From Defluviitalea saccharophila (lineage in GTDB: Bacteria > Bacillota > Clostridia > Lachnospirales > Defluviitaleaceae), in NCBI RefSeq assembly GCF_038396635.1, contig NZ_CP121687.1, positions 186,001 through 250,000 of the forward strand: DNA of 64,000 nt, read 5' to 3'. The notes under the pieces were generated by a model, which made no database searches, had not been told where the DNA came from, and was given only the letters and a program-made list of their open reading frames with translations. The first letter of the stretch is position 1, and each line of letters starts with the position of its first letter. A program made the position numbers and the translations under genes. Shown in pieces: positions 1 through 64,000 of this stretch.

Positions 1-210
<210 letters not shown>

Positions 211-255
211 ATACAGATATAAATTAAATAATTTATCACATTAGAAATAACACCT

Positions 256-285
256 AAAATCGCCCACTGGGCGATTTTGTTGTTT
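256..285 (+). terminator. Intrinsic terminator after udk
   Basis: A perfect 10-bp stem (AAAATCGCCC / GGGCGATTTT) with a 3-nt loop is followed by a T-rich stretch. It separates the uridine kinase gene from the histidine operon. Confidence 0.85.
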
Positions 286-374
286 TTGAAATAAAAAATC
301 TCTTCTTGCTTTCAAGGGACAAAGCTTTCTTATTTTACAAGTGTAGCCAACGCACTATCTTTTGTAAGAAAAAA

Positions 375-403
375 TTGACAAATTAATTTATTGCTTATAT
401 AAT
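375..403 (+). promoter_or_regulatory. Sigma-A-type promoter of the his operon
   Basis: A perfect -35 box (TTGACA) and a perfect -10 box (TATAAT) are separated by 17 bp. The start codon of hisZ lies 65 bp further on. The short leader contains no visible T-box or long attenuator hairpin, so regulation by histidine is not evident from sequence. Confidence 0.85.
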
Positions 404-468
404 GATTATAATTCATCAATTTATAACTTTAAAACGATAAAGAGATGAAATGATAAAGGAGGGTTATT

Positions 469-1749
469 GTGAAGGATTACAGACTGCATACACCGGAGGG
501 GGTTAGAGATTTACTTCCCCGAGAATGTGCTAGAAAGATAGAAATCGAGAGAAGAATTGAATCGGTTTTTAATAGATATGGTTTCTATAATGTACAAACA
601 CCTACGTTTGAATATTATGATGTTTTTTCAGAAGATAACGGCAAAATTCAGCAGAAACATATGTATAAGTTTTTTGATAGAGAAGGAGCAATTCTTGCGC
701 TTAGACCTGACATGACACCTCCAATTGCTAGAATGGCTGCCACTACCCTAAAGGAAGAATCAAAACCAATACGGCTATGCTATATAGGCAATGCCTTTCG
801 TTATAATGAAAGTTATCAAGGGAAAACAAGGGAATTTTCTCAGGCAGGAGTAGAACTTCTGGGAATGAACTCTGACGAAGCTGATGCAGAAGTTATTGCA
901 TTGGCGATTAATAGCTTAAGTGCAGCAGGACTTAATGAGTTTCAAATTGATTTAGGTCAGATAGAATTTTTTAAAGGACTACTAGAAGAGGCAGGTTTAA
1001 ATACAGAAGAGGAAGAAGAAATAAGACAATTAATTGAAAATAAAGATTTCATTGGAGTCGAAGAGTATATAGAGCAGTTCCCAATTGACTCTGATTTAAA
1101 ACAATTGTTTCTGGATTTGCCAAAGCTTTGTGGTTCAATTGATATCATTGAAAAGACAAAGAGCTTAACCAATAATTCCAGATCAAGGGAAGCCTTAGAA
1201 AAATTAAAAAAGGTTTATGAGATTTTATGTGATTATGGTGTTGAAAAATATGTTTCTTTCGATCTTGGAATGGTGAACAGAAGCGATTATTATACAGGGA
1301 TTATTTTTAGGGGATACACCTACGGAACAGGTTTTTCTATTTTAGAAGGAGGACGTTATGACGGACTGGTTGGAGAATTTGGCAAAGACTGTCCGGCTAT
1401 AGGATTTGGTATTACCATAGAACAGCTTATGAATGCAATCAACAGGCAAAAAATAGATATACCTGTTTGGAAAGTGGATACTCTCCTGGTTTATGAACCA
1501 AAAGGAAGAAAACAGGCATTAATGACCGGGGACCATCTTAGAAGTCAGGGGGGAATGTATATTGAAAATAGTTTAATTAATGGAGATATTGAAGAAAATA
1601 AAAAATATGCCCTTTCAAAGAATATCGGAGGAATATTATATTTTGAAGATGATCAGCATGTACAACTTATTAATTTAGTTAACAACCAAACTATCAAGAC
1701 GACTGTGGAAGAATTGCTCCAAAACGCAGATAGGGGGGAAACTGAATGA
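469..1749 (+). CDS. hisZ: ATP phosphoribosyltransferase regulatory subunit
   Basis: HisZ is a catalytically inactive histidyl-tRNA synthetase paralogue that forms a hetero-octamer with short-form HisG and gives it histidine feedback control. The 426-residue protein shows the class II synthetase fold: [14 protein letters not shown] near residues 102-115 (motif 2-like) and a glycine-rich [12 protein letters not shown] segment. It lacks a full anticodon-binding domain, which separates it from HisS. The start is GTG, preceded by AAGGAGG five bases upstream. It overlaps hisG by four bases (ATGA), implying translational coupling. Together with the short hisG downstream this makes the HisZ assignment firm. 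Confidence 0.93.
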
Positions 1750-2390
1750 GATATTTAACCTTTGCCTTAGCAAAAGGAAGACTAGCGGATAAAACCATGG
1801 AATTATTGGAGTCCATTGGCTTTACCTGTGATGAAATGAAGGAAAAATCGAGAAAATTGGTTTTTACAAATGAAGATTTAAAACTCAAATTCTTTTTGGC
1901 CAAAGCAACAGATGTCCCCACATATGTAGAGTACGGGGCAGCAGATATAGGGGTAGTGGGAAAAGATACCCTATTAGAAGAAAAAAAGAATTTATACGAG
2001 GTGCTCAATCTAGGCTTTGGAAAATGCCGGATGGTTGTAGCTGGACCAAAAGAAATGAAAAGTAAATTAGAAAGTGGTCAGGATTTACTGAGGGTAGCCA
2101 CAAAATATCCCAATATAGCCAGTGACTATTTTTACCATAAAAAGCAACAGACTGTAGAAATTATTAAATTAAACGGTTCTGTAGAATTGGCACCTATTGT
2201 TGGATTGGCAGAGGTCATCGTCGATATTGTTGAAACCGGAAGTACTTTAAAGGAAAACGGATTATTTGTATTAGAAGAAATCTGTCCTCTGTCTGCGAGG
2301 ATGGTTGTCAACCGCGTAAGTATGAAAATGGAGTACGATCGAATAACCGAGCTCATTGAAAAAGCCAAAAAAGCATTAATAAATGAATAG
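1746..2390 (+). CDS. hisG: ATP phosphoribosyltransferase, short-form catalytic subunit
   Basis: HisG condenses ATP and PRPP in the first committed step of histidine synthesis. At 214 residues this is the short form, lacking the C-terminal PII-like regulatory domain of long HisG, and therefore needs HisZ. The PRPP-binding loop is visible as ETGSTL at residues 163-168, after AEVIVDIV. The N-terminus [13 protein letters not shown] is typical. It is coupled to hisZ by an ATGA overlap, with hisD nine bases downstream. Confidence 0.95.
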
Positions 2391-2399
2391 GGTGAGAAA

Positions 2400-3698
2400 A
2401 TGATAAGAATAATAGACAATCAGGATTATAACGCTAAAAATATGATTGAAGCATTATTGATGAGATCCCAGCTTAATTTTAAAAATGTGCAGGAGATAGT
2501 GGATGATATCATAGAAAATGTACGCAATAAAAAAGACGGAGCGGTATTAGAATATACGAGAAAATTTGATCAGGCAGTTTTGACACCTCAAACCCTTAAA
2601 GTTACAGACAATGAGATTCAAGAAGCTTATAACACACTGGACGAAAATTTTATATCCATTCTTCAAAGAGCAGCAGATCGAATAAGGCTATTCCATGAAA
2701 AACAAAAAAGGAATAGCTGGATTGCACCAGATGAAAAAGGTACTATATTGGGTCAAATGGTAAGGCCTATGGAAAGTGTCGGAGTGTATGTACCCGGAGG
2801 TAAAGCTGCTTATCCTTCTTCTGTACTTATGAATGTTATTCCAGCACAGGTAGCTGGCGTAAATAGAATTGTAATGGTAACCCCTCCCCAAAACGACGGC
2901 AGTGTGAATCCCGGAGTTTTGGTAGCTGCTAAAATAGCAGGTGTAACAGAAATCTATAAAGTAGGGGGAGCTCAGGCAGTTGCAGCCCTGGCTTTTGGAA
3001 CCGAAACCATTCCTAAGGTAGATAAAATTGTAGGACCCGGCAATATTTTTGTTACCTTGGCAAAAAGAACGGTTTTTGGCCATGTAAGTATTGATTCTAT
3101 AGCAGGGCCCAGCGAAATTCTTGTTGTGGCAGATGATAGTGCCAATCCAGTTTTTGTTGCGGCAGACTTGTTATCCCAAGCTGAACATGACGAATTGGCT
3201 TCAGCTATTTTAGTAACGACCAGCGCGGAAGTAGCTTATGCTGTAAAAGATGAATTAATTCGTCAAACCGAAAAGCTTTCACGCAAAGAAATCATTACAA
3301 AATCCTTAAAAGATTTTGGTGTTATTATCATTGTGAATACAATAGAAGAAGCCATAGAAATCAGCAATCAAATTGCTCCGGAACATCTGGAAGTCTGCAC
3401 CAGGGAAGCCCTTTCCCTGCTTCCTAAAATTAAAAACGCAGGGGCAATATTTTTGGGACATTATTCTCCGGAGCCTCTGGGGGATTATATGGCAGGACCT
3501 AATCATGTTCTTCCAACCAGTGGAACGGCAAAATTTTTCTCTCCTTTGAATGTTGAGGATTTTATGAAAAAATCCAGTGTGATCTTCTTCCCGGAAGAAG
3601 CTTTAAAAGAATTAAGTGAAGATATCATTACCTTTGCAGAAGCTGAAGCATTGACAGCCCATGCTAATTCAGTGAGGGTGAGGTTTGAAAATGATTAG
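2400..3698 (+). CDS. hisD: Histidinol dehydrogenase
   Basis: HisD oxidises L-histidinol to L-histidine in two NAD-dependent steps, the last of the pathway. The 432-residue length matches the family. Visible signatures are VPGGKAAYPSSVLM, GPGNIFVTLAKR, GPSEILVVAD, LSQAEHDE (zinc-site region), the catalytic PEHLEV segment and the C-terminal GPNHVLPTSGTA. The ATG is preceded by a modest GGTGAG site. The end of the frame overlaps the start of hisC by eight bases. Confidence 0.96.
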   Translation: MIRIIDNQDYNAKNMIEALLMRSQLNFKNVQEIVDDIIENVRNKKDGAVLEYTRKFDQAVLTPQTLKVTDNEIQEAYNTLDENFISILQRAADRIRLFHEKQKRNSWIAPDEKGTILGQMVRPMESVGVYVPGGKAAYPSSVLMNVIPAQVAGVNRIVMVTPPQNDGSVNPGVLVAAKIAGVTEIYKVGGAQAVAALAFGTETIPKVDKIVGPGNIFVTLAKRTVFGHVSIDSIAGPSEILVVADDSANPVFVAADLLSQAEHDELASAILVTTSAEVAYAVKDELIRQTEKLSRKEIITKSLKDFGVIIIVNTIEEAIEISNQIAPEHLEVCTREALSLLPKIKNAGAIFLGHYSPEPLGDYMAGPNHVLPTSGTAKFFSPLNVEDFMKKSSVIFFPEEALKELSEDIITFAEAEALTAHANSVRVRFEND

Positions 3699-4746
3699 AG
3701 ACTATATAAGAAAAGAACTGCAGGCTTTTAAACCCTATCATGCAGCATTCAGACCTCAAAAGATTAAGTTGGATGCCAATGAAAGTCCTTTTGCTTTAAG
3801 TGAGAATGTAAAAAATAAATTGATACAATGGATTAGTAATGAAGAAAATATAAAACTCTATCCAGATACCGATTCTACAGAATTGCGTGAAGCCATAGCT
3901 TCTTTTTGGAATGTTGATGTGGAGAATGTAATTTGTGGGGTAGGTTCAGACCAGCTGATTGACTGTATAATGAAAGTATTTCTTGAGCCGGGGGATAGAG
4001 TAGTTATGCCTACTCCATCTTTTAGCATGTATGGCTCTACAGCCATTTTAAATCATGGGGTGCCGATTGAAGTCAAACTGAATGAGAATTATACGTATCC
4101 TATTGATGAGATTATTAAAACATGCAATCTACAAAACTCTAAGCTATTAATTTTATGTAGCCCTAATAATCCTACAGGAAATAGACTTCCAAATGAGCAA
4201 ATTGAAGAAATCGCCCAAAATGTGAAATGTCCGATTCTTATTGATGAGGCCTATGGAGAGTTTTCTGATGAAACGATGATTCCACTTATAGGGAAGTATT
4301 CTCATATTGTAGTTTTTAGAACTTTTTCGAAAGCCTATGGGTTGGCAGGACTTCGGGTAGGATACGGAATCGGAGCCAAAGAGATTATTGATGCAATTTA
4401 TTTAACGAAGCCACCATATAATCTTAGTGTTCTATCTCAAAAAATTGCAACATGGGTATTGCAAGACGAGAAAGTCAATCAGGAGCGAATCGAATATCTT
4501 AAAACCGAACGGGAGAATTTAATCCAAGAGTTAAGAAAACTACCCAATATCAGGGTTTTTGATTCGGACGCTAATTTTATATTAATCGAAACTCAGGATT
4601 TGGAGCTCTCAGAAAAACTAGAGGCAAGAGAAATCTTTGTACGTTCTTTTGCAGCATCTGAAGGAGCATTATTACTAAGAATTACCGTGGGGAATAAAGA
4701 ACAAAATAAAATATTACTGGATGCACTTAAAGTGTTAATACAATAG
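3691..4746 (+). CDS. hisC: Histidinol-phosphate aminotransferase
   Basis: This PLP-dependent class I/II aminotransferase converts imidazole-acetol phosphate to histidinol phosphate. Recognisable elements are KLDANESPF near the N-terminus, CSPNNPTGN, the DEAYGEF cofactor-contact segment and the Schiff-base lysine in RTFSKAYGLAGLRVGY. I chose the ATG seven bases after GGTGAGG; an in-frame TTG two codons upstream is too close to that ribosome-binding site. The gene overlaps hisD and is followed by a 66-bp gap, the largest in the operon. Confidence 0.95.
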   Translation: MIRDYIRKELQAFKPYHAAFRPQKIKLDANESPFALSENVKNKLIQWISNEENIKLYPDTDSTELREAIASFWNVDVENVICGVGSDQLIDCIMKVFLEPGDRVVMPTPSFSMYGSTAILNHGVPIEVKLNENYTYPIDEIIKTCNLQNSKLLILCSPNNPTGNRLPNEQIEEIAQNVKCPILIDEAYGEFSDETMIPLIGKYSHIVVFRTFSKAYGLAGLRVGYGIGAKEIIDAIYLTKPPYNLSVLSQKIATWVLQDEKVNQERIEYLKTERENLIQELRKLPNIRVFDSDANFILIETQDLELSEKLEAREIFVRSFAASEGALLLRITVGNKEQNKILLDALKVLIQ

Positions 4747-4812
4747 ACTGAGGAGGCTTATTTTAAATATATAGTCGGCAGTGTCAATGAGATCAGTAAA
4801 GGAGAATACAAA

Positions 4813-5409
4813 ATGCTTGAAAGAAAAGCTCAAATTCATAGAAAAACGAATGAAACAGATATTAATATGTCTATCAATTTATATGGCTCAGGCATATCTC
4901 ATATAAAAACAGGCATTGGATTTTTTGACCATATGTTAACTCATATCTCCAAGCATGGATTTATGGACTTGAATGTTGAAGCCAAGGGAGATTTAGAAGT
5001 AGATTGTCATCATACTGTAGAAGATGTAGGAATAGTCCTGGGTCAGTGCATTGCCAAAGCCCTGGGGGATAAAAAGGGTATCAAAAGATACGGTTCTATG
5101 ATTTTGCCTATGGAAGATGCCTTGGTGCTATGTGCCATCGATATATCTGGTCGGCCCTATCTGGGATTCGATGCGGAATTTACCGTAGATAAAGTTGGAG
5201 AAATGGATACGGAAATGGTGGAAGAGTTTTTTAGAGCCGTATGTATTCATGGAGGACTGAATGTTCATATAAAGGTTTTAAGCGGAAAGAACAATCATCA
5301 TATCATTGAAGCGATGTTTAAAGCATTTGGAAAGGCATTGGATGAAGCCACACAGTTAGATAGCAGAATAGAGGGTGTGCTTTCTACCAAAGGCATTTTG
5401 GAGGTATGA
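4813..5409 (+). CDS. hisB: Imidazoleglycerol-phosphate dehydratase
   Basis: HisB removes water from imidazoleglycerol phosphate to give imidazole-acetol phosphate. At 198 residues it is the monofunctional enzyme, without the histidinol-phosphatase domain found fused in enterobacteria. The manganese-binding histidine clusters are visible: FFDHMLTHISKHG, DCHHTVEDVG and NNHHIIEAMFKAFG. The start is ATG after AAAGGAG. The 66-bp upstream gap holds an extra AGGAGG but no reading frame I can support. Confidence 0.96.
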   Translation: MLERKAQIHRKTNETDINMSINLYGSGISHIKTGIGFFDHMLTHISKHGFMDLNVEAKGDLEVDCHHTVEDVGIVLGQCIAKALGDKKGIKRYGSMILPMEDALVLCAIDISGRPYLGFDAEFTVDKVGEMDTEMVEEFFRAVCIHGGLNVHIKVLSGKNNHHIIEAMFKAFGKALDEATQLDSRIEGVLSTKGILEV

Positions 5410-5410
5410 T

Positions 5411-6034
5411 ATGAGTATTGCGATTATTGATTATGGTATGGGAAATCTTAGAAGTGTCCAAAAAGCTTTTGAATTTTTAGGATACGAAGCTTGGGTTACA
5501 GACAATAAAGAAGAAATACGTCAAGCAGAAAAAATTGTCCTTCCGGGAGTGGGAGCATTTCGCGATGCCATTAAGACTTTAAAAGAAAAGAAATTGGACG
5601 AAGAGATGTATAGGGCAGTCGAAGAAGATAAACCCTTTTTAGGGATTTGCTTAGGAATGCAATTGGTTTTTGAAAAAAGTTATGAATATGGAGAGTATGA
5701 GGGATTGGGGTTATTAAAAGGAAATATAGTAAGACTTCCTAATACTGTAAAAGTTCCTCATATGGGTTGGAATTCCTTAAAGATTGAAAAAAGAGCTCCT
5801 TTATTTGAAGGACTGCCGGAAGAGCCATACGTTTATTTCGTCCATTCCTATTATTTAGAGACGGATGCTCCAATTGTATCGGCAACAACCTTCTATGGCA
5901 AAGAAATCCAAGTGGCCGCTCAAAGCAAAAATATATATGTCACCCAGTTTCATCCTGAAAAAAGTGGGAATATTGGTCTTAAGATATTAAAGAATTTTGG
6001 AGGACTAAAGAATGAGAATTTATCCGGCAATTGA
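5411..6034 (+). CDS. hisH: Imidazole glycerol phosphate synthase, glutaminase subunit
   Basis: HisH hydrolyses glutamine and channels ammonia to HisF. This class I glutamine amidotransferase has its nucleophile in GICLGMQL and the His-Glu pair in QFHPEKSG. Translation starts at the ATG (MSIAIIDYGMGN) placed just after the hisB stop; a longer upstream extension in frame would read through the end of hisB and lacks a ribosome site. The 207 residues match the family. The 3' end overlaps hisA by 23 bases. Confidence 0.95.
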   Translation: MSIAIIDYGMGNLRSVQKAFEFLGYEAWVTDNKEEIRQAEKIVLPGVGAFRDAIKTLKEKKLDEEMYRAVEEDKPFLGICLGMQLVFEKSYEYGEYEGLGLLKGNIVRLPNTVKVPHMGWNSLKIEKRAPLFEGLPEEPYVYFVHSYYLETDAPIVSATTFYGKEIQVAAQSKNIYVTQFHPEKSGNIGLKILKNFGGLKNENLSGN

Positions 6035-6734
6035 TATAAAAGGTGGAAAATGTGTCAGACTGTCTCAAGGACGTTTTGACAATGTAACGGTATACAGTGA
6101 CAATCCCGTTGAAGTAGCCAGACAATGGGTAAAAGAAGGGGCAACCTTTATCCATATTGTGGATTTAGACGGAGCGTTAATAGGTGAACAGGCAAATAAA
6201 AATGTCATTAAAGAAATAGTACAGACTGTCAAAATCCCTGTTCAAACAGGCGGAGGGATTAGAACTCTGGATTCCATTAGGGACAGACTGGCTTTAGGGG
6301 TTAATAGAGTTATTATTGGAACGGCGGCGGTTAAAAATCCCGATTTGGTGAGAGATGCGATCAAAACCTTTGGCTCTGACAGAATAGTTGTTGGAATAGA
6401 TGCTAAAGACGGGAGAGTAGCTGTAGAAGGCTGGGAAGAACTAAGTGATTTATCAGCAGTAGACTTGTGCCTTCAAATGAAAACAATAGGAGTAAAGACG
6501 ATTGTTTATACAGATATCTCCAAAGATGGCATGCTCTGTGGCATCAATATTGAATCTACAAAAGAACTGATCACTAAAACGAATCTGGATATTATTGCTT
6601 CCGGGGGAGTAGCTTCTTTAGCGGATTTAGAAGAAGTAAGCAAGATTGGTGCGGAAGGCGTTATTATTGGGAAGGCTCTTTATCAAGGCAGTGTAGATTT
6701 AGCTCAGGCGATTAAGCGATTTGAATCGAGGTGA
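6012..6734 (+). CDS. hisA: ProFAR isomerase
   Basis: HisA is the (beta/alpha)8-barrel isomerase that opens the ribose of ProFAR to PRFAR. The two catalytic aspartates are visible in [13 protein letters not shown] near residue 8 and in YTDISKDGM in the second half. Phosphate-binding loops GGGIR and ASGGVAS are present. The 240-residue length is normal. It overlaps both neighbours' control regions tightly (23 bases with hisH, five-base gap to hisF), so it is almost certainly co-translated. Confidence 0.95.
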
Positions 6735-6738
6735 AACC

Positions 6739-7500
6739 ATGCATACAAAGCGAATCATTCCTTGCTTAGACGTTAACAATGGAAGGGTTGTAAAAGGAGT
6801 TAATTTCGTTAATTTAGTTGATGCAGGAGATCCTGTTGAAATTGCCTCCGCCTATAATGAAGCGATGGCCGATGAAATAGTATTTTTGGATATTACTGCT
6901 TCATCAGATGACAGAAGAATTATGATAGATGTTGTTGCAAAAACAGCAGAAAAAGTATTTATACCCCTTACCGTTGGAGGCGGCATTAGAAGCATCGAAG
7001 ATTTTAGAAATATATTGAGTGCAGGAGCAGATAAAGTTTCTGTTAATTCCGCCGCCTTAAAACGCCCGGAGCTTATTACAGAGGCAGCAGAGCGTTTTGG
7101 CAGTCAATGTGTTGTTGTGGCGATAGATGCTAAGAGAAGAACGGACGGTTCAGGTTGGGATGTCTATTTAAACGGAGGCCGTGTCAATACTGGTAAGGAT
7201 GCTGTAGAGTGGGCAATAGAAGCAGAAAAAAGAGGAGCGGGAGAAATCCTGCTGACAAGTATGGATTGTGACGGAACGAAAGCAGGATATGATTTAGAAC
7301 TTACGAAAGCTATTTCTGAAGCCGTTTCTATTCCTGTTATTGCCTCAGGTGGTGCAGGAACTATGGAGCATTTTTATGAGGCATTAACTGAAGGAGGAGC
7401 TGATGCGGCATTGGCAGCATCTCTGTTTCACTTTAAAGAAATGGAGATCAAAGATTTAAAAGAATATCTTAAGAATAAAGCTGTGCCGGTAAGAATATAA
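6739..7500 (+). CDS. hisF: Imidazole glycerol phosphate synthase, cyclase subunit
   Basis: HisF uses ammonia from HisH to convert PRFAR into imidazoleglycerol phosphate and the purine precursor AICAR. The catalytic aspartates sit in [14 protein letters not shown] and in [20 protein letters not shown] and ASGGAGT bind phosphate. I start at the ATG giving [12 protein letters not shown], five bases after GAGGTG. A TTG 18 bases upstream would overlap the end of hisA and extend the protein beyond the family norm. 253 residues. Confidence 0.95.
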
Positions 7501-7532
7501 TTGGTAATTAGCGGATAGGAGGACAAAAAGAT

Positions 7533-8174
7533 ATGGAGATCTTCAACGAAATAAAATTTGACTCGCAGGGGTTAATACCTGCAATCACTCAAGACATACA
7601 CACAAAAGAAGTATTAATGGTAGCTTATATGAATAAAGAAGCACTGAAAAAAACATTAGAAACCGGGAATGCTCATTATTACAGCCGAAGCAGGAACAAA
7701 TTATGGCTTAAAGGAGAAACCTCCGGACATTTTCAAAGAGTAAAAGAGATTTCAATTGACTGCGATTTAGATGCGATTTTAATGCAAGTAGAACAGGTGG
7801 GAGCTGCATGCCATACCGGACACCAGTCTTGTTTCTATCGCTCCCTAAAAAACAATGAATTAATTGAAAAACAAGCAAATACCCAAGATCATAATAAATT
7901 TGAAGTATTACAGCAAGTATATGATGTGATTGTAGATAGAAGAAAAAATCCCAAAGAAGGCTCTTATACAAATTATCTTTTTGATAAAGGCATAGATAAA
8001 ATGTTAAAAAAGGTTGGGGAAGAATCTGCAGAGGTCATCATTGCTTCAAAAAACAATGACAAAGCTGAAATCACTTATGAAATGTCGGATCTTTTATATC
8101 ATTTAATGGTTGTGATGGTACAGACAGGAGTTCAATGGGAAGATCTTTGTAATGAATTAATGAAGAGAAGATAA
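7533..8174 (+). CDS. hisI: Bifunctional phosphoribosyl-AMP cyclohydrolase / phosphoribosyl-ATP pyrophosphatase
   Basis: This is a HisI-HisE fusion for steps 2 and 3 of histidine synthesis. The N-terminal cyclohydrolase domain (about residues 1-110) shows [26 protein letters not shown] and the zinc cysteines in [12 protein letters not shown]. The C-terminal HisE domain (about 120-213) shows [22 protein letters not shown] and [12 protein letters not shown]. It closes the recognised operon. No histidinol-phosphatase is encoded in the run. Confidence 0.95.
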
Positions 8175-8232
8175 AAAATGGGAAGTTATTAAGAATAAAT
8201 ATTTATAACCATTCTGGCACAAAATAATCCAT

Positions 8233-8643
8233 ATGAGAAAAAGATTTATTATATATGGATTAGCAGGATGGTGTATGGAAATTCTATGGACAGGGCTAGG
8301 TTCTCTGCTTAATGGAAATATCGTTTTAGAAGGCGGAACATATATTTGGATGTTCCCAATATACGGATTAGCCGTTTTTTTTGAACCAATTCATGATAAC
8401 ATAAGAAGCTGGCCGGTTATTTTCCGAGGAGGTGTATACACCGTTTTAATTTTTTTGGTTGAATATTTAACCGGTTGGGCTTTACAAAAGCTTATTGGAG
8501 TTTGCCCTTGGGATTATAGTGGAACACCTTATTCGATCAATGGATTTATTCGTTTAGATTATGCCCCGGTTTGGTTTGGGGCAGGCCTAATATTTGAAAA
8601 GCTTCACGATCAGCTCATTAATATTGGTTTAACAAAAACATAA
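8233..8643 (+). CDS. Small membrane protein, putative ABC-transporter type IV (CmpB-like) family
   Basis: A 136-residue integral membrane protein with about four hydrophobic segments. The composition and motifs (GLAGWCMEILWTG near the start, WMFPIYGLAVFFEP, LVEYLTGW, CPWDYSGTP) match the family annotated as putative ABC-transporter permease (PF06541, CmpB-like), whose function is not established. No good ribosome-binding site precedes the ATG, so the start is less certain than usual. The 58-bp gap after hisI contains no clear terminator, so read-through from the his operon is possible. A role in histidine metabolism should not be inferred from position alone. Confidence 0.65.
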   Translation: MRKRFIIYGLAGWCMEILWTGLGSLLNGNIVLEGGTYIWMFPIYGLAVFFEPIHDNIRSWPVIFRGGVYTVLIFLVEYLTGWALQKLIGVCPWDYSGTPYSINGFIRLDYAPVWFGAGLIFEKLHDQLINIGLTKT

Positions 8644-8653
8644 TTATTATTTC

Positions 8654-8683
8654 AAGCACTATTCCTTTGGAAAGTGCTTTTTT
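8654..8683 (+). terminator. Intrinsic terminator closing the his region
   Basis: A stem AAGCACT / AGTGCTT, extended inside by TTCC / GGAA around a TTT loop with one bulged A, is followed by six T. Its T-tract is also the first arm of the large palindrome that follows. Confidence 0.8.
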
Positions 8684-8726
8684 ATTACATAGGAAATTTT
8701 TCTGAATTTCCTATGTAATAAAAAGC
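8676..8726. repeat. Large near-perfect palindrome (20-bp arms, 6-nt loop)
   Basis: The arms run 8679-8698 and 8705-8724 and are perfectly complementary around the loop TTTCTG. Allowing one bulged T, the stem extends by GC/GC. The core of the arm is TTACATAGGAAATT. The structure is far more stable than a terminator needs and would form on either strand. It may block read-through from both sides or be the remnant of a small mobile element. Confidence 0.75.
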
Positions 8727-8747
8727 CTTTAGGGCAGAATACACACT

Positions 8748-8791
8748 CGCGCGTATGGTATTTTGTCGGCTTTTCCGACCGCGCTTGGCGC
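8748..8791. other. G+C-rich nested hairpin element of unknown function
   Basis: In otherwise AT-rich spacer, GCGCG (8749-8753) pairs with CGCGC (8780-8784) and encloses a second stem, GTCGG / CCGAC, with a CTTTT loop. GCGC-TTG-GCGC (8781-8791) offers a competing hairpin. The composition differs sharply from the flanks. It could be a structured RNA, a REP-like dispersed repeat or a protein-binding site; the sequence alone does not decide. Confidence 0.45.
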
Positions 8792-8821
8792 AAGAGTTTC
8801 GTAATCGAAACTCTTTTTTGA
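8792..8821 (+). terminator. Intrinsic terminator upstream of the glycosyltransferase cassette
   Basis: A perfect 10-bp stem AAGAGTTTCG / CGAAACTCTT around TAAT is followed by a T run. No gene ends just before it, so it terminates either read-through or a transcript starting in the G+C-rich element. Confidence 0.75.
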
Positions 8822-8903
8822 TTCATAAAAATGAAGAATAGTGAACAGAATAAATTAAAGGAAATAAATTAAAGGGAATGAATAAAAAGAAAGAAGGGCA
8901 TAA

Positions 8904-9674
8904 ATGAATTCTAAAGTATTTATCGGTCTTCCTGCATATAATGAAGAAAGAGCACTGCCGGCAGTTCTAGATAAAATTCAATATGTAAAAGAATCCATTG
9001 AGAATCCCTTAGAAGTGATTGTGATCAATGATGGAAGTACAGATGGAACAAGGAAGGTTTTAGATGAATACAGTGAAAAATACCATTATATACATTCTAT
9101 TAATCATGTGACTAATCAAGGCTTGGGGGCTGCAATTAATACCTTGTTTCAGACTGTTATAAAGTATGCCAAAGATGAAGACCTTCTGGTTACAATGGAT
9201 GCAGACAATACCCATAATCCATCGCATATTATAAATATGATTAAAATAATGAACGAAGAAAAATTAGATCTTTTAATTGCTTCCCGTTTTACAGAAGGGG
9301 GACAGGAGATAGGAGTACCCATTATAAGAAAATTGTATAGCAGAGGAGCAAAATATTTTTTTAAGCTCTTTTTTAACATTAAAAATATTAATGATTATTC
9401 TTCGGGTTTTAGAGTGTACCGAATAGGTTATTTGCGTCAATCAATGGCTATTTATCAAAATAAATTAATTACGACTAATGGGTTTGACTGTATGGCAGAA
9501 ATCTTGGCACGTTTTAGCAAAATTGGTATAAAAGCAGCTGAATATCCCCTTATGCTTGAATATCATTTGAAAGACAGCCAAAGTAAAATGAAAGTTGCAC
9601 AAACCATTAAAGGATATTTTGACTTACTGCGCAGAGTACGGAAGCCAAGTTTAAGAAAAGCAGGACAAAGATAA
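8904..9674 (+). CDS. Family 2 glycosyltransferase (polyprenyl-phosphate sugar transferase type)
   Basis: A GT-A fold glycosyltransferase of 256 residues. The N-terminal nucleotide-sugar site shows GLPAYNEERALPAVL, VINDGSTDGT and the metal-binding MDADNTHNP. Such proteins transfer a sugar from a nucleotide donor to polyprenyl phosphate on the cytoplasmic membrane face. It lacks the two C-terminal membrane helices of ArnC/GtrB types and so resembles the soluble DPM1 type. It stands first in a three-gene set with a small flippase-like protein and a GT-C enzyme, which supports a lipid-linked sugar donor role. The final acceptor is unknown. Confidence 0.8.
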   Translation: MNSKVFIGLPAYNEERALPAVLDKIQYVKESIENPLEVIVINDGSTDGTRKVLDEYSEKYHYIHSINHVTNQGLGAAINTLFQTVIKYAKDEDLLVTMDADNTHNPSHIINMIKIMNEEKLDLLIASRFTEGGQEIGVPIIRKLYSRGAKYFFKLFFNIKNINDYSSGFRVYRIGYLRQSMAIYQNKLITTNGFDCMAEILARFSKIGIKAAEYPLMLEYHLKDSQSKMKVAQTIKGYFDLLRRVRKPSLRKAGQR

Positions 9675-9703
9675 GAATGAAGATATACATTTAGGAGGGC
9701 AAT

Positions 9704-10066
9704 ATGAAAAATATATCCATTGCATTATTATCGGTTTTTTTGGGGGCGATTGGTCAGGTCATATTAAAAGTAGGGGCGAATAAATTAGGAGAACTATCGC
9801 TGTCTTTAAATACATTATATAAAGATATGATCAATATTATAAAAGTACCTCAGATTATATTGGGAATAATACTTTTTACAATGAGTTTTCTATTGTGGAT
9901 CAAGGTGCTTACAAAAAATGAATTAAGCAATAGTTATCCTTTGGTTAGTTTAAGTTATATATTGATTATGATTATGTCTGTTTTCTTATTTAAAGAAGAA
10001 ATTACATTACGTAAAATTCTTGGTACTGGTTTAATCGTCTTGGGGGTTTGGGTGATTTATGTCTAA
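9704..10066 (+). CDS. Small multidrug-resistance / EamA-like membrane protein
   Basis: A 120-residue protein with four predicted membrane helices: ISIALLSVFLGAIGQVIL, IILGIILFTMSFLLWI, a third around PLVSLSYILIMIMSV, and a last at LGTGLIVLGVWVIYV. The GQVILKVG and SLSYILIM motifs resemble the ArnE/ArnF-like members of the drug/metabolite transporter superfamily, proposed to flip lipid-linked sugars. AGGAGG precedes the ATG. Its end overlaps the start of the next gene by eight bases, so the two membrane proteins are translationally coupled. Substrate unknown. Confidence 0.72.
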   Translation: MKNISIALLSVFLGAIGQVILKVGANKLGELSLSLNTLYKDMINIIKVPQIILGIILFTMSFLLWIKVLTKNELSNSYPLVSLSYILIMIMSVFLFKEEITLRKILGTGLIVLGVWVIYV

Positions 10067-11486
10067 GATCAGGGAAAATTTAATTACACTTCTGATATTT
10101 GTTGTTATTCTATGCTTAAGAATTCCGTACATTAATCAATCGCCCTATGAACAAGGAGAACGGTGGAGACAGTCAGATACGGAATCCATCGCCCGCAATT
10201 TTTTAGAACATAGGTTTAATATATTTTATCCTCAGTTCAATTACGATGGACCGATGCCGAATTATGTACAATTAGAATTTCAAATTACAACATATCTTAT
10301 TGCAATTTTGTATAAATTTTTTGGTTATAAATATGTTTTGGCCAGAACCGTTCCAATTTCTTTTTTTATGGGATCAAGCGTTTTCTTATACTTAATTGCC
10401 AGAAGGTACTATCCTATAGAACAATCTAGAATTGCTCTTCTGCTTTACGGAATATTTCCTATTAACATCTATTTTTCCCGTGCTATTATGCCTGAGTCTT
10501 CGGCATTATTTTTTTATTTAGGGGCTTTTTATTTCTTTATTAAATGGATTGACAAAGCAGAGGTCAAATATATTTTGTTGGCTTCTATATTTACAGCTTT
10601 GGCAATTTCTCAAAAGATACCTACGATTTTTATTGGAATTCCTATGTTGGCAATGTCTCTTCAAAAGTATAAAATCAAGATTTTTAATGTTTGGGAATTA
10701 TACTGCTTCGGAATCATTTCCCTTGGTGCCCCTTTTTTGTATTTTAGATGGATCAAAAGTGTGGCAGAGTTTAAATTTGTTAATGATATTGCTCAAAAGC
10801 ATATCTTTACAAAACATTTTCAGGCCTTTTTTACCAGAGAAGCCATTGAGTTTTTTCAAGGTAAGCTGCCTCAAGGATATACCTTGCAAATATTATGCTT
10901 ATCTCTAATAGGATTGCTTTTTATCAATTGGAAAAAAGAATGGCCAATTGGAATCTGGGTGGGAGCTATGGTTCTGGAATTGATTTTAATTGTTGCAGTG
11001 ATTCGCTTATATTATTATCTAATTTTTATTGGTCCATTGATTGCACTGATGGCATCTAAACCTTTAAATAGTATTTGGAAACATAAATATGGAGGAGTAT
11101 GGATTACTTTAATCATGCTATGGATAGGCTACTCAACATATATAAGTTTAGTACCCTATTATGTTGAAAAGACGGAGTTAATCAAGCAAGCGAATATGGT
11201 TAAAAGATATACAAAAAAAGAAGATTTGATCGTTGTAGGAACACCCGATCCTGCTCTCCTGAATGCTTGCGAAAGGAAAGGTTGGCGAGCAAATATTAAG
11301 TACTACGATTATATCCCTAAAGATCCAGTACAAGAGATAGAGTATTTTATTAAGCACGGAGCAAAATATTTTGTTCCTATGAAAGGCTGGATAGCCAATG
11401 ATACCGGAGAATATAAGGAATACCTTAATAAAAATTTTAAGAAAATCGTAGATGAAGAAGGTTATTATATCTACCAATTGCAATAG
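10059..11486 (+). CDS. GT39/ArnT-like membrane glycosyltransferase
   Basis: A 475-residue polytopic protein with roughly ten membrane helices and a C-terminal extracytoplasmic tail. The first external loop carries WRQSDTESIARNFLEH, with the acidic pair typical of GT-C enzymes that use polyprenyl-phosphate sugars as donor (protein O-mannosyltransferase / ArnT superfamily). ARTVPISFFMGSSVFLYLIA and FSRAIMPESSALFFYLG are also typical of the family. Encoded after the donor-making GT2 and the flippase-like protein, it is the likely sugar-transfer step outside the membrane. The acceptor, whether wall polymer, lipid or protein, cannot be read from sequence. Confidence 0.75.
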   Translation: MSKIRENLITLLIFVVILCLRIPYINQSPYEQGERWRQSDTESIARNFLEHRFNIFYPQFNYDGPMPNYVQLEFQITTYLIAILYKFFGYKYVLARTVPISFFMGSSVFLYLIARRYYPIEQSRIALLLYGIFPINIYFSRAIMPESSALFFYLGAFYFFIKWIDKAEVKYILLASIFTALAISQKIPTIFIGIPMLAMSLQKYKIKIFNVWELYCFGIISLGAPFLYFRWIKSVAEFKFVNDIAQKHIFTKHFQAFFTREAIEFFQGKLPQGYTLQILCLSLIGLLFINWKKEWPIGIWVGAMVLELILIVAVIRLYYYLIFIGPLIALMASKPLNSIWKHKYGGVWITLIMLWIGYSTYISLVPYYVEKTELIKQANMVKRYTKKEDLIVVGTPDPALLNACERKGWRANIKYYDYIPKDPVQEIEYFIKHGAKYFVPMKGWIANDTGEYKEYLNKNFKKIVDEEGYYIYQLQ

Positions 11487-11632
11487 AATACTTTTAATAT
11501 AATTATTTTTCATATACAATATAACTGATTCTTATGAAGATATTTTTATTGATTATTTGAAAATCAAAAATGATATTTACAAATCTTTAATCATATTAAT
11601 AGTAAAGATTATTTTAAGAAGGTGAAACGGTA

Positions 11633-12787
11633 GTGGACATAAATAAATTGGAACAATTACTGAGCCAGCCGGAGGGTTTTAAACTGGATTTTAAAGAGAA
11701 GCTTCAACTCAATACAGAATCGGAAAAAAAGGAATTTATAAAGGATGTTTGTGCCATTGCCAACACCAATGGAGGAAGGGGGTATATTGTTTTTGGAGTA
11801 AAGGACAAATCAAAGGAAATTGTTGGTGTTGATTTAGAGCCTTTTAACGAAGAAAGAATGCAGCAAATTATATGTAATCGCTGTGATCCCCCGGTTCCCA
11901 TAAGAGTAGATGTTATTAATTATAAACAAAAGAATGTTGCGGTGATTACAATTTTTAAGAGCGACCAGCGCCCTCATCAGGTAAGACAAACAGGAACTTT
12001 TTATATTCGCAGAGGTTCCACTACGGATATAGCCAGAAGACATGAGATCGCCAATATGCTTCAGGAAAATGGATTAGCAAGTTCAGAGCAGATTATTTGT
12101 AGAAAAGTTCCACTCAGAGAGCTTGATGACAGCCTTTTAAAGAAGCATATTTTAGGAAATGGAGCGATTCCTGAAGAGAATCAACTCATTCTGTTAGAAG
12201 GGTTAGGTATCATAGGAAGAGAATCTGAAAGGTCTACATACCATCCCACTATGGGTGGACTTCTTTTATTCGGAAAATGTCCTCAAGATTATCTTCCACA
12301 TACGGGCATAAAAATAGAATATAACGGACAAGGTTATGCAATTACTGGAAACATACTGGAAATGTTGGATAGATCGGAAGAATTAATTGCATCTTTTTTT
12401 AAGGATTCTTCTTACCCGGTTCAATCCATTTATGATGCAATATGTAATGCAGCGGTTCACAGAGATTATTGGGATATGACACGGGAAATCGTAGTGACCA
12501 TTGACAGTCATAAAATAGAAATATCCAACCCGGGATCTATTTGGATCGGTGGAAGCATTAAAAAGTTAATGCAGGACCAGAATCCGCCCAGAAGAAATCC
12601 CTGGCTTTATCAAAGATTGCTTCTCATCGATCAAAAAGAACGTTTTCTGAAATATGGTTTAGGAATGAAAAGAATTAAAAAGCCTTTTATCAATGTGGGG
12701 AGGGTCAAAATTTTTAATTTTCCTAACAAGAATTTATTCAAAATAGTTCTTCCTGGAGAAAGTTACTTTTCAACTCCACAAAAATGA
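11633..12787 (+). CDS. AlbA_2 (Schlafen-like) DNA-binding domain protein with HATPase-like domain
   Basis: A 384-residue protein of the COG2865 type. The N-terminal AlbA_2 domain shows FKLDFKEKL, VCAIANTNGGRGYIVFGVKD and FYIRRGSTTDIARRHEI. The second half has the HATPase_c_4 pattern: AAVHRDYWD, IEISNPGSI and KYGLGMKRI. These proteins are usually called putative transcriptional regulators; their targets are mostly unknown. The start is GTG nine bases after AGAAGGTG. The first 30 bases upstream contain an inverted repeat (11582-11610) that could be an operator. It is monocistronic. Confidence 0.75.
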   Translation: MDINKLEQLLSQPEGFKLDFKEKLQLNTESEKKEFIKDVCAIANTNGGRGYIVFGVKDKSKEIVGVDLEPFNEERMQQIICNRCDPPVPIRVDVINYKQKNVAVITIFKSDQRPHQVRQTGTFYIRRGSTTDIARRHEIANMLQENGLASSEQIICRKVPLRELDDSLLKKHILGNGAIPEENQLILLEGLGIIGRESERSTYHPTMGGLLLFGKCPQDYLPHTGIKIEYNGQGYAITGNILEMLDRSEELIASFFKDSSYPVQSIYDAICNAAVHRDYWDMTREIVVTIDSHKIEISNPGSIWIGGSIKKLMQDQNPPRRNPWLYQRLLLIDQKERFLKYGLGMKRIKKPFINVGRVKIFNFPNKNLFKIVLPGESYFSTPQK

Positions 12788-12862
12788 TTTCATCTGTTAT
12801 AATAGTATTTAAAGTAAAAAAATTTTAAATTTAAGTTTTCATTTGCAAATGGAGGAAAGTGT

Positions 12863-13234
12863 ATGAAATTGAAGGAAGTAAAAGAGATTCTCAATGCAGA
12901 AGTATTAGTAGGTGAAAATCGTTTAGACAGAGAAGTTTTTTTAGCTTGCGGTTCTGACTTGATGAGTGATGTTCTTGCCTTTGTAAAAGAAAAAGTAGTG
13001 CTTTTAACAGGACTTGTAAATCCTCAGGTTATTCGAACAGCAGAAATGATGGACATTAAAGCCATTGTATTCGTAAGAGGGAAAAAGGTTAGTCAGGATG
13101 TTCTTGATTTGGCAGAATCAAAAAACATGGTAATTTTAGCAACACAATATCCATTATATATTTCATGTGGTTTATTATATAGCAATGGATTGACAGGAAA
13201 AGAAGCAAAAGTGGAGGGTAGCTATGAAGCTTAG
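12863..13234 (+). CDS. DRTGG-domain protein (first of two)
   Basis: A 123-residue cytosolic protein consisting of a DRTGG domain, named for a motif in related phosphotransacetylase and CBS proteins. Visible features are KLKEVKEILNAEVLVGEN, the central VVLLTGLVNPQVIRTAE and AIVFVRGKKVSQDVLDLAE. The domain is thought to be regulatory and to bind a ligand. It overlaps the following kinase gene by 11 bases and begins the sensory run upstream of the hydrogenase. A TATAAT about 60 bases upstream (12798-12803) may be its -10 box, but no clear -35 box accompanies it. Confidence 0.8.
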   Translation: MKLKEVKEILNAEVLVGENRLDREVFLACGSDLMSDVLAFVKEKVVLLTGLVNPQVIRTAEMMDIKAIVFVRGKKVSQDVLDLAESKNMVILATQYPLYISCGLLYSNGLTGKEAKVEGSYEA

Positions 13235-13634
13235 TTTCAAAGTAGATGGAGATGAATTTACTTTAGCAGGGGAGTCTTCCAGTCAAGTTAAAAAAGTACT
13301 GAAGCAATTGGGGGTTTCTCCTGAAGTTATTCGAAAAATTGCAATTGCAATGTATGAAGCTGAAATAAACATGGTTATTCATGCCAATGGGGGTACTATA
13401 GACGTAGATATAACCCCTGAAAAAGTATACGTAGTTTTAAAAGATACTGGTCCGGGAATTCCTGATATTGATTTGGCGATGCAGGAAGGCTATTCCACTG
13501 CTTCCGAAAAGGTTCGAGAATTAGGCTTTGGTGCAGGAATGGGACTTCCGAATATGAAAAAATATAGTGATGGTTTAAAAGTAACATCAGAAGTCGGCAA
13601 GGGGACAACGGTAGAAATTACAGTATACATTTAA
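13224..13634 (+). CDS. RsbT/RsbW-like serine/threonine kinase (HATPase)
   Basis: A 136-residue GHKL-type ATPase related to anti-sigma factor kinases. The N box appears as IAMYEAEINMVIHANGG and the ATP lid as LKDTGPGIPDIDLAMQEGYSTAS, followed by GFGAGMGLPNMKKYSD. In Bacillus relatives such kinases phosphorylate STAS-domain proteins; no STAS partner is encoded here. Its coupling to two DRTGG proteins and an HsfB-like hydrogenase homologue suggests a redox- or hydrogen-responsive signalling step. Confidence 0.82.
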   Translation: MKLSFKVDGDEFTLAGESSSQVKKVLKQLGVSPEVIRKIAIAMYEAEINMVIHANGGTIDVDITPEKVYVVLKDTGPGIPDIDLAMQEGYSTASEKVRELGFGAGMGLPNMKKYSDGLKVTSEVGKGTTVEITVYI

Positions 13635-13660
13635 CAGAGAAAGTCGGAGAAGGTGATTAA

Positions 13661-14974
13661 ATGTGCGAATATTTACATTCCGTGACTCTTCAGGAGGAGA
13701 AGTGCAGGGGATGTACGGATTGCATCAAGCGATGTCCAACGGAAGCCATAAGAGTAAGGAATGGAAAGGCAAAGATTATTAATGAAAGATGTATTGACTG
13801 TGGTTTGTGCATAAGGGTATGTAGAAATCATGCCAAAAAAGCTGTAACCGATACCTTGGACAGCCTGTCGGAATTTAAATATAGGGTTGCGATACCTGCA
13901 CCAACTTTATATTCGCAGTTTAAGGAGATATTAGATGTCAATCTTATTTTAACAGGGCTTAAAAAGCTTGGATTCGATGAAATTTATGAAGTTGCAAGGG
14001 GAGCAGAAATTGTAACAGCAGCTTCCAGAAAGATGTTAGAAAATACAGCGCTTCCTAAACCCATCATATCATCTGCTTGTCCTGTAATTATACGTTTTAT
14101 TCAAATAAGATTTCCTGAATTAATCAATCATATACTTCCAATTATTTCTCCCATGGAGGTAGCAGCCAGAGAGGTTAAGGCCAATTTGGTTAAAAAGGGA
14201 ATTAATGAAAAGGACATAGGAGTATTTTTTATCAGTCCGTGTGCAGCGAAAGTTACCAATGTAAGAAATCCCATAGGTTTTGATAAATCTTCTGTAGATA
14301 AAGTTCTTTCTATCAAAGAAGTATATATGAAACTGGTTCCAATTTTAAGAACCATCGATCAAGCTGAAATCCTCAGGCACAGTACCAGCAATGGAATTGG
14401 ATGGGCTATATCTGGCGGAGAAGGGGAAATTCTAGGTATTGATAATTATATAGCTGTTGATGGAATAGAGAATGTTAATAAGATATTTGAAAAAGTAGAA
14501 AACGGAAAGCTTAAAGATGTTGATTATATTGAAGCATTAGCTTGTCATGGAGGATGTCTGGGAGGACCTTTAACTGTAGAAAACAGTTTTGTTGCCAAGA
14601 ATCATCTTAAAAAGATCTTACGCTCTTCAACGAAAGTCAAAGAACAAGATTGTAAAGAGCAATTAAGCAGCGATTTGAATCTAGCTTGGAGCAATCCGAT
14701 TATTTCTAAACCAGTTTTAACCTTGGATGAAGATATGGGCAAGGCAATCAAAAAGCTGGAAGAATTAGAAAGAATCTATGACAGTCTTCCTCAAATTGAC
14801 TGCGGTTCCTGTGGTGCGCCTAATTGCAGAGCTTTGGCTGAAGATATTGTAAGGAACAATGCTAACATAGAAGACTGTATTTTTATGTTGAGACAAAAAG
14901 TTAGGGAAATGGCAGAAGACATGGTGAATCTTTCACAAAAGCTGCCTCCGGCTTTTAGAAAAAATGATGATTAG
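13661..14974 (+). CDS. hsfB: HsfB-like [FeFe] hydrogenase homologue (putative sensor)
   Basis: 437 residues in three parts: a 2[4Fe-4S] ferredoxin domain (CRGCTDCIKRCP and CIDCGLCIRVC, residues 15-54), a hydrogenase large-subunit-like domain, and a C-terminal [4Fe-4S] domain with CGSCGAPNC near residues 398-406. The H-cluster motifs are altered: SSACP (136-141), SPCAAK (192-197) and ACHGGC (294-299). The four cluster-ligand cysteines appear kept (140, 194, 295, 299), but the adjacent proton-relay cysteine is alanine 139. Such proteins are thought to sense H2 or redox state rather than to turn over H2. It lies between two DRTGG genes. Confidence 0.82.
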   Translation: MCEYLHSVTLQEEKCRGCTDCIKRCPTEAIRVRNGKAKIINERCIDCGLCIRVCRNHAKKAVTDTLDSLSEFKYRVAIPAPTLYSQFKEILDVNLILTGLKKLGFDEIYEVARGAEIVTAASRKMLENTALPKPIISSACPVIIRFIQIRFPELINHILPIISPMEVAAREVKANLVKKGINEKDIGVFFISPCAAKVTNVRNPIGFDKSSVDKVLSIKEVYMKLVPILRTIDQAEILRHSTSNGIGWAISGGEGEILGIDNYIAVDGIENVNKIFEKVENGKLKDVDYIEALACHGGCLGGPLTVENSFVAKNHLKKILRSSTKVKEQDCKEQLSSDLNLAWSNPIISKPVLTLDEDMGKAIKKLEELERIYDSLPQIDCGSCGAPNCRALAEDIVRNNANIEDCIFMLRQKVREMAEDMVNLSQKLPPAFRKNDD

Positions 14975-14985
14975 GAAGTGATAAA

Positions 14986-15321
14986 ATGATTGTTAAAGAG
15001 TTAATGGAAGCCCTTGGACTAACTATAGTTGCAGGGGAAAATGGAGTTGACAAAGAAATTACAACCGGTTATGTAGGAGATTTATTAAGCTGTGTGATGG
15101 CAGGTGCCAAACCAGGAGCTGTTTGGGTTACGATTCAAAGTCATGTCAATATTGTAGCAGTTGCTTCATTATTAAATTTATCTTGTATCATTGTAGCAGA
15201 GGGAGCTCATGTAGAAAAGGATACGATCGAAAAGGCTAATGATGAAGATATTGCTGTATTTTCTTCAGATTTGACTGCGTTTGAACTTGTCAAAAAACTT
15301 ACAGAAATAGGGATTTCTTAA
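14986..15321 (+). CDS. DRTGG-domain protein (second of two)
   Basis: A 111-residue paralogue of the DRTGG protein three genes upstream. It begins MIVKELMEALGLTIVAGENG, followed by VGDLLSCVMAGAKPGAVWVT and CIIVAEGAHVEKDTIEKA. The pair shares domain layout but differs in sequence, so the two may bind different ligands or form a heteromer. It sits 11 bases after the HsfB-like gene and three bases before the PHP gene, clearly the same transcript. Confidence 0.8.
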   Translation: MIVKELMEALGLTIVAGENGVDKEITTGYVGDLLSCVMAGAKPGAVWVTIQSHVNIVAVASLLNLSCIIVAEGAHVEKDTIEKANDEDIAVFSSDLTAFELVKKLTEIGIS

Positions 15322-15324
15322 AAA

Positions 15325-16023
15325 ATGAAATACGCTTACGATTTCCATATTCATACTGCCCTTTCTCCTTGTGGTGATAACGATATGACTCCCAATAACA
15401 TAGTGAACATGGCATTATTAAAGGAGTTGGATATCATTGCTATAACAGATCATAATTCCTGTGAAAATGCTGCGGCAGTCATGAAAGTAGCGGAGGGGAC
15501 CGATCTTATTGTTATCCCGGGGATGGAGGTTGAAACATCTGAAGAAATACATATGGTTTGCCTATTTCCGGATATTGTTTCGGCAAATCATATGCAAGAA
15601 GTAGTATATAATCATTTACCGCCCCTAGAAAATCGAGTGAGTATTTTTGGAGAACAATTAATACTTAATGAGGAAGATGATATTGTAGGTGAAAATAAAA
15701 GATTACTTTTAACTGCAACTTCATTAAGTATTTATGATGTAGTAAAGTATTCAAAACAATTTAATGGTGTCGCTTTCCCTGCTCATATTGATCGTTCATC
15801 ATACAGTGTTTTGTCAAATTTAGGATGGATTCCAGAAGATTTAGATGTACATACACTGGAGGTTTCTAAAAATGCAGATTTGGAAAAGTCCAAATTAAAT
15901 TACAGCAAGTACAATGTAATAAGATCATCAGATGCTCATTATTTGCCAGACATTTTTGAAAGGGAGCAATTTTTAGATTTAGAATTTAAGTCTATCAGTC
16001 AAGTTATTAAATTATTATCTTGA
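15325..16023 (+). CDS. PHP-domain metal-dependent phosphoesterase
   Basis: A 232-residue PHP protein. Metal ligands are seen in YDFHIHTALSPCG, IAITDHNSC, PGMEVETSEE, PAHIDRSSY and RSSDAHYL. Family members hydrolyse phosphoesters such as histidinol phosphate or nucleotide derivatives. It starts three bases after the second DRTGG gene, with no separate ribosome site visible, so translation is probably coupled. It is the last gene before the hydrogenase promoter. Its substrate is unknown; a signalling nucleotide or a stand-in histidinol-phosphatase role are both possible. Confidence 0.78.
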   Translation: MKYAYDFHIHTALSPCGDNDMTPNNIVNMALLKELDIIAITDHNSCENAAAVMKVAEGTDLIVIPGMEVETSEEIHMVCLFPDIVSANHMQEVVYNHLPPLENRVSIFGEQLILNEEDDIVGENKRLLLTATSLSIYDVVKYSKQFNGVAFPAHIDRSSYSVLSNLGWIPEDLDVHTLEVSKNADLEKSKLNYSKYNVIRSSDAHYLPDIFEREQFLDLEFKSISQVIKLLS

Positions 16024-16028
16024 AGGGT

Positions 16029-16058
16029 TTGTACATTTATAAAGATTTATGTTATAAT
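16029..16058 (+). promoter_or_regulatory. Probable promoter of the hydrogenase operon
   Basis: TTGTAC and a perfect TATAAT are separated by 18 bp, beginning just after the PHP stop codon. The roughly 140-base leader that follows contains an imperfect inverted repeat (about 16126-16161, AATCAATTCGA with TCGAAATTTGATT) that might bind a regulator. No Rex-type operator is evident to me. Confidence 0.6.
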
Positions 16059-16201
16059 ATTGACAATGAAGTTGAAAATATGCTAACTTCTTATTATGTG
16101 CTAATACTATGTTTTTTTATGTAAATCAATTCGACTTCTATTTAGAATTCGAAATTTGATTAATCTATATTTAATTTTATATACTTGAAGGGGGAAGAAA
16201 A

Positions 16202-16693
16202 ATGGCTAATTGTGCAAATTGTACAAATGAATTGTCTGAACGCGGTTTCCGTGAACTAGAACAATTTATTAACGAATTAAGCGAAAAAAATGGAGCTTTG
16301 ATATCTGTATTACATAAGGCTCAAGAAATTTTTGGTTATCTTCCAAAGGAAGTGCAGCAGTTTGTTGCGAAGAAGTTGAATATACCTGTATCTAAAGTAT
16401 ATGGCGTTGTTAGCTTCTATTCATTTTTTACCATGATTCCTAAAGGAAAAAACCCTATTTCTGTTTGTATGGGAACAGCATGTTACGTTAGAGGTGCTGA
16501 AAAAGTTTTAGATGAATTTAAAAGAGCATTAAATATTGAAGTTGGAGAAACAACATCCGATGGAAATTTCTCTCTTGATGCACTGCGTTGTGTAGGAGCA
16601 TGTGGATTGGCACCTGTAGTTTTAGTTGGTGAAAAAGTATATGGTCGGGTTACTCCTGATCAAGTAAAATCCATTCTAAAAGAATATGAATAG
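16202..16693 (+). CDS. hndA: NAD(P)-linked [FeFe] hydrogenase, NuoE-like [2Fe-2S] subunit
   Basis: A 163-residue thioredoxin-fold ferredoxin homologous to NuoE and to HydC/HndA. The four cluster cysteines are seen in CMGTAC and CVGAC (ALRCVGACGLAPVVLVG). The N-terminal helical segment contains LHKAQEIFGYLPKEVQQFVA, typical of NuoE. It passes electrons within the hydrogenase complex and precedes the HndB-like, NuoF-like and catalytic subunits in one operon. The ATG follows GAAGGGGG. Confidence 0.92.
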   Translation: MANCANCTNELSERGFRELEQFINELSEKNGALISVLHKAQEIFGYLPKEVQQFVAKKLNIPVSKVYGVVSFYSFFTMIPKGKNPISVCMGTACYVRGAEKVLDEFKRALNIEVGETTSDGNFSLDALRCVGACGLAPVVLVGEKVYGRVTPDQVKSILKEYE

Positions 16694-16713
16694 ATAATTG
16701 GGGAGGGACTGTC

Positions 16714-17112
16714 ATGGCTAAAATAAAATCCTTAGATGAATTAAAAAAGCTAAGAGAACAAGTTAAAGCAAAGGTTGATTTAAGAGAAAAAGGCGACAAC
16801 ATGGAAAAATTGGTTCAGATCCGTGTGGCAATGGCGACCTGTGGAATAGCGTCAGGAGCTAGAGAAGTTATGAATGCATTAGTTGATATCGTTACTAATG
16901 AAAAATTAGATAACGTAGTGATTTCTCAAACTGGCTGCATGGGATATTGTTATGCAGAGCCTACTATTGAAGTTACTATTCCAGGGGAAGAACCTGTGGT
17001 ATTCGGAGAAGTAACTGTAGAAAGAGCTAAGGAAATAGTAGAAAAATACGTGAAAAACGGCGAATTATTAGATGGAATCATACCTGTCACTCATAAAACA
17101 GTGGATGAGTAA
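16714..17112 (+). CDS. hndB: HndB-like (2Fe-2S) ferredoxin-fold subunit
   Basis: A 132-residue protein of the HndB family, found in four-subunit hydrogenases and absent from the three-subunit Thermotoga HydABC. The N-terminus is charged and helical. The ferredoxin-like core shows VAMATCGIASGAREVMNAL and QTGCMGYCYAEPTIEV. I count only three cysteines (43, 75, 79), one short of a full [2Fe-2S] ligand set, so the cluster may be absent or use another ligand. AGG-rich site and spacing fit a coupled operon gene. Confidence 0.88.
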   Translation: MAKIKSLDELKKLREQVKAKVDLREKGDNMEKLVQIRVAMATCGIASGAREVMNALVDIVTNEKLDNVVISQTGCMGYCYAEPTIEVTIPGEEPVVFGEVTVERAKEIVEKYVKNGELLDGIIPVTHKTVDE

Positions 17113-17133
17113 TTGTAAAAGGAGGCTTTCATA

Positions 17134-18927
17134 ATGTCCAAATATAAGATGCATGTATTGGTTTGCGGTGGAACAGGATGTATTTCTTCTAATTCCACAC
17201 AGATCGTAGATAATTTTAATACTTTATTAAAAGAAAATGGAATGGAAAATGATGTACAAGTTTTAAAAACAGGATGCTTTGGTTTTTGCGAAAAAGGACC
17301 TATCGTAAAAATTCTTCCTGACAACACTTTCTATGTACAAGTAAAACCAGAAGATGCTGAAATTATTGTTAAAGAACATTTAATCAAAGGAAGAAAAGTA
17401 GAACAGTTATTATATAAAGAACCAGCTACAGATCAATCTATCGAAGATTCTAAGCACATGGATTTCTACAAAAAGCAAATGAGAATTGCCCTTAGAAACT
17501 GCGGATTTATTGATCCAGACAATATTGATGAATATATCGCAAGAGAAGGGTATCAAGCTTTAGGAAAAGCATTAACAGAAATGACACCTGAGTCTGTTAT
17601 TGAAGAAATGAAGAAATCCGGATTAAGAGGAAGAGGCGGCGGCGGATTCCCAACAGGACTTAAATGGGAATTTGCAAATAAAAATAAAGCCGATCAAAAA
17701 TATGTTGTTTGTAATGCCGATGAAGGGGATCCAGGCGCATTCATGGATCGTTCCATATTAGAAGGTGACCCTCATTCAGTAGTAGAAGCTATGGCAATCT
17801 GCGGTTATGCCATAGGTGCATCAAAAGGATTAGTATATATCCGTGCTGAATATCCATTAGCTGTAAAACGTCTTAAGAAAGCTATTGAAGATGCAAGAGC
17901 ATATGGACTGCTTGGAAACGATATTTTAGGTTCAGGTTTTGATTTTGATATTGAAATTAAATATGGTGCAGGTGCTTTTGTGTGCGGTGAAGAAACTGCT
18001 CTTATCCACTCCATGGAAGGAGAAAGAGGAGAACCAACAACGAAGCCTCCTTTCCCAGCAGAATCTGGTTATTGGGGCAAACCAACCAACGTTAATAACG
18101 TAGAAACCTTTGCTAATGTTCCTGTTATTCTTTTAAAAGGCGCTGATTGGTTTAGTTCAATTGGTACTGAGAAATCAAAAGGAACAAAGGTATTTGCTTT
18201 GGCAGGTAAAGTTAATAATGTTGGATTAATCGAAGTTCCTATGGGAACCACACTTAGAGAAGTTATCTTCGATATCGGTGGAGGTATTAAAGGCGGTAAG
18301 AAATTTAAAGCTGTTCAAACCGGTGGACCATCCGGCGGATGCTTAACTGAAAAAGACTTGGATACACCAATTGACTTTGATAACTTACTTGCAAAAGGTT
18401 CCATGATGGGATCTGGTGGTATGATCGTTATGGACGAAGACAACTGTATGCCAAGCGTAGCAAAATTCTATCTGGAATTTACTGAAGATGAATCCTGTGG
18501 TAAATGTACTCCTTGTAGAGTAGGAACAAAACGTTTATCTGAATTATTAAGTAAGATCACTGAAGGTAAAGGAACTATGGAAGACCTTGAAACATTAAAG
18601 ACATTAAGTCAGGTTATCAAGGATACGGCATTATGTGGATTGGGACAAACAGCTCCTAACCCAGTATTATCTACTATTGATACCTTCTGGGATGAATACG
18701 TTGCCCATGTAAAAGATCACAGCTGTCCAGCTGGAGAATGTAGTGCACTTCTTAGATATATCATTCTTGAAGATAAATGTATTGGATGTACAGCTTGCTC
18801 AAGAGTATGTCCTGTAGGTGCAATTTCCGGCAAAGTTAAATCAGCCCATGTGATTGATCAAGACAAATGTATCAAATGTGGAGCTTGCTTTGACAAATGT
18901 AAATTTAGCGCAATTATTAAGAAATAG
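17134..18927 (+). CDS. hndC: NAD(P)-linked [FeFe] hydrogenase, NuoF-like flavoprotein subunit
   Basis: A 597-residue subunit with three parts. The N-terminal [2Fe-2S] thioredoxin-like domain (residues 1-90) has CGGTGC and KTGCFGFC. The NuoF core binds NAD(P)H and FMN: GLRGRGGGGFPTGLKW, CNADEGDPGAFMDR and GAGAFVCGEETALI, then a [4Fe-4S] site in SCGKCTPCRVG. The C-terminus carries two ferredoxin clusters (CIGCTACSRVCP and CIKCGACFDKC). This is the entry point for NAD(P)H in a complex that may also use ferredoxin by flavin-based bifurcation; that property is inferred from family. Confidence 0.95.
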   Translation: MSKYKMHVLVCGGTGCISSNSTQIVDNFNTLLKENGMENDVQVLKTGCFGFCEKGPIVKILPDNTFYVQVKPEDAEIIVKEHLIKGRKVEQLLYKEPATDQSIEDSKHMDFYKKQMRIALRNCGFIDPDNIDEYIAREGYQALGKALTEMTPESVIEEMKKSGLRGRGGGGFPTGLKWEFANKNKADQKYVVCNADEGDPGAFMDRSILEGDPHSVVEAMAICGYAIGASKGLVYIRAEYPLAVKRLKKAIEDARAYGLLGNDILGSGFDFDIEIKYGAGAFVCGEETALIHSMEGERGEPTTKPPFPAESGYWGKPTNVNNVETFANVPVILLKGADWFSSIGTEKSKGTKVFALAGKVNNVGLIEVPMGTTLREVIFDIGGGIKGGKKFKAVQTGGPSGGCLTEKDLDTPIDFDNLLAKGSMMGSGGMIVMDEDNCMPSVAKFYLEFTEDESCGKCTPCRVGTKRLSELLSKITEGKGTMEDLETLKTLSQVIKDTALCGLGQTAPNPVLSTIDTFWDEYVAHVKDHSCPAGECSALLRYIILEDKCIGCTACSRVCPVGAISGKVKSAHVIDQDKCIKCGACFDKCKFSAIIKK

Positions 18928-18947
18928 AGAAAAGGAGTGTAAAACCA

Positions 18948-20711
18948 ATGTCAGATGTTAAAGTTACGATAGATGGTAAACAGGTGGAAATTCCGAAAGG
19001 AAGTACGGTTTTACAAGCAGCGCAGAAGGCAGGAGTTCATATTCCTACATTATGCCACCTTGATTTACATGATATAAAAATGGTAAATAAAGCAGCTTCT
19101 TGTAGAATCTGCGTTGTTGAAGTAGAAGGAAGAAGAAATTTGGCACCTGCTTGTGCGACACCAGTGGCTGATGGAATGGTTGTAAAAACCAATACCATCC
19201 GTGTGTTGAATGCAAGAAAGGTTGTATTAGAATTACTTTTATCCGACCATCCAAAAGATTGTTTGATTTGTCCAAAATCTGGACAATGTGAACTTCAAAA
19301 TTTAGCAGAAACCTTTGGATTAAGAGAAGTTCGCTTTAAAGATGTTGCACAATCCACTTATAGAAAAGATTCCTCCAAATCCATTATTCGTGATATGGAT
19401 AAATGTATCATGTGCAGACGTTGTGAAACCATGTGTAATGAAGTACAAACAGTAGGAGCATTGTCTGGAGTAAACAGAGGATTTAACGCGGTAGTAGCTC
19501 CTGCCTTTGAAGTAAATCTTGAAGATTCTGTATGTACTCATTGCGGACAATGTGTTGCTGTATGCCCAGTAGGAGCACTTACTGAACAGGATAACACATG
19601 GAAAGTAGTAGAAGCTTTAGCAAATCCGGACAAAGTAGTAATCGTTCAGACAGCTCCTGCAGTTAGAGCGGCACTGGGAGAAGAATTCGGTCTTGAACCA
19701 GGTACGTTGGTTACTGGAAAGATGGTAGCTGCTCTTAGAAGATTAGGCTTTGACTATGTTTTTGATACAGATTTTGCGGCAGATTTAACGATTATGGAAG
19801 AAGGAACTGAGTTATTAGGCAGAATCAAAAAATTCTTAGATGGAGACAAAGATGTAAAGCTTCCAATTCTTACATCATGTTGTCCAGGATGGGTTAACTT
19901 CATTGAAAGTCAGTTCCAGGATTTATTGGATGTACCTTCCACTGCTAAATCACCTCAACAAATGTTTGGGGCGATTGCAAAATCATATTATGCTGAAAAA
20001 TTAGGAATTCCTAGAGATAAAATGGTAGTTGTTTCTATTATGCCTTGCTTGGCAAAGAAATATGAAGCTACCAGAGAAGAATTCTCAGTAGATGGAAATC
20101 CTGATGTAGATATTTCTATCTCTACAAGAGAATTGGCACACTTAATCAAACGTACAAATATTGAATTTAATGATCTTGAAGATGAAGATTTTGATCAACC
20201 ATTAGGAGAATCTACCGGTGCGGCTGTAATCTTTGGAGCAACTGGTGGAGTTATTGAAGCTGCAACAAGAACAGCATATGAATTGTTCACAGGAGAACAG
20301 CTGGATAAAGTTGAATTTGAACAATTAAGAGGATTGGATGGCGTTCGTGTTGCAACAGTAAAAATGGGCGACTTAGAACTTAATATTGGTATTGCCCATG
20401 GCTTAGGAAATGCAAGAAAACTTCTTCAAGAAGTAAAAGCAGGAAATGCAAGAAAACTTCATGCAATTGAAATTATGGCTTGCCCTGGAGGATGTATCGG
20501 TGGAGGCGGACAGCCATACCATCATGGAAACATTGAAATCCTTAAAAAACGTGCTGAAGCAATTTATCGTGAAGATGCAGGCAAACCAATTAGAAAATCT
20601 CATGAAAATCCTGCTATTAAGGAATTATATGAAAAATATTTAGGTCACCCAATGAGTGAAAAAGCACATCATCTTCTACACACAAAATATACTCCAAAAG
20701 ATAGGGTATAA
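18948..20711 (+). CDS. hndD: [FeFe] hydrogenase catalytic subunit
   Basis: The H2-forming or H2-oxidising subunit, 587 residues. Order: [2Fe-2S] domain (C36, C52, C55, C69), His-ligated [4Fe-4S] (H101 with CLIC and C114), two [4Fe-4S] clusters (CIMCRRCETMC and CTHCGQCVAVC), then the H-cluster domain with intact motifs TSCCPGW (309-315), MPCLAKKYE (366-374) and MACPGGCIGGGGQP (510-523). A small-subunit-like tail follows. All catalytic residues are present, unlike the sensor homologue upstream. A 20-bp direct repeat inside the gene duplicates GNARKL. A terminator follows. Confidence 0.97.
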   Translation: MSDVKVTIDGKQVEIPKGSTVLQAAQKAGVHIPTLCHLDLHDIKMVNKAASCRICVVEVEGRRNLAPACATPVADGMVVKTNTIRVLNARKVVLELLLSDHPKDCLICPKSGQCELQNLAETFGLREVRFKDVAQSTYRKDSSKSIIRDMDKCIMCRRCETMCNEVQTVGALSGVNRGFNAVVAPAFEVNLEDSVCTHCGQCVAVCPVGALTEQDNTWKVVEALANPDKVVIVQTAPAVRAALGEEFGLEPGTLVTGKMVAALRRLGFDYVFDTDFAADLTIMEEGTELLGRIKKFLDGDKDVKLPILTSCCPGWVNFIESQFQDLLDVPSTAKSPQQMFGAIAKSYYAEKLGIPRDKMVVVSIMPCLAKKYEATREEFSVDGNPDVDISISTRELAHLIKRTNIEFNDLEDEDFDQPLGESTGAAVIFGATGGVIEAATRTAYELFTGEQLDKVEFEQLRGLDGVRVATVKMGDLELNIGIAHGLGNARKLLQEVKAGNARKLHAIEIMACPGGCIGGGGQPYHHGNIEILKKRAEAIYREDAGKPIRKSHENPAIKELYEKYLGHPMSEKAHHLLHTKYTPKDRV

Positions 20712-20725
20712 TTTAGCCAAACACA

Positions 20726-20756
20726 AAAACTTCCGTCAAATGGCGGAAGTTTTTGG
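20726..20756 (+). terminator. Intrinsic terminator of the hydrogenase operon
   Basis: AAAACTTCCG pairs with CGGAAGTTTT around an eight-base loop and is followed by further T and TTGG. Confidence 0.85.
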
Positions 20757-20837
20757 TTTATTATTAACATAACCATCCTATTTTCTACATTTCAGCCTAT
20801 GTGCTTTTAAGAAGTGCGAGATCAGGAGGCAAATAAA

Positions 20838-22430
20838 ATGAATAAAAAAGTTTTATTGCTAGTGATTATAACGATGATTTTATCTTCTAAAGTTTTTGCC
20901 AATACTTTAAATACAATCATTATAAAAGATGATGCTCAAATATTATTTAATGAAAACGAACAACCTGTTTTAAAAAGAAATACCCTTTTAGTTCCGGCAA
21001 AAAAATTACTTGAAGAATTTGGCTTTGAATACGTAGAAAATAATCAATCAATCATAGGAATAAAAGATGATAAGATATTAACTTTCCCTGTGAACCAAAG
21101 GCTTATTAAAGTGAATAATGATTTTTTCATGACGCCTGAGGAAAATCAATTCATTAACGATCAATTATATGTTCCCCTAGGAACATTTGTTGAGTTAAAT
21201 GGACATGTTTTGAAACAGGATACGGAGGGACAATCTTTAACAATTGATACAATCAATGAGAATAATAATGAGATAGAACAAAGTAGATATGTAATACCAA
21301 AACATTTTGTAGAATTGGATGGAACGAAATATACACTAGAAAAAATAGAAGATGATCTTTATCAGATCACAAATCACTACAAAGGCATTACTTCATTAGA
21401 GATTATTGGAGAGTCGTACGAGGGAAGACCTTTATATGTGATTAAGCTGGGCGTTCCAAGCGAAAAAAAGAGACCTTCTATACTTATCATTTCAAACATC
21501 CATGGGAGAGAAGATTTTTCAAGCATGTTAAATATGAAAATGATGGACTATATGTTATATAGTTTTTATGATACAGGAAAATGGGGCGAGTATAATATAA
21601 AAGATATTTTAACAAAATTAGATATATATCTGCTTCCTGTAGCCAATCCAGATGGTTTGAATATTGCTCATAATGGCATAAAGGCTTCAAGAAATTATGA
21701 TTTTTTAAAAACTATAACAAATGTTGCAGGAAATGATGCATGGTGGAAAGCAAATGGTCGTGGGGTTGACCTTAATAGAAATTTTGACGATGGTAATTGG
21801 AAAATTAAAAATGCTGGCACTGATACAAAATGGTATTCCTCAGAAGGATTTAAAGGGGAATCTCCAAATTCAGAACCTGAAACAAAAGCAATACAAAAAT
21901 TTTGCGAATCTGTAAAACCTTTAATGGCTGTTTCTTTACATACATCTGGAAACCTTTTTTATTGGGCTGATACAGATACTCATTCAAAATTTGACGGAAT
22001 CGATACGGAAATAATGGATAGAATGCATAATTTGACTGGATATAGAAATATGCCTATATCAACAAACCCGAAAGAATTTGGTAGCGGTTTCGAAAATTGG
22101 TTCAAAGTAAGATTTTATAGATTTGCCTTTGTAGCAGAATTGTCTCCTATGACAAGTCAAAGATTTATTCAACATCCTGATTCTAAGTTTGAAGCTTTAG
22201 TTTGGAATAAAGCAAAGTTTATAGCACCTCAACTTGCATTAGAGGCTTTAAGGTATAAAGATCGTTTTTATGATGTTTATCAAGGGGATAGATTATTAAA
22301 AACATTTTATTCAAAAGAGAAAGCCATAGAATGTGCAAAGAAATGGAAGAATTCAACAATAATCAAAAATGACGAAATAATTTGGAATTTTAATTCAGAC
22401 AATGAAGCTGGAGAAACTAATACGTTATAA
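20838..22430 (+). CDS. Secreted M14-family zinc carboxypeptidase with N-terminal stalk domain
   Basis: A 530-residue exported enzyme. An N-terminal signal peptide (MNKKVLLLVIITMILSSKVFA) is followed by a copper-amine-oxidase-N-like repeat domain (about 25-145: ILFNENEQPVLKRNTLLVPA, QLYVPLGTFVELNG) that probably binds the cell wall. The M14 catalytic domain has the zinc ligands in NIHGRED and VSLHTSG, substrate residues in GVDLNRNFD and the catalytic glutamate in FVAELSPM. The likely role is peptide or gamma-D-glutamyl-DAP trimming at the wall. I chose the ATG after AGGAGG over a GTG eight codons upstream. Confidence 0.85.
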   Translation: MNKKVLLLVIITMILSSKVFANTLNTIIIKDDAQILFNENEQPVLKRNTLLVPAKKLLEEFGFEYVENNQSIIGIKDDKILTFPVNQRLIKVNNDFFMTPEENQFINDQLYVPLGTFVELNGHVLKQDTEGQSLTIDTINENNNEIEQSRYVIPKHFVELDGTKYTLEKIEDDLYQITNHYKGITSLEIIGESYEGRPLYVIKLGVPSEKKRPSILIISNIHGREDFSSMLNMKMMDYMLYSFYDTGKWGEYNIKDILTKLDIYLLPVANPDGLNIAHNGIKASRNYDFLKTITNVAGNDAWWKANGRGVDLNRNFDDGNWKIKNAGTDTKWYSSEGFKGESPNSEPETKAIQKFCESVKPLMAVSLHTSGNLFYWADTDTHSKFDGIDTEIMDRMHNLTGYRNMPISTNPKEFGSGFENWFKVRFYRFAFVAELSPMTSQRFIQHPDSKFEALVWNKAKFIAPQLALEALRYKDRFYDVYQGDRLLKTFYSKEKAIECAKKWKNSTIIKNDEIIWNFNSDNEAGETNTL

Positions 22431-22446
22431 TTAATTTGCATAATAG

Positions 22447-22469
22447 CCACTTTCTAAAGTGGTTTTTTC
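22447..22469 (+). terminator. Intrinsic terminator after the M14 peptidase gene
   Basis: CCACTTT / AAAGTGG with a two-base CT centre, followed by six T. Confidence 0.8.
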
Positions 22470-22495
22470 ATTATAGCTCCAAATTTTTTTAATAA

Positions 22496-22524
22496 TTGAA
22501 ACTTTAGTACACTTATTGTAAAAT
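22496..22524 (+). promoter_or_regulatory. Promoter of the DUF1015 gene
   Basis: TTGAAA and TAAAAT are separated by 17 bp, about 40 bases before the start codon. Confidence 0.65.
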
Positions 22525-22565
22525 GACTTATATTAAACACAATATATGATTTAAGGGGGAACATT

Positions 22566-23813
22566 ATGGCTGTTTTAAAACCGTTTAAAGCAATCCGACC
22601 GAGAAAAGATTTGGTACATAAAGTAGCAGCTCTTCCATATGACGTTATGAGTAGCCAGGAAGCCAGAGAAATGGTAAAAGATAATCCTTATTCTTTTTTA
22701 CATGTGGATAAGGCTGAGATCGATTTAGACACTTCAATTGATTTGTATGATCAAAGAGTATACCAAAAAGCCAGAGAAAATTTAGATAGAATGATCAATG
22801 AGGGGATATTTATAAAGGACAAGAGTCCTTATTTCTATATATACAAATTAGTGATGGATGGAAGAGAACAAACAGGAATTGTAGGGTGCACTTCCATAGA
22901 TGAATATCAAGATAATATTATTAAGAAGCACGAGTTAACCAGAGAAGACAAAGAAGTGGACAGAATCAATCATGTAGATTATTGCAATGCACATACAGGA
23001 CCTATATTTTTAACCTATCGTTCTCAAAAAGAAATAAGTGAAATCATTGAGTCTTGGATGAAACATAATGATGCCATTTATGATTTTACAGCGGAAGATA
23101 ATATTCGTCATATTGTTTGGATAGTTGATAACAGTTCCGTGATAGAACAAATACATGAAGCCTTTAAAGGAATAGATTATCTATATATTGCAGATGGTCA
23201 TCACAGAGCAGCTTCTGCTGTAAAAGTGGGACTAAAACGAAGACAAGAAGGTAATTACACTGGTAACGAAGAATTTAATTTCTTCTTATCTGTCCTATTC
23301 CCGGATGATCAACTTCATATTATGGACTATAATCGTGTAGTAAAAGATTTAAATGGATTATCTGAGGAGGAGTTTTTAGAAGCTTTAAAAGACAAATTTA
23401 TTGTTGAAAAATTAGAAGAATCTTGTCCATACAAACCTGTAAAAAAACATGAATTTGGAATGTATATAGGCAACACTTGGTATAAACTAACAGCTAAAGA
23501 AGGAAGTTTTAATGCCGAAGATCCTGTAGAAAGATTGGATGTATCTATTTTGCAAAACAATCTGCTTCATCCTATTCTGGGCATTGCAGATCCAAGAACG
23601 GATAAAAATATTGACTTTATTGGCGGAATAAGAGGTTTAAAGGAATTGGAAGCAAGAGTTCAAAATGGCATGAAAGCAGCTTTTTCTATGTATCCAACGA
23701 CCATAGAAGATTTAATGGATATTGCTGATGCCAATAAAATCATGCCTCCAAAATCTACTTGGTTTGAGCCGAAATTAAGAAGTGGGATTTTTATTCATTC
23801 CCTCGAAGAATGA
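22566..23813 (+). CDS. DUF1015 domain protein
   Basis: A 415-residue cytosolic protein of the DUF1015 family. Typical features are the N-terminal FKAIRPRKDLVHKVAALPYDV, the segment DEYQDNIIKKHELTREDKEVDR, and the conserved YIADGHHRAASAVKVG that resembles a ParB/sulfiredoxin-like nucleotide site. Biochemical function is not established for this family in clostridia. It is transcribed alone from its own promoter; the only close follower is a 53-residue small protein. Confidence 0.85.
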   Translation: MAVLKPFKAIRPRKDLVHKVAALPYDVMSSQEAREMVKDNPYSFLHVDKAEIDLDTSIDLYDQRVYQKARENLDRMINEGIFIKDKSPYFYIYKLVMDGREQTGIVGCTSIDEYQDNIIKKHELTREDKEVDRINHVDYCNAHTGPIFLTYRSQKEISEIIESWMKHNDAIYDFTAEDNIRHIVWIVDNSSVIEQIHEAFKGIDYLYIADGHHRAASAVKVGLKRRQEGNYTGNEEFNFFLSVLFPDDQLHIMDYNRVVKDLNGLSEEEFLEALKDKFIVEKLEESCPYKPVKKHEFGMYIGNTWYKLTAKEGSFNAEDPVERLDVSILQNNLLHPILGIADPRTDKNIDFIGGIRGLKELEARVQNGMKAAFSMYPTTIEDLMDIADANKIMPPKSTWFEPKLRSGIFIHSLEE

Positions 23814-23903
23814 ATATTTTATATCGTATCATAGCAAACTAAATACGCGAGATTCTACAATTATCTCCATAAAAAACTAATTATATTTCGAAAGGAGATT
23901 GCT

Positions 23904-24065
23904 ATGATGCTTAATAAGTTTACAGCTGGTATGGTTCTTGGCGGTGTTGCAGGTGTTATGGGATTTAAAATGATGACAACCAATAAAAGAGGCAGACGTA
24001 AAATGATGAAAAATGGCAGAAGAATGCTGGAAAAAGCAGGAGATCTGTTAGAGGAATTAAGATAA
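23904..24065 (+). CDS. Small YtxH-like protein
   Basis: A 53-residue frame with an AAAGGAGA ribosome site eight bases upstream. It begins MMLNKFTAGMVLGGVAGVMG, one glycine-rich membrane helix, followed by a basic, methionine-rich tail (KRGRRKMMKNGRRMLEKAG) and an acidic end. That arrangement, Gly-rich helix then basic amphipathic tail, is typical of YtxH-like small membrane proteins linked with stress or sporulation in Firmicutes. A strong terminator follows directly, which supports it as a real gene. The precise role is unknown. Confidence 0.7.
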   Translation: MMLNKFTAGMVLGGVAGVMGFKMMTTNKRGRRKMMKNGRRMLEKAGDLLEELR

Positions 24066-24093
24066 AGGGTGTGCATTGCACACTCTTTTTTTA
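24066..24093 (+). terminator. Intrinsic terminator after the small membrane protein gene
   Basis: AGGGTGTGC / GCACACTCT with an ATT loop and one G-U pair, followed by T7. Its 3' side is part of the 27-bp sequence duplicated on either side of the insertion sequence. Confidence 0.8.
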
Positions 24094-24106
24094 CATAAAT
24101 TTGAGT
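24080..24106. repeat. 27-bp direct repeat flanking the IS, left copy
   Basis: Identical over 27 bp to the right copy at 25180-25206. It abuts the TGTAGG end of the element and is best read as a target-site duplication. Drawing the IS ends one base further out gives 25 bp. Confidence 0.8.
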
Positions 24107-24132
24107 TGTAGGTTTGTCAAACATATGTTACA
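24107..24132. repeat. Left terminal inverted repeat of the IS
   Basis: Begins TGTAGGTTTGTC and ends ATGTTACA. It matches the inverted right end at about 20 of 26 positions, with the outer TGTAGG and inner GTTACA conserved. Confidence 0.8.
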
Positions 24133-25064
24133 CCATACTTAACAAAATCATATAAGACAGTCTGAGGAGATTTCCATCCCAGAGGTCTCATTGGAAAGCG
24201 GTTATAGTCTCTTTTGTTATATGTAGTTAACTGCTTACTAAAATCCTCAAATGAATAAAAGGTATGAGTTGCATAGAATCGCTCGTTATCTTTTCTATGG
24301 CTTCGTTCTACCTTACCATTATGTCTGGGAGTAAATGGACGTATTAGTTTATGACGAATGCCCAGCTGCTTAAGACGAACTTCAAAAATAGTTGGTGTTT
24401 TAACTTTATTTCCAGGCGAAAGGCGTTTAGTAAATTCCTGACCATTATCCGTTTGGATACATTCAATAGGCATTGGAAAAGCCTTTACAAGATGCTCTAA
24501 GAACTGCATGGATGAATATGTACTATGCTCTTTAAAAGCTTCAACATAACGCCATCTGGAGTATTCATCAATAGCAGTATATTGGTAAAACTTTTGCCCT
24601 TTAGCCTCATTAACCAAACAGGAGGAGGGTACGAACTTAACATCTATCTGAATCCTCTGCCCAGGATAAGACATTTGCTCATAAGGCTTAGGTTTGTACT
24701 TTGGGTTTTTTGGCTTAACAGCCATAAGGTTTTGCTTGCAAAGAAAGCGATAAAGACCGGTAATGGATCTTTTATAACCATGTTGTCTTAACTTTACCCA
24801 AAAGATAACCAGACCATCATTAGGATTACGGCGACGGATGTTATTAATAAGTTTGATTTCTACTTCAGTATGTTGGTTCGGATGGTGATGAGGTCTTCTG
24901 GAACGATCTCTAAGAGAGTCCCATGTGCCATCATAACGGCGTTTCCAGCGATAAATATACTGACGATTCGTTTTATAGCGAGCGGCCGCTTTTGAAACGC
25001 CATATTTATCAGCATATTTAATTACTGCTAGCCTAAACCTCATATCTTGTGTTATACTTGTCAT
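24117..25064 (-). CDS. DDE transposase of the IS481-like element
   Basis: A 315-residue transposase. The N-terminal helix-turn-helix (about residues 10-60) shows KYGVSKAAARYKTNRQYIYRWKR split over its helices. The integrase-like core has the DDE triad in RIQIDVKFV, CIQTDNGQEFT and HNGKVERSHR, with the spacing of IS3/IS481 integrase folds. No frameshift or internal stop is present, so it is not the two-frame IS3 type. The ATG lies at the foot of an 11-bp inverted repeat that could hide its translation start from read-through transcripts; AAAGGA lies about 12 bases upstream. Confidence 0.92.
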   Translation of the reverse strand: MTSITQDMRFRLAVIKYADKYGVSKAAARYKTNRQYIYRWKRRYDGTWDSLRDRSRRPHHHPNQHTEVEIKLINNIRRRNPNDGLVIFWVKLRQHGYKRSITGLYRFLCKQNLMAVKPKNPKYKPKPYEQMSYPGQRIQIDVKFVPSSCLVNEAKGQKFYQYTAIDEYSRWRYVEAFKEHSTYSSMQFLEHLVKAFPMPIECIQTDNGQEFTKRLSPGNKVKTPTIFEVRLKQLGIRHKLIRPFTPRHNGKVERSHRKDNERFYATHTFYSFEDFSKQLTTYNKRDYNRFPMRPLGWKSPQTVLYDFVKYGVTYV

Positions 25065-25136
25065 ACGGAAATGCTTCCTTTCAATGTGTATTTTTGTTGT
25101 GGTGACTTAAATATAACACAAAGAGAGCATTTCCGT
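25065..25136. repeat. Internal inverted repeat beside the transposase start
   Basis: ACGGAAATGCT (25065-25075) and AGCATTTCCGT (25126-25136) are perfect 11-bp complements about 50 bases apart, directly upstream of the transposase start codon. In mRNA from the minus strand they would form a stem that ends at the ATG. Confidence 0.7.
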
Positions 25137-25153
25137 TTTATTTTATTTTGTTT

Positions 25154-25179
25154 TGTAACACATGTATTGTAATCCTACA
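25154..25179. repeat. Right terminal inverted repeat of the IS
   Basis: Inverse match of the left end: read on the minus strand it begins TGTAGGATTAC and ends ATGTGTTACA. Confidence 0.8.
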
Positions 25180-25206
25180 ACACTCTTTTTTTACATAAAT
25201 TTGAGT
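25180..25206. repeat. 27-bp direct repeat flanking the IS, right copy
   Basis: Perfect copy of the left repeat. The -35 box of the downstream promoter begins four bases after it ends. Confidence 0.8.
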
Positions 25207-25210
25207 TGTA

Positions 25211-25239
25211 TTGACAAAATTCGTATATTTTTTTATAAT
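25211..25239 (+). promoter_or_regulatory. Promoter of the VanY-type peptidase gene
   Basis: Perfect TTGACA and TATAAT with 17-bp spacing. The leader (about 75 bases) contains a nine-pair stem with G-U pairs, ACCTCGTCC with GGATGGGGT (about 25274-25298), that is not followed by a T run. The IS lies directly upstream but leaves the promoter intact. Confidence 0.8.
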
Positions 25240-25320
25240 TGTAGAGATAGAGTATATTGTAGCCTTGTTGTAGACCTCGTCCAGTAGGGATGGGGTATTT
25301 ATTTTGAGGGGAGACTATTT

Positions 25321-26340
25321 ATGGGGAAAAAGCTAGCATTTGTATTTGCTTTAATTTCAATCATACTTGTTTCTATATATTCATATAGATTAAAGAATGA
25401 TGCCGTTTCTAAAAATACATTTAATGAAATAGAGCAAAATGTCGAAATATCCAATACCGAGGGAGGAGAAGAAATGGATACATCTCCGATAGACGGTCGT
25501 TTGGTGGAATACGATGAAAACATTCAGGAAGAAATAGATATTGATTTAATTTTTGAAGAATTAGAAAGTAGAAAAACGGATCAATTAATCCTGGTTAATA
25601 AATGGAATACTCTAAGTGAGAATTATGAACCTGAAACTTTAATCAATATTGTAAAAGACATACCTTCCTCTAAAAGCGAACTATGGCTGCAAGAATCTGC
25701 ATATCAGGCAGTAAAAGAGTTGTTTGATGCAGCCAACAGTGAAGGTTTAACAGGACTTAGAGCTGTTAGTGGATATAGACCTTATAGTTATCAAAACCAA
25801 TTATATAATGCAAAGGTGAACTCCTTTTCTAATCAATACGATTTAGAAACTGCACGAATGAAAGCTTCGGAAGTGGTGGCTATTCCGGGAACCAGCGAGC
25901 ATCAGACAGGTCTTGCCCTTGATATGTCTTCTTTGGAGCTTCTAAGAACGGCAGATCCTTTGGTAGAAGAATTTAAAAACACACCAGAGGGACAATGGCT
26001 ATATAATAATAGTTGGAAGTATGGGTTTGTATTAAGATATCTACCAGAGAAAAAAGACATTACAGGGATTATTTCAGAGCCCTGGCATTTTCGATATGTA
26101 GGTATGCCTCATGCAGAATATATGACAAAACACAGATTAAGTCTCGAAGAATATATTAATGATATAAAAGAAGAAAAAATGATTATATTTGAGGACTTTA
26201 ATGGAAATAAATATCAAATATACTATGTTCAAAAGGAAAATCATGATATACTACTAAGTGATTTATTTAATGCAGAAAATCTCGTAAATGTCTCAGAAAT
26301 AGGTCAAGACGAATATATTATTACACAAAAGATTGATTAA
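25321..26340 (+). CDS. VanY-type D-alanyl-D-alanine carboxypeptidase (M15B)
   Basis: A 339-residue membrane-anchored wall peptidase. A signal anchor (KLAFVFALISIILVSIYSY) precedes an acidic linker (residues 40-85). The M15B domain has GLRAVSGYRPYSYQNQLY, the zinc motif GTSEHQTGLALDMSS and the second zinc motif EPWHFRYVG. It would remove the terminal D-Ala of peptidoglycan stem peptides on the outer face. About 60 residues after the catalytic domain have no recognised fold. The ATG follows GAGGGGAG. Vancomycin resistance should not be inferred, as no vanHAX genes are near. Confidence 0.88.
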   Translation: MGKKLAFVFALISIILVSIYSYRLKNDAVSKNTFNEIEQNVEISNTEGGEEMDTSPIDGRLVEYDENIQEEIDIDLIFEELESRKTDQLILVNKWNTLSENYEPETLINIVKDIPSSKSELWLQESAYQAVKELFDAANSEGLTGLRAVSGYRPYSYQNQLYNAKVNSFSNQYDLETARMKASEVVAIPGTSEHQTGLALDMSSLELLRTADPLVEEFKNTPEGQWLYNNSWKYGFVLRYLPEKKDITGIISEPWHFRYVGMPHAEYMTKHRLSLEEYINDIKEEKMIIFEDFNGNKYQIYYVQKENHDILLSDLFNAENLVNVSEIGQDEYIITQKID

Positions 26341-26376
26341 AATAAACGAGTGAAAAGATATTAAGGAGGCAATGGG

Positions 26377-29019
26377 ATGAAATTTTTAGGTTTAAATGAA
26401 ATCAGAGAAAAGTATTTATCTTTTTTTGAAGAAAAAGGTCATTTGAGAATGGGAAGTTTTTCTCTTGTACCTCAAAATGATAAAAGTTTGCTTTTAATTA
26501 ATGCAGGAATGGCACCCCTAAAACCTTATTTTACTGGACAGGAAAAACCTCCAAGAACACGTGTAACAACTTGTCAAAAATGTATTCGTACAGGAGATAT
26601 CGAGAACGTTGGAAAAACCTCCAGACATGGTACTTTTTTTGAAATGCTCGGGAATTTTTCCTTTGGAGATTATTTTAAAGAAGAAGTGATTCCATGGGCA
26701 TGGGAGTTTGTAACAGAAGTGTTGGAAATTCCAGTGGAAAGGCTGTATGTGTCTGTTTATAAAGAAGATGATGAGGCTTATAAAATATGGAATGAAAAAG
26801 TAGGCGTTAGCTCTGACCGCATTGTACGACTGGGCAAAGAGGACAACTTCTGGGAAATAGGAGTAGGTCCTTGCGGTCCATGTTCAGAAATTTATTTTGA
26901 CCGTGGAGAAGAGTACGGCTGCGGCAGTCCTGATTGTGCGCCAGGTTGTGACTGTGATAGATTTGTAGAATTCTGGAATCTAGTATTTACTCAATTTGAT
27001 AAAGACGAGGCAGGAAATTACAATCCTCTGCCCAACCCTAATATTGATACCGGTGCCGGTCTTGAAAGAGTTGCTTGTATCATGCAAAATGTGACCTCCA
27101 TTTTTGATGTGGATACGGTTAAAGCAATTCGTGATCATGTATGTGATATTGCAAAAGTAGAATATCTCAAAGAATTTAAAAAAGACGTATCCATTCGTGT
27201 CATCACAGACCATATGAGAGCAGTTACATTTATGGCATCCGATGGTATTCTTCCATCTAATGAAGGAAGAGGATATGTATTTAGAAGGCTTCTTAGAAGA
27301 GCAGTGCGTCATGGAAAATTATTAGGGATTAACAGATTATTTTTAGCGGATCTTGCTGCTACGGTGATAGAAACTTCTAAAAATGCATACCCAGAATTAG
27401 AAGAAAAGAAAGACTACATTTTAAAGGTACTTTCTGTGGAAGAACAAAGATTTAATGAGACCATTGACCAAGGATTAGAAATTCTGAAAAATTATATTGA
27501 TGAATTAAAGGCTACTAATCAAACTGTTTTAAGTGGGGAAAAATGTTTCAAACTTTATGACACTTATGGATTCCCTATCGATTTGACAAAAGAAATATTA
27601 GCGGAAGAAGGATTTACTTTAGATGAAGAGTCCTTTATGAATGAAATGGAAGCTCAAAGAGAAAGGGCCAGAGCTGCCAGAGAAGAAACGACTTATATGG
27701 GTTCAGAAGAAAGCATCTATACTCAGCTCAATAAGGACTGGACAACTCAATTTGAAGGCTATAATACTCTTGTTGTATCCGATGCAGTGATACGAGCGAT
27801 CATTATCAATAATGATTTTGTCAATACTGCTCAAACCAATCAAGAAGTATCTATTGTCGTTGACAGAACGCCTTTTTATGCTGAAAGCGGCGGACAAGTG
27901 GGAGACAAAGGTATTATAAAGACAGATAATGGAACTGTAGAAATTACAGACTGTGTAAAGGTTATCGGTAATAATTTTGCCCACATAGGAAAAGTAATCA
28001 ATGGAACAATCTCTGTAGAAGAGAAAGCATATTTAGAAGTCAATAAAACAAATAGAATGGCAACTGCGAGAAATCACAGTGCAACCCATTTGCTTCAAAA
28101 GGCTTTAAGAGACATTGTTGGAAATCATGTAGAACAGGCAGGTTCCCATGTATCCCCGGAAAGACTTCGATTTGACTTTGTTCATTTTGCTCCTCTTTCA
28201 CAGGAAGAAATCCAAAAGATCGAACAAGAAGTCAATGAAAATGTATTTGAAAATCTCCCAATTAATATTTGTGAGACCGATATTGAAGAAGCGCGAAAAA
28301 TGGGAGCAATGGCGTTATTTGGTGAAAAATACGGCAAAACTGTTCGCGTGGTGAATATGGGTGATCACAGTATAGAATTATGTGGAGGAACTCACCTAAG
28401 CAATACTGCGGGAATAGGTACTTTTAAGATTATTTCTGAATCAGGGGTTGCAGCAGGCATTAGAAGAATTGAAGCTTTAACAGGACAAGCGGCATTAGAT
28501 TATTATAGACAGCAAGAAAGATATGTAAAAGAAGCAGCAGCAGTATTGAAGACCACACCGGATGGAATTTTAAAACGAATAGAATCTTTAATGACTGAAG
28601 CTAAAGAAAACCAAAAGGAAATTGAAAAACTCAGAGCAAAAATGGCAGGAGAAGCAGTACAGGATGTATTATCAGGAAAGATCGATGTAAACGGAGTAAG
28701 TCTGTTAACTGCTAGATTTGATGAATTAGACATGAACGGCCTAAGAAATATGGGAGACAATTTAAAGAATAAGATAGGTTCTGGCGTTATTGTGTTAGCT
28801 ACCGGAAAAGACAATAAGGTTAATTTTGTTGTAATGGCAACCGATGATGCAGTTAAAAAAGGTGCCCATGCAGGAAACTTAATCCGAGAAATTGCAAAAG
28901 TAGCTGGAGGTAGTGGCGGAGGACGTCCGAACATGGCTCAAGCCGGAGGAAAAGAAGTAGCTAAGATTGATGAAGCTCTTGCAAAAGCAGTTGAAATTTT
29001 AAAGACTCAAATTCAGTAA
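26377..29019 (+). CDS. alaS: Alanyl-tRNA synthetase
   Basis: An 880-residue class II synthetase of normal length and order. The catalytic domain shows RTRVTTCQKCIRTGDIEN and RHGTFFEMLGNFSFGDYF. The tRNA-recognition region is followed by the editing domain with zinc-binding NHSATHLL and CGGTHLSN, and the C-terminal DHH-like C-Ala domain ends with SGGGRPNMAQAGG. The ATG follows AAGGAGG. The 36-bp gap from the vanY-like gene holds no T-box, so tRNA-dependent control is not seen here. A strong terminator follows. Confidence 0.97.
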   Translation: MKFLGLNEIREKYLSFFEEKGHLRMGSFSLVPQNDKSLLLINAGMAPLKPYFTGQEKPPRTRVTTCQKCIRTGDIENVGKTSRHGTFFEMLGNFSFGDYFKEEVIPWAWEFVTEVLEIPVERLYVSVYKEDDEAYKIWNEKVGVSSDRIVRLGKEDNFWEIGVGPCGPCSEIYFDRGEEYGCGSPDCAPGCDCDRFVEFWNLVFTQFDKDEAGNYNPLPNPNIDTGAGLERVACIMQNVTSIFDVDTVKAIRDHVCDIAKVEYLKEFKKDVSIRVITDHMRAVTFMASDGILPSNEGRGYVFRRLLRRAVRHGKLLGINRLFLADLAATVIETSKNAYPELEEKKDYILKVLSVEEQRFNETIDQGLEILKNYIDELKATNQTVLSGEKCFKLYDTYGFPIDLTKEILAEEGFTLDEESFMNEMEAQRERARAAREETTYMGSEESIYTQLNKDWTTQFEGYNTLVVSDAVIRAIIINNDFVNTAQTNQEVSIVVDRTPFYAESGGQVGDKGIIKTDNGTVEITDCVKVIGNNFAHIGKVINGTISVEEKAYLEVNKTNRMATARNHSATHLLQKALRDIVGNHVEQAGSHVSPERLRFDFVHFAPLSQEEIQKIEQEVNENVFENLPINICETDIEEARKMGAMALFGEKYGKTVRVVNMGDHSIELCGGTHLSNTAGIGTFKIISESGVAAGIRRIEALTGQAALDYYRQQERYVKEAAAVLKTTPDGILKRIESLMTEAKENQKEIEKLRAKMAGEAVQDVLSGKIDVNGVSLLTARFDELDMNGLRNMGDNLKNKIGSGVIVLATGKDNKVNFVVMATDDAVKKGAHAGNLIREIAKVAGGSGGGRPNMAQAGGKEVAKIDEALAKAVEILKTQIQ

Positions 29020-29075
29020 AACAGGTACATTTGTATTGATGTTTGTTACAAAAAAGTATGAAAACGTTCCAATGG

Positions 29076-29123
29076 GGGAACATGCATAAACATAATTTAT
29101 GTGTGTTCCCTCTTGTCTTTTTT
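29076..29123 (+). terminator. Intrinsic terminator after alaS
   Basis: A 15-bp stem with one G-U pair, GGGAACATGCATAAA against TTTATGTGTGTTCCC, loop CATAA, followed by a T-rich stretch. Confidence 0.8.
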
Positions 29124-29164
29124 CCAAAATGCATAATCTTTTATTTTATTCAAGGAGGGGAAAT

Positions 29165-31765
29165 ATGAAATTCGATAAAGCGAGTACAGGACATACAGGA
29201 TTAGACAAAGCAATCAATTATCTGCGAATAGGAGACAATGTTGTATGGCAAGTGAATTATTTAGAAGATTATATAAATTATGCTCGAACTTTCGTAAAGT
29301 CAAGTTTAGAAGATAATAAAAAAGTAATCTATATGCGTTTTGCAGCGCACCCTCCCATATTAGAGGATCAAAACCAAATAAAAACCTATGTATTGGATCC
29401 ATCCATTGGCTTTGAATCTTTTACAACAGAGGTTCATCGTATTATTACAAAAGAAGGACTTGAAGCTTTTTATGTATTTGACTGTTTATCTAATCTTTTA
29501 GAAGCCTGGGCGACTGATCTTATGATTGGAAATTTCTTTCAGGTTATATGTCCCTACTTGTTTGAAATGGAGACTATTGCGTATTTTGCTATTATACGCG
29601 GCAGCCATTCTTTTGATACGGTTGCTAGAATAAGAGAAACCACACAGCTCTTATTAGATTTATATAATATTAAGGGAAAACGCTATATTCATCCGTTAAA
29701 AGTATGGAACAGGTATTCATCTACAATGTTTCTTCCTCATGTTGAGCGAAACGAAGAAATGATTCCTGTAACCAGCAGTGCTGAAGTTGCAATGCTTTTT
29801 AGCTATTTACCAAAACAAGGATTCGGAAATGTTAAGAGACATTTAGATTACTGGGATAAGCTGTTCATGGATGCAGAGCAGCTGCTAGATCATAAGGACA
29901 GTCTCTCTGAAGAAGGTAAACTTCAGACACAAAAAATGATAGAGCAGCTCTGTAAGCTTATGCTGAGCAAAGAGAAAAAAGTGTTGGAATTGTCCACAAA
30001 GTATTTTACCTTAGAAGATATTCTCTCAATCAAATCAAGACTTATTGGTTCTGGGTTAATTGGAGGAAAAGCAGTCGGGATGCTTTTGGCAAGAAAGATA
30101 TTGCAGAATGACAAGAAGTTAAATTGGGATGCTCACCTAGAGCCCCATGACTCTTTTTATATTGGTTCCGATGTCTTCTATACTTATTTAGTACAAAATG
30201 GCTGGTGGAGTCTAAGGGTTGAGCAAAAAAGTAAAGAAGGTTACTTTAAAGCTGCGGAAATTCTTCGAGAAAAGATGAGGAATGGAAAATTTACTGAGTC
30301 AATTAAAGAACAATTTTTACAGATGCTAGAATACTTTGGACAGTCGCCAATTATTGTCCGTTCCAGCAGTCTCTTAGAAGATGGTTTTGGCAATGCATTT
30401 GCAGGAAAGTATGAAAGTGTTTTTTGCGTGAATCAAGGCTCACCTAGCGAAAGATATGAACAATTTGAAGAGGCCTTGAGAACTGTTTATTCCAGCTCAT
30501 TAAATAAAGATGCCCTGGAATATCGTATGAAAAGAGGATTAGACCAGGCCGATGAGCAAATGGCAATTTTAGTACAGCGGGTTTCGGGAGACTATCATAA
30601 GAAATATTTCTTTCCTTTCCTTGGGGGCGTTGGATTTTCTTATAACAGTTATGTTTGGAAAGAAGATCTTGATCCAAAGGCAGGAATGATAAGATTAGTA
30701 TTGGGACTTGGAACTTCTGCAGTAAATAGGGTTGAAGGAGATTATCCCAGAGTAGCTGCATTAGACCAGCCTATGATTCAGCCTATAGGAAATATGGAGG
30801 ATATTAAAAAATATTCCCAGCATAAAGTGGATGTACTGAACTTAGAAAATAATAAGCTTGAAAGAATATCTTTAAATAAGCTTATGTGGGAAAAAACAGG
30901 TATAAAAATGGATTTAATCGGAATTTTGGATTATGAAACCAATCGAAAAATCAAGGAATACAATATTAAGGAACAGGAAGCATGGATCTTAACATACGAA
31001 AAACTTTTTAAAGACACAGAGTTTATTCCTACAATAAAAAATATGCTTAAAACTTTAGAAACTGCCTATAACTATCCTGTAGACATCGAATTTACAGTGA
31101 ATTATATATCTGATGATAGTTTAAAAATTAATTTGGTTCAATGCAGACCGCTGCAAACTAAAGGAGCGGGAGGGCAGGTTGATATTCCTGAAGATGTGGA
31201 CGAAAAATCTCTTCTATTTGCAACAAAAGGACATTTTATGGGTGGCAGTATTAATCAAAGCATTAAAAGGATTATTTATGTTGATCCAAAAGGGTACAGC
31301 AATCTTTCATCCCAGGATAAATATGCTTTAGCCAGATTAATAGGACTGCTCAACAAGAAGATTGCAAATAAACAAGAAGTTCCAACCATGCTTGTTGCTC
31401 CGGGCAGAGTTGGAAGCAGTACACCTTCTTTAGGCCTTCCAGTAACTTTCTCTGAAATTAGTAACATAAGCATTATATGTGAAACGGCTTATGAGATTAT
31501 GGGTATGGTGCCGGACCTATCTTTTGGCAGTCACTTTTTTCAGGACCTCGTTGAAGAAGATATTTTCTATGTGGCAATATTTCCAAATAGTAAAGAAACC
31601 ATCTTTAATGTTGATTTATTCGAAAACTCTATTAGCAGCTTAAAAGAGATTTTGCCTAAAGAAATTAAATTTGAAAGTGTTTTAAAGGTTATAGATACCC
31701 AATCTCAGGTTCAAATTAAAGCTGATCTGAAAAGTCAACAACTTAAATGCTATAAAATATCGTGA
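29165..31765 (+). CDS. PEP/pyruvate-binding domain protein with KaiC-like N-terminal domain
   Basis: An 866-residue protein. Residues 1-200 resemble a RecA/KaiC ATPase (ASTGHTGLDKAINYL, FYVFDCLS), but the P-loop position reads NYLEDYINY, so ATP binding there is doubtful. From about residue 300 it is a PEP-synthase-type ATP-grasp domain: SGLIGGKAVGMLLARK and IIVRSSSLLEDGFGNAFAG. I do not find the phosphohistidine motif GGxTSH of PEP synthase or PPDK, so full PEP synthase activity is unlikely. I start at the ATG after AGGAGGGG, 22 codons downstream of a longer frame that would run through the alaS terminator. Role unknown. Confidence 0.8.
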   Translation: MKFDKASTGHTGLDKAINYLRIGDNVVWQVNYLEDYINYARTFVKSSLEDNKKVIYMRFAAHPPILEDQNQIKTYVLDPSIGFESFTTEVHRIITKEGLEAFYVFDCLSNLLEAWATDLMIGNFFQVICPYLFEMETIAYFAIIRGSHSFDTVARIRETTQLLLDLYNIKGKRYIHPLKVWNRYSSTMFLPHVERNEEMIPVTSSAEVAMLFSYLPKQGFGNVKRHLDYWDKLFMDAEQLLDHKDSLSEEGKLQTQKMIEQLCKLMLSKEKKVLELSTKYFTLEDILSIKSRLIGSGLIGGKAVGMLLARKILQNDKKLNWDAHLEPHDSFYIGSDVFYTYLVQNGWWSLRVEQKSKEGYFKAAEILREKMRNGKFTESIKEQFLQMLEYFGQSPIIVRSSSLLEDGFGNAFAGKYESVFCVNQGSPSERYEQFEEALRTVYSSSLNKDALEYRMKRGLDQADEQMAILVQRVSGDYHKKYFFPFLGGVGFSYNSYVWKEDLDPKAGMIRLVLGLGTSAVNRVEGDYPRVAALDQPMIQPIGNMEDIKKYSQHKVDVLNLENNKLERISLNKLMWEKTGIKMDLIGILDYETNRKIKEYNIKEQEAWILTYEKLFKDTEFIPTIKNMLKTLETAYNYPVDIEFTVNYISDDSLKINLVQCRPLQTKGAGGQVDIPEDVDEKSLLFATKGHFMGGSINQSIKRIIYVDPKGYSNLSSQDKYALARLIGLLNKKIANKQEVPTMLVAPGRVGSSTPSLGLPVTFSEISNISIICETAYEIMGMVPDLSFGSHFFQDLVEEDIFYVAIFPNSKETIFNVDLFENSISSLKEILPKEIKFESVLKVIDTQSQVQIKADLKSQQLKCYKIS

Positions 31766-31848
31766 TTTTATGATATAATTAAACGAATATCGCAATAAAA
31801 CGAATAATATAAATATATTGTCTAAAAACAGCCTAAGAAGGTGTACAA

Positions 31849-33078
31849 ATGAAAAAATTGCTTCTGGTCCTTAATGTTTTATTTATCTTCTTATTTATTT
31901 CTTGTTCCCCTGAAAGACAAGATGCCAGAATAGAAACTTGGGTAATAGATGAACAGGAAGAGCCAAAAGAACAAATTGTTGAAGTGGCGAAACCCCGAGT
32001 TTATACTGCAAGAATGAGAGTAGTTGGCGATATTATGATGCATAAATGGCAGCTTTGGGAGGGCCATGATCCATCAAGCAACTCCTATAATTTCGACAGA
32101 CAATTTGAATTGATTCAATCCGAATTACAGGCTGCAGATATCACTATAGGAAATCTGGAAACAACTTTTGGAGGAGAAGAAAGAGGTTATAGCGGTTATC
32201 CCAGATTTAATACGCCTGATTCTTTGGCATCAACTTTAAAAGCTGCAGGATTCGATCTTTTGACAACAGCCAATAATCATTCCATGGACAGCAATGCCCC
32301 AGGCGCCCTTCGAACCTTGGAGGTTTTAGATGAATTAGGAATAGAGCATATAGGCACATATAAAAGCGAAGAGGAAAGTGAAAACATACAGCTTAGAATG
32401 GTCAACGGAATTTCCTTTGTCTTTTTATCCTATACCTATGGCACCAATGGAATCCCTGTCCCTAAAGATTTGCCCTATCTGGTAAATTTAATCAATATCG
32501 AAAAAATGAAAGAAGATATCAAAAAAGCAGAAGAATTATCTCCAGATTTTATTGTTGTTAATCTCCATTTTGGAGAGGAATATCAAAGATATCCTAATGA
32601 AAAACAGAAAGAGTTGGTAGATGAATTATTTAATGCTGGGGCAGATATTATTCTTGGAGGCCATCCTCATGTTATTCAACCGATGGAAGTGAGAAAAATT
32701 ATACGCGGGGATGGTACGGAAGAAACGGGATTTGTCATTTATTCTCTAGGAAATTTTATTTCCTCTCAAAGAACACCTCTGGATCCTCCAAGGGATGCAG
32801 GAATAATTTTAAACTTAGACTTCGAAAAAATTGATAACGAAAAAGCCGTTTTAAAAGGTATATCCTTTATGCCTACATGGGTACAGTTCAGTAATATCAA
32901 TGGTAAAAGAGTTATTCGTGTGATCGGAAATAATTTATCAGATGAAGAATTAAAAACATATTTATCAGAAAAGGAAGTCAATAGACTGCAAACTACCAAA
33001 CAAAACACCATAAAACATCTTCTAGGGGATCGAGAAGTGAAAGAAGAAAATGGTTTTTATATTTATAAGATAGAATAA
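31849..33078 (+). CDS. CapA-family lipoprotein (poly-gamma-glutamate synthesis type phosphatase fold)
   Basis: A 409-residue lipoprotein. The signal peptide ends in a lipobox, LFISCS, with the modified cysteine at about residue 19. The CapA domain (PF09587, calcineurin-like fold) has RVVGDIMMHKWQ, ADITIGNLETTF, TTANNHSMD, VVNLHFGEEY, LGGHPHVIQPME and YSLGNFISSQ, carrying the metal ligands. CapA proteins act in poly-gamma-glutamate capsule export, but no capBC lies nearby, so it may serve another surface function. A TATAAT (31774-31779) upstream may be its -10 box. A bidirectional terminator follows. Confidence 0.86.
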   Translation: MKKLLLVLNVLFIFLFISCSPERQDARIETWVIDEQEEPKEQIVEVAKPRVYTARMRVVGDIMMHKWQLWEGHDPSSNSYNFDRQFELIQSELQAADITIGNLETTFGGEERGYSGYPRFNTPDSLASTLKAAGFDLLTTANNHSMDSNAPGALRTLEVLDELGIEHIGTYKSEEESENIQLRMVNGISFVFLSYTYGTNGIPVPKDLPYLVNLINIEKMKEDIKKAEELSPDFIVVNLHFGEEYQRYPNEKQKELVDELFNAGADIILGGHPHVIQPMEVRKIIRGDGTEETGFVIYSLGNFISSQRTPLDPPRDAGIILNLDFEKIDNEKAVLKGISFMPTWVQFSNINGKRVIRVIGNNLSDEELKTYLSEKEVNRLQTTKQNTIKHLLGDREVKEENGFYIYKIE

Positions 33079-33081
33079 ATG

Positions 33082-33130
33082 AAGGCGCGTATTCTATGTT
33101 TTTATCACATAGAATACACGCCTTTACATT
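33082..33130. terminator. Bidirectional terminator between the capA-like gene and glnN
   Basis: A 17-bp stem, AAGGCGCGTATTCTATG with CATAGAATACACGCCTT (one mismatch or wobble), separates two convergent genes. The T-tract is better on the + strand. The arm shares AAGGCG with the nitrogen leader terminators but lacks their hexaloop hairpin. Confidence 0.8.
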
Positions 33131-33143
33131 TTTTATATTCATT

Positions 33144-35234
33144 TTAGTAAACACTATAGAGCAGTTCACCGTAGGTTGGGAAAGCCCAATATTTTTTGCC
33201 TACTTTGGTTTCAAGATTATCGATTACGCTTCGAAGCTCCTGCATAGCAATGAATACTACTTCTCGGTAATACTTTGCTGTATCTAAGAGAGTCTCTTGA
33301 TTTTTAGCTTCAAGGATTGAGTTATCCAGCTTTTCGACATTTCTATATAGGCATGCACCTAAATCGGATATTGATTCAATTAAGGTTTCTTCCAATTTAC
33401 AATTAAAATCTTTACCAATAGATTTTTTATTAAGAGCAACTTCACTTAAATCTTTTAGATAGCTGATCACAGAAGGAATAATTCCTCTCTTCGTCATATC
33501 AAGTAAGGTAAGCGCTTCAATGTGCAGTACTTTGATATATTCTTCTAACATGATATGATATCTTGAATTAATTTCTGCTTCAGAGAAAATATTGTGTTTA
33601 GTAAATAATTTTACATTTTTCTCAGCTATAAAATATGGAAGAGCCTCAACTGTGGACTTAAGATTTAAAAGTCCTCGTTTTTCGGATTCTTTAACCCATT
33701 CATCGGAGTAATTGTTGCCATTAAATATAATTCTCTTATGGTTTCTGATGGTTTCTTTGACGATTGAAGTTAATTCTGCTTTAAAATCAGAAGCCTTTTC
33801 AAGTCTATCCGCAAACTGAGACAGGCTTTCTGCAACGATTGTATTAAGAACAACATTAGGATCAGAGATAGAGGAACTTGAACCAAGCATTCTAAATTCA
33901 AATTTATTACCTGTGAAGGCAAATGGAGAAGTTCTGTTTCTGTCGGTAGTATCCTTAGGGAAATGGGGCAGTACAGTTGCTCCGATTTCCATTTGACATT
34001 TTTCCTTTTGATTGTAGCAGGTATCATTTTCAATGGATTCTATAATTTCTGTCAGTTCATCTCCAAGGAAAATGGAAATAATAGCAGGAGGTGCTTCGTT
34101 AGCTCCCAATCTATGATCATTACCTGCACTTGCTACGGATATACGGAGTAAATCCTGATATTCATCAACTGCTTTGATCACAGCGGATAAGAATAATAAA
34201 AATTGCGCATTTTCATAAGGTGTTTCACCTGGTTCTAAAAGATTTACACCAGTATTGGTTGAAATAGACCAGTTATTATGTTTTCCGCTTCCATTAACCC
34301 CTGCAAAAGGTTTTTCATGCAGCAGACAAACAAGATTGTGTTTATTTGCAATCTTTTTCATAAGTTCCATGATCAATTGGTTATGGTCTGCTGCAACATT
34401 AACTGTTGAAAATATTGGAGCTATCTCATGTTGGGCAGGAGCTACCTCATTGTGTTTCGTTTTAGCAAGCACACCTAGTTTCCAAAGTTCTTCATCTAAT
34501 TCTTTCATGAAGGCGGAAACTCTTGGCTTAATAGAAGCAAAATAATGATCTTCTAATTCCTGACCTTTTGGAGGTCTTGCGCCAAACAAAGTTCTGCCGC
34601 AATAAATTAAATCAGGACGTTTTTCATATAATTCTTTATCTATTAAGAAGTACTCCTGTTCCGGACCTACAGTTGCTATAACTCTTTTTACATCTTTATT
34701 TCCAAAGAGTCTTAAAATTCTTTTAGCTTCTTTATTAATGACTTCCATTGAACGGAGCAGAGGAGTTTTCTTGTCAAGAGCTTCTCCGCTGTATGAACAG
34801 AAAGCAGTTGGGATATAAAGGGTGTTATCCTTTACAAACGCATATGAAGTAGGATCCCAGGCAGTATATCCACGGGCTTCAAAAGTTGATCGAATTCCTC
34901 CGCTTGGAAAGCTTGAAGCATCAGGTTCTCCTCGTACAAGTTCTTTGCCTGAAAACTCCATGATGATATTATCATCGCCAGAAGGAGAAATAAAACTGTC
35001 ATGTTTTTCTGCTGTTACACCTGTCATCGGTTGGAACCAATGAGTAAAATGTGTAGCTCCTTTTTCAATTGCCCATTCTTTCATGGCACTGGCCACAACA
35101 TTTGCTACATCTAAATTCAAATGCTTTTGTTCTGCAATTGTTCTTTTGAGTGCTTTATATACATCTTTAGGTAATCTTTGTCTCATTACCTTATCATTAA
35201 AAACCATGCTTCCAAATAAATTTGGGATATCCAT
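33144..35234 (-). CDS. glnN: Type III glutamine synthetase
   Basis: GlnN makes glutamine from glutamate, ammonia and ATP as a dodecamer of large subunits. The roughly 697 residues are typical of type III. Visible signatures are [62 protein letters not shown] and [17 protein letters not shown] prefer the second ATG ([10 protein letters not shown]), seven bases from AGGAGG, over the first, which abuts it. The ribosome site overlaps the end of asnA, so the two genes are co-transcribed from the asnA promoter and share its leader. Confidence 0.94.
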
Positions 35235-35246
35235 AATCATTCCTCC

Positions 35247-36254
35247 TTATAAAAGTTCTATTCCTGCTTCTTTACAGGATGCAATAGTTTCATCATTCCA
35301 AATAGATACCTGTACTTCTCCTATATGGGCTTTAGCCAGCAGTAACATACACAATCTGGATTGCCCAATTCCGCCACCCATTGTAAGAGGTAATTCTCCA
35401 TTTAAAAGCATTTTATGGAATGGAAGAGTTCTCTTTTCATCCCAGCCTGCTTTTGTCAATTGTTCATCCAGGGCTTTTTCATCTACACGAATACCCATGG
35501 AAGAAACTTCAAAAGCTCTGCCAAGTACGTCATTCCAAAATACGATGTCTCCATTGAGTTTCCAATCATCATAGTCTGGTGAACGGCCATCATGTTTCTG
35601 ACCGGATTTTAATAAATCTCCTATTTGCATAACAAATGCGGTCTTATGTTCTTTTAAATAAACATCTTCTCTTTCTTTAGGAGATAATTCAGGATACATA
35701 TCTTCCAGTTCTTGAGTGGTAACAAAGCTTACATCACGAGATAATTCAACTGGAATTAGGGGAAATTCCTTCTTTAGTTCATCCAGAGTATTGCAAACAG
35801 CATTGACAATAAGCTTAACTGTTTCTTTTAAGTAGTCTGTATTACGGTCTTCTCTGGTAATTACTTTTTCCCAGTCCCATTGATCTACATAAATAGAATG
35901 TAAGTTATCCATTTCTTCATCTCTTCGGATTGCGTTCATATCCGTATAAAGGCCTTCTCCAGGCTGAAAACCATACTTATGAAGAGCCATCCTCTTCCAC
36001 TTTGCAAGAGAGTGAACAATCTGTGCTTCAGTTTTAGTTTCTAATATATCAAAGCTTACTGGACGTTCTACGCCGTTTAAGTTATCATTAAGTCCTGTAT
36101 TTGGATCAACAAATAGTGGAGCAGAAACCCTTTTTAGATTTAAAGCTCTTTTGATCTCATCTTCAAAAATTCTTTTTAACATTCCTATTGCTGTCTGAGT
36201 TTCGTAGAGGTTTAGTAAAGGTTTATAGTCCTTTGGTATTACAGTTTTTTTCAT
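35247..36254 (-). CDS. asnA: Aspartate-ammonia ligase (ammonia-dependent asparagine synthetase)
   Basis: AsnA forms asparagine from aspartate, ammonia and ATP through an aspartyl-AMP. The 335-residue enzyme has a class II synthetase-like fold: RVSAPLFVDPNTGLNDNLNG, ALHKYGFQPGEGLYTDMNA, SIYVDQWDWEKVI and GGGIGQSRLCMLLL. The ATG follows AGGAGGGG. An intrinsic terminator stands between promoter and ribosome site (see leader entry), so expression depends on antitermination. The operon also carries glnN. A second, glutamine-dependent asparagine synthetase lies in the same island. Confidence 0.95.
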   Translation of the reverse strand: MKKTVIPKDYKPLLNLYETQTAIGMLKRIFEDEIKRALNLKRVSAPLFVDPNTGLNDNLNGVERPVSFDILETKTEAQIVHSLAKWKRMALHKYGFQPGEGLYTDMNAIRRDEEMDNLHSIYVDQWDWEKVITREDRNTDYLKETVKLIVNAVCNTLDELKKEFPLIPVELSRDVSFVTTQELEDMYPELSPKEREDVYLKEHKTAFVMQIGDLLKSGQKHDGRSPDYDDWKLNGDIVFWNDVLGRAFEVSSMGIRVDEKALDEQLTKAGWDEKRTLPFHKMLLNGELPLTMGGGIGQSRLCMLLLAKAHIGEVQVSIWNDETIASCKEAGIELL

Positions 36255-36273
36255 TTTTTCACCCCTCCTTTCA

Positions 36274-36320
36274 AAAAAATAAGGCGCCATAGGTTTTTTA
36301 CCTATAGCGCCTTTGCTTTA
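36274..36320 (-). promoter_or_regulatory. asnA leader: hexaloop hairpin overlapping an intrinsic terminator
   Basis: Read on the minus strand, the transcript would start near 36321 and at once form a hairpin with loop AAAGGC (stem AGC/GCT, a mismatch, then two more pairs). The loop bases and 3' strand are also the 5' arm of a 14-bp terminator stem, AAGGCGCTATAGGT with ACCTATGGCGCCTT, loop of five A, followed by A and seven T. The two structures exclude each other. The layout fits an ANTAR-type antitermination site. The hairpin here is the weakest of the three in the island. Confidence 0.7.
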
Positions 36321-36327
36321 TGAACGT

Positions 36328-36356
36328 AGTATATCACCAAAAATTTTATTTGTAAA
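36328..36356 (-). promoter_or_regulatory. Promoter of asnA-glnN
   Basis: On the minus strand, TTTACA and TATACT are separated by 17 bp. The predicted start falls directly before the leader hairpin. Confidence 0.7.
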
Positions 36357-36366
36357 TACATTTTTT

Positions 36367-36402
36367 AAAATTTGCAAGAAAAATATACGGACTTGCAATT
36401 TT
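36367..36402. promoter_or_regulatory. Inverted repeat between the divergent nitrogen promoters
   Basis: AAAATTTGCAAG and CTTGCAATTTT form an inverted repeat with a 13-base spacer and one bulged base, 11 bp upstream of the asnA -35 box. A perfect 14-bp palindrome, ATTAATATATTAAT, lies at 36451-36464 near the opposite promoter. Either could be an operator. Nothing else coding is seen in the 366-bp divergent region. Confidence 0.4.
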
Positions 36403-36479
36403 CAACCCTAAAATCTATTTTTTTAGTGGATTTTCTGCTTTAAGATGAATATTAATATATTAATTCCTTCAATTTATTG

Positions 36480-36508
36480 TTGACATTATTATTATTTTCC
36501 TATATTAT
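36480..36508 (+). promoter_or_regulatory. Promoter of the glutamate synthase-glnA-nitR operon
   Basis: A perfect TTGACA and TATTAT are separated by 17 bp. The expected transcript start is near 36515, three bases before the leader hairpin. Confidence 0.75.
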
Positions 36509-36517
36509 ATTACTACA

Positions 36518-36595
36518 GTGAACAAAGGCGTTCACCAAATAACAAAGACAATTGTATTTTTGTCTGTTTTTGTTATTAGGTGAACGCCTTTTTTT
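36518..36595 (+). promoter_or_regulatory. Glutamate synthase operon leader: ANTAR-type hexaloop hairpin and terminator
   Basis: GTGAAC-AAAGGC-GTTCAC (36518-36535) is a perfect 6-bp hairpin with a six-base loop having A at position 1 and G at position 4, the signature of RNA sites bound by ANTAR proteins. Bases 36524-36536 (AAAGGCGTTCACC) also pair perfectly over 13 bp with GGTGAACGCCTTT ending at 36591, giving a terminator with seven T. Binding of the small hairpin would prevent the terminator. The intervening 42 bases hold a further stem (AGACAA/TTGTCT) that does not have a canonical hexaloop. Confidence 0.8.
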
Positions 36596-36620
36596 GTTTA
36601 GATCTTATGGAGGTGGGATT

Positions 36621-37712
36621 ATGCTGAAAGAAGGAGAAATACGAATACCATCCGGTTGTGCTATATCGGGAATTTTTTCAAAGTCGGGCAAAAGAATTAG
36701 TGGGGAATCTATTATTAAGTCGATTGCAACAATGCATGACCGCTCTAATGGTTTAGGAGGAGGATTCGCTGCTTACGGAATTTATCCTGAGTACAAAGAC
36801 TATTATGCTTTTCATATATTTTACGACGGAAATATCTCGAAAAAAGAATGTGAAGAATTTTTGGAACGTCATTTTGACATAATTAATCTTTCTAAAATAC
36901 CAACAAGGAAGACTCCAGGAATCACAGATGTACCGTTGATCTGGAGATATTTTGTGACACCTCTTCCAACCAAATTAAATGAAAGTCAGTTGGATGAGAA
37001 AGAGTTTGTGGCAAGATGCGTCATGAAAATAAATACGAAAATTAATGGAGCATATGTGTTTTCCAGTGGTAAAAATATGGGCGTTTTTAAAGCGGTAGGC
37101 TATCCCGAGGATGTCGGAGAATTCTATAGACTTTCAGAGTATGAAGGTTATTCCTGGACCGCTCATGGAAGATATCCAACCAATACCCCAGGATGGTGGG
37201 GAGGAGCCCATCCTTTTGCATTATTAGATTACTCTGTAGTACACAATGGTGAAATATCTTCTTATGATGCTAATAGAAGATCTATTGAAATGTATGGCTA
37301 TAAATGCACATTACAGACAGACACTGAAGTCATTACTTATATCATCGATTATTTAAATCGTAAAATAGGACTTAATTTAGAAGAAATATCGGCTGTTGTT
37401 GCAGCTCCATTCTGGCAGGTTATTGACAGGATGCCAAAGGAAGAAAAAGAAAAGTATACGTATTTGAGAAGTGCTTTTGCATCTTTACTGATCACAGGGC
37501 CGTTTTCCATATTAGTAGGATTTGATGGAGGGATGATGGCGTTAAATGACAGATTAAAACTTCGTTCCATGGTGGTTGGAGAAAAAGATGACATGGTTTA
37601 CATGGCAAGTGAGGAATGTGCTATACGAGTTATAGAACAGAATTTAGACAAAGTTTGGTCGCCTCAGGGTGGAGAAGCAGTTATTGTTACGTTGAATGGA
37701 GGTGCAAAGTAA
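36621..37712 (+). CDS. Glutamate synthase, glutaminase (class II amidotransferase) subunit
   Basis: A 363-residue Ntn-type amidotransferase that would release ammonia from glutamine for the FMN subunit. The likely nucleophile is Cys13 in PSGCAISGIF, so a 12-residue propeptide has to be removed. Supporting motifs are HDRSNGLGGGFAAYG, AHGRYPTNTPGWWGGAHPF, VHNGEISSYDANR and LQTDTEVITYIID. This split form, related to COG0067, is found where glutamate synthase is made of separate subunits. I start at the ATG after GGAGGTGGG. The stop overlaps the next start by one base (TAATG). Confidence 0.9.
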   Translation: MLKEGEIRIPSGCAISGIFSKSGKRISGESIIKSIATMHDRSNGLGGGFAAYGIYPEYKDYYAFHIFYDGNISKKECEEFLERHFDIINLSKIPTRKTPGITDVPLIWRYFVTPLPTKLNESQLDEKEFVARCVMKINTKINGAYVFSSGKNMGVFKAVGYPEDVGEFYRLSEYEGYSWTAHGRYPTNTPGWWGGAHPFALLDYSVVHNGEISSYDANRRSIEMYGYKCTLQTDTEVITYIIDYLNRKIGLNLEEISAVVAAPFWQVIDRMPKEEKEKYTYLRSAFASLLITGPFSILVGFDGGMMALNDRLKLRSMVVGEKDDMVYMASEECAIRVIEQNLDKVWSPQGGEAVIVTLNGGAK

Positions 37713-39217
37713 TGGGGATTAATTATTTATATCCTGAATACGAAGTTGTACGAAATATGGATAGATGTATAAACTGTAGAGTTTGTGAACGACAGTGTGC
37801 CAATGAAGTTCATAGCTTCGATGAAGAGAGAAAGATTATGTGCAGTGATGATGCTTTATGTGTCAACTGCCATAGGTGTGTATCTCTTTGCCCAACAAGA
37901 GCCCTTAAAATAGTAAAAACTGATCATACATTCAAGGAAAATGCCAACTGGAGCGGCAGAGCGATTACAGAAATCTATAAGCAGGCGGAAAGCGGTGGAG
38001 TACTTCTTTCCAGTATGGGAAATCCAAATAATTATCCTGTTTACTTTGATAAAATTCTTATCAATGCCTCTCAGGTTACTAACCCTTCCATTGACCCTCT
38101 TCGTGAGCCGATGGAAACCAAAGTATTTTTAGGCAGCAAGCCTAAGAAAATAGAGAGGGATAAGGATGGAAAGCTTATCAATAACTTATCTGCAGGCGTT
38201 GAACTGGCTATGCCAATAATGTTTTCTGCCATGAGTTATGGTTCTATTAGCTATAATGCCCATGAAAGCTTGGCAAGAGCTGCACAGGAAGCAGGCATTC
38301 TATATAACACAGGTGAAGGAGGACTTCATAAGGATTTCTATCAATATGGCAGTAACACCATTGTACAGGTAGCATCAGGAAGATTTGGCGTGCATAAAGA
38401 CTATCTCGAAGCAGGAGCTGCAATTGAAATCAAAATGGGGCAGGGAGCAAAGCCAGGTATAGGAGGACATCTGCCCGGAGCAAAAATAGTAGGGGATATT
38501 TCTAAGACCAGAATGGTTCCTGAAGGCTCTGATGCTATTTCTCCAGCTCCCCATCACGATATTTATTCTATCGAAGATTTAAGGCAATTGGTATATTCAC
38601 TAAAAGAAGCAACAGACTATAAAAAGCCGGTAATTGTTAAAATAGCAGCCGTTCATAATGTGGCAGCAATAGCCAGCGGTATTGCACGAAGCGGCGCAGA
38701 CATCATTGCCATTGACGGATTCCGTGGTGGTACGGGAGCTGCTCCTACAAGAATCAGAGATAATGTAGGAATTCCAATAGAACTTGCACTGGCAAGCGTA
38801 GATCAAAGATTAAGAGATGAAGGCATAAGAGATAATGTGTCCATTGTTATAGGGGGAAGTATTAGAAACAGTGGAGATATTGTAAAAGCAATTGCTTTAG
38901 GAGCTGATGCTGTTTATATCGGAACTGCTGCTTTAATTGCTCTGGGATGTCATCTTTGCAGAAGCTGTCACCTCGGAAAATGCAACTGGGGTATTGCAAC
39001 CCAAAGACCTGAATTGGTAAAACGTCTAAATCCCAATGTAGGTTACCAAAGACTTGTTAATCTTGTCAGGGCATGGAACCATGAAATCAAAGAAATGATG
39101 GGTGGTATGGGAATTAATTCTATAGAAAGCTTAAAAGGAAATCGTCTGATGTTAAGAGGCCTAGGACTTAACGAAAAAGAACTTCAAATACTCGGCATTA
39201 AACATGGGGGAGAATAA
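37712..39217 (+). CDS. Glutamate synthase, FMN-containing synthase subunit with ferredoxin domain
   Basis: A 501-residue catalytic subunit that adds ammonia to 2-oxoglutarate and reduces it at FMN. The N-terminus has two [4Fe-4S] motifs (CINCRVCERQC at about 19-29 and CVNCHRCVSLCP). The barrel domain shows MPIMFSAMSYGSISYNAHE, GEGGLHKDF, IKMGQGAKPGIGGHLPG, IDGFRGGTGAAP, and cysteines in GCHLCRSCHLGKC for the [3Fe-4S]-type cluster. Start ATG overlaps the upstream stop by one base. The whole is the archaeal-type split GltB core. Confidence 0.93.
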   Translation: MGINYLYPEYEVVRNMDRCINCRVCERQCANEVHSFDEERKIMCSDDALCVNCHRCVSLCPTRALKIVKTDHTFKENANWSGRAITEIYKQAESGGVLLSSMGNPNNYPVYFDKILINASQVTNPSIDPLREPMETKVFLGSKPKKIERDKDGKLINNLSAGVELAMPIMFSAMSYGSISYNAHESLARAAQEAGILYNTGEGGLHKDFYQYGSNTIVQVASGRFGVHKDYLEAGAAIEIKMGQGAKPGIGGHLPGAKIVGDISKTRMVPEGSDAISPAPHHDIYSIEDLRQLVYSLKEATDYKKPVIVKIAAVHNVAAIASGIARSGADIIAIDGFRGGTGAAPTRIRDNVGIPIELALASVDQRLRDEGIRDNVSIVIGGSIRNSGDIVKAIALGADAVYIGTAALIALGCHLCRSCHLGKCNWGIATQRPELVKRLNPNVGYQRLVNLVRAWNHEIKEMMGGMGINSIESLKGNRLMLRGLGLNEKELQILGIKHGGE

Positions 39218-39229
39218 GGGGGGATTTTG

Positions 39230-39658
39230 GTGAGAAGAGTATACGTTAACGAAGAATGGTGTTTAGGCTGTCATTTGTGTGAATACTACTGCGCATTTGC
39301 CAATTCTAATGAAAAAGATATGGCAAAGGCTCTTAAAAATGTAACCATTCATCCAAGAATTCAATTGGAAGAAGGCAATAATATAAACTTTGCAGTATCC
39401 TGCAGGCATTGTGAAGAGCCGCTGTGTGTTAAAGGGTGTATTACCGGAGCTCTTTCAATCAAAGATGGAGTGATCACTGCGGATACAAATAAATGTATTG
39501 GATGTTATACCTGTATCTTATGCTGTCCTTATGGAGCTATCAGTCCTGGTGAACATGGGGTTATACAAAAATGCGAATTATGTACCAATAACATAAAGGG
39601 AACGCCTCATTGTGTGGTAGGTTGCCCCAATAGTGCGATCGTCTTTGAAGAGAGGTGA
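39230..39658 (+). CDS. 4Fe-4S dicluster ferredoxin subunit
   Basis: A 142-residue electron carrier with multiple cysteine sets: CLGCHLCEYYC, CRHCEEPLCVKGC, CIGCYTCILCC and CELC followed by HCVVGCP. The pattern resembles HycB/CooF-like electron-transfer subunits carrying up to four [4Fe-4S] clusters. Between the FMN subunit and the FAD oxidoreductase it probably relays electrons to glutamate synthase. The start is GTG six bases after GGGGG; a TTG one codon earlier is too close. It ends just before the oxidoreductase. Confidence 0.9.
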   Translation: MRRVYVNEEWCLGCHLCEYYCAFANSNEKDMAKALKNVTIHPRIQLEEGNNINFAVSCRHCEEPLCVKGCITGALSIKDGVITADTNKCIGCYTCILCCPYGAISPGEHGVIQKCELCTNNIKGTPHCVVGCPNSAIVFEER

Positions 39659-39662
39659 GAAA

Positions 39663-40901
39663 ATGAAATACGTTATAATAGGAAATTCAACAGCTGCTGT
39701 CGGTGCAATTGAAGGAATCAGAAAAATTGACTTGGATGGGGAAATAACAGTCGTTAGCAAAGAACCTTATCATGTATATTCAAGACCTCTAATATCTTAT
39801 TTATTATATGGAAAAACAGATGAAGAAAGAATGAAATACCGCAAAGATAATTTTTATGAAGCTATGAACTGTAAAACAATTCTTGGCAGGGAAGCTATGC
39901 AGGTTCATCATGAAAGAAAAGAAGTTGAACTCGATGATGATACAGTTATTAATTATGATAAATTGCTTATAGCTACAGGATCAGAACCTTTTATCCCACC
40001 TATGGAAGGAATAGAAAGTGTCAAAGATAAATTTACATTTATGTCTTTAGATGATGCAAAAAATTTAGAAAAAGCTCTTTCTCCTGATAGTAAAGTATTA
40101 ATCATTGGTGCAGGATTAATTGGTTTAAAATGTGCTGAGGGTATTAGAAAGAAAGTTGGCAGTATCACTGTGGTAGACTTAGCCGATAGAATTCTTTCCA
40201 GTATACTGGATCAGGAAGGTGCCAAGGTCGTTCAATCTCATATAGAAAAAGAAAATATTCAGTTTGTTTTAAAGACCCAAGTTACAAAGTTTTTAAATAA
40301 CAAAGCTTTGTTATCCAATGGAGAAGAAATTGATTTTGATGTGTTAGTTCTTGCAGTGGGTGTTCGTCCTAATGTCGACTTAATTAAAGAAATCAATGGC
40401 AAGGTGAATCGAGGCATTGTTGTGGATGAATTTTGTCGAACCTCTTTATCCGATATCTATGCTGCTGGAGACTGTTGTGAGTCCTATGATATTACGACAG
40501 ATCAAAATAGAGTCTTAGCTTTATTACCTAATGCCTATATGATGGGAGAATGTGCTGGAATCAATATGGCTGGTGGAGAAAAAGTTTATGACAAAGCAAT
40601 TCCTATGAACTCCATTGGCTTTTTTGGACTTCATATGGTAACTGCCGGAAGCTACGACGGAGAAGTGTATACCCAAAACGAATCTGGCCAGTATAAAAAA
40701 CTTTTTATAAAAGATGGGTTGTTAAAAGGATATATCATTATCGGCAATATTGAAAAAGCAGGAATATATACCAGCTTGATAAGAGAAAAAACTCCTCTTA
40801 GTGAGATTGACTTTGAATTAATTTGCAGCAGGCCTAGTTTAATGGCTTTCTCAAAAATTGAGCGTAAGAAAAAGCTGGGAGGTGCAATCTATGGATATTA
40901 A
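39663..40901 (+). CDS. FAD-dependent NAD(P)H oxidoreductase, electron-input subunit
   Basis: A 412-residue pyridine nucleotide-disulphide oxidoreductase family protein. The FAD motif is VIIGNSTAAVGAIEGI; the NAD(P) motif is VLIIGAGLIGLKCAEGI; the second FAD motif ends SDIYAAGDCCES. It resembles rubredoxin/nitrite reductase-type flavoproteins rather than GltD, which has an N-terminal Fe-S domain. In this operon it would oxidise NAD(P)H and reduce the ferredoxin subunit, replacing GltD. It starts at the ATG after GAGGTGAG and overlaps the next gene by 11 bases. Confidence 0.88.
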   Translation: MKYVIIGNSTAAVGAIEGIRKIDLDGEITVVSKEPYHVYSRPLISYLLYGKTDEERMKYRKDNFYEAMNCKTILGREAMQVHHERKEVELDDDTVINYDKLLIATGSEPFIPPMEGIESVKDKFTFMSLDDAKNLEKALSPDSKVLIIGAGLIGLKCAEGIRKKVGSITVVDLADRILSSILDQEGAKVVQSHIEKENIQFVLKTQVTKFLNNKALLSNGEEIDFDVLVLAVGVRPNVDLIKEINGKVNRGIVVDEFCRTSLSDIYAAGDCCESYDITTDQNRVLALLPNAYMMGECAGINMAGGEKVYDKAIPMNSIGFFGLHMVTAGSYDGEVYTQNESGQYKKLFIKDGLLKGYIIIGNIEKAGIYTSLIREKTPLSEIDFELICSRPSLMAFSKIERKKKLGGAIYGY

Positions 40902-41613
40902 TGCGAAAGATCTGCATTTTAAAGAATTAAATGAAAGAATAAAAAATTCTCCTGAAAAAGATATTGTTATTAATGAATGTAATGGCCAAAGATATATAGG
41001 AAGCGGACAAAAAGGAAAGAATATCACCATTAATGGTGTTCCAGGGAATGCTTTAGGATCATATTTAGATGGATGCATTATTAGAGTTCATGGAAATGCT
41101 CAAGATGCAACCGGGGATACTATGAACGATGGAACCATTTATATTCATGGCAATAGCGGAGACGCTTGTGGGTATGCAATGCGAGGGGGAAAAATTTTCA
41201 TAAGAGATAACGCAGGTTATAGAACGGGTATTCATATGAAACAATATAAAGATAAAAGACCTGTCATAGTAATTGGCGGCAGTGTAGGAAGTTTTCTTGG
41301 AGAATATCTTGCAGGAGGCATTATAGTTGTATTAGGATTAAATAGTGAGGAGACTCCCTCAGTAGGAAATTTTTGTGGAACCGGTATGCATGGGGGTAAA
41401 ATCTATTTAAGAACGAATCAACTTCCGCAGGATTTGCCTAAACAGGTTATTGCAAAAGAAGCAACAGCAGAAGATATGGAAGAAATCAAAGAATATATAG
41501 AGGAATTTTGCCAAGAATTTGGCGGAAACAAAGAAAACATTTTAAACTCTAATTTCTTTTGCCTGATTCCAGATACAAAAAACCCCTATAAGCAGATGTA
41601 TACCTATAATTAA
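40891..41613 (+). CDS. Glutamate synthase, GXGXG (GltB C-terminal domain) subunit
   Basis: A 240-residue right-handed beta-helix protein equal to the C-terminal domain of fused GltB. The repeats are plain: VPGNALGSYLDG, HGNAQDATGDTMNDG, HGNSGDACGYAMRGG and GGSVGSFLGEYLAGG, each with spaced glycines. In fused enzymes the domain is structural and shapes the ammonia tunnel. Its ATG lies inside the end of the flavoprotein gene after GGGAGG, so translation is coupled. It is followed by type I glnA. Confidence 0.92.
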   Translation: MDINAKDLHFKELNERIKNSPEKDIVINECNGQRYIGSGQKGKNITINGVPGNALGSYLDGCIIRVHGNAQDATGDTMNDGTIYIHGNSGDACGYAMRGGKIFIRDNAGYRTGIHMKQYKDKRPVIVIGGSVGSFLGEYLAGGIIVVLGLNSEETPSVGNFCGTGMHGGKIYLRTNQLPQDLPKQVIAKEATAEDMEEIKEYIEEFCQEFGGNKENILNSNFFCLIPDTKNPYKQMYTYN

Positions 41614-41628
41614 AGGAGGTTTTGGGGT

Positions 41629-42945
41629 ATGACCTATACAATGAAAGAGGTTTTACAATTTGTAAAAGAAAATGATGTAAAGTTTATTCGCCTGGCATTT
41701 TGTGATATTTTAGGAACTCAAAAAAACATTTCCATTATGCCGGATGAACTTGAAAGAGCATTTGAAAATGGTATTTCATTTGATGCTTCTTCTATATTAG
41801 GGTTTATGAATGTTGAACAGTCAGATTTGTTTTTATATCCAGACCCATCAACTTTAAGTATATTACCTTGGCGGCCCCAACAGGGAAGAGTTATACGATT
41901 TTTCTGTGATATAAAACATCCTGACAAAAGACCTTTTGAAGGGGATACGAGAAATATTTTAAAAAAAGCTGTAGAACGGGCAGAAAAAATGGGTTATGTA
42001 TGTAAGATAGGTTCGGAATGTGAATTTTATCTTTTTGAGACAGATGAAAAAGGGAAACCGACAGATATTCCTTATGATGGAGGAGGATATCTAGACATTG
42101 CCCCCTTGGATAAAGGTGAAAATGTCCGAAGAGAAATCTGTTTATCCCTTGAACAAATGGGAATACAGCCTGAAAGTTCCCATCATGAGCAAGGGCCTGG
42201 ACAAAATGAAATTGATTTTAAATATAGTGATGCTATAACTGCTGCAGACAATCTGATTACTTTTAAGTCGGTTGTTAAAGCTATTGCATCAAGAAACGGG
42301 CTTTTCGCATCCTTTATGCCAAAGCCTATTTCCCATGAAAGTGGAAGTGGTCTGCATATTAATTTATCTCTTTTAAAAAATGGATTTAATATTTTTAGAG
42401 ATGGTCAGGATCATTCAACCGATGCAAAAAGTTTTATAGCAGGTGTTTTAGATAAAATATTAGATATTACTGCATTTGCGAATCCGACTACAAACTCCTA
42501 TGCTCGCTTTGGAGCTTATAAGGCCCCCAAATATGTATCATGGTCACACCAAAATCGTTCACAACTTGTAAGGATTCCTGCTGAAAAAGGAGAATATAGC
42601 AGGATGGAGCTTCGTTCTCCGGATCCATCCTGTAATCCATATATTACTTTTGCGTTGATTTTACATGCAGGACTTGATGGCATTGAAAAAGGATTAGAGC
42701 TTCCAAAACCAGTTAATTCTAATTTATATATCACCACAGGCCATGAACTAGAGAGTTTAAAAGTGCTTCCTCAGAATCTAAAAGAGGCTTTAGATATTGC
42801 ATCGGGAAGTACTTTTGTTAAAAATGTCTTAGGAGAAGAAATGCTGGATAAATATCTTGAAATCAAGCTTGGAGAATGGAATCGATATATTGAAAGCTCA
42901 GATAAAGAGAATATAGATAAGCAGATGTATTTTGATCTGGTCTGA
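41629..42945 (+). CDS. glnA: Type I glutamine synthetase
   Basis: A 438-residue dodecameric glutamine synthetase of the GlnA type. Signatures are FVKENDVKFIRLAFCDILG near the start, the metal site GSECEFYLFETD, ESSHHEQGPGQNEIDFKY, FMPKPISHESGSGLHINLS (ATP region) and NPTTNSYARFG. It lacks the adenylylation-loop sequence of enteric GlnA, as expected in Firmicutes. It lies at the end of the glutamate synthase run and 30 bases before the antiterminator gene, so it completes a GS-GOGAT cycle from one promoter. Confidence 0.95.
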   Translation: MTYTMKEVLQFVKENDVKFIRLAFCDILGTQKNISIMPDELERAFENGISFDASSILGFMNVEQSDLFLYPDPSTLSILPWRPQQGRVIRFFCDIKHPDKRPFEGDTRNILKKAVERAEKMGYVCKIGSECEFYLFETDEKGKPTDIPYDGGGYLDIAPLDKGENVRREICLSLEQMGIQPESSHHEQGPGQNEIDFKYSDAITAADNLITFKSVVKAIASRNGLFASFMPKPISHESGSGLHINLSLLKNGFNIFRDGQDHSTDAKSFIAGVLDKILDITAFANPTTNSYARFGAYKAPKYVSWSHQNRSQLVRIPAEKGEYSRMELRSPDPSCNPYITFALILHAGLDGIEKGLELPKPVNSNLYITTGHELESLKVLPQNLKEALDIASGSTFVKNVLGEEMLDKYLEIKLGEWNRYIESSDKENIDKQMYFDLV

Positions 42946-42975
42946 TCTTAAATAATGGATAAAGTCGGTGGTGGT

Positions 42976-43545
42976 ATGGAGCGTATTTTAATTGTATCAA
43001 GTTCTGAGAAAGTCAGTTCTTCATTAGAAGAACTTTTAAAATTCAACTCTTATAAAGAAATTATCTGTGCTAAAAGTGCCAATGAAGCAAAGCGCATTTT
43101 AATTGACAGAGAAATCGATTTGTGTATTATTAATGCACCCTTAACGGATGAGTTTGGCGCAAATTTTGCAATTAATGTAGTCAGTAGAGGCACCATTCAA
43201 GTCATGCTTATTGTAAAAAGTGAATTGGAAGATGAGATATCCGATAAAGTTGAAAATTACGGTGTATTTGTAATATCCAAACCAGTTAATCGACAGGTAT
43301 TCTGGAGTGCCCTGAAGCTGATTACAGCATCCTATAATAGAATGCGGGGACTTAAAAATGAAAATGAACAACTGCAAAAGAGAATAGAAGATATTCGTTT
43401 AGTGGATAGAGCTAAATGTGTTTTAATTGAATATTTGAAGATGACAGAATCAGAAGCCCATAGATTTATAGAAAAACAAGCAATGGATATGCGAATTACG
43501 AAAAGAGAAGTAGCAGAAAGAATCTTAAAAACCTATGAGAAGTAA
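42976..43545 (+). CDS. nitR: ANTAR-domain antitermination regulator of nitrogen genes
   Basis: A 189-residue response-regulator-like protein. The receiver domain (about 1-115) is degenerate: the acidic pair after MERILIV is SS, and the phosphorylation aspartate is Asn53 in DLCIIN, though the SKP lysine at 102 remains. A coiled linker leads to a C-terminal ANTAR domain (about 131-186: LQKRIEDIRLVDRAKCVLIE, MTESEAHRFIEKQAMDMR), which binds RNA hairpins. The gene follows glnA, as does nitR in Clostridium saccharobutylicum. I chose the second ATG, after GGTGGTGG; the first has no ribosome site. Its targets are probably the three leaders described here. Confidence 0.9.
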   Translation: MERILIVSSSEKVSSSLEELLKFNSYKEIICAKSANEAKRILIDREIDLCIINAPLTDEFGANFAINVVSRGTIQVMLIVKSELEDEISDKVENYGVFVISKPVNRQVFWSALKLITASYNRMRGLKNENEQLQKRIEDIRLVDRAKCVLIEYLKMTESEAHRFIEKQAMDMRITKREVAERILKTYEK

Positions 43546-43564
43546 GTAGGAGAGAAGGGAAAAT

Positions 43565-44431
43565 ATGCAGTTAAAATTTACGAAGATGCACGGCTGCGGC
43601 AATGATTATATATATTTTAATTGCCTCGAAGAAGAACTGCCCAATCCAGAAGATTTGGCAATTACTTTATCTGACAGGCATTTTGGAATTGGTGGAGACG
43701 GAATCGTACTGATTTGTAAATCTGATATTGCCGACGCAAAAATGCGGATGTTTAATATGGATGGCAGTGAAGGCAAAATGTGCGGTAATGCCATTCGCTG
43801 TGTGGGAAAATATCTTTATGATCATAGGATTATTCATAAAGAAGAAATTTTAATTGATACATTAAGTGGTGTTAAAAAATTAAGATTATATATAAAAGAT
43901 AATCTTGTAGATTCAGTCCAGGTAGATATGGGCAGGGCAGAGTTTGCTCCCCATAAAATTCCTGTGACTTTAGATGGAGATAAAATTATAAATCAGGAAA
44001 CTATGATTGGAGATCAATCCTACCATATTACTTGCGTATCCATGGGAAATCCTCACTGCGTCGTTTTTATGGAGGATATAGAGCCAATACAGATTGAAGA
44101 ATTAGGTCCGATTTTTGAACATGCGCCTATTTTTCCTGAAAGGGTCAATACAGAGTTTATAAAAGTTATCAATGAAAATACTTTAGAAATGAGAGTATGG
44201 GAAAGAGGCAGTGGTGAAACCTTAGCTTGCGGAACAGGAGCTTGTGCTGCAGCTGTAGCAGCAGTAGAAAATGGATTTTGTAAAAAAGGTGAAGACATTA
44301 AGGTGAAACTCCTGGGTGGAGAACTTATTATAAATTATACAGACGAAACTGTTTTGATGACCGGAAATGCTCAAAAAGTGTTCGAAGGGGTTATTGATAT
44401 CGTCGACGGAGGGATAAAGATTGCAAATTAA
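43565..44431 (+). CDS. dapF: Diaminopimelate epimerase
   Basis: DapF converts LL- to meso-diaminopimelate for lysine and peptidoglycan. The 288-residue protein has [11 protein letters not shown] at the start, the catalytic cysteines in [10 protein letters not shown] (about 77) and [13 protein letters not shown] (about 222), and the substrate residues MGNPHCVVF. It lies 19 bases after nitR with AGAGAAGGG as ribosome site, so it probably belongs to the same long transcript. It overlaps dapL by 11 bases. Confidence 0.96.
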
Positions 44432-45602
44432 TCGTAATTATTTAGATTTACAGGACAGTTATTTGTTTTCTACAATAGCTAGAAAAGTATCAGAATATAA
44501 AAGTAAATATCCAGAAAAGGATATTATTCGATTAGGCATTGGAGATGTAACTCTGCCTCTTTGCGAAGCAGTAGTTAAAGCAATGGAAGCAGCGGTTTTA
44601 GAAATGGGTACCCAACATGGCTTCAGAGGCTATGGACCGGAGCAAGGCTATGATTTTTTAAGATCAGCGGTTAGGGACTATTATAAAAACAGAGGTGTAA
44701 CCTTACAGGATAATGAAGTATTTATTAGTGACGGTGCTAAAAGCGATTTAGGGAATATCTTAGACATTTTCGGATTAGATAATACGGTTTTAATCCCTGA
44801 TCCGGTTTATCCAGTTTATGTTGATACGAATATTATGGCAGGGCGACAAATCATTTATATGAATGCAAACGAAGAAAACAGCTTTTTGCCTATGCCTGAT
44901 GAAACTGTAAAAGCCGATATTATCTATTTATGCTCACCCAATAATCCCACAGGAGCAGTTTATAACAAAACTCAATTAAAAGCATGGGTGGACTACGCAC
45001 TTTCTCGTAATGCAGTCATTCTTTTTGATGCAGCGTATGAAGCATTTATTCAAGATGAAGAGCTTCCAAAAAGTATCTATGAAATAGATGGAGCTAAACA
45101 ATGTGCTATTGAATTTTGCTCTCTTTCTAAGACTGCAGGGTTTACCGGCACAAGATGCGGATATACTATAGTTCCTGTTGAGCTGATTTATGAAAATACG
45201 AGTTTAAATAAATTGTGGCTTCGCAGACAAACCACGAAGTTTAATGGGGTTCCATATATTATTCAGCGAGGAGCAGAAGCCGTCTTTTCAGAAGATGGAC
45301 AGAAACAGATCAAAGAAAATATACAGTATTATTTAGAGAATGCGAAAATTATTTCTGAAACTTTGTCCAATATGGGAATTTGGTTTGTTGGAGGAAAAAA
45401 TTCTCCGTATATTTGGCTTAAATGCCCGAACAATATGACCTCTTGGGAATTCTTTGATTATTTGCTTGAAAACGCCAACGTAGTTGGAACTCCGGGAGAA
45501 GGATTTGGGAAAAATGGAGAAGGCTTTTTTAGACTCACCTCCTTTGGCAAGAGAGAAGATATAATCACAGCCATGAATAGAATTTCTAATATAAAGTTTT
45601 AA
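44421..45602 (+). CDS. dapL: LL-diaminopimelate aminotransferase
   Basis: DapL forms LL-diaminopimelate directly from tetrahydrodipicolinate and glutamate, bypassing the acylated branches. The 393-residue PLP enzyme shows [49 protein letters not shown] and the lysine segment [15 protein letters not shown]. The start is TTG, seven bases after GGAGGG and inside the end of dapF; no ATG gives the conserved N-terminus. Pairing with dapF gives two consecutive steps. Its glutamate use links it to the nitrogen genes around it. Confidence 0.95.
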
Positions 45603-45628
45603 AACGAAACTTTTCAATCTCTATTTCA

Positions 45629-45634
45629 TATAAT
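45629..45634 (+). promoter_or_regulatory. Probable -10 box of asnB promoter
   Basis: A perfect TATAAT seven bases before the leader hairpin. A matching -35 box is poor (GAAACT-like at 18 bp), which may mean an activator or a weak promoter. Confidence 0.5.
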
Positions 45635-45640
45635 AGATAT

Positions 45641-45677
45641 TGACAAAGGCGTCACAATTATGTGGCGTCTTTTTTTG
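45641..45677 (+). promoter_or_regulatory. asnB leader: ANTAR-type hexaloop hairpin and terminator
   Basis: TGAC-AAAGGC-GTCA forms a 4-bp hairpin with the same six-base loop as the two other leaders in the island. Bases 45645-45655 (AAAGGCGTCAC) also pair over 11 bp, with two G-U pairs, to GTGGCGTCTTT, loop AATTAT, ending in seven T. The hairpin and the terminator cannot form together. The predicted transcript start coincides with the first base of the hairpin. Confidence 0.75.
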
Positions 45678-45755
45678 TTTAACTAGACAAGTTCGTATTG
45701 TTTTCATGAATGTAATTTTTGAAAAGGAAAATTATATTGCTTAGGAGGGATTACT

Positions 45756-47600
45756 ATGTGTGGTATTGCTGGTTGGATAGATTTTACACAGAACCTAACA
45801 GAAAGAAAACCTGTTATTGATAAAATGTCTGAGACATTGATTCGCCGTGGACCGGATGCAGATGGTATTTATCTTAAAGAAAATGTATGTCTCATTCATC
45901 GAAGACTCATTGTTGTGGATCCTGAAAACGGTATTCAGCCGATGACTTTAGAAAAAGGGAATATAAAATATACTATTGTATATAATGGAGAACTTTATAA
46001 TACCGAGGATCTCCGCAAGGAGCTACTAGTCTGTGGTTATACTTTTAGAGGCCACTCAGATACAGAGGTATTATTAACATCGTTTATCCATTGGGGTGAA
46101 GAGTGTCTTGAAAGATTAAATGGAATTTATGCTTTTGCCATATGGAATGATGCAGAAGAAAAATTATTTTTGGCACGGGACCGAATGGGGGTAAAGCCGC
46201 TATTTTTCTATCTTTATAAAGAGAGTATCCTCTTTGGCTCAGAAATAAAAACCCTTCTTGCAAACCCTCTGATTCAGCCCGTCATTAATAAAGAAGGATT
46301 ATGTGAAATATTCTTTCTTGGTCCCGGACGAACAAGTGGTAATGGAATTATTAAAGGGATTAGAGAATTAAAACCTGGAGAGTATGCGGTATTTGACAGA
46401 AGTGGGCTGAGAATAAAAACCTACTGGACTTTAAAAGCTTATGAACATCAAGACAATATAGACGTAACTATTGAAAAGATAAGAGCTTTAATCATCGATG
46501 CAGTAAAACGCCAGTTAGTATCCGATGTCCCTCTTTGTTGTTTTTTATCCGGAGGCCTTGATTCCAGTATTATTTCAAAAATAGCTGCAGAGGAATATAA
46601 AATAGAAAATCGTGGAGTGTTGCATACGTATTCCGTTGATTATGTGGATAATCAAAAATATTTTAAAGAAAGTGTTTTTCAACCTAATTCGGATAAGAAA
46701 TATATTGACAGGATGGTTGATGATATTGGATCAATTCACCATGAAATAATAATTGATCATACTGAACTGGCAGAAGCATTACATGATGCAGCCATAGCCA
46801 GAGATCTACCCGGAATGGGTGATGTGGATTCTTCTCTTCTATTATTTTGCAAGGAAGTTAAAAAAGATTTTACGGTTGCTGTTTCTGGAGAATGTGCAGA
46901 CGAAATATTTGGCGGATATCCCTGGTATCATAATCGAGATATATTATTTGAAGACAATTTTCCATGGGCTCGTTCTCTTGAAATAAGAAAAACTATTTTA
47001 AAACCGGGGGTATTGGATGAAGGCGAAGAATATGTAAGACAGAAATATCAAGATGCTATAGCCCATGTAGATGTCTTGCCAGGGGAGGATAAATTTCATT
47101 CACGTATACGTCAAATGTATGTGTTAAATATGAATTGGTTTATGCAGACCTTGCTTGATAGAAAAGATCGTATGAGTATGTATAATGGACTGGAAGTAAG
47201 AGTACCTTTTTGCGATCATCGTATTGTTGAATATGCATATAATATGCCGTGGGACATTAAGTCTTTGGATGGAAGAGAAAAAGGCATTGTCAGAAAAGCC
47301 ATGGAGGGCATATTGCCGGATGAAATCATATGGCGTAAAAAAAGCCCATATCCTAAGATTCATCATCCTGAATATTTTAAAACAGTAAGTGAAAAAATAA
47401 TGACGCTGTATCATAAACCAAATGGTATATTATCAGAGTTAATAAACTGGGATACAGTAAAAAGTATAACAGAAAATCCTGAACAATATAGTTCTCCTTG
47501 GTATGGCCAGCTCATGACGGCGCCACAAATTCTTGCTTATATCTTGCAAATTGATACTTGGCTCGAAGAATTTCATGTTAAAATAGAAGGAGAATTATAG
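45756..47600 (+). CDS. asnB: Glutamine-hydrolysing asparagine synthetase
   Basis: AsnB transfers the amide of glutamine to aspartate. The 614-residue enzyme has an N-terminal glutaminase domain with Cys2 exposed after Met removal (MCGIAGWIDF), IRRGPDADGIYL, YNGELYN and GHSDTEVLL. The C-terminal synthetase domain has the PP-loop SGGLDSSII, VAVSGECADEIFGGYPWY and DRKDRMSMYNGLEVRVPF. The ATG follows TAGGAGGG, about 80 bases after the leader terminator. It complements AsnA when glutamine is plentiful and ammonia scarce. Confidence 0.95.
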   Translation: MCGIAGWIDFTQNLTERKPVIDKMSETLIRRGPDADGIYLKENVCLIHRRLIVVDPENGIQPMTLEKGNIKYTIVYNGELYNTEDLRKELLVCGYTFRGHSDTEVLLTSFIHWGEECLERLNGIYAFAIWNDAEEKLFLARDRMGVKPLFFYLYKESILFGSEIKTLLANPLIQPVINKEGLCEIFFLGPGRTSGNGIIKGIRELKPGEYAVFDRSGLRIKTYWTLKAYEHQDNIDVTIEKIRALIIDAVKRQLVSDVPLCCFLSGGLDSSIISKIAAEEYKIENRGVLHTYSVDYVDNQKYFKESVFQPNSDKKYIDRMVDDIGSIHHEIIIDHTELAEALHDAAIARDLPGMGDVDSSLLLFCKEVKKDFTVAVSGECADEIFGGYPWYHNRDILFEDNFPWARSLEIRKTILKPGVLDEGEEYVRQKYQDAIAHVDVLPGEDKFHSRIRQMYVLNMNWFMQTLLDRKDRMSMYNGLEVRVPFCDHRIVEYAYNMPWDIKSLDGREKGIVRKAMEGILPDEIIWRKKSPYPKIHHPEYFKTVSEKIMTLYHKPNGILSELINWDTVKSITENPEQYSSPWYGQLMTAPQILAYILQIDTWLEEFHVKIEGEL

Positions 47601-47623
47601 AAGGATTCTTTTTTTAATTAGTA

Positions 47624-47652
47624 TTGACGAAAGCCGTGGAATTGTGTATAAT
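47624..47652 (+). promoter_or_regulatory. Promoter of rpsU
   Basis: TTGACG and a perfect TATAAT with 17-bp spacing, starting shortly after the asnB stop. Confidence 0.8.
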
Positions 47653-47660
47653 CTAATACA

Positions 47661-47699
47661 GTGCTTTAGAACTTTTCTCCGTTTATATGCATAAAGCAC
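47661..47699 (+). promoter_or_regulatory. Hairpin at the 5' end of the rpsU transcript
   Basis: GTGCTTTA and TAAAGCAC are perfect 8-bp complements enclosing 23 bases, and the predicted transcript begins at the foot of this stem. No T run follows. It may stabilise the message or be a ribosomal-protein autoregulatory site. Confidence 0.45.
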
Positions 47700-47728
47700 A
47701 ACCTTGCAAGCCGGAGGGAGGGGAATCC

Positions 47729-47902
47729 ATGTCAGAGGTTATCGTTAGAGAAAATGAATCTTTGGATAGTGCTCTACGCCGTTTTAAAAGAAACTGTGCT
47801 AAAGCTGGTATCATGCAAGAGATTCGTAAGAGAGAACATTACGAAAAACCAAGTGTTAAGCGTAAAAAGAAATCAGAAGCTGCTAGAAAGAAAAATAGAT
47901 AA
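47729..47902 (+). CDS. rpsU: 30S ribosomal protein S21
   Basis: A 57-residue, highly basic protein with the S21 signature [20 protein letters not shown] and the C-terminal [14 protein letters not shown]. It sits on the 30S platform near the 3' end of 16S rRNA and aids initiation. The start is the ATG after GGAGGGAGGGG; a longer in-frame reading begins inside the leader hairpin and is not supported. It precedes yqeY, a very common order in Firmicutes. Confidence 0.96.
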
Positions 47903-47933
47903 TTTTTAATAAATTATATAAAGGATGATGTTT

Positions 47934-48377
47934 ATGTCTTTAAAAGCAAGGCTTTTGGAAGACATGAAGGCAGCGATGAAAGAAAAAGATAATGTCCGTA
48001 AGAACGCCATTCAAATGGTTCGCGCTGCGATACTGCAGGTTGAAAAAGATCAAAAAATCGAATTAGATGACGAAGGTATCATTGAAGTAATCGCTAAGGA
48101 ATGTAAAAAGCGCAATGATTCACTTGCTGAAATCGAAAAAAGCGATCGTCAGGATTTGATAGATGATTTAAAAAGAGAAATCACTATTTTGAAATCTTAT
48201 CTTCCTGAACAGTTATCTGATGAAGAATTAGAGAAAATCGTTGCCGAAGTGATCTTGGAAGTTGGGGCATCCTCCATGAAAGATATGGGTAAAGTAATGG
48301 GTGCTGTTATACCAAAAGTAAAAGGTCGTGCCGATAACGGAAGAATTAGTGCAATAGCTAAAGAAAAATTAAAATAA
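47934..48377 (+). CDS. yqeY: GatB/YqeY domain protein
   Basis: A 147-residue protein of the YqeY family, homologous to the tail domain of GatB that contacts tRNA; its own role is unsettled. Features are SLKARLLEDMKAAMKEKD, RKNAIQMVRAAILQVEKD, ILKSYLPEQLSDEELEKIV and MGKVMGAVIPKVKGRADNG. Three ATG codons lie close together; the third sits eight bases from AAGGA and gives the conserved MSLKARLLEDM start. It is co-transcribed with rpsU and closed by a strong terminator. Confidence 0.92.
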   Translation: MSLKARLLEDMKAAMKEKDNVRKNAIQMVRAAILQVEKDQKIELDDEGIIEVIAKECKKRNDSLAEIEKSDRQDLIDDLKREITILKSYLPEQLSDEELEKIVAEVILEVGASSMKDMGKVMGAVIPKVKGRADNGRISAIAKEKLK

Positions 48378-48380
48378 TAA

Positions 48381-48412
48381 AAACCTTGGAACTTTGTTCC
48401 AAGGTTTTTATT
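48381..48412 (+). terminator. Intrinsic terminator after yqeY
   Basis: A perfect 12-bp stem AAACCTTGGAAC / GTTCCAAGGTTT with a TTT loop, followed by T. Confidence 0.88.
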
Positions 48413-48466
48413 ATGTCTTAAAATCCCTTTTTCTGCATATTAATTTATGAGGGGAGGGACGCGTTT

Positions 48467-48781
48467 ATGGGTAGAAAGAAGCGAAAAAATAAAAAAGAAG
48501 AAGAAAGCATACAACCGATTAATTTAAAGAAAAAAGTTACAGACATGCTTGAGCTCCCTAAAGAAGTTGTACTAAATCTTCCAATGATTTCTATGGTAGG
48601 GAATGAAGAAATGCATATTGAAAATTATAAAGGTATTCTTGAATATGATTCTGAAAGGATAAAAATTTATACAAATAATGGTGTGTTAAAGTTAGAGGGA
48701 CGAGGACTCTTTTTAAAAGCCATGACGACGGAGGAAATTGCCATTAAAGGAACGATTCTTAGGATCGAATTTTTAATTTAG
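48467..48781 (+). CDS. yqfC: Sporulation protein YqfC
   Basis: A 104-residue protein of the YabP/YqfC family. After a basic start (MGRKKRKNKK) come LELPKEVVLNLPMISMVGNEEMHIENYKGILEY-like segments (here split as LPKEVVLNLPMISMVG and MHIENYKGILEYD) and the end MTTEEIAIKGTILRIEFL. In Bacillus it is made in the mother cell under sigma-E, in front of yqfD and phoH, as here. GGGGAGGG precedes the ATG. Biochemical function unknown. Confidence 0.9.
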   Translation: MGRKKRKNKKEEESIQPINLKKKVTDMLELPKEVVLNLPMISMVGNEEMHIENYKGILEYDSERIKIYTNNGVLKLEGRGLFLKAMTTEEIAIKGTILRIEFLI

Positions 48782-48826
48782 CAGTGCCGTATTACCTGAA
48801 TATAATTGACCTTGGGGGGGTGAATT

Positions 48827-50065
48827 ATGTTTTTATCAGTATGGAATTATTTAAGGGGCTATGTTACTATAGAAGTGTCTGGCTTTTCTGTAGAAAGATT
48901 TATGAATTTAGCATCCCATAAAGGCATTTATTTATGGGATATTCAAAGAAATAGAGCCAAGGTTCAAATGAAAGTCAGTATTGCAGGGTTTCGCTTACTA
49001 AAAAATTGTGCTAAAAAAACAAAATGTAAAGTCAAGATTATAGAAAAAAAGGGTTGGCCGTTTATAGCTTATAGATATAGAAAACGCAAAGTCATGGGAC
49101 TAGGACTGTTAATTTTCTTTAGCATTTTATATATTTTGTCTTCATTTGTATGGGTCATAGAGATCAAAGGGAATCAAAGGATTCCGACGGAAGAATTAAC
49201 AAAAGCTTTAAGAGAATACGGATTAAAACCTGGTGTTTGGAAAAACAAAATTGACCCTGCAAATATTGAAGGACTTCTTATGAGTGACTTTGACGATATT
49301 GCATGGACAGCCGTAGACATTAAAGGCACAAAAGTTACAATAGAATTAACCGAAACGGTTATTAAGCCAGAAATTATTGATCAAAGCACCCCTTGTGATT
49401 TAGTAGCTGAAAAAACCGGTTTGATTGTGAGTATTGCAACCCGTGCAGGTACTCCGAAAGTAAAACCGAAAGATGTTGTTAAAAAAGGAGATCTGTTAGT
49501 AAGTGGTGAATTAATAGTTAAACAGGATGAAGAAGGAACTGTTACAAAATATGTTCATGCAGATGCTGAGGTGAAGGCAAAAACCCGTTATGAAATTACA
49601 TACGATCAGCCTTTATCTTATATAGAAAAACAATATACTGGAGAAGTAAAGAAACAATATAGTATCGATGTATTAGATAGAAAAATGAATTTATTTAAAC
49701 CCCGTATTTCTTTTCAAAATTATGATAAAATTATTAGTAGTAAGCAGTTATCCTTAACAAAACATTTTGTTCTCCCAATTGAAGGAATTGTTTATGAATA
49801 TAGAGAATTTATACCCGTTACCCATAAAAGAACCCTGGAAGAAGCCAAAAAAATGGCAGAAGAAGAGATTAAAAAGAGGCTCCTTGAGCAAATCGATCCA
49901 GAAAGCGAAATCGTAAGCAATGACATAGAGTTTTATCCTGATGGAGAATTTTTAAGAGCAAAGGCTGTGGCTATTGTGATCGAACGCATAGATAAGCCCC
50001 AGGTCATTGATAGGAGGAAAGTCATTAATGGAACAGAAGGAAAAAATACTGCAGATACCAACTGA
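48827..50065 (+). CDS. yqfD: Sporulation protein YqfD
   Basis: A 412-residue membrane protein required for efficient sporulation in Bacillus. The N-terminal cytoplasmic part (GYVTIEVSGFSVERFMN, RNRAKVQMKVSIAGF) precedes one membrane helix (VMGLGLLIFFSILYILSSFVW, about residues 92-112 once its first base-rich residues are passed) and a long extracytoplasmic domain with EIKGNQRIPTEEL and LVAEKTGLIVSIATRAGTP. The 3' end overlaps phoH by 38 bases. Order yqfC-yqfD-phoH is conserved in spore formers. Confidence 0.92.
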   Translation: MFLSVWNYLRGYVTIEVSGFSVERFMNLASHKGIYLWDIQRNRAKVQMKVSIAGFRLLKNCAKKTKCKVKIIEKKGWPFIAYRYRKRKVMGLGLLIFFSILYILSSFVWVIEIKGNQRIPTEELTKALREYGLKPGVWKNKIDPANIEGLLMSDFDDIAWTAVDIKGTKVTIELTETVIKPEIIDQSTPCDLVAEKTGLIVSIATRAGTPKVKPKDVVKKGDLLVSGELIVKQDEEGTVTKYVHADAEVKAKTRYEITYDQPLSYIEKQYTGEVKKQYSIDVLDRKMNLFKPRISFQNYDKIISSKQLSLTKHFVLPIEGIVYEYREFIPVTHKRTLEEAKKMAEEEIKKRLLEQIDPESEIVSNDIEFYPDGEFLRAKAVAIVIERIDKPQVIDRRKVINGTEGKNTADTN

Positions 50066-50999
50066 ATATATTTCCAATATATTTGGAAAATTCGATGAAA
50101 ATATTAAAAAAATTGAGAAAGCATTCAATGTAGAGATCATCAATAGAGGAGAAAATATCAAGGTTATTGGTGAAGAAGAAAAAGTGAACCAGAGCTTAAG
50201 AACTTTTAATGAACTGATTAGTCTAGCTCAAAAGGGAGAAACAATAACCATTCAAAATATCGACTATATTATTTCTTTAGTTATAGAAAATATGGAGGAA
50301 GAATATAGAAAACTGCATTCAGACTTTATATGCATGACAGCTCACGGGAAACAGATCAAAAGTAAAACTTTAGGCCAAAAAAAATATGTCGATATGATCA
50401 GAAATAATATTGTTGTTTTTGGTGTGGGTCCTGCTGGTACGGGGAAAACTTATTTAGCCATGGCGATGGCAATAACCGCTTTAAAAAATAATGAAGTCAA
50501 TCGTATTATTTTAACCAGACCTGCCATAGAAGCAGGAGAAAAACTGGGTTTTCTTCCCGGGGATTTACAAAGCAAGGTTGATCCTTATTTGCGTCCATTG
50601 TATGATGCGCTATATGAAATTATGGGGGCAGAGACATTCCTAAAAAACATGGAAAAAGGCATTATTGAAGTAGCACCATTGGCATACATGCGTGGACGTA
50701 CTTTAGACAATTCTTTTATTGTGCTTGATGAAGCCCAAAATACGACTCCAGAACAGATGAAGATGTTTCTAACCCGTATTGGATTTGGTTCAAAGGCAGT
50801 TATTACAGGTGATGTTACTCAAGTGGATCTGCCTTTTGGAAAAAAATCAGGATTAACGGAAGCGTTAAAAATTTTGAAGAATGTTGAGGGCATTGGTATT
50901 TCGATGCTGTCAAAGAACGACGTAGTAAGACATCCATTGGTTCAAAAGATTATTCAGGCTTATGAGAAGTACGAAAATAAAAAAGAGATAAAGAAATAG
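50028..50999 (+). CDS. phoH: PhoH-family ATPase
   Basis: A 323-residue PhoH-like protein. An N-terminal KH-like region (KVIGEEEKVNQSLRTFNEL) precedes the ATPase core: Walker A GPAGTGKTYLAMAMA, RPAIEAGEKLGFLPGD, Walker B FIVLDEAQNTTPEQ and TGDVTQVDLP. It is probably an RNA-related ATPase working with YbeY, encoded two genes on. I chose the ATG (MEQKEKILQ) ten bases after AGGAGG, inside the end of yqfD. Confidence 0.94.
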   Translation: MEQKEKILQIPTEYISNIFGKFDENIKKIEKAFNVEIINRGENIKVIGEEEKVNQSLRTFNELISLAQKGETITIQNIDYIISLVIENMEEEYRKLHSDFICMTAHGKQIKSKTLGQKKYVDMIRNNIVVFGVGPAGTGKTYLAMAMAITALKNNEVNRIILTRPAIEAGEKLGFLPGDLQSKVDPYLRPLYDALYEIMGAETFLKNMEKGIIEVAPLAYMRGRTLDNSFIVLDEAQNTTPEQMKMFLTRIGFGSKAVITGDVTQVDLPFGKKSGLTEALKILKNVEGIGISMLSKNDVVRHPLVQKIIQAYEKYENKKEIKK

Positions 51000-51015
51000 A
51001 AGAAGGAGGATTTTA

Positions 51016-53238
51016 TTGAACAGGGGGCGTGTATTAAGGATCACACTGATTATTCTTTCCTTTGCATTGACTTGCGCTGCCGTTTTTACAGGGGAATATT
51101 TTCAAACAATAGAAGACATCAAAGTAGGCTCCATCGCTCCAAAACGTTTTACTTCACCAAGAGAAATAGAAAATAAATTGGCTACAGAGAAAAAGAGGGA
51201 ACAAATAAGAAATGAAATTGAACCCTTATATAAGCAGGAACCGCAAATTGAAAAACAGGCAGAAACTAGAATAGAGCTGCTATTTAATAAGGTCGAGGAC
51301 ATACAAGAATATTTAGCCGATCAAAAAGAAGCGGATAATCAACAAAAGCTTCATTTGACAGATGAATTAACTGAAGAAGAAAGACAAAATATTGTTAAGG
51401 AAACAGAAGACTTTAAGCAAGAATCCGCTGCTGAACAAATAAAAATTTTACAGAAGCAGTCGCCAATTTCTTTATCTGATGCACAGTTAGAACTACTTGT
51501 TCAAATGGATTCAAAGAAGCTTGAGGAAATAAAAAGATATTGCTTGGAGATTACTCAGTCTACCTTTAGCATGGGAATCAGAGAAGAAGCAAAAACGAAA
51601 ATTATTTTAGATGTTAAGGAACAGTTTGAAAGTCTTAACTTAGAGCCAGAAATTCAAACCTTAGGATATGATATCGTATCCTCTGTCATTCAGCCCAATA
51701 TGAGTATTGACGAGAGTGCAACTCAAAAAATGCTTGAAGAAAGATTGTCCCAAGTCAGACCTGTAATTATTCTTCCGGGGCAGAAAATAGTTGATGAAGG
51801 AGAAATTATTACTGAAGAAGCGTATCAAATATTAGAGAGTCTTGGCTTTATCAAGAAGGATTTTAAAGAAGAATCCGTGAGATATATTGGGGCAATATTG
51901 CTTATATGTTTGCTTCTAAGCTTTATCTATATTTATATTTGGATATTTAACAAATCTATTATGGACAGCAAAAAAGAAATGCTTTTATTATGTTCAATAT
52001 ATTCGATCAATATTCTTATGATTAGGTTTATGGCACCTTTGCATTTTTCCTGGATTCCTATCCCTATTGCAGGAATGCTTCTATCCATTCTTTTGGATAT
52101 AAGATTAGGAATTCTATTTAATGGTGGTATTACGATTATTGGCGCTTTAATGAATAAAGAAAGCTTAGACTTTATAATATTTTTCTTAATAGTAGGAACC
52201 TTCTTTTCTATCTTAGTAATGAATACCTATAAGAGAAATCGCATTTTATGGGTAGGTATTTTGGCAGGATTATTAAATGGTATCACCATAATTAGTTTGG
52301 AGCAGTTTTTAAATGGGGCAGATACAATTAATATACTTTCTCATAGTCTATATGCTTTTATAAGCGGCGTATTATCGGTAATTATTACGGTTGGAAGCTT
52401 ACCTTTCTGGGAAGTGGCTTTTGATGTGGTGACACCGATTAAATTGCTTGAATTAACGAATCCAGAACAGCCTTTGTTAAAAAGACTTTTAATAGAAGCT
52501 CCAGGAACGTATTATCATAGCTTAATTGTTGCAAACTTGGCAGAAACCGCAGCAGCAGATATCGAAGCCAATTCACTTCTTGCCAGAGTAGGGGGCTATT
52601 ACCACGATATAGGGAAGATTGTGTATCCTCAATATTTTAAAGAAAATCAGGTTTTGGACAACCCTCACGATTATATGGAACCTTCTGTAAGTGCTAAAAT
52701 CATACATCAGCATGTCTCAAATGGTTTAAAGATTGCTGCGGAATATAAATTGCCAAGAGCTGTAAAAGATATGATTGCACAGCATCATGGAACAACCTTT
52801 ACCCAATATTTTTATTATAAAGCTGCTAAGATCAATTCAGCTGAATCGATTTCAAAAGAAGAATTTTGTTATGAAGGGCCTATTCCTCAATCCAAGGAAG
52901 CTGCATTAATTATGTTGGCGGACACTGTAGAAGCAGCGGTACGGTCTATGAATCCCCATGAAAAAATCACTGACAAAACTGAGCAGCTAGTTAGAAAGCT
53001 CATTAAAAGTAAATTGGATGATGGACAGTTGGATGACAGCAATCTTACAATAAAAGACTTAGAAAAAATTGTACAAGCATTTATGAAAGTTTTTAATGGA
53101 ATGTATCATGAAAGAATTAAATATCCTGATGGGACGGAGGATCAAAATAATGAAGATTTGGATGGAAAACAACACATCGTTTCAGTTAAGCGAGAAAATG
53201 AATCAATTAATAGAGGAGATCATAGTACAAGCGCTTAA
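51016..53238 (+). CDS. pgpH: PgpH-type HD phosphodiesterase (cyclic di-AMP hydrolase family)
   Basis: A 740-residue membrane protein. One N-terminal helix (RITLIILSFALTCAAVFTG) is followed by a large glutamate-rich extracytoplasmic domain (7TMR-HDED type, about 40-285), seven helices (about 290-475) and a cytoplasmic HD domain with YYHSLIVANLAE, GGYYHDIGKI, HQHVSNGL and QHHGTTF. Homologues hydrolyse cyclic di-AMP, which controls potassium and osmotic balance. The start is TTG after AAGGAGGA. The 3' end overlaps ybeY by 89 bases. Confidence 0.88.
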   Translation: MNRGRVLRITLIILSFALTCAAVFTGEYFQTIEDIKVGSIAPKRFTSPREIENKLATEKKREQIRNEIEPLYKQEPQIEKQAETRIELLFNKVEDIQEYLADQKEADNQQKLHLTDELTEEERQNIVKETEDFKQESAAEQIKILQKQSPISLSDAQLELLVQMDSKKLEEIKRYCLEITQSTFSMGIREEAKTKIILDVKEQFESLNLEPEIQTLGYDIVSSVIQPNMSIDESATQKMLEERLSQVRPVIILPGQKIVDEGEIITEEAYQILESLGFIKKDFKEESVRYIGAILLICLLLSFIYIYIWIFNKSIMDSKKEMLLLCSIYSINILMIRFMAPLHFSWIPIPIAGMLLSILLDIRLGILFNGGITIIGALMNKESLDFIIFFLIVGTFFSILVMNTYKRNRILWVGILAGLLNGITIISLEQFLNGADTINILSHSLYAFISGVLSVIITVGSLPFWEVAFDVVTPIKLLELTNPEQPLLKRLLIEAPGTYYHSLIVANLAETAAADIEANSLLARVGGYYHDIGKIVYPQYFKENQVLDNPHDYMEPSVSAKIIHQHVSNGLKIAAEYKLPRAVKDMIAQHHGTTFTQYFYYKAAKINSAESISKEEFCYEGPIPQSKEAALIMLADTVEAAVRSMNPHEKITDKTEQLVRKLIKSKLDDGQLDDSNLTIKDLEKIVQAFMKVFNGMYHERIKYPDGTEDQNNEDLDGKQHIVSVKRENESINRGDHSTSA

Positions 53239-53659
53239 GGAAGAAAACTACCCACTTAATGTTGAGGTAAGCATTACTTTTGTAGATAATAATGAAATAC
53301 AAGCTATTAATAAGGAATATAGAAATATTGATCAACCTACGGATGTTCTTTCCTTTCCTCTATTAGAATTTGAAGATTCAGTGATTGGGGATAATGATTC
53401 ATTTTCTTTAGAAGATTTAGAAGAATATTTAAATCCCGAAACTGGAGATTTGATGCTTGGAGATATTATTATTTCAATTGATAAAGCCATTGAACAGGCT
53501 AAAGAATATAACCATTCTCTCGAAAGGGAAATAGGTTTTTTAGTATCCCATAGCATGTTTCATTTAATGGGTTATGACCATATGGAAGAAGATGAGGAAA
53601 AAGTAATGTTTGAAAAGCAGGAGAAGGTATTACAGACTGTGGGACTCAGCAGATCATAA
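53150..53659 (+). CDS. ybeY: Endoribonuclease YbeY
   Basis: A 169-residue zinc-dependent RNase for 16S rRNA 3' processing and 70S quality control. The metal motif is HSMFHLMGYDH with the upstream arginine-containing PTDVLSFPLLE. An insertion of acidic residues (about 80-105) is usual in clostridial forms. I start at the ATG nine bases after GGAGG, which gives an 89-base overlap with the HD gene. A second in-frame ATG four codons on is also possible. Confidence 0.93.
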   Translation: MKIWMENNTSFQLSEKMNQLIEEIIVQALKEENYPLNVEVSITFVDNNEIQAINKEYRNIDQPTDVLSFPLLEFEDSVIGDNDSFSLEDLEEYLNPETGDLMLGDIIISIDKAIEQAKEYNHSLEREIGFLVSHSMFHLMGYDHMEEDEEKVMFEKQEKVLQTVGLSRS

Positions 53660-53678
53660 TAAGTATTGGGGGAATAGA

Positions 53679-54791
53679 ATGAAAAAGTATCCATTTTTCA
53701 TATTTATTATTGTAATATCTTTTATGTTATTTTTAATTGCCGGCTGTAGTAATAAAACTTCATTGAACACCCTGGATGAGCAAACATCCGAATTAATAGA
53801 AGAGAACACTTCTTTTGAAGAAGAGGAATTCTCTACAGAAGGAAAAGCAATAAATCCCTTGACAGGACTATGGATTGATGAAGAAGCAGCAAAAAGAAGA
53901 CCGGTAGCAGTCATGATTAACAATTTAAAAAAGGCTCTTCCGCAAAGCGGTATATTTCAAGCGGATATTATTTATGAAACCTTAGTAGAGGGCGAAATTA
54001 CAAGATTAATGGCAATATTTCAAGACTTCAATGCTGCAAAAATAGGACCTGTTCGCAGTGCAAGGCATTATTATTTAGACTTTGCCCTAGATCATGATGC
54101 AATATATGTACACTACGGACGAAGTCCTCAGGCAGAAAAAGCCTTTAAAGAATTGAATGTTGATCATTTAGAAGGTTTGTCTTATTTGGATGAAATAATG
54201 TTTTGGAGAGATCCTGAAAGATATAATAAGCCGGGAATGAAAGAGCACAGCGCCTATACTAATGCCGAGAAAATTTTAAATGCATGGGATATGGTAGGCT
54301 ATGAAAAAGAAAAAAAGAGCGATTTTAAACCCGTTTTTCACTTTGCTGAAGAAGAAATTATACTTGAAAAAGGTCAACCGGCCATTGATGTGATTTTACC
54401 TTTTTCAAGTTATCAAATCTCCGAGTTTCGTTTTGATGAGGGCAGCCACATGTATAAAAGATATCAATTCGGAGAACCTCATATTGATATTGAAAATAAT
54501 GAACAATTAGCCGTCAAGAATATTATTGTACAATTTGCGGAAATATACCCTATTCCTAAAGATACTGCTGGGCGAAAAGAAGTGGAGTTAGTAGGCAAAG
54601 GAGAAGGGCTATATATTACCAATGGAAAGGCAGTACCCATTTCATGGTCTAAAAAATCTCATTTCTCTCCAACATCTTTCTTTAATGAAAATGGGGATGT
54701 TTTAAAAATGAATAAAGGGAAAACATGGGTATGTGTTTTTCCAAAAAATAAAGACATAGAACTTCACGCCTCACAAGAAATGGAGGAATAA
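53679..54791 (+). CDS. DUF3048 lipoprotein (YerB-like)
   Basis: A 370-residue lipoprotein. The signal peptide ends with a lipobox, LIAGCS (Cys at about 22). After an acidic linker comes DUF3048: NPLTGLWIDEEAAKRRPVAV, MINNLKKALPQSG, DIIYETLVEGEITRLMAIF, IGPVRSARHYYLDFA and YVHYGRSPQAEKA; the end shows KGKTWVCVFPKN. Function unknown; the Bacillus homologue is YerB. It takes the place where dgkA is often found between ybeY and cdd. The cdd start lies two bases after its stop. Confidence 0.88.
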   Translation: MKKYPFFIFIIVISFMLFLIAGCSNKTSLNTLDEQTSELIEENTSFEEEEFSTEGKAINPLTGLWIDEEAAKRRPVAVMINNLKKALPQSGIFQADIIYETLVEGEITRLMAIFQDFNAAKIGPVRSARHYYLDFALDHDAIYVHYGRSPQAEKAFKELNVDHLEGLSYLDEIMFWRDPERYNKPGMKEHSAYTNAEKILNAWDMVGYEKEKKSDFKPVFHFAEEEIILEKGQPAIDVILPFSSYQISEFRFDEGSHMYKRYQFGEPHIDIENNEQLAVKNIIVQFAEIYPIPKDTAGRKEVELVGKGEGLYITNGKAVPISWSKKSHFSPTSFFNENGDVLKMNKGKTWVCVFPKNKDIELHASQEMEE

Positions 54792-54793
54792 AT

Positions 54794-55186
54794 ATGGATT
54801 ATGGCGAATTAATTAAAAAAGCTGAAGAAGCTAAGGAAAATGCTTATGTTCCATATTCCAATTTTAAAGTTGGAGCAGCAGTTTTAACCGATAAAGGGGA
54901 AGTCTATACAGGCTGCAATGTAGAAAATGCCTCCTATGGTGCAAGCAATTGTGCTGAAAGAACAGCAATTTTTAAAGCCGTATCCGAAGGAGAAAAGAAA
55001 TTTAAAGCCATTGCCATCGTAAGTAGTTCAGGGGATTTTACATATCCCTGTGGAATTTGCAGACAGGTTATTGTAGAATTTATGAGGGATGGAGAAATTA
55101 TATTAGGGAATAGCAAAGGGGAATACAGGGTTTATAGAACCGAGGAGATATTACCTTTTGCTTTTACCGGAAAAGATATAAAGTAA
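54794..55186 (+). CDS. cdd: Cytidine deaminase
   Basis: A 130-residue homotetrameric enzyme for pyrimidine salvage, deaminating cytidine and deoxycytidine. Zinc is bound by GASNCAERTAIFKA (with the catalytic Glu) and YPCGICRQV. The N-terminal YVPYSNFKVGAAVLTD is typical. The ATG follows TGGAGGA. Its place between ybeY and era is conserved in Firmicutes. A terminator follows. Confidence 0.95.
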   Translation: MDYGELIKKAEEAKENAYVPYSNFKVGAAVLTDKGEVYTGCNVENASYGASNCAERTAIFKAVSEGEKKFKAIAIVSSSGDFTYPCGICRQVIVEFMRDGEIILGNSKGEYRVYRTEEILPFAFTGKDIK

Positions 55187-55213
55187 AAAGCTCTGCCAAG
55201 GCAGGGCTTTTTA
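55187..55213. terminator. Terminator between convergent cdd and cotJC
   Basis: AAAAGCTCTGCC pairs with GGCAGGGCTTTT around AA with one G-U pair, followed by T on the + strand. A-rich sequence on the other side lets it serve the minus strand too. Confidence 0.8.
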
Positions 55214-55783
55214 AAAGAATTTTTTAGAATCTTGATATTCTTGAACGATTCTTAATGCTTCTCCAAATCTTTGGAAGTGGACAACTTCTCTTTGACGAAG
55301 GAATCTCAGGGCATCAATTACTCCAGGATCATCGCTGATATTGATTAAATGTTCATATGTGGCTCTGGCTTTTTGTTCGGCAGCCATATTTTCATGGAGA
55401 TTAGCGATAGGGTCTCCCTTTGCATTAAAATATGTTGCAGTAAAAGGAACCCCTGCTGCATTATGAGGGTATACGTCAAGGCCATGGTTGACATAGTGTG
55501 CTTCGAAAGGAGTCCCGATTATTTTGGATTCAGGAATATCTTTAGTGAGCTGATAAACGATAGTTCCAATCATCTCCCAGTGAGCTAGTTCCTCGGTGCC
55601 TATGTCCGTAAGTATAGCCTTAGCCTGATTCGTTGGCATTGCCCATCTTTGAGTAAGATATCTTAGAGAAGCCGCCAATTCTCCATCTGCACCGCCAAAT
55701 TGTTCTATAATCATAGCTGCAAGAGTAGGATTGCAGGTAGTGACTTTAACCGGATATTCTAATTTCTTTTCATAAATCCACAT
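55211..55783 (-). CDS. cotJC: Spore coat protein CotJC (manganese catalase family)
   Basis: A 190-residue ferritin-like four-helix protein homologous to manganese catalase. Metal-site residues appear in LAASLRYLTQRW, GTEELAHWEMIGT and MAAEQKARATYEHL, with REVVHFQRFGEAL near the end. In Bacillus, CotJC is a spore coat component and may detoxify peroxide. It is the last gene of the cotJABC operon and overlaps cotJB by 25 bases. Confidence 0.93.
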   Translation of the reverse strand: MWIYEKKLEYPVKVTTCNPTLAAMIIEQFGGADGELAASLRYLTQRWAMPTNQAKAILTDIGTEELAHWEMIGTIVYQLTKDIPESKIIGTPFEAHYVNHGLDVYPHNAAGVPFTATYFNAKGDPIANLHENMAAEQKARATYEHLINISDDPGVIDALRFLRQREVVHFQRFGEALRIVQEYQDSKKFF

Positions 55784-56058
55784 GGCATATCCTCCTTACA
55801 AGTATAATCATCTTCCCATGGCCAGGGAGATTCAATCCATTGCCAAGGATATTGGCTCGGTGCATTGCCAAAGTTAGTTAAAGGACCATATTGGCGTTCA
55901 TACATCATTTTTAGATTCATTAATTCCTGTGTAAGTTTATTATAATCCATGAGGGCTTGCTGATGGGTGGGGTGTGTATTTAAGTATAAATTAATGTCAA
56001 TTACTGCAAATTCCACTTCTTGGATTCTTCGCATTAATTGCTCACGATTTATATCCAT
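55759..56058 (-). CDS. cotJB: Spore coat protein CotJB
   Basis: A 99-residue coat protein. Typical elements are MRRIQEVEFAVIDINLYLNT, HPTHQQALMDYNKLTQEL and the C-terminal WIESPWPWE. It starts at the ATG preceded by GGAGGTCAACC on the coding strand; a longer frame reading into the end of cotJA is not needed. It interacts with CotJA and CotJC in spore coat assembly. Confidence 0.9.
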   Translation of the reverse strand: MDINREQLMRRIQEVEFAVIDINLYLNTHPTHQQALMDYNKLTQELMNLKMMYERQYGPLTNFGNAPSQYPWQWIESPWPWEDDYTCKEDMPCGFMKRN

Positions 56059-56071
56059 AGGTTGACCTCCT

Positions 56072-56263
56072 TCACTTATTCCTTCTATCATAGGGTTGAT
56101 AAAGATTAGCAAACAGAGTTCCTTTTTTTAAAGCTTCATCTAATGGAAATAAGCGTTCATAAGGTTGATCGGGGATATAAGCCCTAGCCAATTTAATATC
56201 TTTAGGCATATACATAGGCATGGGAATATGTTTAGGCATATGCTTAGGATTAGGCATATTCAT
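56072..56263 (-). CDS. cotJA: Spore coat protein CotJA
   Basis: A 63-residue coat-associated protein. A methionine- and proline-rich start (MPNPKHMPKHIPMPMYMP) leads to the conserved ARAYIPDQPYERLFPLDEAL and GTLFANLYQPYD. AAAGGAGTG lies upstream. It heads the inverted cotJ operon. The region before it probably holds a sporulation promoter, but I could not pick out a convincing sigma-E or sigma-K match. Confidence 0.9.
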   Translation of the reverse strand: MNMPNPKHMPKHIPMPMYMPKDIKLARAYIPDQPYERLFPLDEALKKGTLFANLYQPYDRRNK

Positions 56264-56465
56264 TCTACATGCACTCCTTTAAAGTTATTTTCTATATATC
56301 TTATACATATATGGTAAAAAATGTGAGAGAACATGCCACATCTTTTATTCAGTACAAAGATCTTATTTTCACTATCAGACCAAAGAATATATAATAAATT
56401 TAAAATGCTATTTAAAAAAGTATATAAGCCATACTATAGATATAGGCAAAAGAGGAGGAATTTAC

Positions 56466-57371
56466 ATGAAATCAGAGTTTCGTTCAGGATTTGTAACACT
56501 TATAGGAAGACCTAATGTAGGAAAGTCCACCCTAATGAATCAGCTCGTAGGGGAGAAAATCGCTATAATGTCCGATAAGCCCCAAACGACCAGAAATAGA
56601 ATTCAAAGTATTTTGACGAAAGAAGATTTTCAGGTGGTGTTTATTGATACGCCAGGTATTCATAAACCAAAACATAAGTTAGGGCGTTACATGGTAAAAG
56701 TGGCAGAAACCACATTAAACGAAGTAGACATTGTGCTTATGCTGGTAGAACCGACTACAACTATAGGACAAGGAGACCGTATTGTTCTTGCTGCACTTGA
56801 GAATGTCAAAACTCCTGTAATTTTAGTGATTAACAAAATTGATACCATAGAGAAACAAGCGCTCTTAGAAGTAATTGACTCTTATAAAGATGCCTATAAC
56901 TTCGCTGAAATCATTCCTATTTCAGCGTATACTGGTGAAAATTGTGATAGACTTCTTGAAGTCATTCGCGAAAGGCTTCCGGAAGGGCCGCAGTATTTTC
57001 CTGCTGATATGATTACCGATCAGCCTGAAAAACAATTGGTAGGAGAATTGATCAGGGAGAAAGCCTTGCATTTACTGCAGCAAGAAATACCCCATGGCAT
57101 TGCAGTTGAGATTGAGAGTATGAAAAGCAGAGAAGGCCAGGACATTATTGATATCAATGCAGTGATATATTGTGAAAGAGATTCTCATAAAGCCATTATT
57201 ATTGGAAAACAGGGCTCAATGTTAAAGCAAATTGGCAGCAGATCGAGAAGAGATATAGAAAGATTATTAGGTTCTAAAGTATTTTTGGACATATGGGTAA
57301 AAGTAAAAAAGAATTGGAGAGATGACGACTTCATCTTAAAAAATTTCGGGTTCGATCCAAAATCTATTTGA
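56466..57371 (+). CDS. era: GTPase Era
   Basis: A 301-residue ribosome-assembly GTPase. G motifs are GRPNVGKST (G1), DTPGIH (G3), NKID (G4) and ISAYTG (G5), followed by a KH domain with AIIIGKQGSMLKQIGSRSR that binds the 3' end of 16S rRNA. It starts at the ATG after AGAGGAGG. The divergent cotJ operon separates it from its usual neighbour cdd; 200 bases lie between cotJA and era without another gene. Confidence 0.97.
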   Translation: MKSEFRSGFVTLIGRPNVGKSTLMNQLVGEKIAIMSDKPQTTRNRIQSILTKEDFQVVFIDTPGIHKPKHKLGRYMVKVAETTLNEVDIVLMLVEPTTTIGQGDRIVLAALENVKTPVILVINKIDTIEKQALLEVIDSYKDAYNFAEIIPISAYTGENCDRLLEVIRERLPEGPQYFPADMITDQPEKQLVGELIREKALHLLQQEIPHGIAVEIESMKSREGQDIIDINAVIYCERDSHKAIIIGKQGSMLKQIGSRSRRDIERLLGSKVFLDIWVKVKKNWRDDDFILKNFGFDPKSI

Positions 57372-57429
57372 AAAAGAATAGTCTCTATATTACAATAAAA
57401 TCGTAGACGCAATAAAGTGGGGTGAGAAA

Positions 57430-58785
57430 ATGGAGCAGACAAATTTGTTGGATGAGATTAAAAATTTAATTCAGAATTCAGATAATAAGGAACTAATTTA
57501 TAGGATAGAGGAACTTCATCCAGCTGATATCGCAGAGATTCTGCTCGATTTAGATGAGCAAGAGCAGAAGTATTTATTTAAGCTGTTACCCCATGACACA
57601 GCAGCAGAAGTTTTAAATGAAGTAGATGGAGATACTTTTGCAGCAATTCTCGAAAATTTGACTGCAGAAAAAACTACAGAAATTCTTGATGAAATGTCAT
57701 TAGACGATGTTGCGGATATTCTTGGAGAGTTATCTGAAAGTGAACAGACAAAAATCATTGAATTATTCGATCATGAAGATGCTGCAGATATTCGCGACTT
57801 GATGCATTATAGCGAAGATACTGCCGGTGGTATCATGACCACCGAATTCGTATCCGTTAGAGAAGATATGACCATCAGTCAAGCAATAGAAGAACTGCGA
57901 AGTATGGAAAGTGAAGCAGAAACGATCTATTATGTCTATGTTACAGATTATATCGGTACATTAGTAGGCGTCTTATCTCTTAGAGATATTATAATGAGCA
58001 ATCCGAATCGTTTGGTCTCTGAGGTTATGCAAAGCAATGTGATCTATGTAAACGTCCATATGGACCAGGAAGAAGTTGCCAAGGCGGTTGCAAAATATGA
58101 CTTGCTTGCTATTCCTGTTGTGGATAATGAAACCATTCTTCAAGGGATCATTACAGTAGACGACATTTTGGACGTTATCGAAGAAGAAGCAACTGAGGAC
58201 ATTTTTAGGATTGCAGGTACCGGTGAAATTGAATACGATGAAAATGACAGTACAGCAAGTCATTTATGGTCTTCCGTAAAATCAAGACTTCCATGGCTGA
58301 TGATTACATTGGCAGGAAGTTTTGTTACCGGAGCAGTTATTACAGGCTTTGAAGGTCAAATCAGTCAAAATGCCGCTTTAGTAAAATTTATGCCGGCTTT
58401 AACGGGAATGGGCGGGAATATAGGAACCCAATCCTCTACATTGACCGTAAGAGGAATAGCAACCGGAAGAATTAACAGTAAAGAAATTTCTAAAAATCTA
58501 TTCAGAGAAGGTCTAGTTGGGATTTTTATTGGAGCTATTTGTGGTATTGCAACGAGTCTCGTTGCTGGACTGGCTTTTGGCCAACCCCAATTAGGACCGG
58601 TTGTAGGTTTCTCAATGGCTGCTAATATGTTAACGGCTTCTACTATTGGAACATTGGCTCCGTTGATTTTTAAGAACATCGGCATTGATCCCGCTGTTGC
58701 TTCAGCACCTTTTATTTCTACAACAATTGATATTACAGGAAATATCATTTATTTTACATTAGTAAAATTAATGACAGGAATTTAA
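57430..58785 (+). CDS. mgtE: Magnesium transporter MgtE
   Basis: A 451-residue magnesium channel. The N domain (about 1-125) is full of acidic helical repeats (ELHPADIAEILLDLDE, LDEMSLDDVADILGEL). Two CBS domains (about 130-255) close the pore at high Mg2+. The membrane part has five helices with the conserved TGMGGNIGTQSSTLTVRG. The ATG follows GTGGGGTGAG. It is inserted between era and yqzL-recO, which are usually adjacent. Confidence 0.95.
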   Translation: MEQTNLLDEIKNLIQNSDNKELIYRIEELHPADIAEILLDLDEQEQKYLFKLLPHDTAAEVLNEVDGDTFAAILENLTAEKTTEILDEMSLDDVADILGELSESEQTKIIELFDHEDAADIRDLMHYSEDTAGGIMTTEFVSVREDMTISQAIEELRSMESEAETIYYVYVTDYIGTLVGVLSLRDIIMSNPNRLVSEVMQSNVIYVNVHMDQEEVAKAVAKYDLLAIPVVDNETILQGIITVDDILDVIEEEATEDIFRIAGTGEIEYDENDSTASHLWSSVKSRLPWLMITLAGSFVTGAVITGFEGQISQNAALVKFMPALTGMGGNIGTQSSTLTVRGIATGRINSKEISKNLFREGLVGIFIGAICGIATSLVAGLAFGQPQLGPVVGFSMAANMLTASTIGTLAPLIFKNIGIDPAVASAPFISTTIDITGNIIYFTLVKLMTGI

Positions 58786-58888
58786 AAGCTTTTTGTCAAG
58801 GGATGTAACACTGGTAAGTTTTTTGCAGTATATAAACTAGCTAAAAGGAGACCCTAATGATATAAATTCAAGAATAGGGGGACTCGGT

Positions 58889-59050
58889 ATGCTTGAAAAA
58901 ATTTTTTGGGATGTTTTTCAAAAAACAGGAAATATAGAGGCTTATCTTGCATTAAAAGAATGTAGCCATTGTAAAACAGAGGCCTCTAAAGAATTATTTC
59001 CTGAAACAGAAAAACTAAAAAGTGAAAAAAAGATAAAGAAAGATGAATGA
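58889..59050 (+). CDS. yqzL: YqzL-like small protein
   Basis: A 53-residue frame starting MLEKIFWDVFQKTGNIEAYL, which matches the YqzL pattern (short aromatic start, TGNIEAYL, then KE). The rest (ECSHCKTEASKELFPETEKL and a lysine-rich end) is more variable and includes a CxxC pair. In Firmicutes yqzL lies just before recO, as here. GGGGGACTC is a weak ribosome site. It overlaps recO by eight bases. Function unknown. Confidence 0.8.
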   Translation: MLEKIFWDVFQKTGNIEAYLALKECSHCKTEASKELFPETEKLKSEKKIKKDE

Positions 59051-59804
59051 AATGGAGCATATTAAAACAAAAGGCATAGTCCTAAAGGAAATCAATGTAG
59101 GAGAAGCAGATAAAATCCTTAAAGTATTTACCAAACTAAAAGGTAAAATATCTGTCTCTGCAAAAGGCGCAAGAAAGAATAAAAGCCATCTGGCTGCCGG
59201 AACACAACTGTTTTCCTATTGTGACTTTTTTATATACCAAGGAAGGAATTATAATATTATTCAACAATTAGAGATTATTAATACATTTCACGGCATACGG
59301 GAAGACATAATCAAGCTGACGTATGCCTCCTATTTTTTTGAACTTCTTGATTCTGTGCTTGAAGAAGAGCAAGTCAATGAAAGTCTTCTTCTTCTTACTT
59401 TAAAGACCCTTTCTGTTTTAGAAAAAACAAATAGAAATCCGAGATTAATTGCAAAAATATATGAGTTAAGATTAATGGCTTCAATTGGTTATATGCCTGA
59501 AATTCTTCAGTGCGTAAGCTGTGGGGTTCAAGAAGATATTCACAGATTTAGCTCAAAACTTGGAGGCATTCTATGCAATAACTGCAGCAGCAAAGATCTT
59601 TATTCCCATAAGATGTCCCAAGGAACATGGTATACGCTTCAATACATATTATCTTCCGATTTATCTAATTTGTTTAAATTTAATTTGGATGATAAGATAT
59701 TGGAGGAATTAGACAGAATCACTCAGAGTTATTTATCCTATCACATAGAGAAAAAATTCAAAACTCTAGACTTTTTAAGGGAAATTCAAGATATTTATAA
59801 GTAA
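59043..59804 (+). CDS. recO: DNA repair protein RecO
   Basis: A 253-residue mediator that helps load RecA on SSB-coated DNA. The N-terminal OB fold has KTKGIVLKEINVGEADKIL, FTKLKGKISVSAKGARK and LAAGTQLFSYCDF. The four zinc cysteines lie in CVSCGV and CNNCSS (about residues 158-182). The start codon overlaps the end of yqzL; an ATG three codons further is also possible. Confidence 0.94.
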   Translation: MNEMEHIKTKGIVLKEINVGEADKILKVFTKLKGKISVSAKGARKNKSHLAAGTQLFSYCDFFIYQGRNYNIIQQLEIINTFHGIREDIIKLTYASYFFELLDSVLEEEQVNESLLLLTLKTLSVLEKTNRNPRLIAKIYELRLMASIGYMPEILQCVSCGVQEDIHRFSSKLGGILCNNCSSKDLYSHKMSQGTWYTLQYILSSDLSNLFKFNLDDKILEELDRITQSYLSYHIEKKFKTLDFLREIQDIYK

Positions 59805-59810
59805 TGTATA

Positions 59811-59839
59811 TTGACAAAACCTAAGTAATTTGTTAGATT
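59811..59839 (+). promoter_or_regulatory. Promoter of the glyS T-box transcript
   Basis: Perfect TTGACA and TAGATT with 17-bp spacing, beginning just after the recO stop. Confidence 0.7.
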
Positions 59840-59849
59840 AATTTTAATT

Positions 59850-60051
59850 TAATACCCTGCGATGAGAAAGAAGAGTAGCTAAATAGAGTTGTAAAGCGAG
59901 TCGGAGATGGTGGAAGCCCGATCAATATATTTAGTGAAGGGAGCTTTTGAGCAGATGCATTCAAAACAAGGTGGATGTTTTTACATCAAAAAGGGTGGAA
60001 CCGCGGAAGCACAGAGTCTTTCGTCCCTTATGGGATGAATGGCTTTTTTTT
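59850..60051 (+). promoter_or_regulatory. T-box leader of glyS (glycine)
   Basis: The T-box core AAGGGTGGAACCGCGGAA (59991-60008) is followed by a terminator stem (60016-60027 with 60032-60043) and eight T. Stem I can be drawn from CTGC (59857-59860) to GCAG (59951-59954), with the distal region GGAGATGGTGGAAGCCCG. The specifier after GTGAA reads GGG (59939-59941), or GGA one base on; both are glycine codons. Uncharged tRNA-Gly would bind and allow transcription of glyS. Confidence 0.93.
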
Positions 60052-60088
60052 ATTGCATAAAAATAATATAAAAGTGGAGGTAATAAAC

Positions 60089-61471
60089 ATGGAAAAGTCT
60101 ATGGAGAAAGTTGTTGCCTTAGCAAAAAATAGAGGATTCGTCTATCCTGGATCAGAGATCTATGGAGGCTTATCTAACACATGGGATTACGGTCCTCTAG
60201 GGGTTGAACTTAAAAACAACGTAAAAAAAGCTTGGTGGAAGAAATTCATTCAAGAAAGTACTTACAATGTTGGAGTGGATTGTGCAATTTTGATGAATCC
60301 ACAAGTATGGGTAGCTTCAGGCCATGTAGGAGGATTCAATGATCCCCTTATGGATTGTAAAGATTGTAAAGAAAGATTTAGAGCTGACCAGCTGATAGAA
60401 AATTATGCAAAAGAAAACGGAATACAGATTTCTGTTGACGGCTGGGACAATTCTCAGATGAAACAGTACATTGATGAGAATAACATTCCTTGTCCCAGCT
60501 GCGGAGCGCATAATTTTACAGATATAAGACAATTTAATCTTATGTTTAAAACCCATCAGGGCGTAACAGAGGATTCAAAAAATGTTGTTTACTTACGCCC
60601 GGAAACAGCTCAGGGTATCTTTGTTAATTTCAAAAATGTGCAAAGAACTGCTAGAAAGAAAATACCTTTTGGAATAGGACAAATTGGAAAATCCTTTAGA
60701 AATGAAATTACTCCTGGAAACTTCACATTCAGAACCAGAGAATTTGAACAAATGGAATTGGAATTTTTCTGTGAACCGGGAAAAGATTTGGAATGGTTTA
60801 ATTATTGGAAAGAATTTTGTAAAAAATGGCTTTTAGATTTAGGCATCAAGGAAGAACATATGCGTATCAGAGATCACTCCCCAGAAGAGCTGTCCCATTA
60901 CAGCAATGCTACATCTGACATTGAGTACTTATTCCCATTTGGATGGGGAGAATTATGGGGTATAGCAGACAGAACGGATTATGACTTAAAGCAGCATCAA
61001 GAACATTCAGGAGAAGATATGAGTTATTTTGATCCAAATCTGAATGAGAAGTATATTCCTTATTGCGTAGAACCTTCCTTAGGTGCAGATCGTGTGACAC
61101 TGGCATTTTTATGTGAGGCTTATGATGAAGAAGAAGTTGGAGAAGGAGATGTAAGAACAGTACTTAGATTCCATCCTGCGTTAGCACCTGTTAAAGCCGC
61201 AGTTTTACCTCTTTCTAAAAAACTTTCGGATTCTGCGTTTAAAATCTATGAAAACTTGGCAAAACTATATAATGTGCAATTTGATGAAAGCGGCAGCATT
61301 GGAAAGCGTTATAGAAGACAAGATGAAATAGGAACGCCTTTCTGTATTACTTATGATTTTGATTCAGAAACCGATCATTCCGTAACGGTTAGAAATAGAG
61401 ATACAATGGAGCAAGAAAGAATCAAAATTGAAGATTTAGAATCTTATTTAAAAGACAAGATGGATTTTTAA
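60089..61471 (+). CDS. glyS: Glycyl-tRNA synthetase (alpha2 type)
   Basis: A 460-residue class II synthetase of the dimeric, eukaryote-like type, not the GlyQ/GlyS tetramer. Features are [29 protein letters not shown], zinc-like cysteines CKDCKERF and CPSCGAH, motif 2 in [21 protein letters not shown], and motif 3 in [13 protein letters not shown]. The C-terminal anticodon domain ends at KMDF. The ATG after GTGGAGG gives [12 protein letters not shown]; an in-frame extension upstream would read through the T-box terminator. Confidence 0.96.
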
Positions 61472-61512
61472 AATTTTTTAAAAATCCCTCTATGATTTTT
61501 TAGGTTTTATGT

Positions 61513-61518
61513 TATAAT
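61513..61518 (+). promoter_or_regulatory. Probable -10 box of the ppdK promoter
   Basis: TATAAT about 130 bases before ppdK; no good -35 box is seen. In the leader, AATAGACAAAACTT (61532-61545) can pair imperfectly with AAGTTTTGCTATT (61594-61606), giving a large hairpin of unknown role. Confidence 0.4.
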
Positions 61519-61649
61519 TATTAATGACATGAATAGACAAAACTTGGTAATAGAAAGAGATTAATAACAATTTTCGTTCCATATAATTAATGAAAGTTTT
61601 GCTATTCTATAACAAAAGAACATCTAAAAATATATAGGAGGTAATTTTC

Positions 61650-64000
61650 ATGAGTAAGAAGTTTGTTTACATGTTCAGTGAAGGCGATGCATCAATGAGA
61701 GAGATCCTCGGTGGAAAAGGTGCAAACTTAGCTGAAATGACAAAATTAGGACTTCCAATTCCACAAGGATTTACCGTTTCTACAGAAGCATGTAATGAAT
61801 ATTATGAAAACGGTCAAAAAATTTCTGATGAAATTGTAAAACAAATTGAAGAATCCTTAGCTAAGTTAGAAGAAATTTCAGGTAAAAAATTTGGTGATAT
61901 CGAAAATCCTTTACTTGTATCTGTGCGTTCCGGAGCAAGAGCTTCAATGCCTGGTATGATGGATACAATCTTAAACTTAGGATTAACTGACCAAGCGGTT
62001 GAAGGATTTGCAAAAGCTACTGACAATCCTCGTTTTGCTTATGATTCATATAGAAGATTTATTCAAATGTTCTCTGATGTTGTTATGGGCATTCCTAAGT
62101 CTAAATTCGAAAGAGTTTTAGATGAAATTAAAGAAGAAAAAGGTGTAGAATACGATACTGAGTTAACAGCAGATGATATGAAAAATGTTGTTGCTCAATT
62201 TAAAGAACTTTACAAACAAGAAAAGGGAGAAGATTTCCCACAAGATCCTAAGAAACAATTAATGGAAGCTGTTACAGCGGTATTCCGTTCCTGGAACAAT
62301 CCTCGTGCGATCGTATACAGAAGAATGAATGACATTCCTAGCAGCTGGGGAACTGCTGTTAACGTTCAAATGATGGTATTTGGTAATATGGGTGAAACAT
62401 CCGGTACAGGTGTTGCCTTCACAAGAAACCCTGCTACAGGAGAAAAAGCTATCTACGGAGAATACCTCATCAATGCTCAAGGAGAAGACGTTGTTGCTGG
62501 TATCCGTACACCAAAACCAATCAAGACTTTAGAAGAAGATATGCCTGAAGTATATCAACAATTCATGGATATCGCTAACAAGCTTGAAAACCACTACAGA
62601 GACATGCAAGACATGGAATTTACCATTGAAAATAAAAAATTATATTTCCTTCAAACTCGTAATGGTAAAAGAACAGCTGCAGCTGCATTAAAAATCGCTG
62701 TTGATTTAGTTGAAGAAGGACTTATCACAGAAGAAGAAGCTTTACTTAAAGTAGATCCAAAACAATTAGACCAATTATTGCATCCTGCATTTGATGCTAA
62801 GGCATTAAAAGCTGCTAAACCAATCGGAAGAGGTCTTCCAGCATCTCCAGGAGCTGCTGCAGGTAGAGTATACTTTACAGCTGATGATGCAAAAGCTGCT
62901 AAAGAAGCAGGAGAAAGAGTTATCTTAGTACGTCTTGAAACATCTCCAGAAGATATTGAAGGAATGGTAGCTGCTCAAGGTATCTTAACTGCTCGTGGAG
63001 GTATGACATCTCATGCTGCCGTAGTAGCAAGAGGTATGGGAACATGCTGCGTATCCGGACTTGGAGAAATTAAAATCAATGAAGAAGAAAAGTATTTCAC
63101 ATTAGGTGGACAAACTTTCCATGAAGGAGATTACATTTCTTTAGACGGTTCTACAGGTAATGTTTACGGAGAAGACATTCCAACTGTTGAGCCAGAAATC
63201 TCTGGCGATTTTGCTAAATTCATGGGATGGGCTGACAAAGTAAGAACACTTCAAGTTAGAACAAATGCTGATACACCAAAAGATGCTAGAGTTGCAGTAG
63301 AATTTGGTGCAGAAGGAATTGGTTTAACTCGTACAGAGCATATGTTCTTTGAAGAAGATCGTATTCCTAAAGTACGTAAGATGATCCTTGCTAAGACAGA
63401 AGAAGAAAGAAGAAAAGCTTTAGAGGCACTTCTTCCATTACAAAGAGAAGACTTCATTGGAATTTATGAAGCTATGGAAGGACGTCCTGTAACTGTACGT
63501 CTTCTTGACCCACCATTACATGAGTTCTTACCTCAAGCAGATGAAGATATCAAAGCTTTAGCTCAAGATATGGGAGTAACATTTGAAGAATTAAAAGCTA
63601 CTGTAGAATCCTTACATGAATTCAACCCAATGATGGGTCATCGTGGATGCCGTTTGGCAGTATCTTATCCAGAAATTGCAGAAATGCAAGCTAGAGCAAT
63701 TATTGAAGCTGCTGTACAAGTTAAGAAAGACAAAGGATATGATATCGTACCTGAAATCATGATTCCTTTAGTTGGAGACGTTAAAGAATTAGCATACGTT
63801 AAATCCGTAGTTGTAAAAACAGCTGATGAAATCATTAAAGAAGCAGGAATCGAATTAACTTATAAAGTTGGTACAATGATTGAAATCCCAAGAGCAGCAG
63901 TAACTGCAGACGAAATTGCAAAAGAAGCTGAATTCTTCTCCTTTGGTACAAACGACTTAACACAAATGACCTTTGGATTCTCCCGTGACGATGCAGGAAA
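61650..64000 (+). CDS. ppdK: Pyruvate, phosphate dikinase, N-terminal and central part (runs off the window)
   Basis: About 783 of the usual roughly 875 residues are present. PPDK interconverts pyruvate, ATP and Pi with PEP, AMP and PPi, serving pyrophosphate-linked glycolysis or gluconeogenesis in anaerobes. The nucleotide domain has GGKGANLAEM, SVRSGARASMPGMMDT and WNNPRAIVYRR. The phosphohistidine domain has the active-site motif GGMTSHAAVVARGMG. The PEP-binding barrel begins with GLTRTEHMFFEEDR and continues through FNPMMGHRGCR. AGGAGG precedes the ATG. The final catalytic cysteine region lies past the edge. Confidence 0.97.
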   Translation, partial: MSKKFVYMFSEGDASMREILGGKGANLAEMTKLGLPIPQGFTVSTEACNEYYENGQKISDEIVKQIEESLAKLEEISGKKFGDIENPLLVSVRSGARASMPGMMDTILNLGLTDQAVEGFAKATDNPRFAYDSYRRFIQMFSDVVMGIPKSKFERVLDEIKEEKGVEYDTELTADDMKNVVAQFKELYKQEKGEDFPQDPKKQLMEAVTAVFRSWNNPRAIVYRRMNDIPSSWGTAVNVQMMVFGNMGETSGTGVAFTRNPATGEKAIYGEYLINAQGEDVVAGIRTPKPIKTLEEDMPEVYQQFMDIANKLENHYRDMQDMEFTIENKKLYFLQTRNGKRTAAAALKIAVDLVEEGLITEEEALLKVDPKQLDQLLHPAFDAKALKAAKPIGRGLPASPGAAAGRVYFTADDAKAAKEAGERVILVRLETSPEDIEGMVAAQGILTARGGMTSHAAVVARGMGTCCVSGLGEIKINEEEKYFTLGGQTFHEGDYISLDGSTGNVYGEDIPTVEPEISGDFAKFMGWADKVRTLQVRTNADTPKDARVAVEFGAEGIGLTRTEHMFFEEDRIPKVRKMILAKTEEERRKALEALLPLQREDFIGIYEAMEGRPVTVRLLDPPLHEFLPQADEDIKALAQDMGVTFEELKATVESLHEFNPMMGHRGCRLAVSYPEIAEMQARAIIEAAVQVKKDKGYDIVPEIMIPLVGDVKELAYVKSVVVKTADEIIKEAGIELTYKVGTMIEIPRAAVTADEIAKEAEFFSFGTNDLTQMTFGFSRDDAG

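Follow-up and report, generated by a model that had tools for sequence, protein, structure and literature searches.

A predicted ANTAR-type transcription attenuator with a single hexaloop in the glutamate synthase leader of Defluviitalea saccharophila

The leader of the glutamate synthase operon of Defluviitalea saccharophila is probably an ANTAR-type transcription attenuator that has just one hexaloop and in which a predicted regulator would clamp a single hairpin under nitrogen limitation. The leader has two alternative folds, and both stems covary among relatives; a promoter stands at a conserved distance from the hairpin, genes of nitrogen assimilation are its partners, and the element co-occurs with genes for ANTAR proteins. 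The DNA analysed is a stretch of 64,000 nucleotides (contig NZ_CP121687.1, positions 186,001 to 250,000), referred to here as the window, and coordinates are positions in the window unless another sequence is named.

The glutamate synthase leader and its operon

The leader and the operon that it precedes consist of the following features.

36480..36508, + strand: sigma-70-type promoter, TTGACA-17-TATTAT, 11/12; its spacing to the hairpin is conserved in relatives
36518..36535, + strand: antiterminator, a 6-bp hexaloop hairpin GTGAAC-AAAGGC-GTTCAC with A1 and G4 in the loop
36524..36591, + strand: intrinsic terminator, its stem running on into the interior and its T run reaching 36596
36537..36578, + strand: terminator interior, 42 nt, which extends the terminator stem; its inner hairpin forms before the outer arm
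36621..37712, + strand: glutaminase-type subunit of glutamate synthase (GATase_2), first gene of the controlled operon
37616..41613, + strand: glutamate synthase core, 4Fe-4S protein, pyridine-nucleotide oxidoreductase and GXGXG subunits
41629..42945, + strand: glutamine synthetase gene glnA, immediately before the ANTAR gene
42955..43545, + strand: ANTAR regulator with a pseudo-receiver, last gene of the operon

The promoter at 36480..36508 predicts a transcription start at about 36514-36517. The hexaloop hairpin is composed of a left arm (36518-36523, GTGAAC), a loop (36524-36529, AAAGGC) and a right arm (36530-36535, GTTCAC). Its loop and 3′ arm form part of the terminator 5′ arm, 36524-36536 (AAAGGCGTTCACC), which makes 13 perfect pairs with 36579-36591 (GGTGAACGCCTTT), followed by the T run. 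A sequence-only reading of this DNA had proposed a two-state antiterminator/terminator switch at this position, in which the hexaloop hairpin and a 13-bp perfect terminator with a 42-base interior exclude one another. The terminator, its interior and the shared bases are all exact in the sequence, the alternative folds are confirmed below, and the downstream genes provide a nitrogen context. That reading did not say what kind of loop this is, and it mentioned neither the ANTAR gene ending the operon nor the missing second hexaloop; these points are treated here.

The 86 nt at 36515-36600 fold at -36.8 kcal/mol (z -9.2), and none of 200 shuffles is equally good. When successive prefixes of the transcript are folded, the hexaloop and the inner hairpin are present in the minimum-energy structure up to a transcript end at 36579. 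Of the longer transcripts folded (ends at 36583, 36587 and 36591), the one ending at 36583 shows the hexaloop being replaced by the terminator, and replacement is complete at 36591. The switch window is therefore the last dozen bases before the T run.

No Rfam family matched the gltB leader at gathering score. Permissive matches to miRNA, sRNA and unrelated families, all below gathering score, were dismissed as chance matches arising from the long stem. The sole Rfam family in the window is a T-box leader at 59853-60031 (RF00230, 96.9 bits).

Loop identity and covariation of both stems

The hexaloop-terminator architecture before gltB is not a product of chance. Both strands of 1,172,848 bases (80 gltB loci and the window, with L001-L003 left out) were scanned for A1/G4 hexaloops that have at least four Watson-Crick pairs and in which loop and 3′ arm can also form one side of a T-tailed stem, and the same sequences reversed served as the control. 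The scan gave 100 matches, three of them L004 copies of window elements and two (L014, L027) a second register of the same element, versus 1 in reversed sequence. When loop size and sequence were left free, a switch hairpin was found in 48 of the 80 gltB upstream regions (L051, with only 2 nt of upstream sequence, being included) and in none of the reversed control. Six-base loops account for 41 of the 49 hairpin loops; every one of the 41 has A1 and G4, and 33 read AAAGGC. Another six loops have four bases, and five of these are that hexaloop plus one additional A-U pair; the other (L079) has G at position 1. The remaining 32 of the 80 regions contain no element under the strict free-loop rules, and several of them show weaker versions.

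The constancy of the loop bears on a simpler explanation, in which the attenuator is constitutive and a 5′-terminal hairpin shields the message from decay with no protein regulator involved. The hairpin does stand at the predicted 5′ end of the transcript, but the conservation of A1 and G4, the nitrogen genes downstream and the co-occurrence with ANTAR proteins would all be left unexplained, and we consider this explanation very improbable.

Comparison of stem changes among species, which the sequence-only reading had put forward as a check, bears out both structures. Alignment A1 began as 99 candidate stretches, of which 65 were left after repeats and spans longer than 92 nt had been removed; with doubtful stretches taken out and the window gltB leader put in, it has 48 rows. 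Pairing in the terminator stem reaches 99.0%; both-side changes occur at 6 of its 10 pairs and fill 45 cells (shuffled mean 16.1; 0/500 shuffles as high). In the hexaloop stem pairing is 100%, and both-side changes occur at 3 of its 4 pairs, again in 45 cells (shuffled mean 16.6; 0/500 as high). These pairing percentages and shuffle counts lean upward, because the rows were chosen for both structures and are mutually related. The covariation score lies above all 500 shuffles for either stem. For the hexaloop stem, neither the number of both-side-changed pairs (96 of 500 shuffles as high) nor the number of pair types (207 of 500) goes beyond the shuffles. The preservation of pairing in both stems through these changes does not follow from the relatedness of the rows alone. 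The middle strand takes part in either stem, and any change in it therefore has two matching changes; doubly matched variants include CAGC-AAAGGC-GCTG before asnA and glnN and GAAC-AAAGGC-GTTC before gltB. The C-G closing pair is identical in 48/48 rows.

These patterns also bear on the possibility that GTGAAC-N6-GTTCAC is a DNA operator, located after the -10 box and bound by a repressor, with the terminator incidental. The arms are palindromic and occupy a usual repressor position. However, the letters of the stem vary from class to class (GAAC/GTTC, CAGC/GCTG, CAC/GTG, GAC/GTC) around a constant, non-palindromic loop, the loop changes that do occur (positions 3, 5 and 6) are compensated in the terminator arm, and the orientation to the promoter is fixed. 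An operator is the most improbable of the alternatives considered here.

Sibling elements and a predicted nitrogen regulon

Three further elements of related form are found in the window.

36273..36336, - strand: sibling in the asnA-glnN leader, hexaloop AGC-AAAGGC-GCT (3 pairs) overlapping the terminator 36313-36281
45619..45679, + strand: sibling in the asnB leader, hexaloop TGAC-AAAGGC-GTCA with an overlapping terminator
33082..33130, - strand: probable relic after glnN, AATGTA-AAGGCG-TGTATT with an 18-bp terminator

In the Defluviitalea locus L007 the counterpart of the third element stands before amt, and in the genome studied here amt lies elsewhere; the element looks like what is left of a former glnN-amt neighbourhood. 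The sibling hexaloops are weak on their own, at -2.1 kcal/mol for asnA, which has only 3 pairs, and -2.3 kcal/mol for asnB. The gltB switch had been described as the best-formed of the three, and this fits the scores of 59.6 bits for gltB, 45.0 for asnA and 40.0 for asnB under the covariance model R1, whose rows include the gltB and asnB leaders of this genome and not its asnA and amt leaders.

With R1, at least four leaders stand above noise in the D. saccharophila genome, namely gltB, asnA-glnN, asnB and, at 2.647 Mb, amt (amt and asnB identified by Pfam); as 150 of 1996 first candidates were scored, weaker elements may have escaped this search. The amt leader harbors a tandem pair of single-hexaloop elements, both of which have a terminator of their own (G000 2646895-2646957 and its neighbour; L087 1394-1563, - strand).

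In relatives, elements are found before glnN, asnA, amt (with a P-II domain), gdhA, guaA, purC and nadE; ten downstream genes were assigned by Pfam and the others by eye, and a few elements have no clear downstream gene. The switches before genes for glutamate dehydrogenase, GMP synthase, SAICAR synthetase and NAD synthase are at L016 717, L028 2394, L023 5202, L037 7648, L046 10694 and L076 3158. A further 15 R1 loci, four of them from genomes behind earlier loci, were assigned by eye as seven of glnN type, three asnA, three amt (one after a small intervening frame), one gltB and one at a contig end. Across 199 genomes of the phylum, searched with R1 at a stricter E-value, 7 matched, the D. 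saccharophila genome included; the other six fit the model with the loop AAAGGC, and one of these (L179) reads like L068. Two loci in the phylum and outside the class, L175 and L177, carry tandem hexaloop-terminators with the loops AAAGGC and AAAGAC, and genes that by eye resemble amt or P-II lie downstream.

The predicted nitrogen regulon includes glutamate synthase, two glutamine synthetases, asparagine synthetases and an ammonium transporter, to which relatives add glutamate dehydrogenase and GMP, SAICAR and NAD synthases. To our knowledge, nitrogen control in these bacteria has been little studied.

Promoter position and the number of hexaloops

Promoters were sought upstream of 96 elements, with the window copy L004 and elements with less than 60 nt upstream left out. 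Of the 96, 76 carry a promoter that matches at 9 or more of 12 positions; among 480 shuffled upstream stretches, 51 do. For 70 of the 76 elements, 5-13 nt separate the end of the -10 box from the hairpin, which places the hairpin within the first few transcribed bases and leaves no room for an upstream hexaloop (P1). Another A1/G4 hexaloop between the -10 box and the hairpin occurs in 1 of the 76. In this locus (L078, about 6700, + strand), ATTA-ACCGGT-TAAT stands between a 12/12 promoter and the hexaloop, and it may be a dual form.

A second sample comprised 30 leaders fetched from 148 genomes of the class. The element is present in 20 of them, 7 of which repeat loci of the first set. The distance from the -10 box to the hairpin is 6-10 nt in 17 of the 20, 16 nt in two and 30 nt in one, and none of the 20 has a hexaloop (P1) after the -10 box; of the 13 elements absent from the first set, 10 lie 6-9 nt from the -10 box. 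Ten of the 30 leaders gave no element by the rules. Hexaloops missed by the rules were seen by eye in L134, L136, L149 and L153, and in L141 and L147 the stretch lies inside coding sequence.

A positive control for the dual motif, consisting of one locus only, was provided by L169, a eut locus of the same class whose eutA leader has P1, a 6-nt linker and P2 over the terminator. L169 belongs to a set of 20 ANTAR neighbourhoods, all taken from genomes that R1 does not match. Hexaloop-terminators are found in five of these neighbourhoods (L155, L157, L165, L169 and L170) and in none of the reversed control, and only L169 is dual. No dual motif was found directly upstream of EutP in the 15 orientable loci among 20 EutP loci. 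In the gltB class, a second hexaloop P1 a short linker upstream of the switch hairpin was not found in the two sets, L078 possibly excepted.

The interior of the terminator is the other place where a second hexaloop could be sought. The sequence-only reading had held that the 42-nt interior is itself folded and may carry a second signal. It does fold, as an extension of the terminator stem that brings the gltB terminator to 26 pairs with one mismatch and a 14-nt loop. The second signal was rejected as a conserved feature: the interior is variable in length, it serves as a stem extension, and the siblings are nearly without one. The span from hexaloop to terminator partner ranges from 28 to 95 nt in 97 elements, and the terminator loops of the siblings in the window measure 4 nt (asnB) and 5 nt (asnA), so that a second hairpin cannot hide there. 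An A1/G4 hexaloop lies inside the interior in 3 of 96 elements and in the 60 nt upstream in 11 of 96, the latter a rough background, as interior lengths differ. One such interior hexaloop is found in L005, the closest relative apart from L004. We read the long gltB interior as an inner stem that prepares the invasion by the terminator, with no second signal.

These observations weigh on the proposal that the leader is a canonical dual-hexaloop ANTAR antiterminator whose P1, lying before the predicted start or within the terminator interior, was missed. The published motif does have two hexaloops, and the extra hexaloops of L078 and L005 would be consistent with it. Against it stand the distances between the -10 box and the hairpin in the two partly overlapping sets, the short asnB and asnA terminator loops, which leave no room, and the eut control, in which P1 is detectable when present. 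A missed P1 is accordingly quite unlikely. It is likewise unlikely, if a little less so, that each RNA has one hexaloop and the protein dimer bridges two RNAs or tandem leaders, control then depending on high transcription. In the crystal of EutV the two hexaloops on one dimer belong to different RNA molecules (PMC8934654), and tandem elements occur before amt and in L175 and L177. However, the authors of that structure judge in-trans binding unlikely on kinetic grounds in the accessible text of the same paper, and in the window each of the gltB, asnA and asnB leaders stands alone.

The ANTAR protein and its co-occurrence with the element

The product of 42955-43545 has an ANTAR output domain (PF03861, 63.6 bits, cut-off 27.3), aligns with Rv1626, AmiR and EutV, and is encoded by the only ANTAR gene found in the D. 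saccharophila genome. The phospho-Asp position is occupied by Asn in 40 of 44 ANTAR proteins, including that of the window, and by Asp in one. Phosphorylation is therefore unlikely to be the input of the regulator. AmiR likewise has a non-phosphorylated pseudo-receiver, and by our reading of its sequence the EutV of L169 has a normal phospho-Asp. In our alignment, the family of the window protein has an invariant His and an invariant Glu (44/44 each) at the positions of the RNA-contacting Tyr164 and Arg168 of EutV. The ANTAR gene directly follows glnA in all 39 loci holding both, which suggests that glutamine synthetase may carry the nitrogen signal.

An ANTAR protein is present in 45 of the 50 genomes behind gltB loci, and the other 29 genomes carry one within the locus. 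None was found in the genomes of L010, L020, L039, L045 and L060, of which only that of L045 has the element. L010 and L020 come from metagenome-assembled genomes labelled as archaea; their gltB is about 80% identical to that of the window and has no hexaloop leader.

In a sample of 148 evenly drawn genomes of the class, R1 matches 17, the stricter filters of large searches losing weak elements, and 16 of these 17 have an ANTAR protein, versus 73 of 148 overall (Fisher p 5e-5). With the D. saccharophila genome and the five genomes behind earlier loci set aside, four of the five having given rows to R1, the proportion is 10 of 11 (p 0.003). The R1 loci of these 11 genomes share no stretch longer than 400 bases at 95% identity with earlier loci, and some are close to one another. 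A gltB of the window type is found in 35 of the 148 genomes, and 33 of the 35 have an ANTAR protein. Incompleteness of the genomes possibly accounts for the R1 match without an ANTAR match in G089, and also for the L045 genome. Among the 131 class genomes without an R1 match, 57 have ANTAR proteins, some of them of other types such as EutV.

Proposed mechanism

In the proposed attenuator, RNA polymerase would start a few bases before the hairpin, and the hexaloop would consequently be the first structure of the nascent RNA. With no active regulator present, the leader would be completed, the inner terminator would form, and its 3′ arm would displace the left arm of the hairpin base by base; once displacement is complete, transcription would stop at the T run. 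Under nitrogen shortage, the operon's ANTAR protein would clamp the loop at A1, G4 and the C-G closing pair. The clamped hexaloop would block displacement, and read-through would then take the polymerase into the genes for glutamate synthase and glutamine synthetase and into that of the regulator itself. This ANTAR protein could serve asnA-glnN, asnB and amt as well.

The regulator is most likely a NitR-like pseudo-receiver ANTAR protein. We infer that it binds the hexaloop, that one hexaloop is enough and that the inducing signal is nitrogen limitation; the transcription start is likewise a prediction, from the promoter sequence. The input would be something other than phosphorylation; one candidate is a partner such as glutamine synthetase, encoded by the neighbouring gene. 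EutV antitermination needs both hexaloops and their spacing (PMC3369931, PMC8934654), and NasR has a poorer affinity, about 12 uM, for one hairpin (PMC7496416), so that a single site may be too weak unless the protein differs. The affinity of EutV is similar for isolated P1 and P2 hexaloops (PMC8934654).

We lean modestly toward a broader reading, in which the element represents a widespread class. Such a class would combine a single 5′-end hexaloop with a pseudo-receiver ANTAR protein that is not phosphorylated and is tied to glutamine synthetase, and would provide the general nitrogen-assimilation switch of many Clostridia and of some further gut bacteria. On this reading, the recruitment hairpin of the published model would lie outside the basic mechanism, its place being taken by early synthesis of the hairpin and slow displacement.

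Comparison with known systems

The papers PMC3369931, PMC8934654, PMC6316151 and PMC3369936 are cited here for the accessible parts of their text. An A1/G4 hexaloop over a terminator is the recognition element of ANTAR proteins (Ramesh 2012, PMC3369931). Walshe 2022 (PMC8934654) redefined the minimal binding site as one hexaloop, expected such lone sites to occur where transcription sets no time limit, and called for bioinformatic work on them. A natural one-hexaloop class makes the question posed by these authors, to what extent motifs with a single hexaloop are active, directly testable. No report of single-hexaloop antitermination was found in the open papers searched, a search that covered neither supplementary tables nor the 2007 NitR paper. 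As described in the accessible texts, published searches were built on the dual hairpin and so were not designed to find a single-hexaloop class. ANTAR antitermination itself is known; the comparison suggests that what is new here is one hexaloop where published ANTAR antiterminators have two.

The gltB leader resembles the dual-hexaloop ANTAR antiterminators (eut/EutV, nasF/NasR and amiE/AmiR; PMC3369931, PMC8934654) in its A1/G4 hexaloop overlapping the left arm of the terminator, and it shares with these systems an ANTAR protein encoded in the genome, nitrogen genes and several leaders per genome. Unlike the dual leaders as described there, the gltB class lacks P1 and a linker and its hairpin is transcribed first; the invariant C-G closing pair and an interior that is often long before gltB are further differences. 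The window ANTAR protein differs from response regulators of the EutV type in lacking a phospho-accepting Asp.

A further likeness is to NitR of Clostridium saccharobutylicum, an ANTAR protein that induces GS/GOGAT genes on nitrogen limitation according to a review (PMC6316151); both are clostridial ANTAR proteins linked to GS/GOGAT genes, a likeness that concerns the proteins and genes. The ANTAR regulon of Desulfotomaculum reducens (Ramesh 2012, PMC3369931) similarly includes glutamate synthase targets under the same kind of regulator, but unlike the gltB class it was found with a dual-hairpin model. The RAT antiterminators of BglG/LicT (PMC3369936) provide a precedent for a protein-stabilised hairpin that is mutually exclusive with a terminator, although both the protein domain and the RNA motif, as presented in the accessible text of that paper, are unrelated to those of the gltB class.
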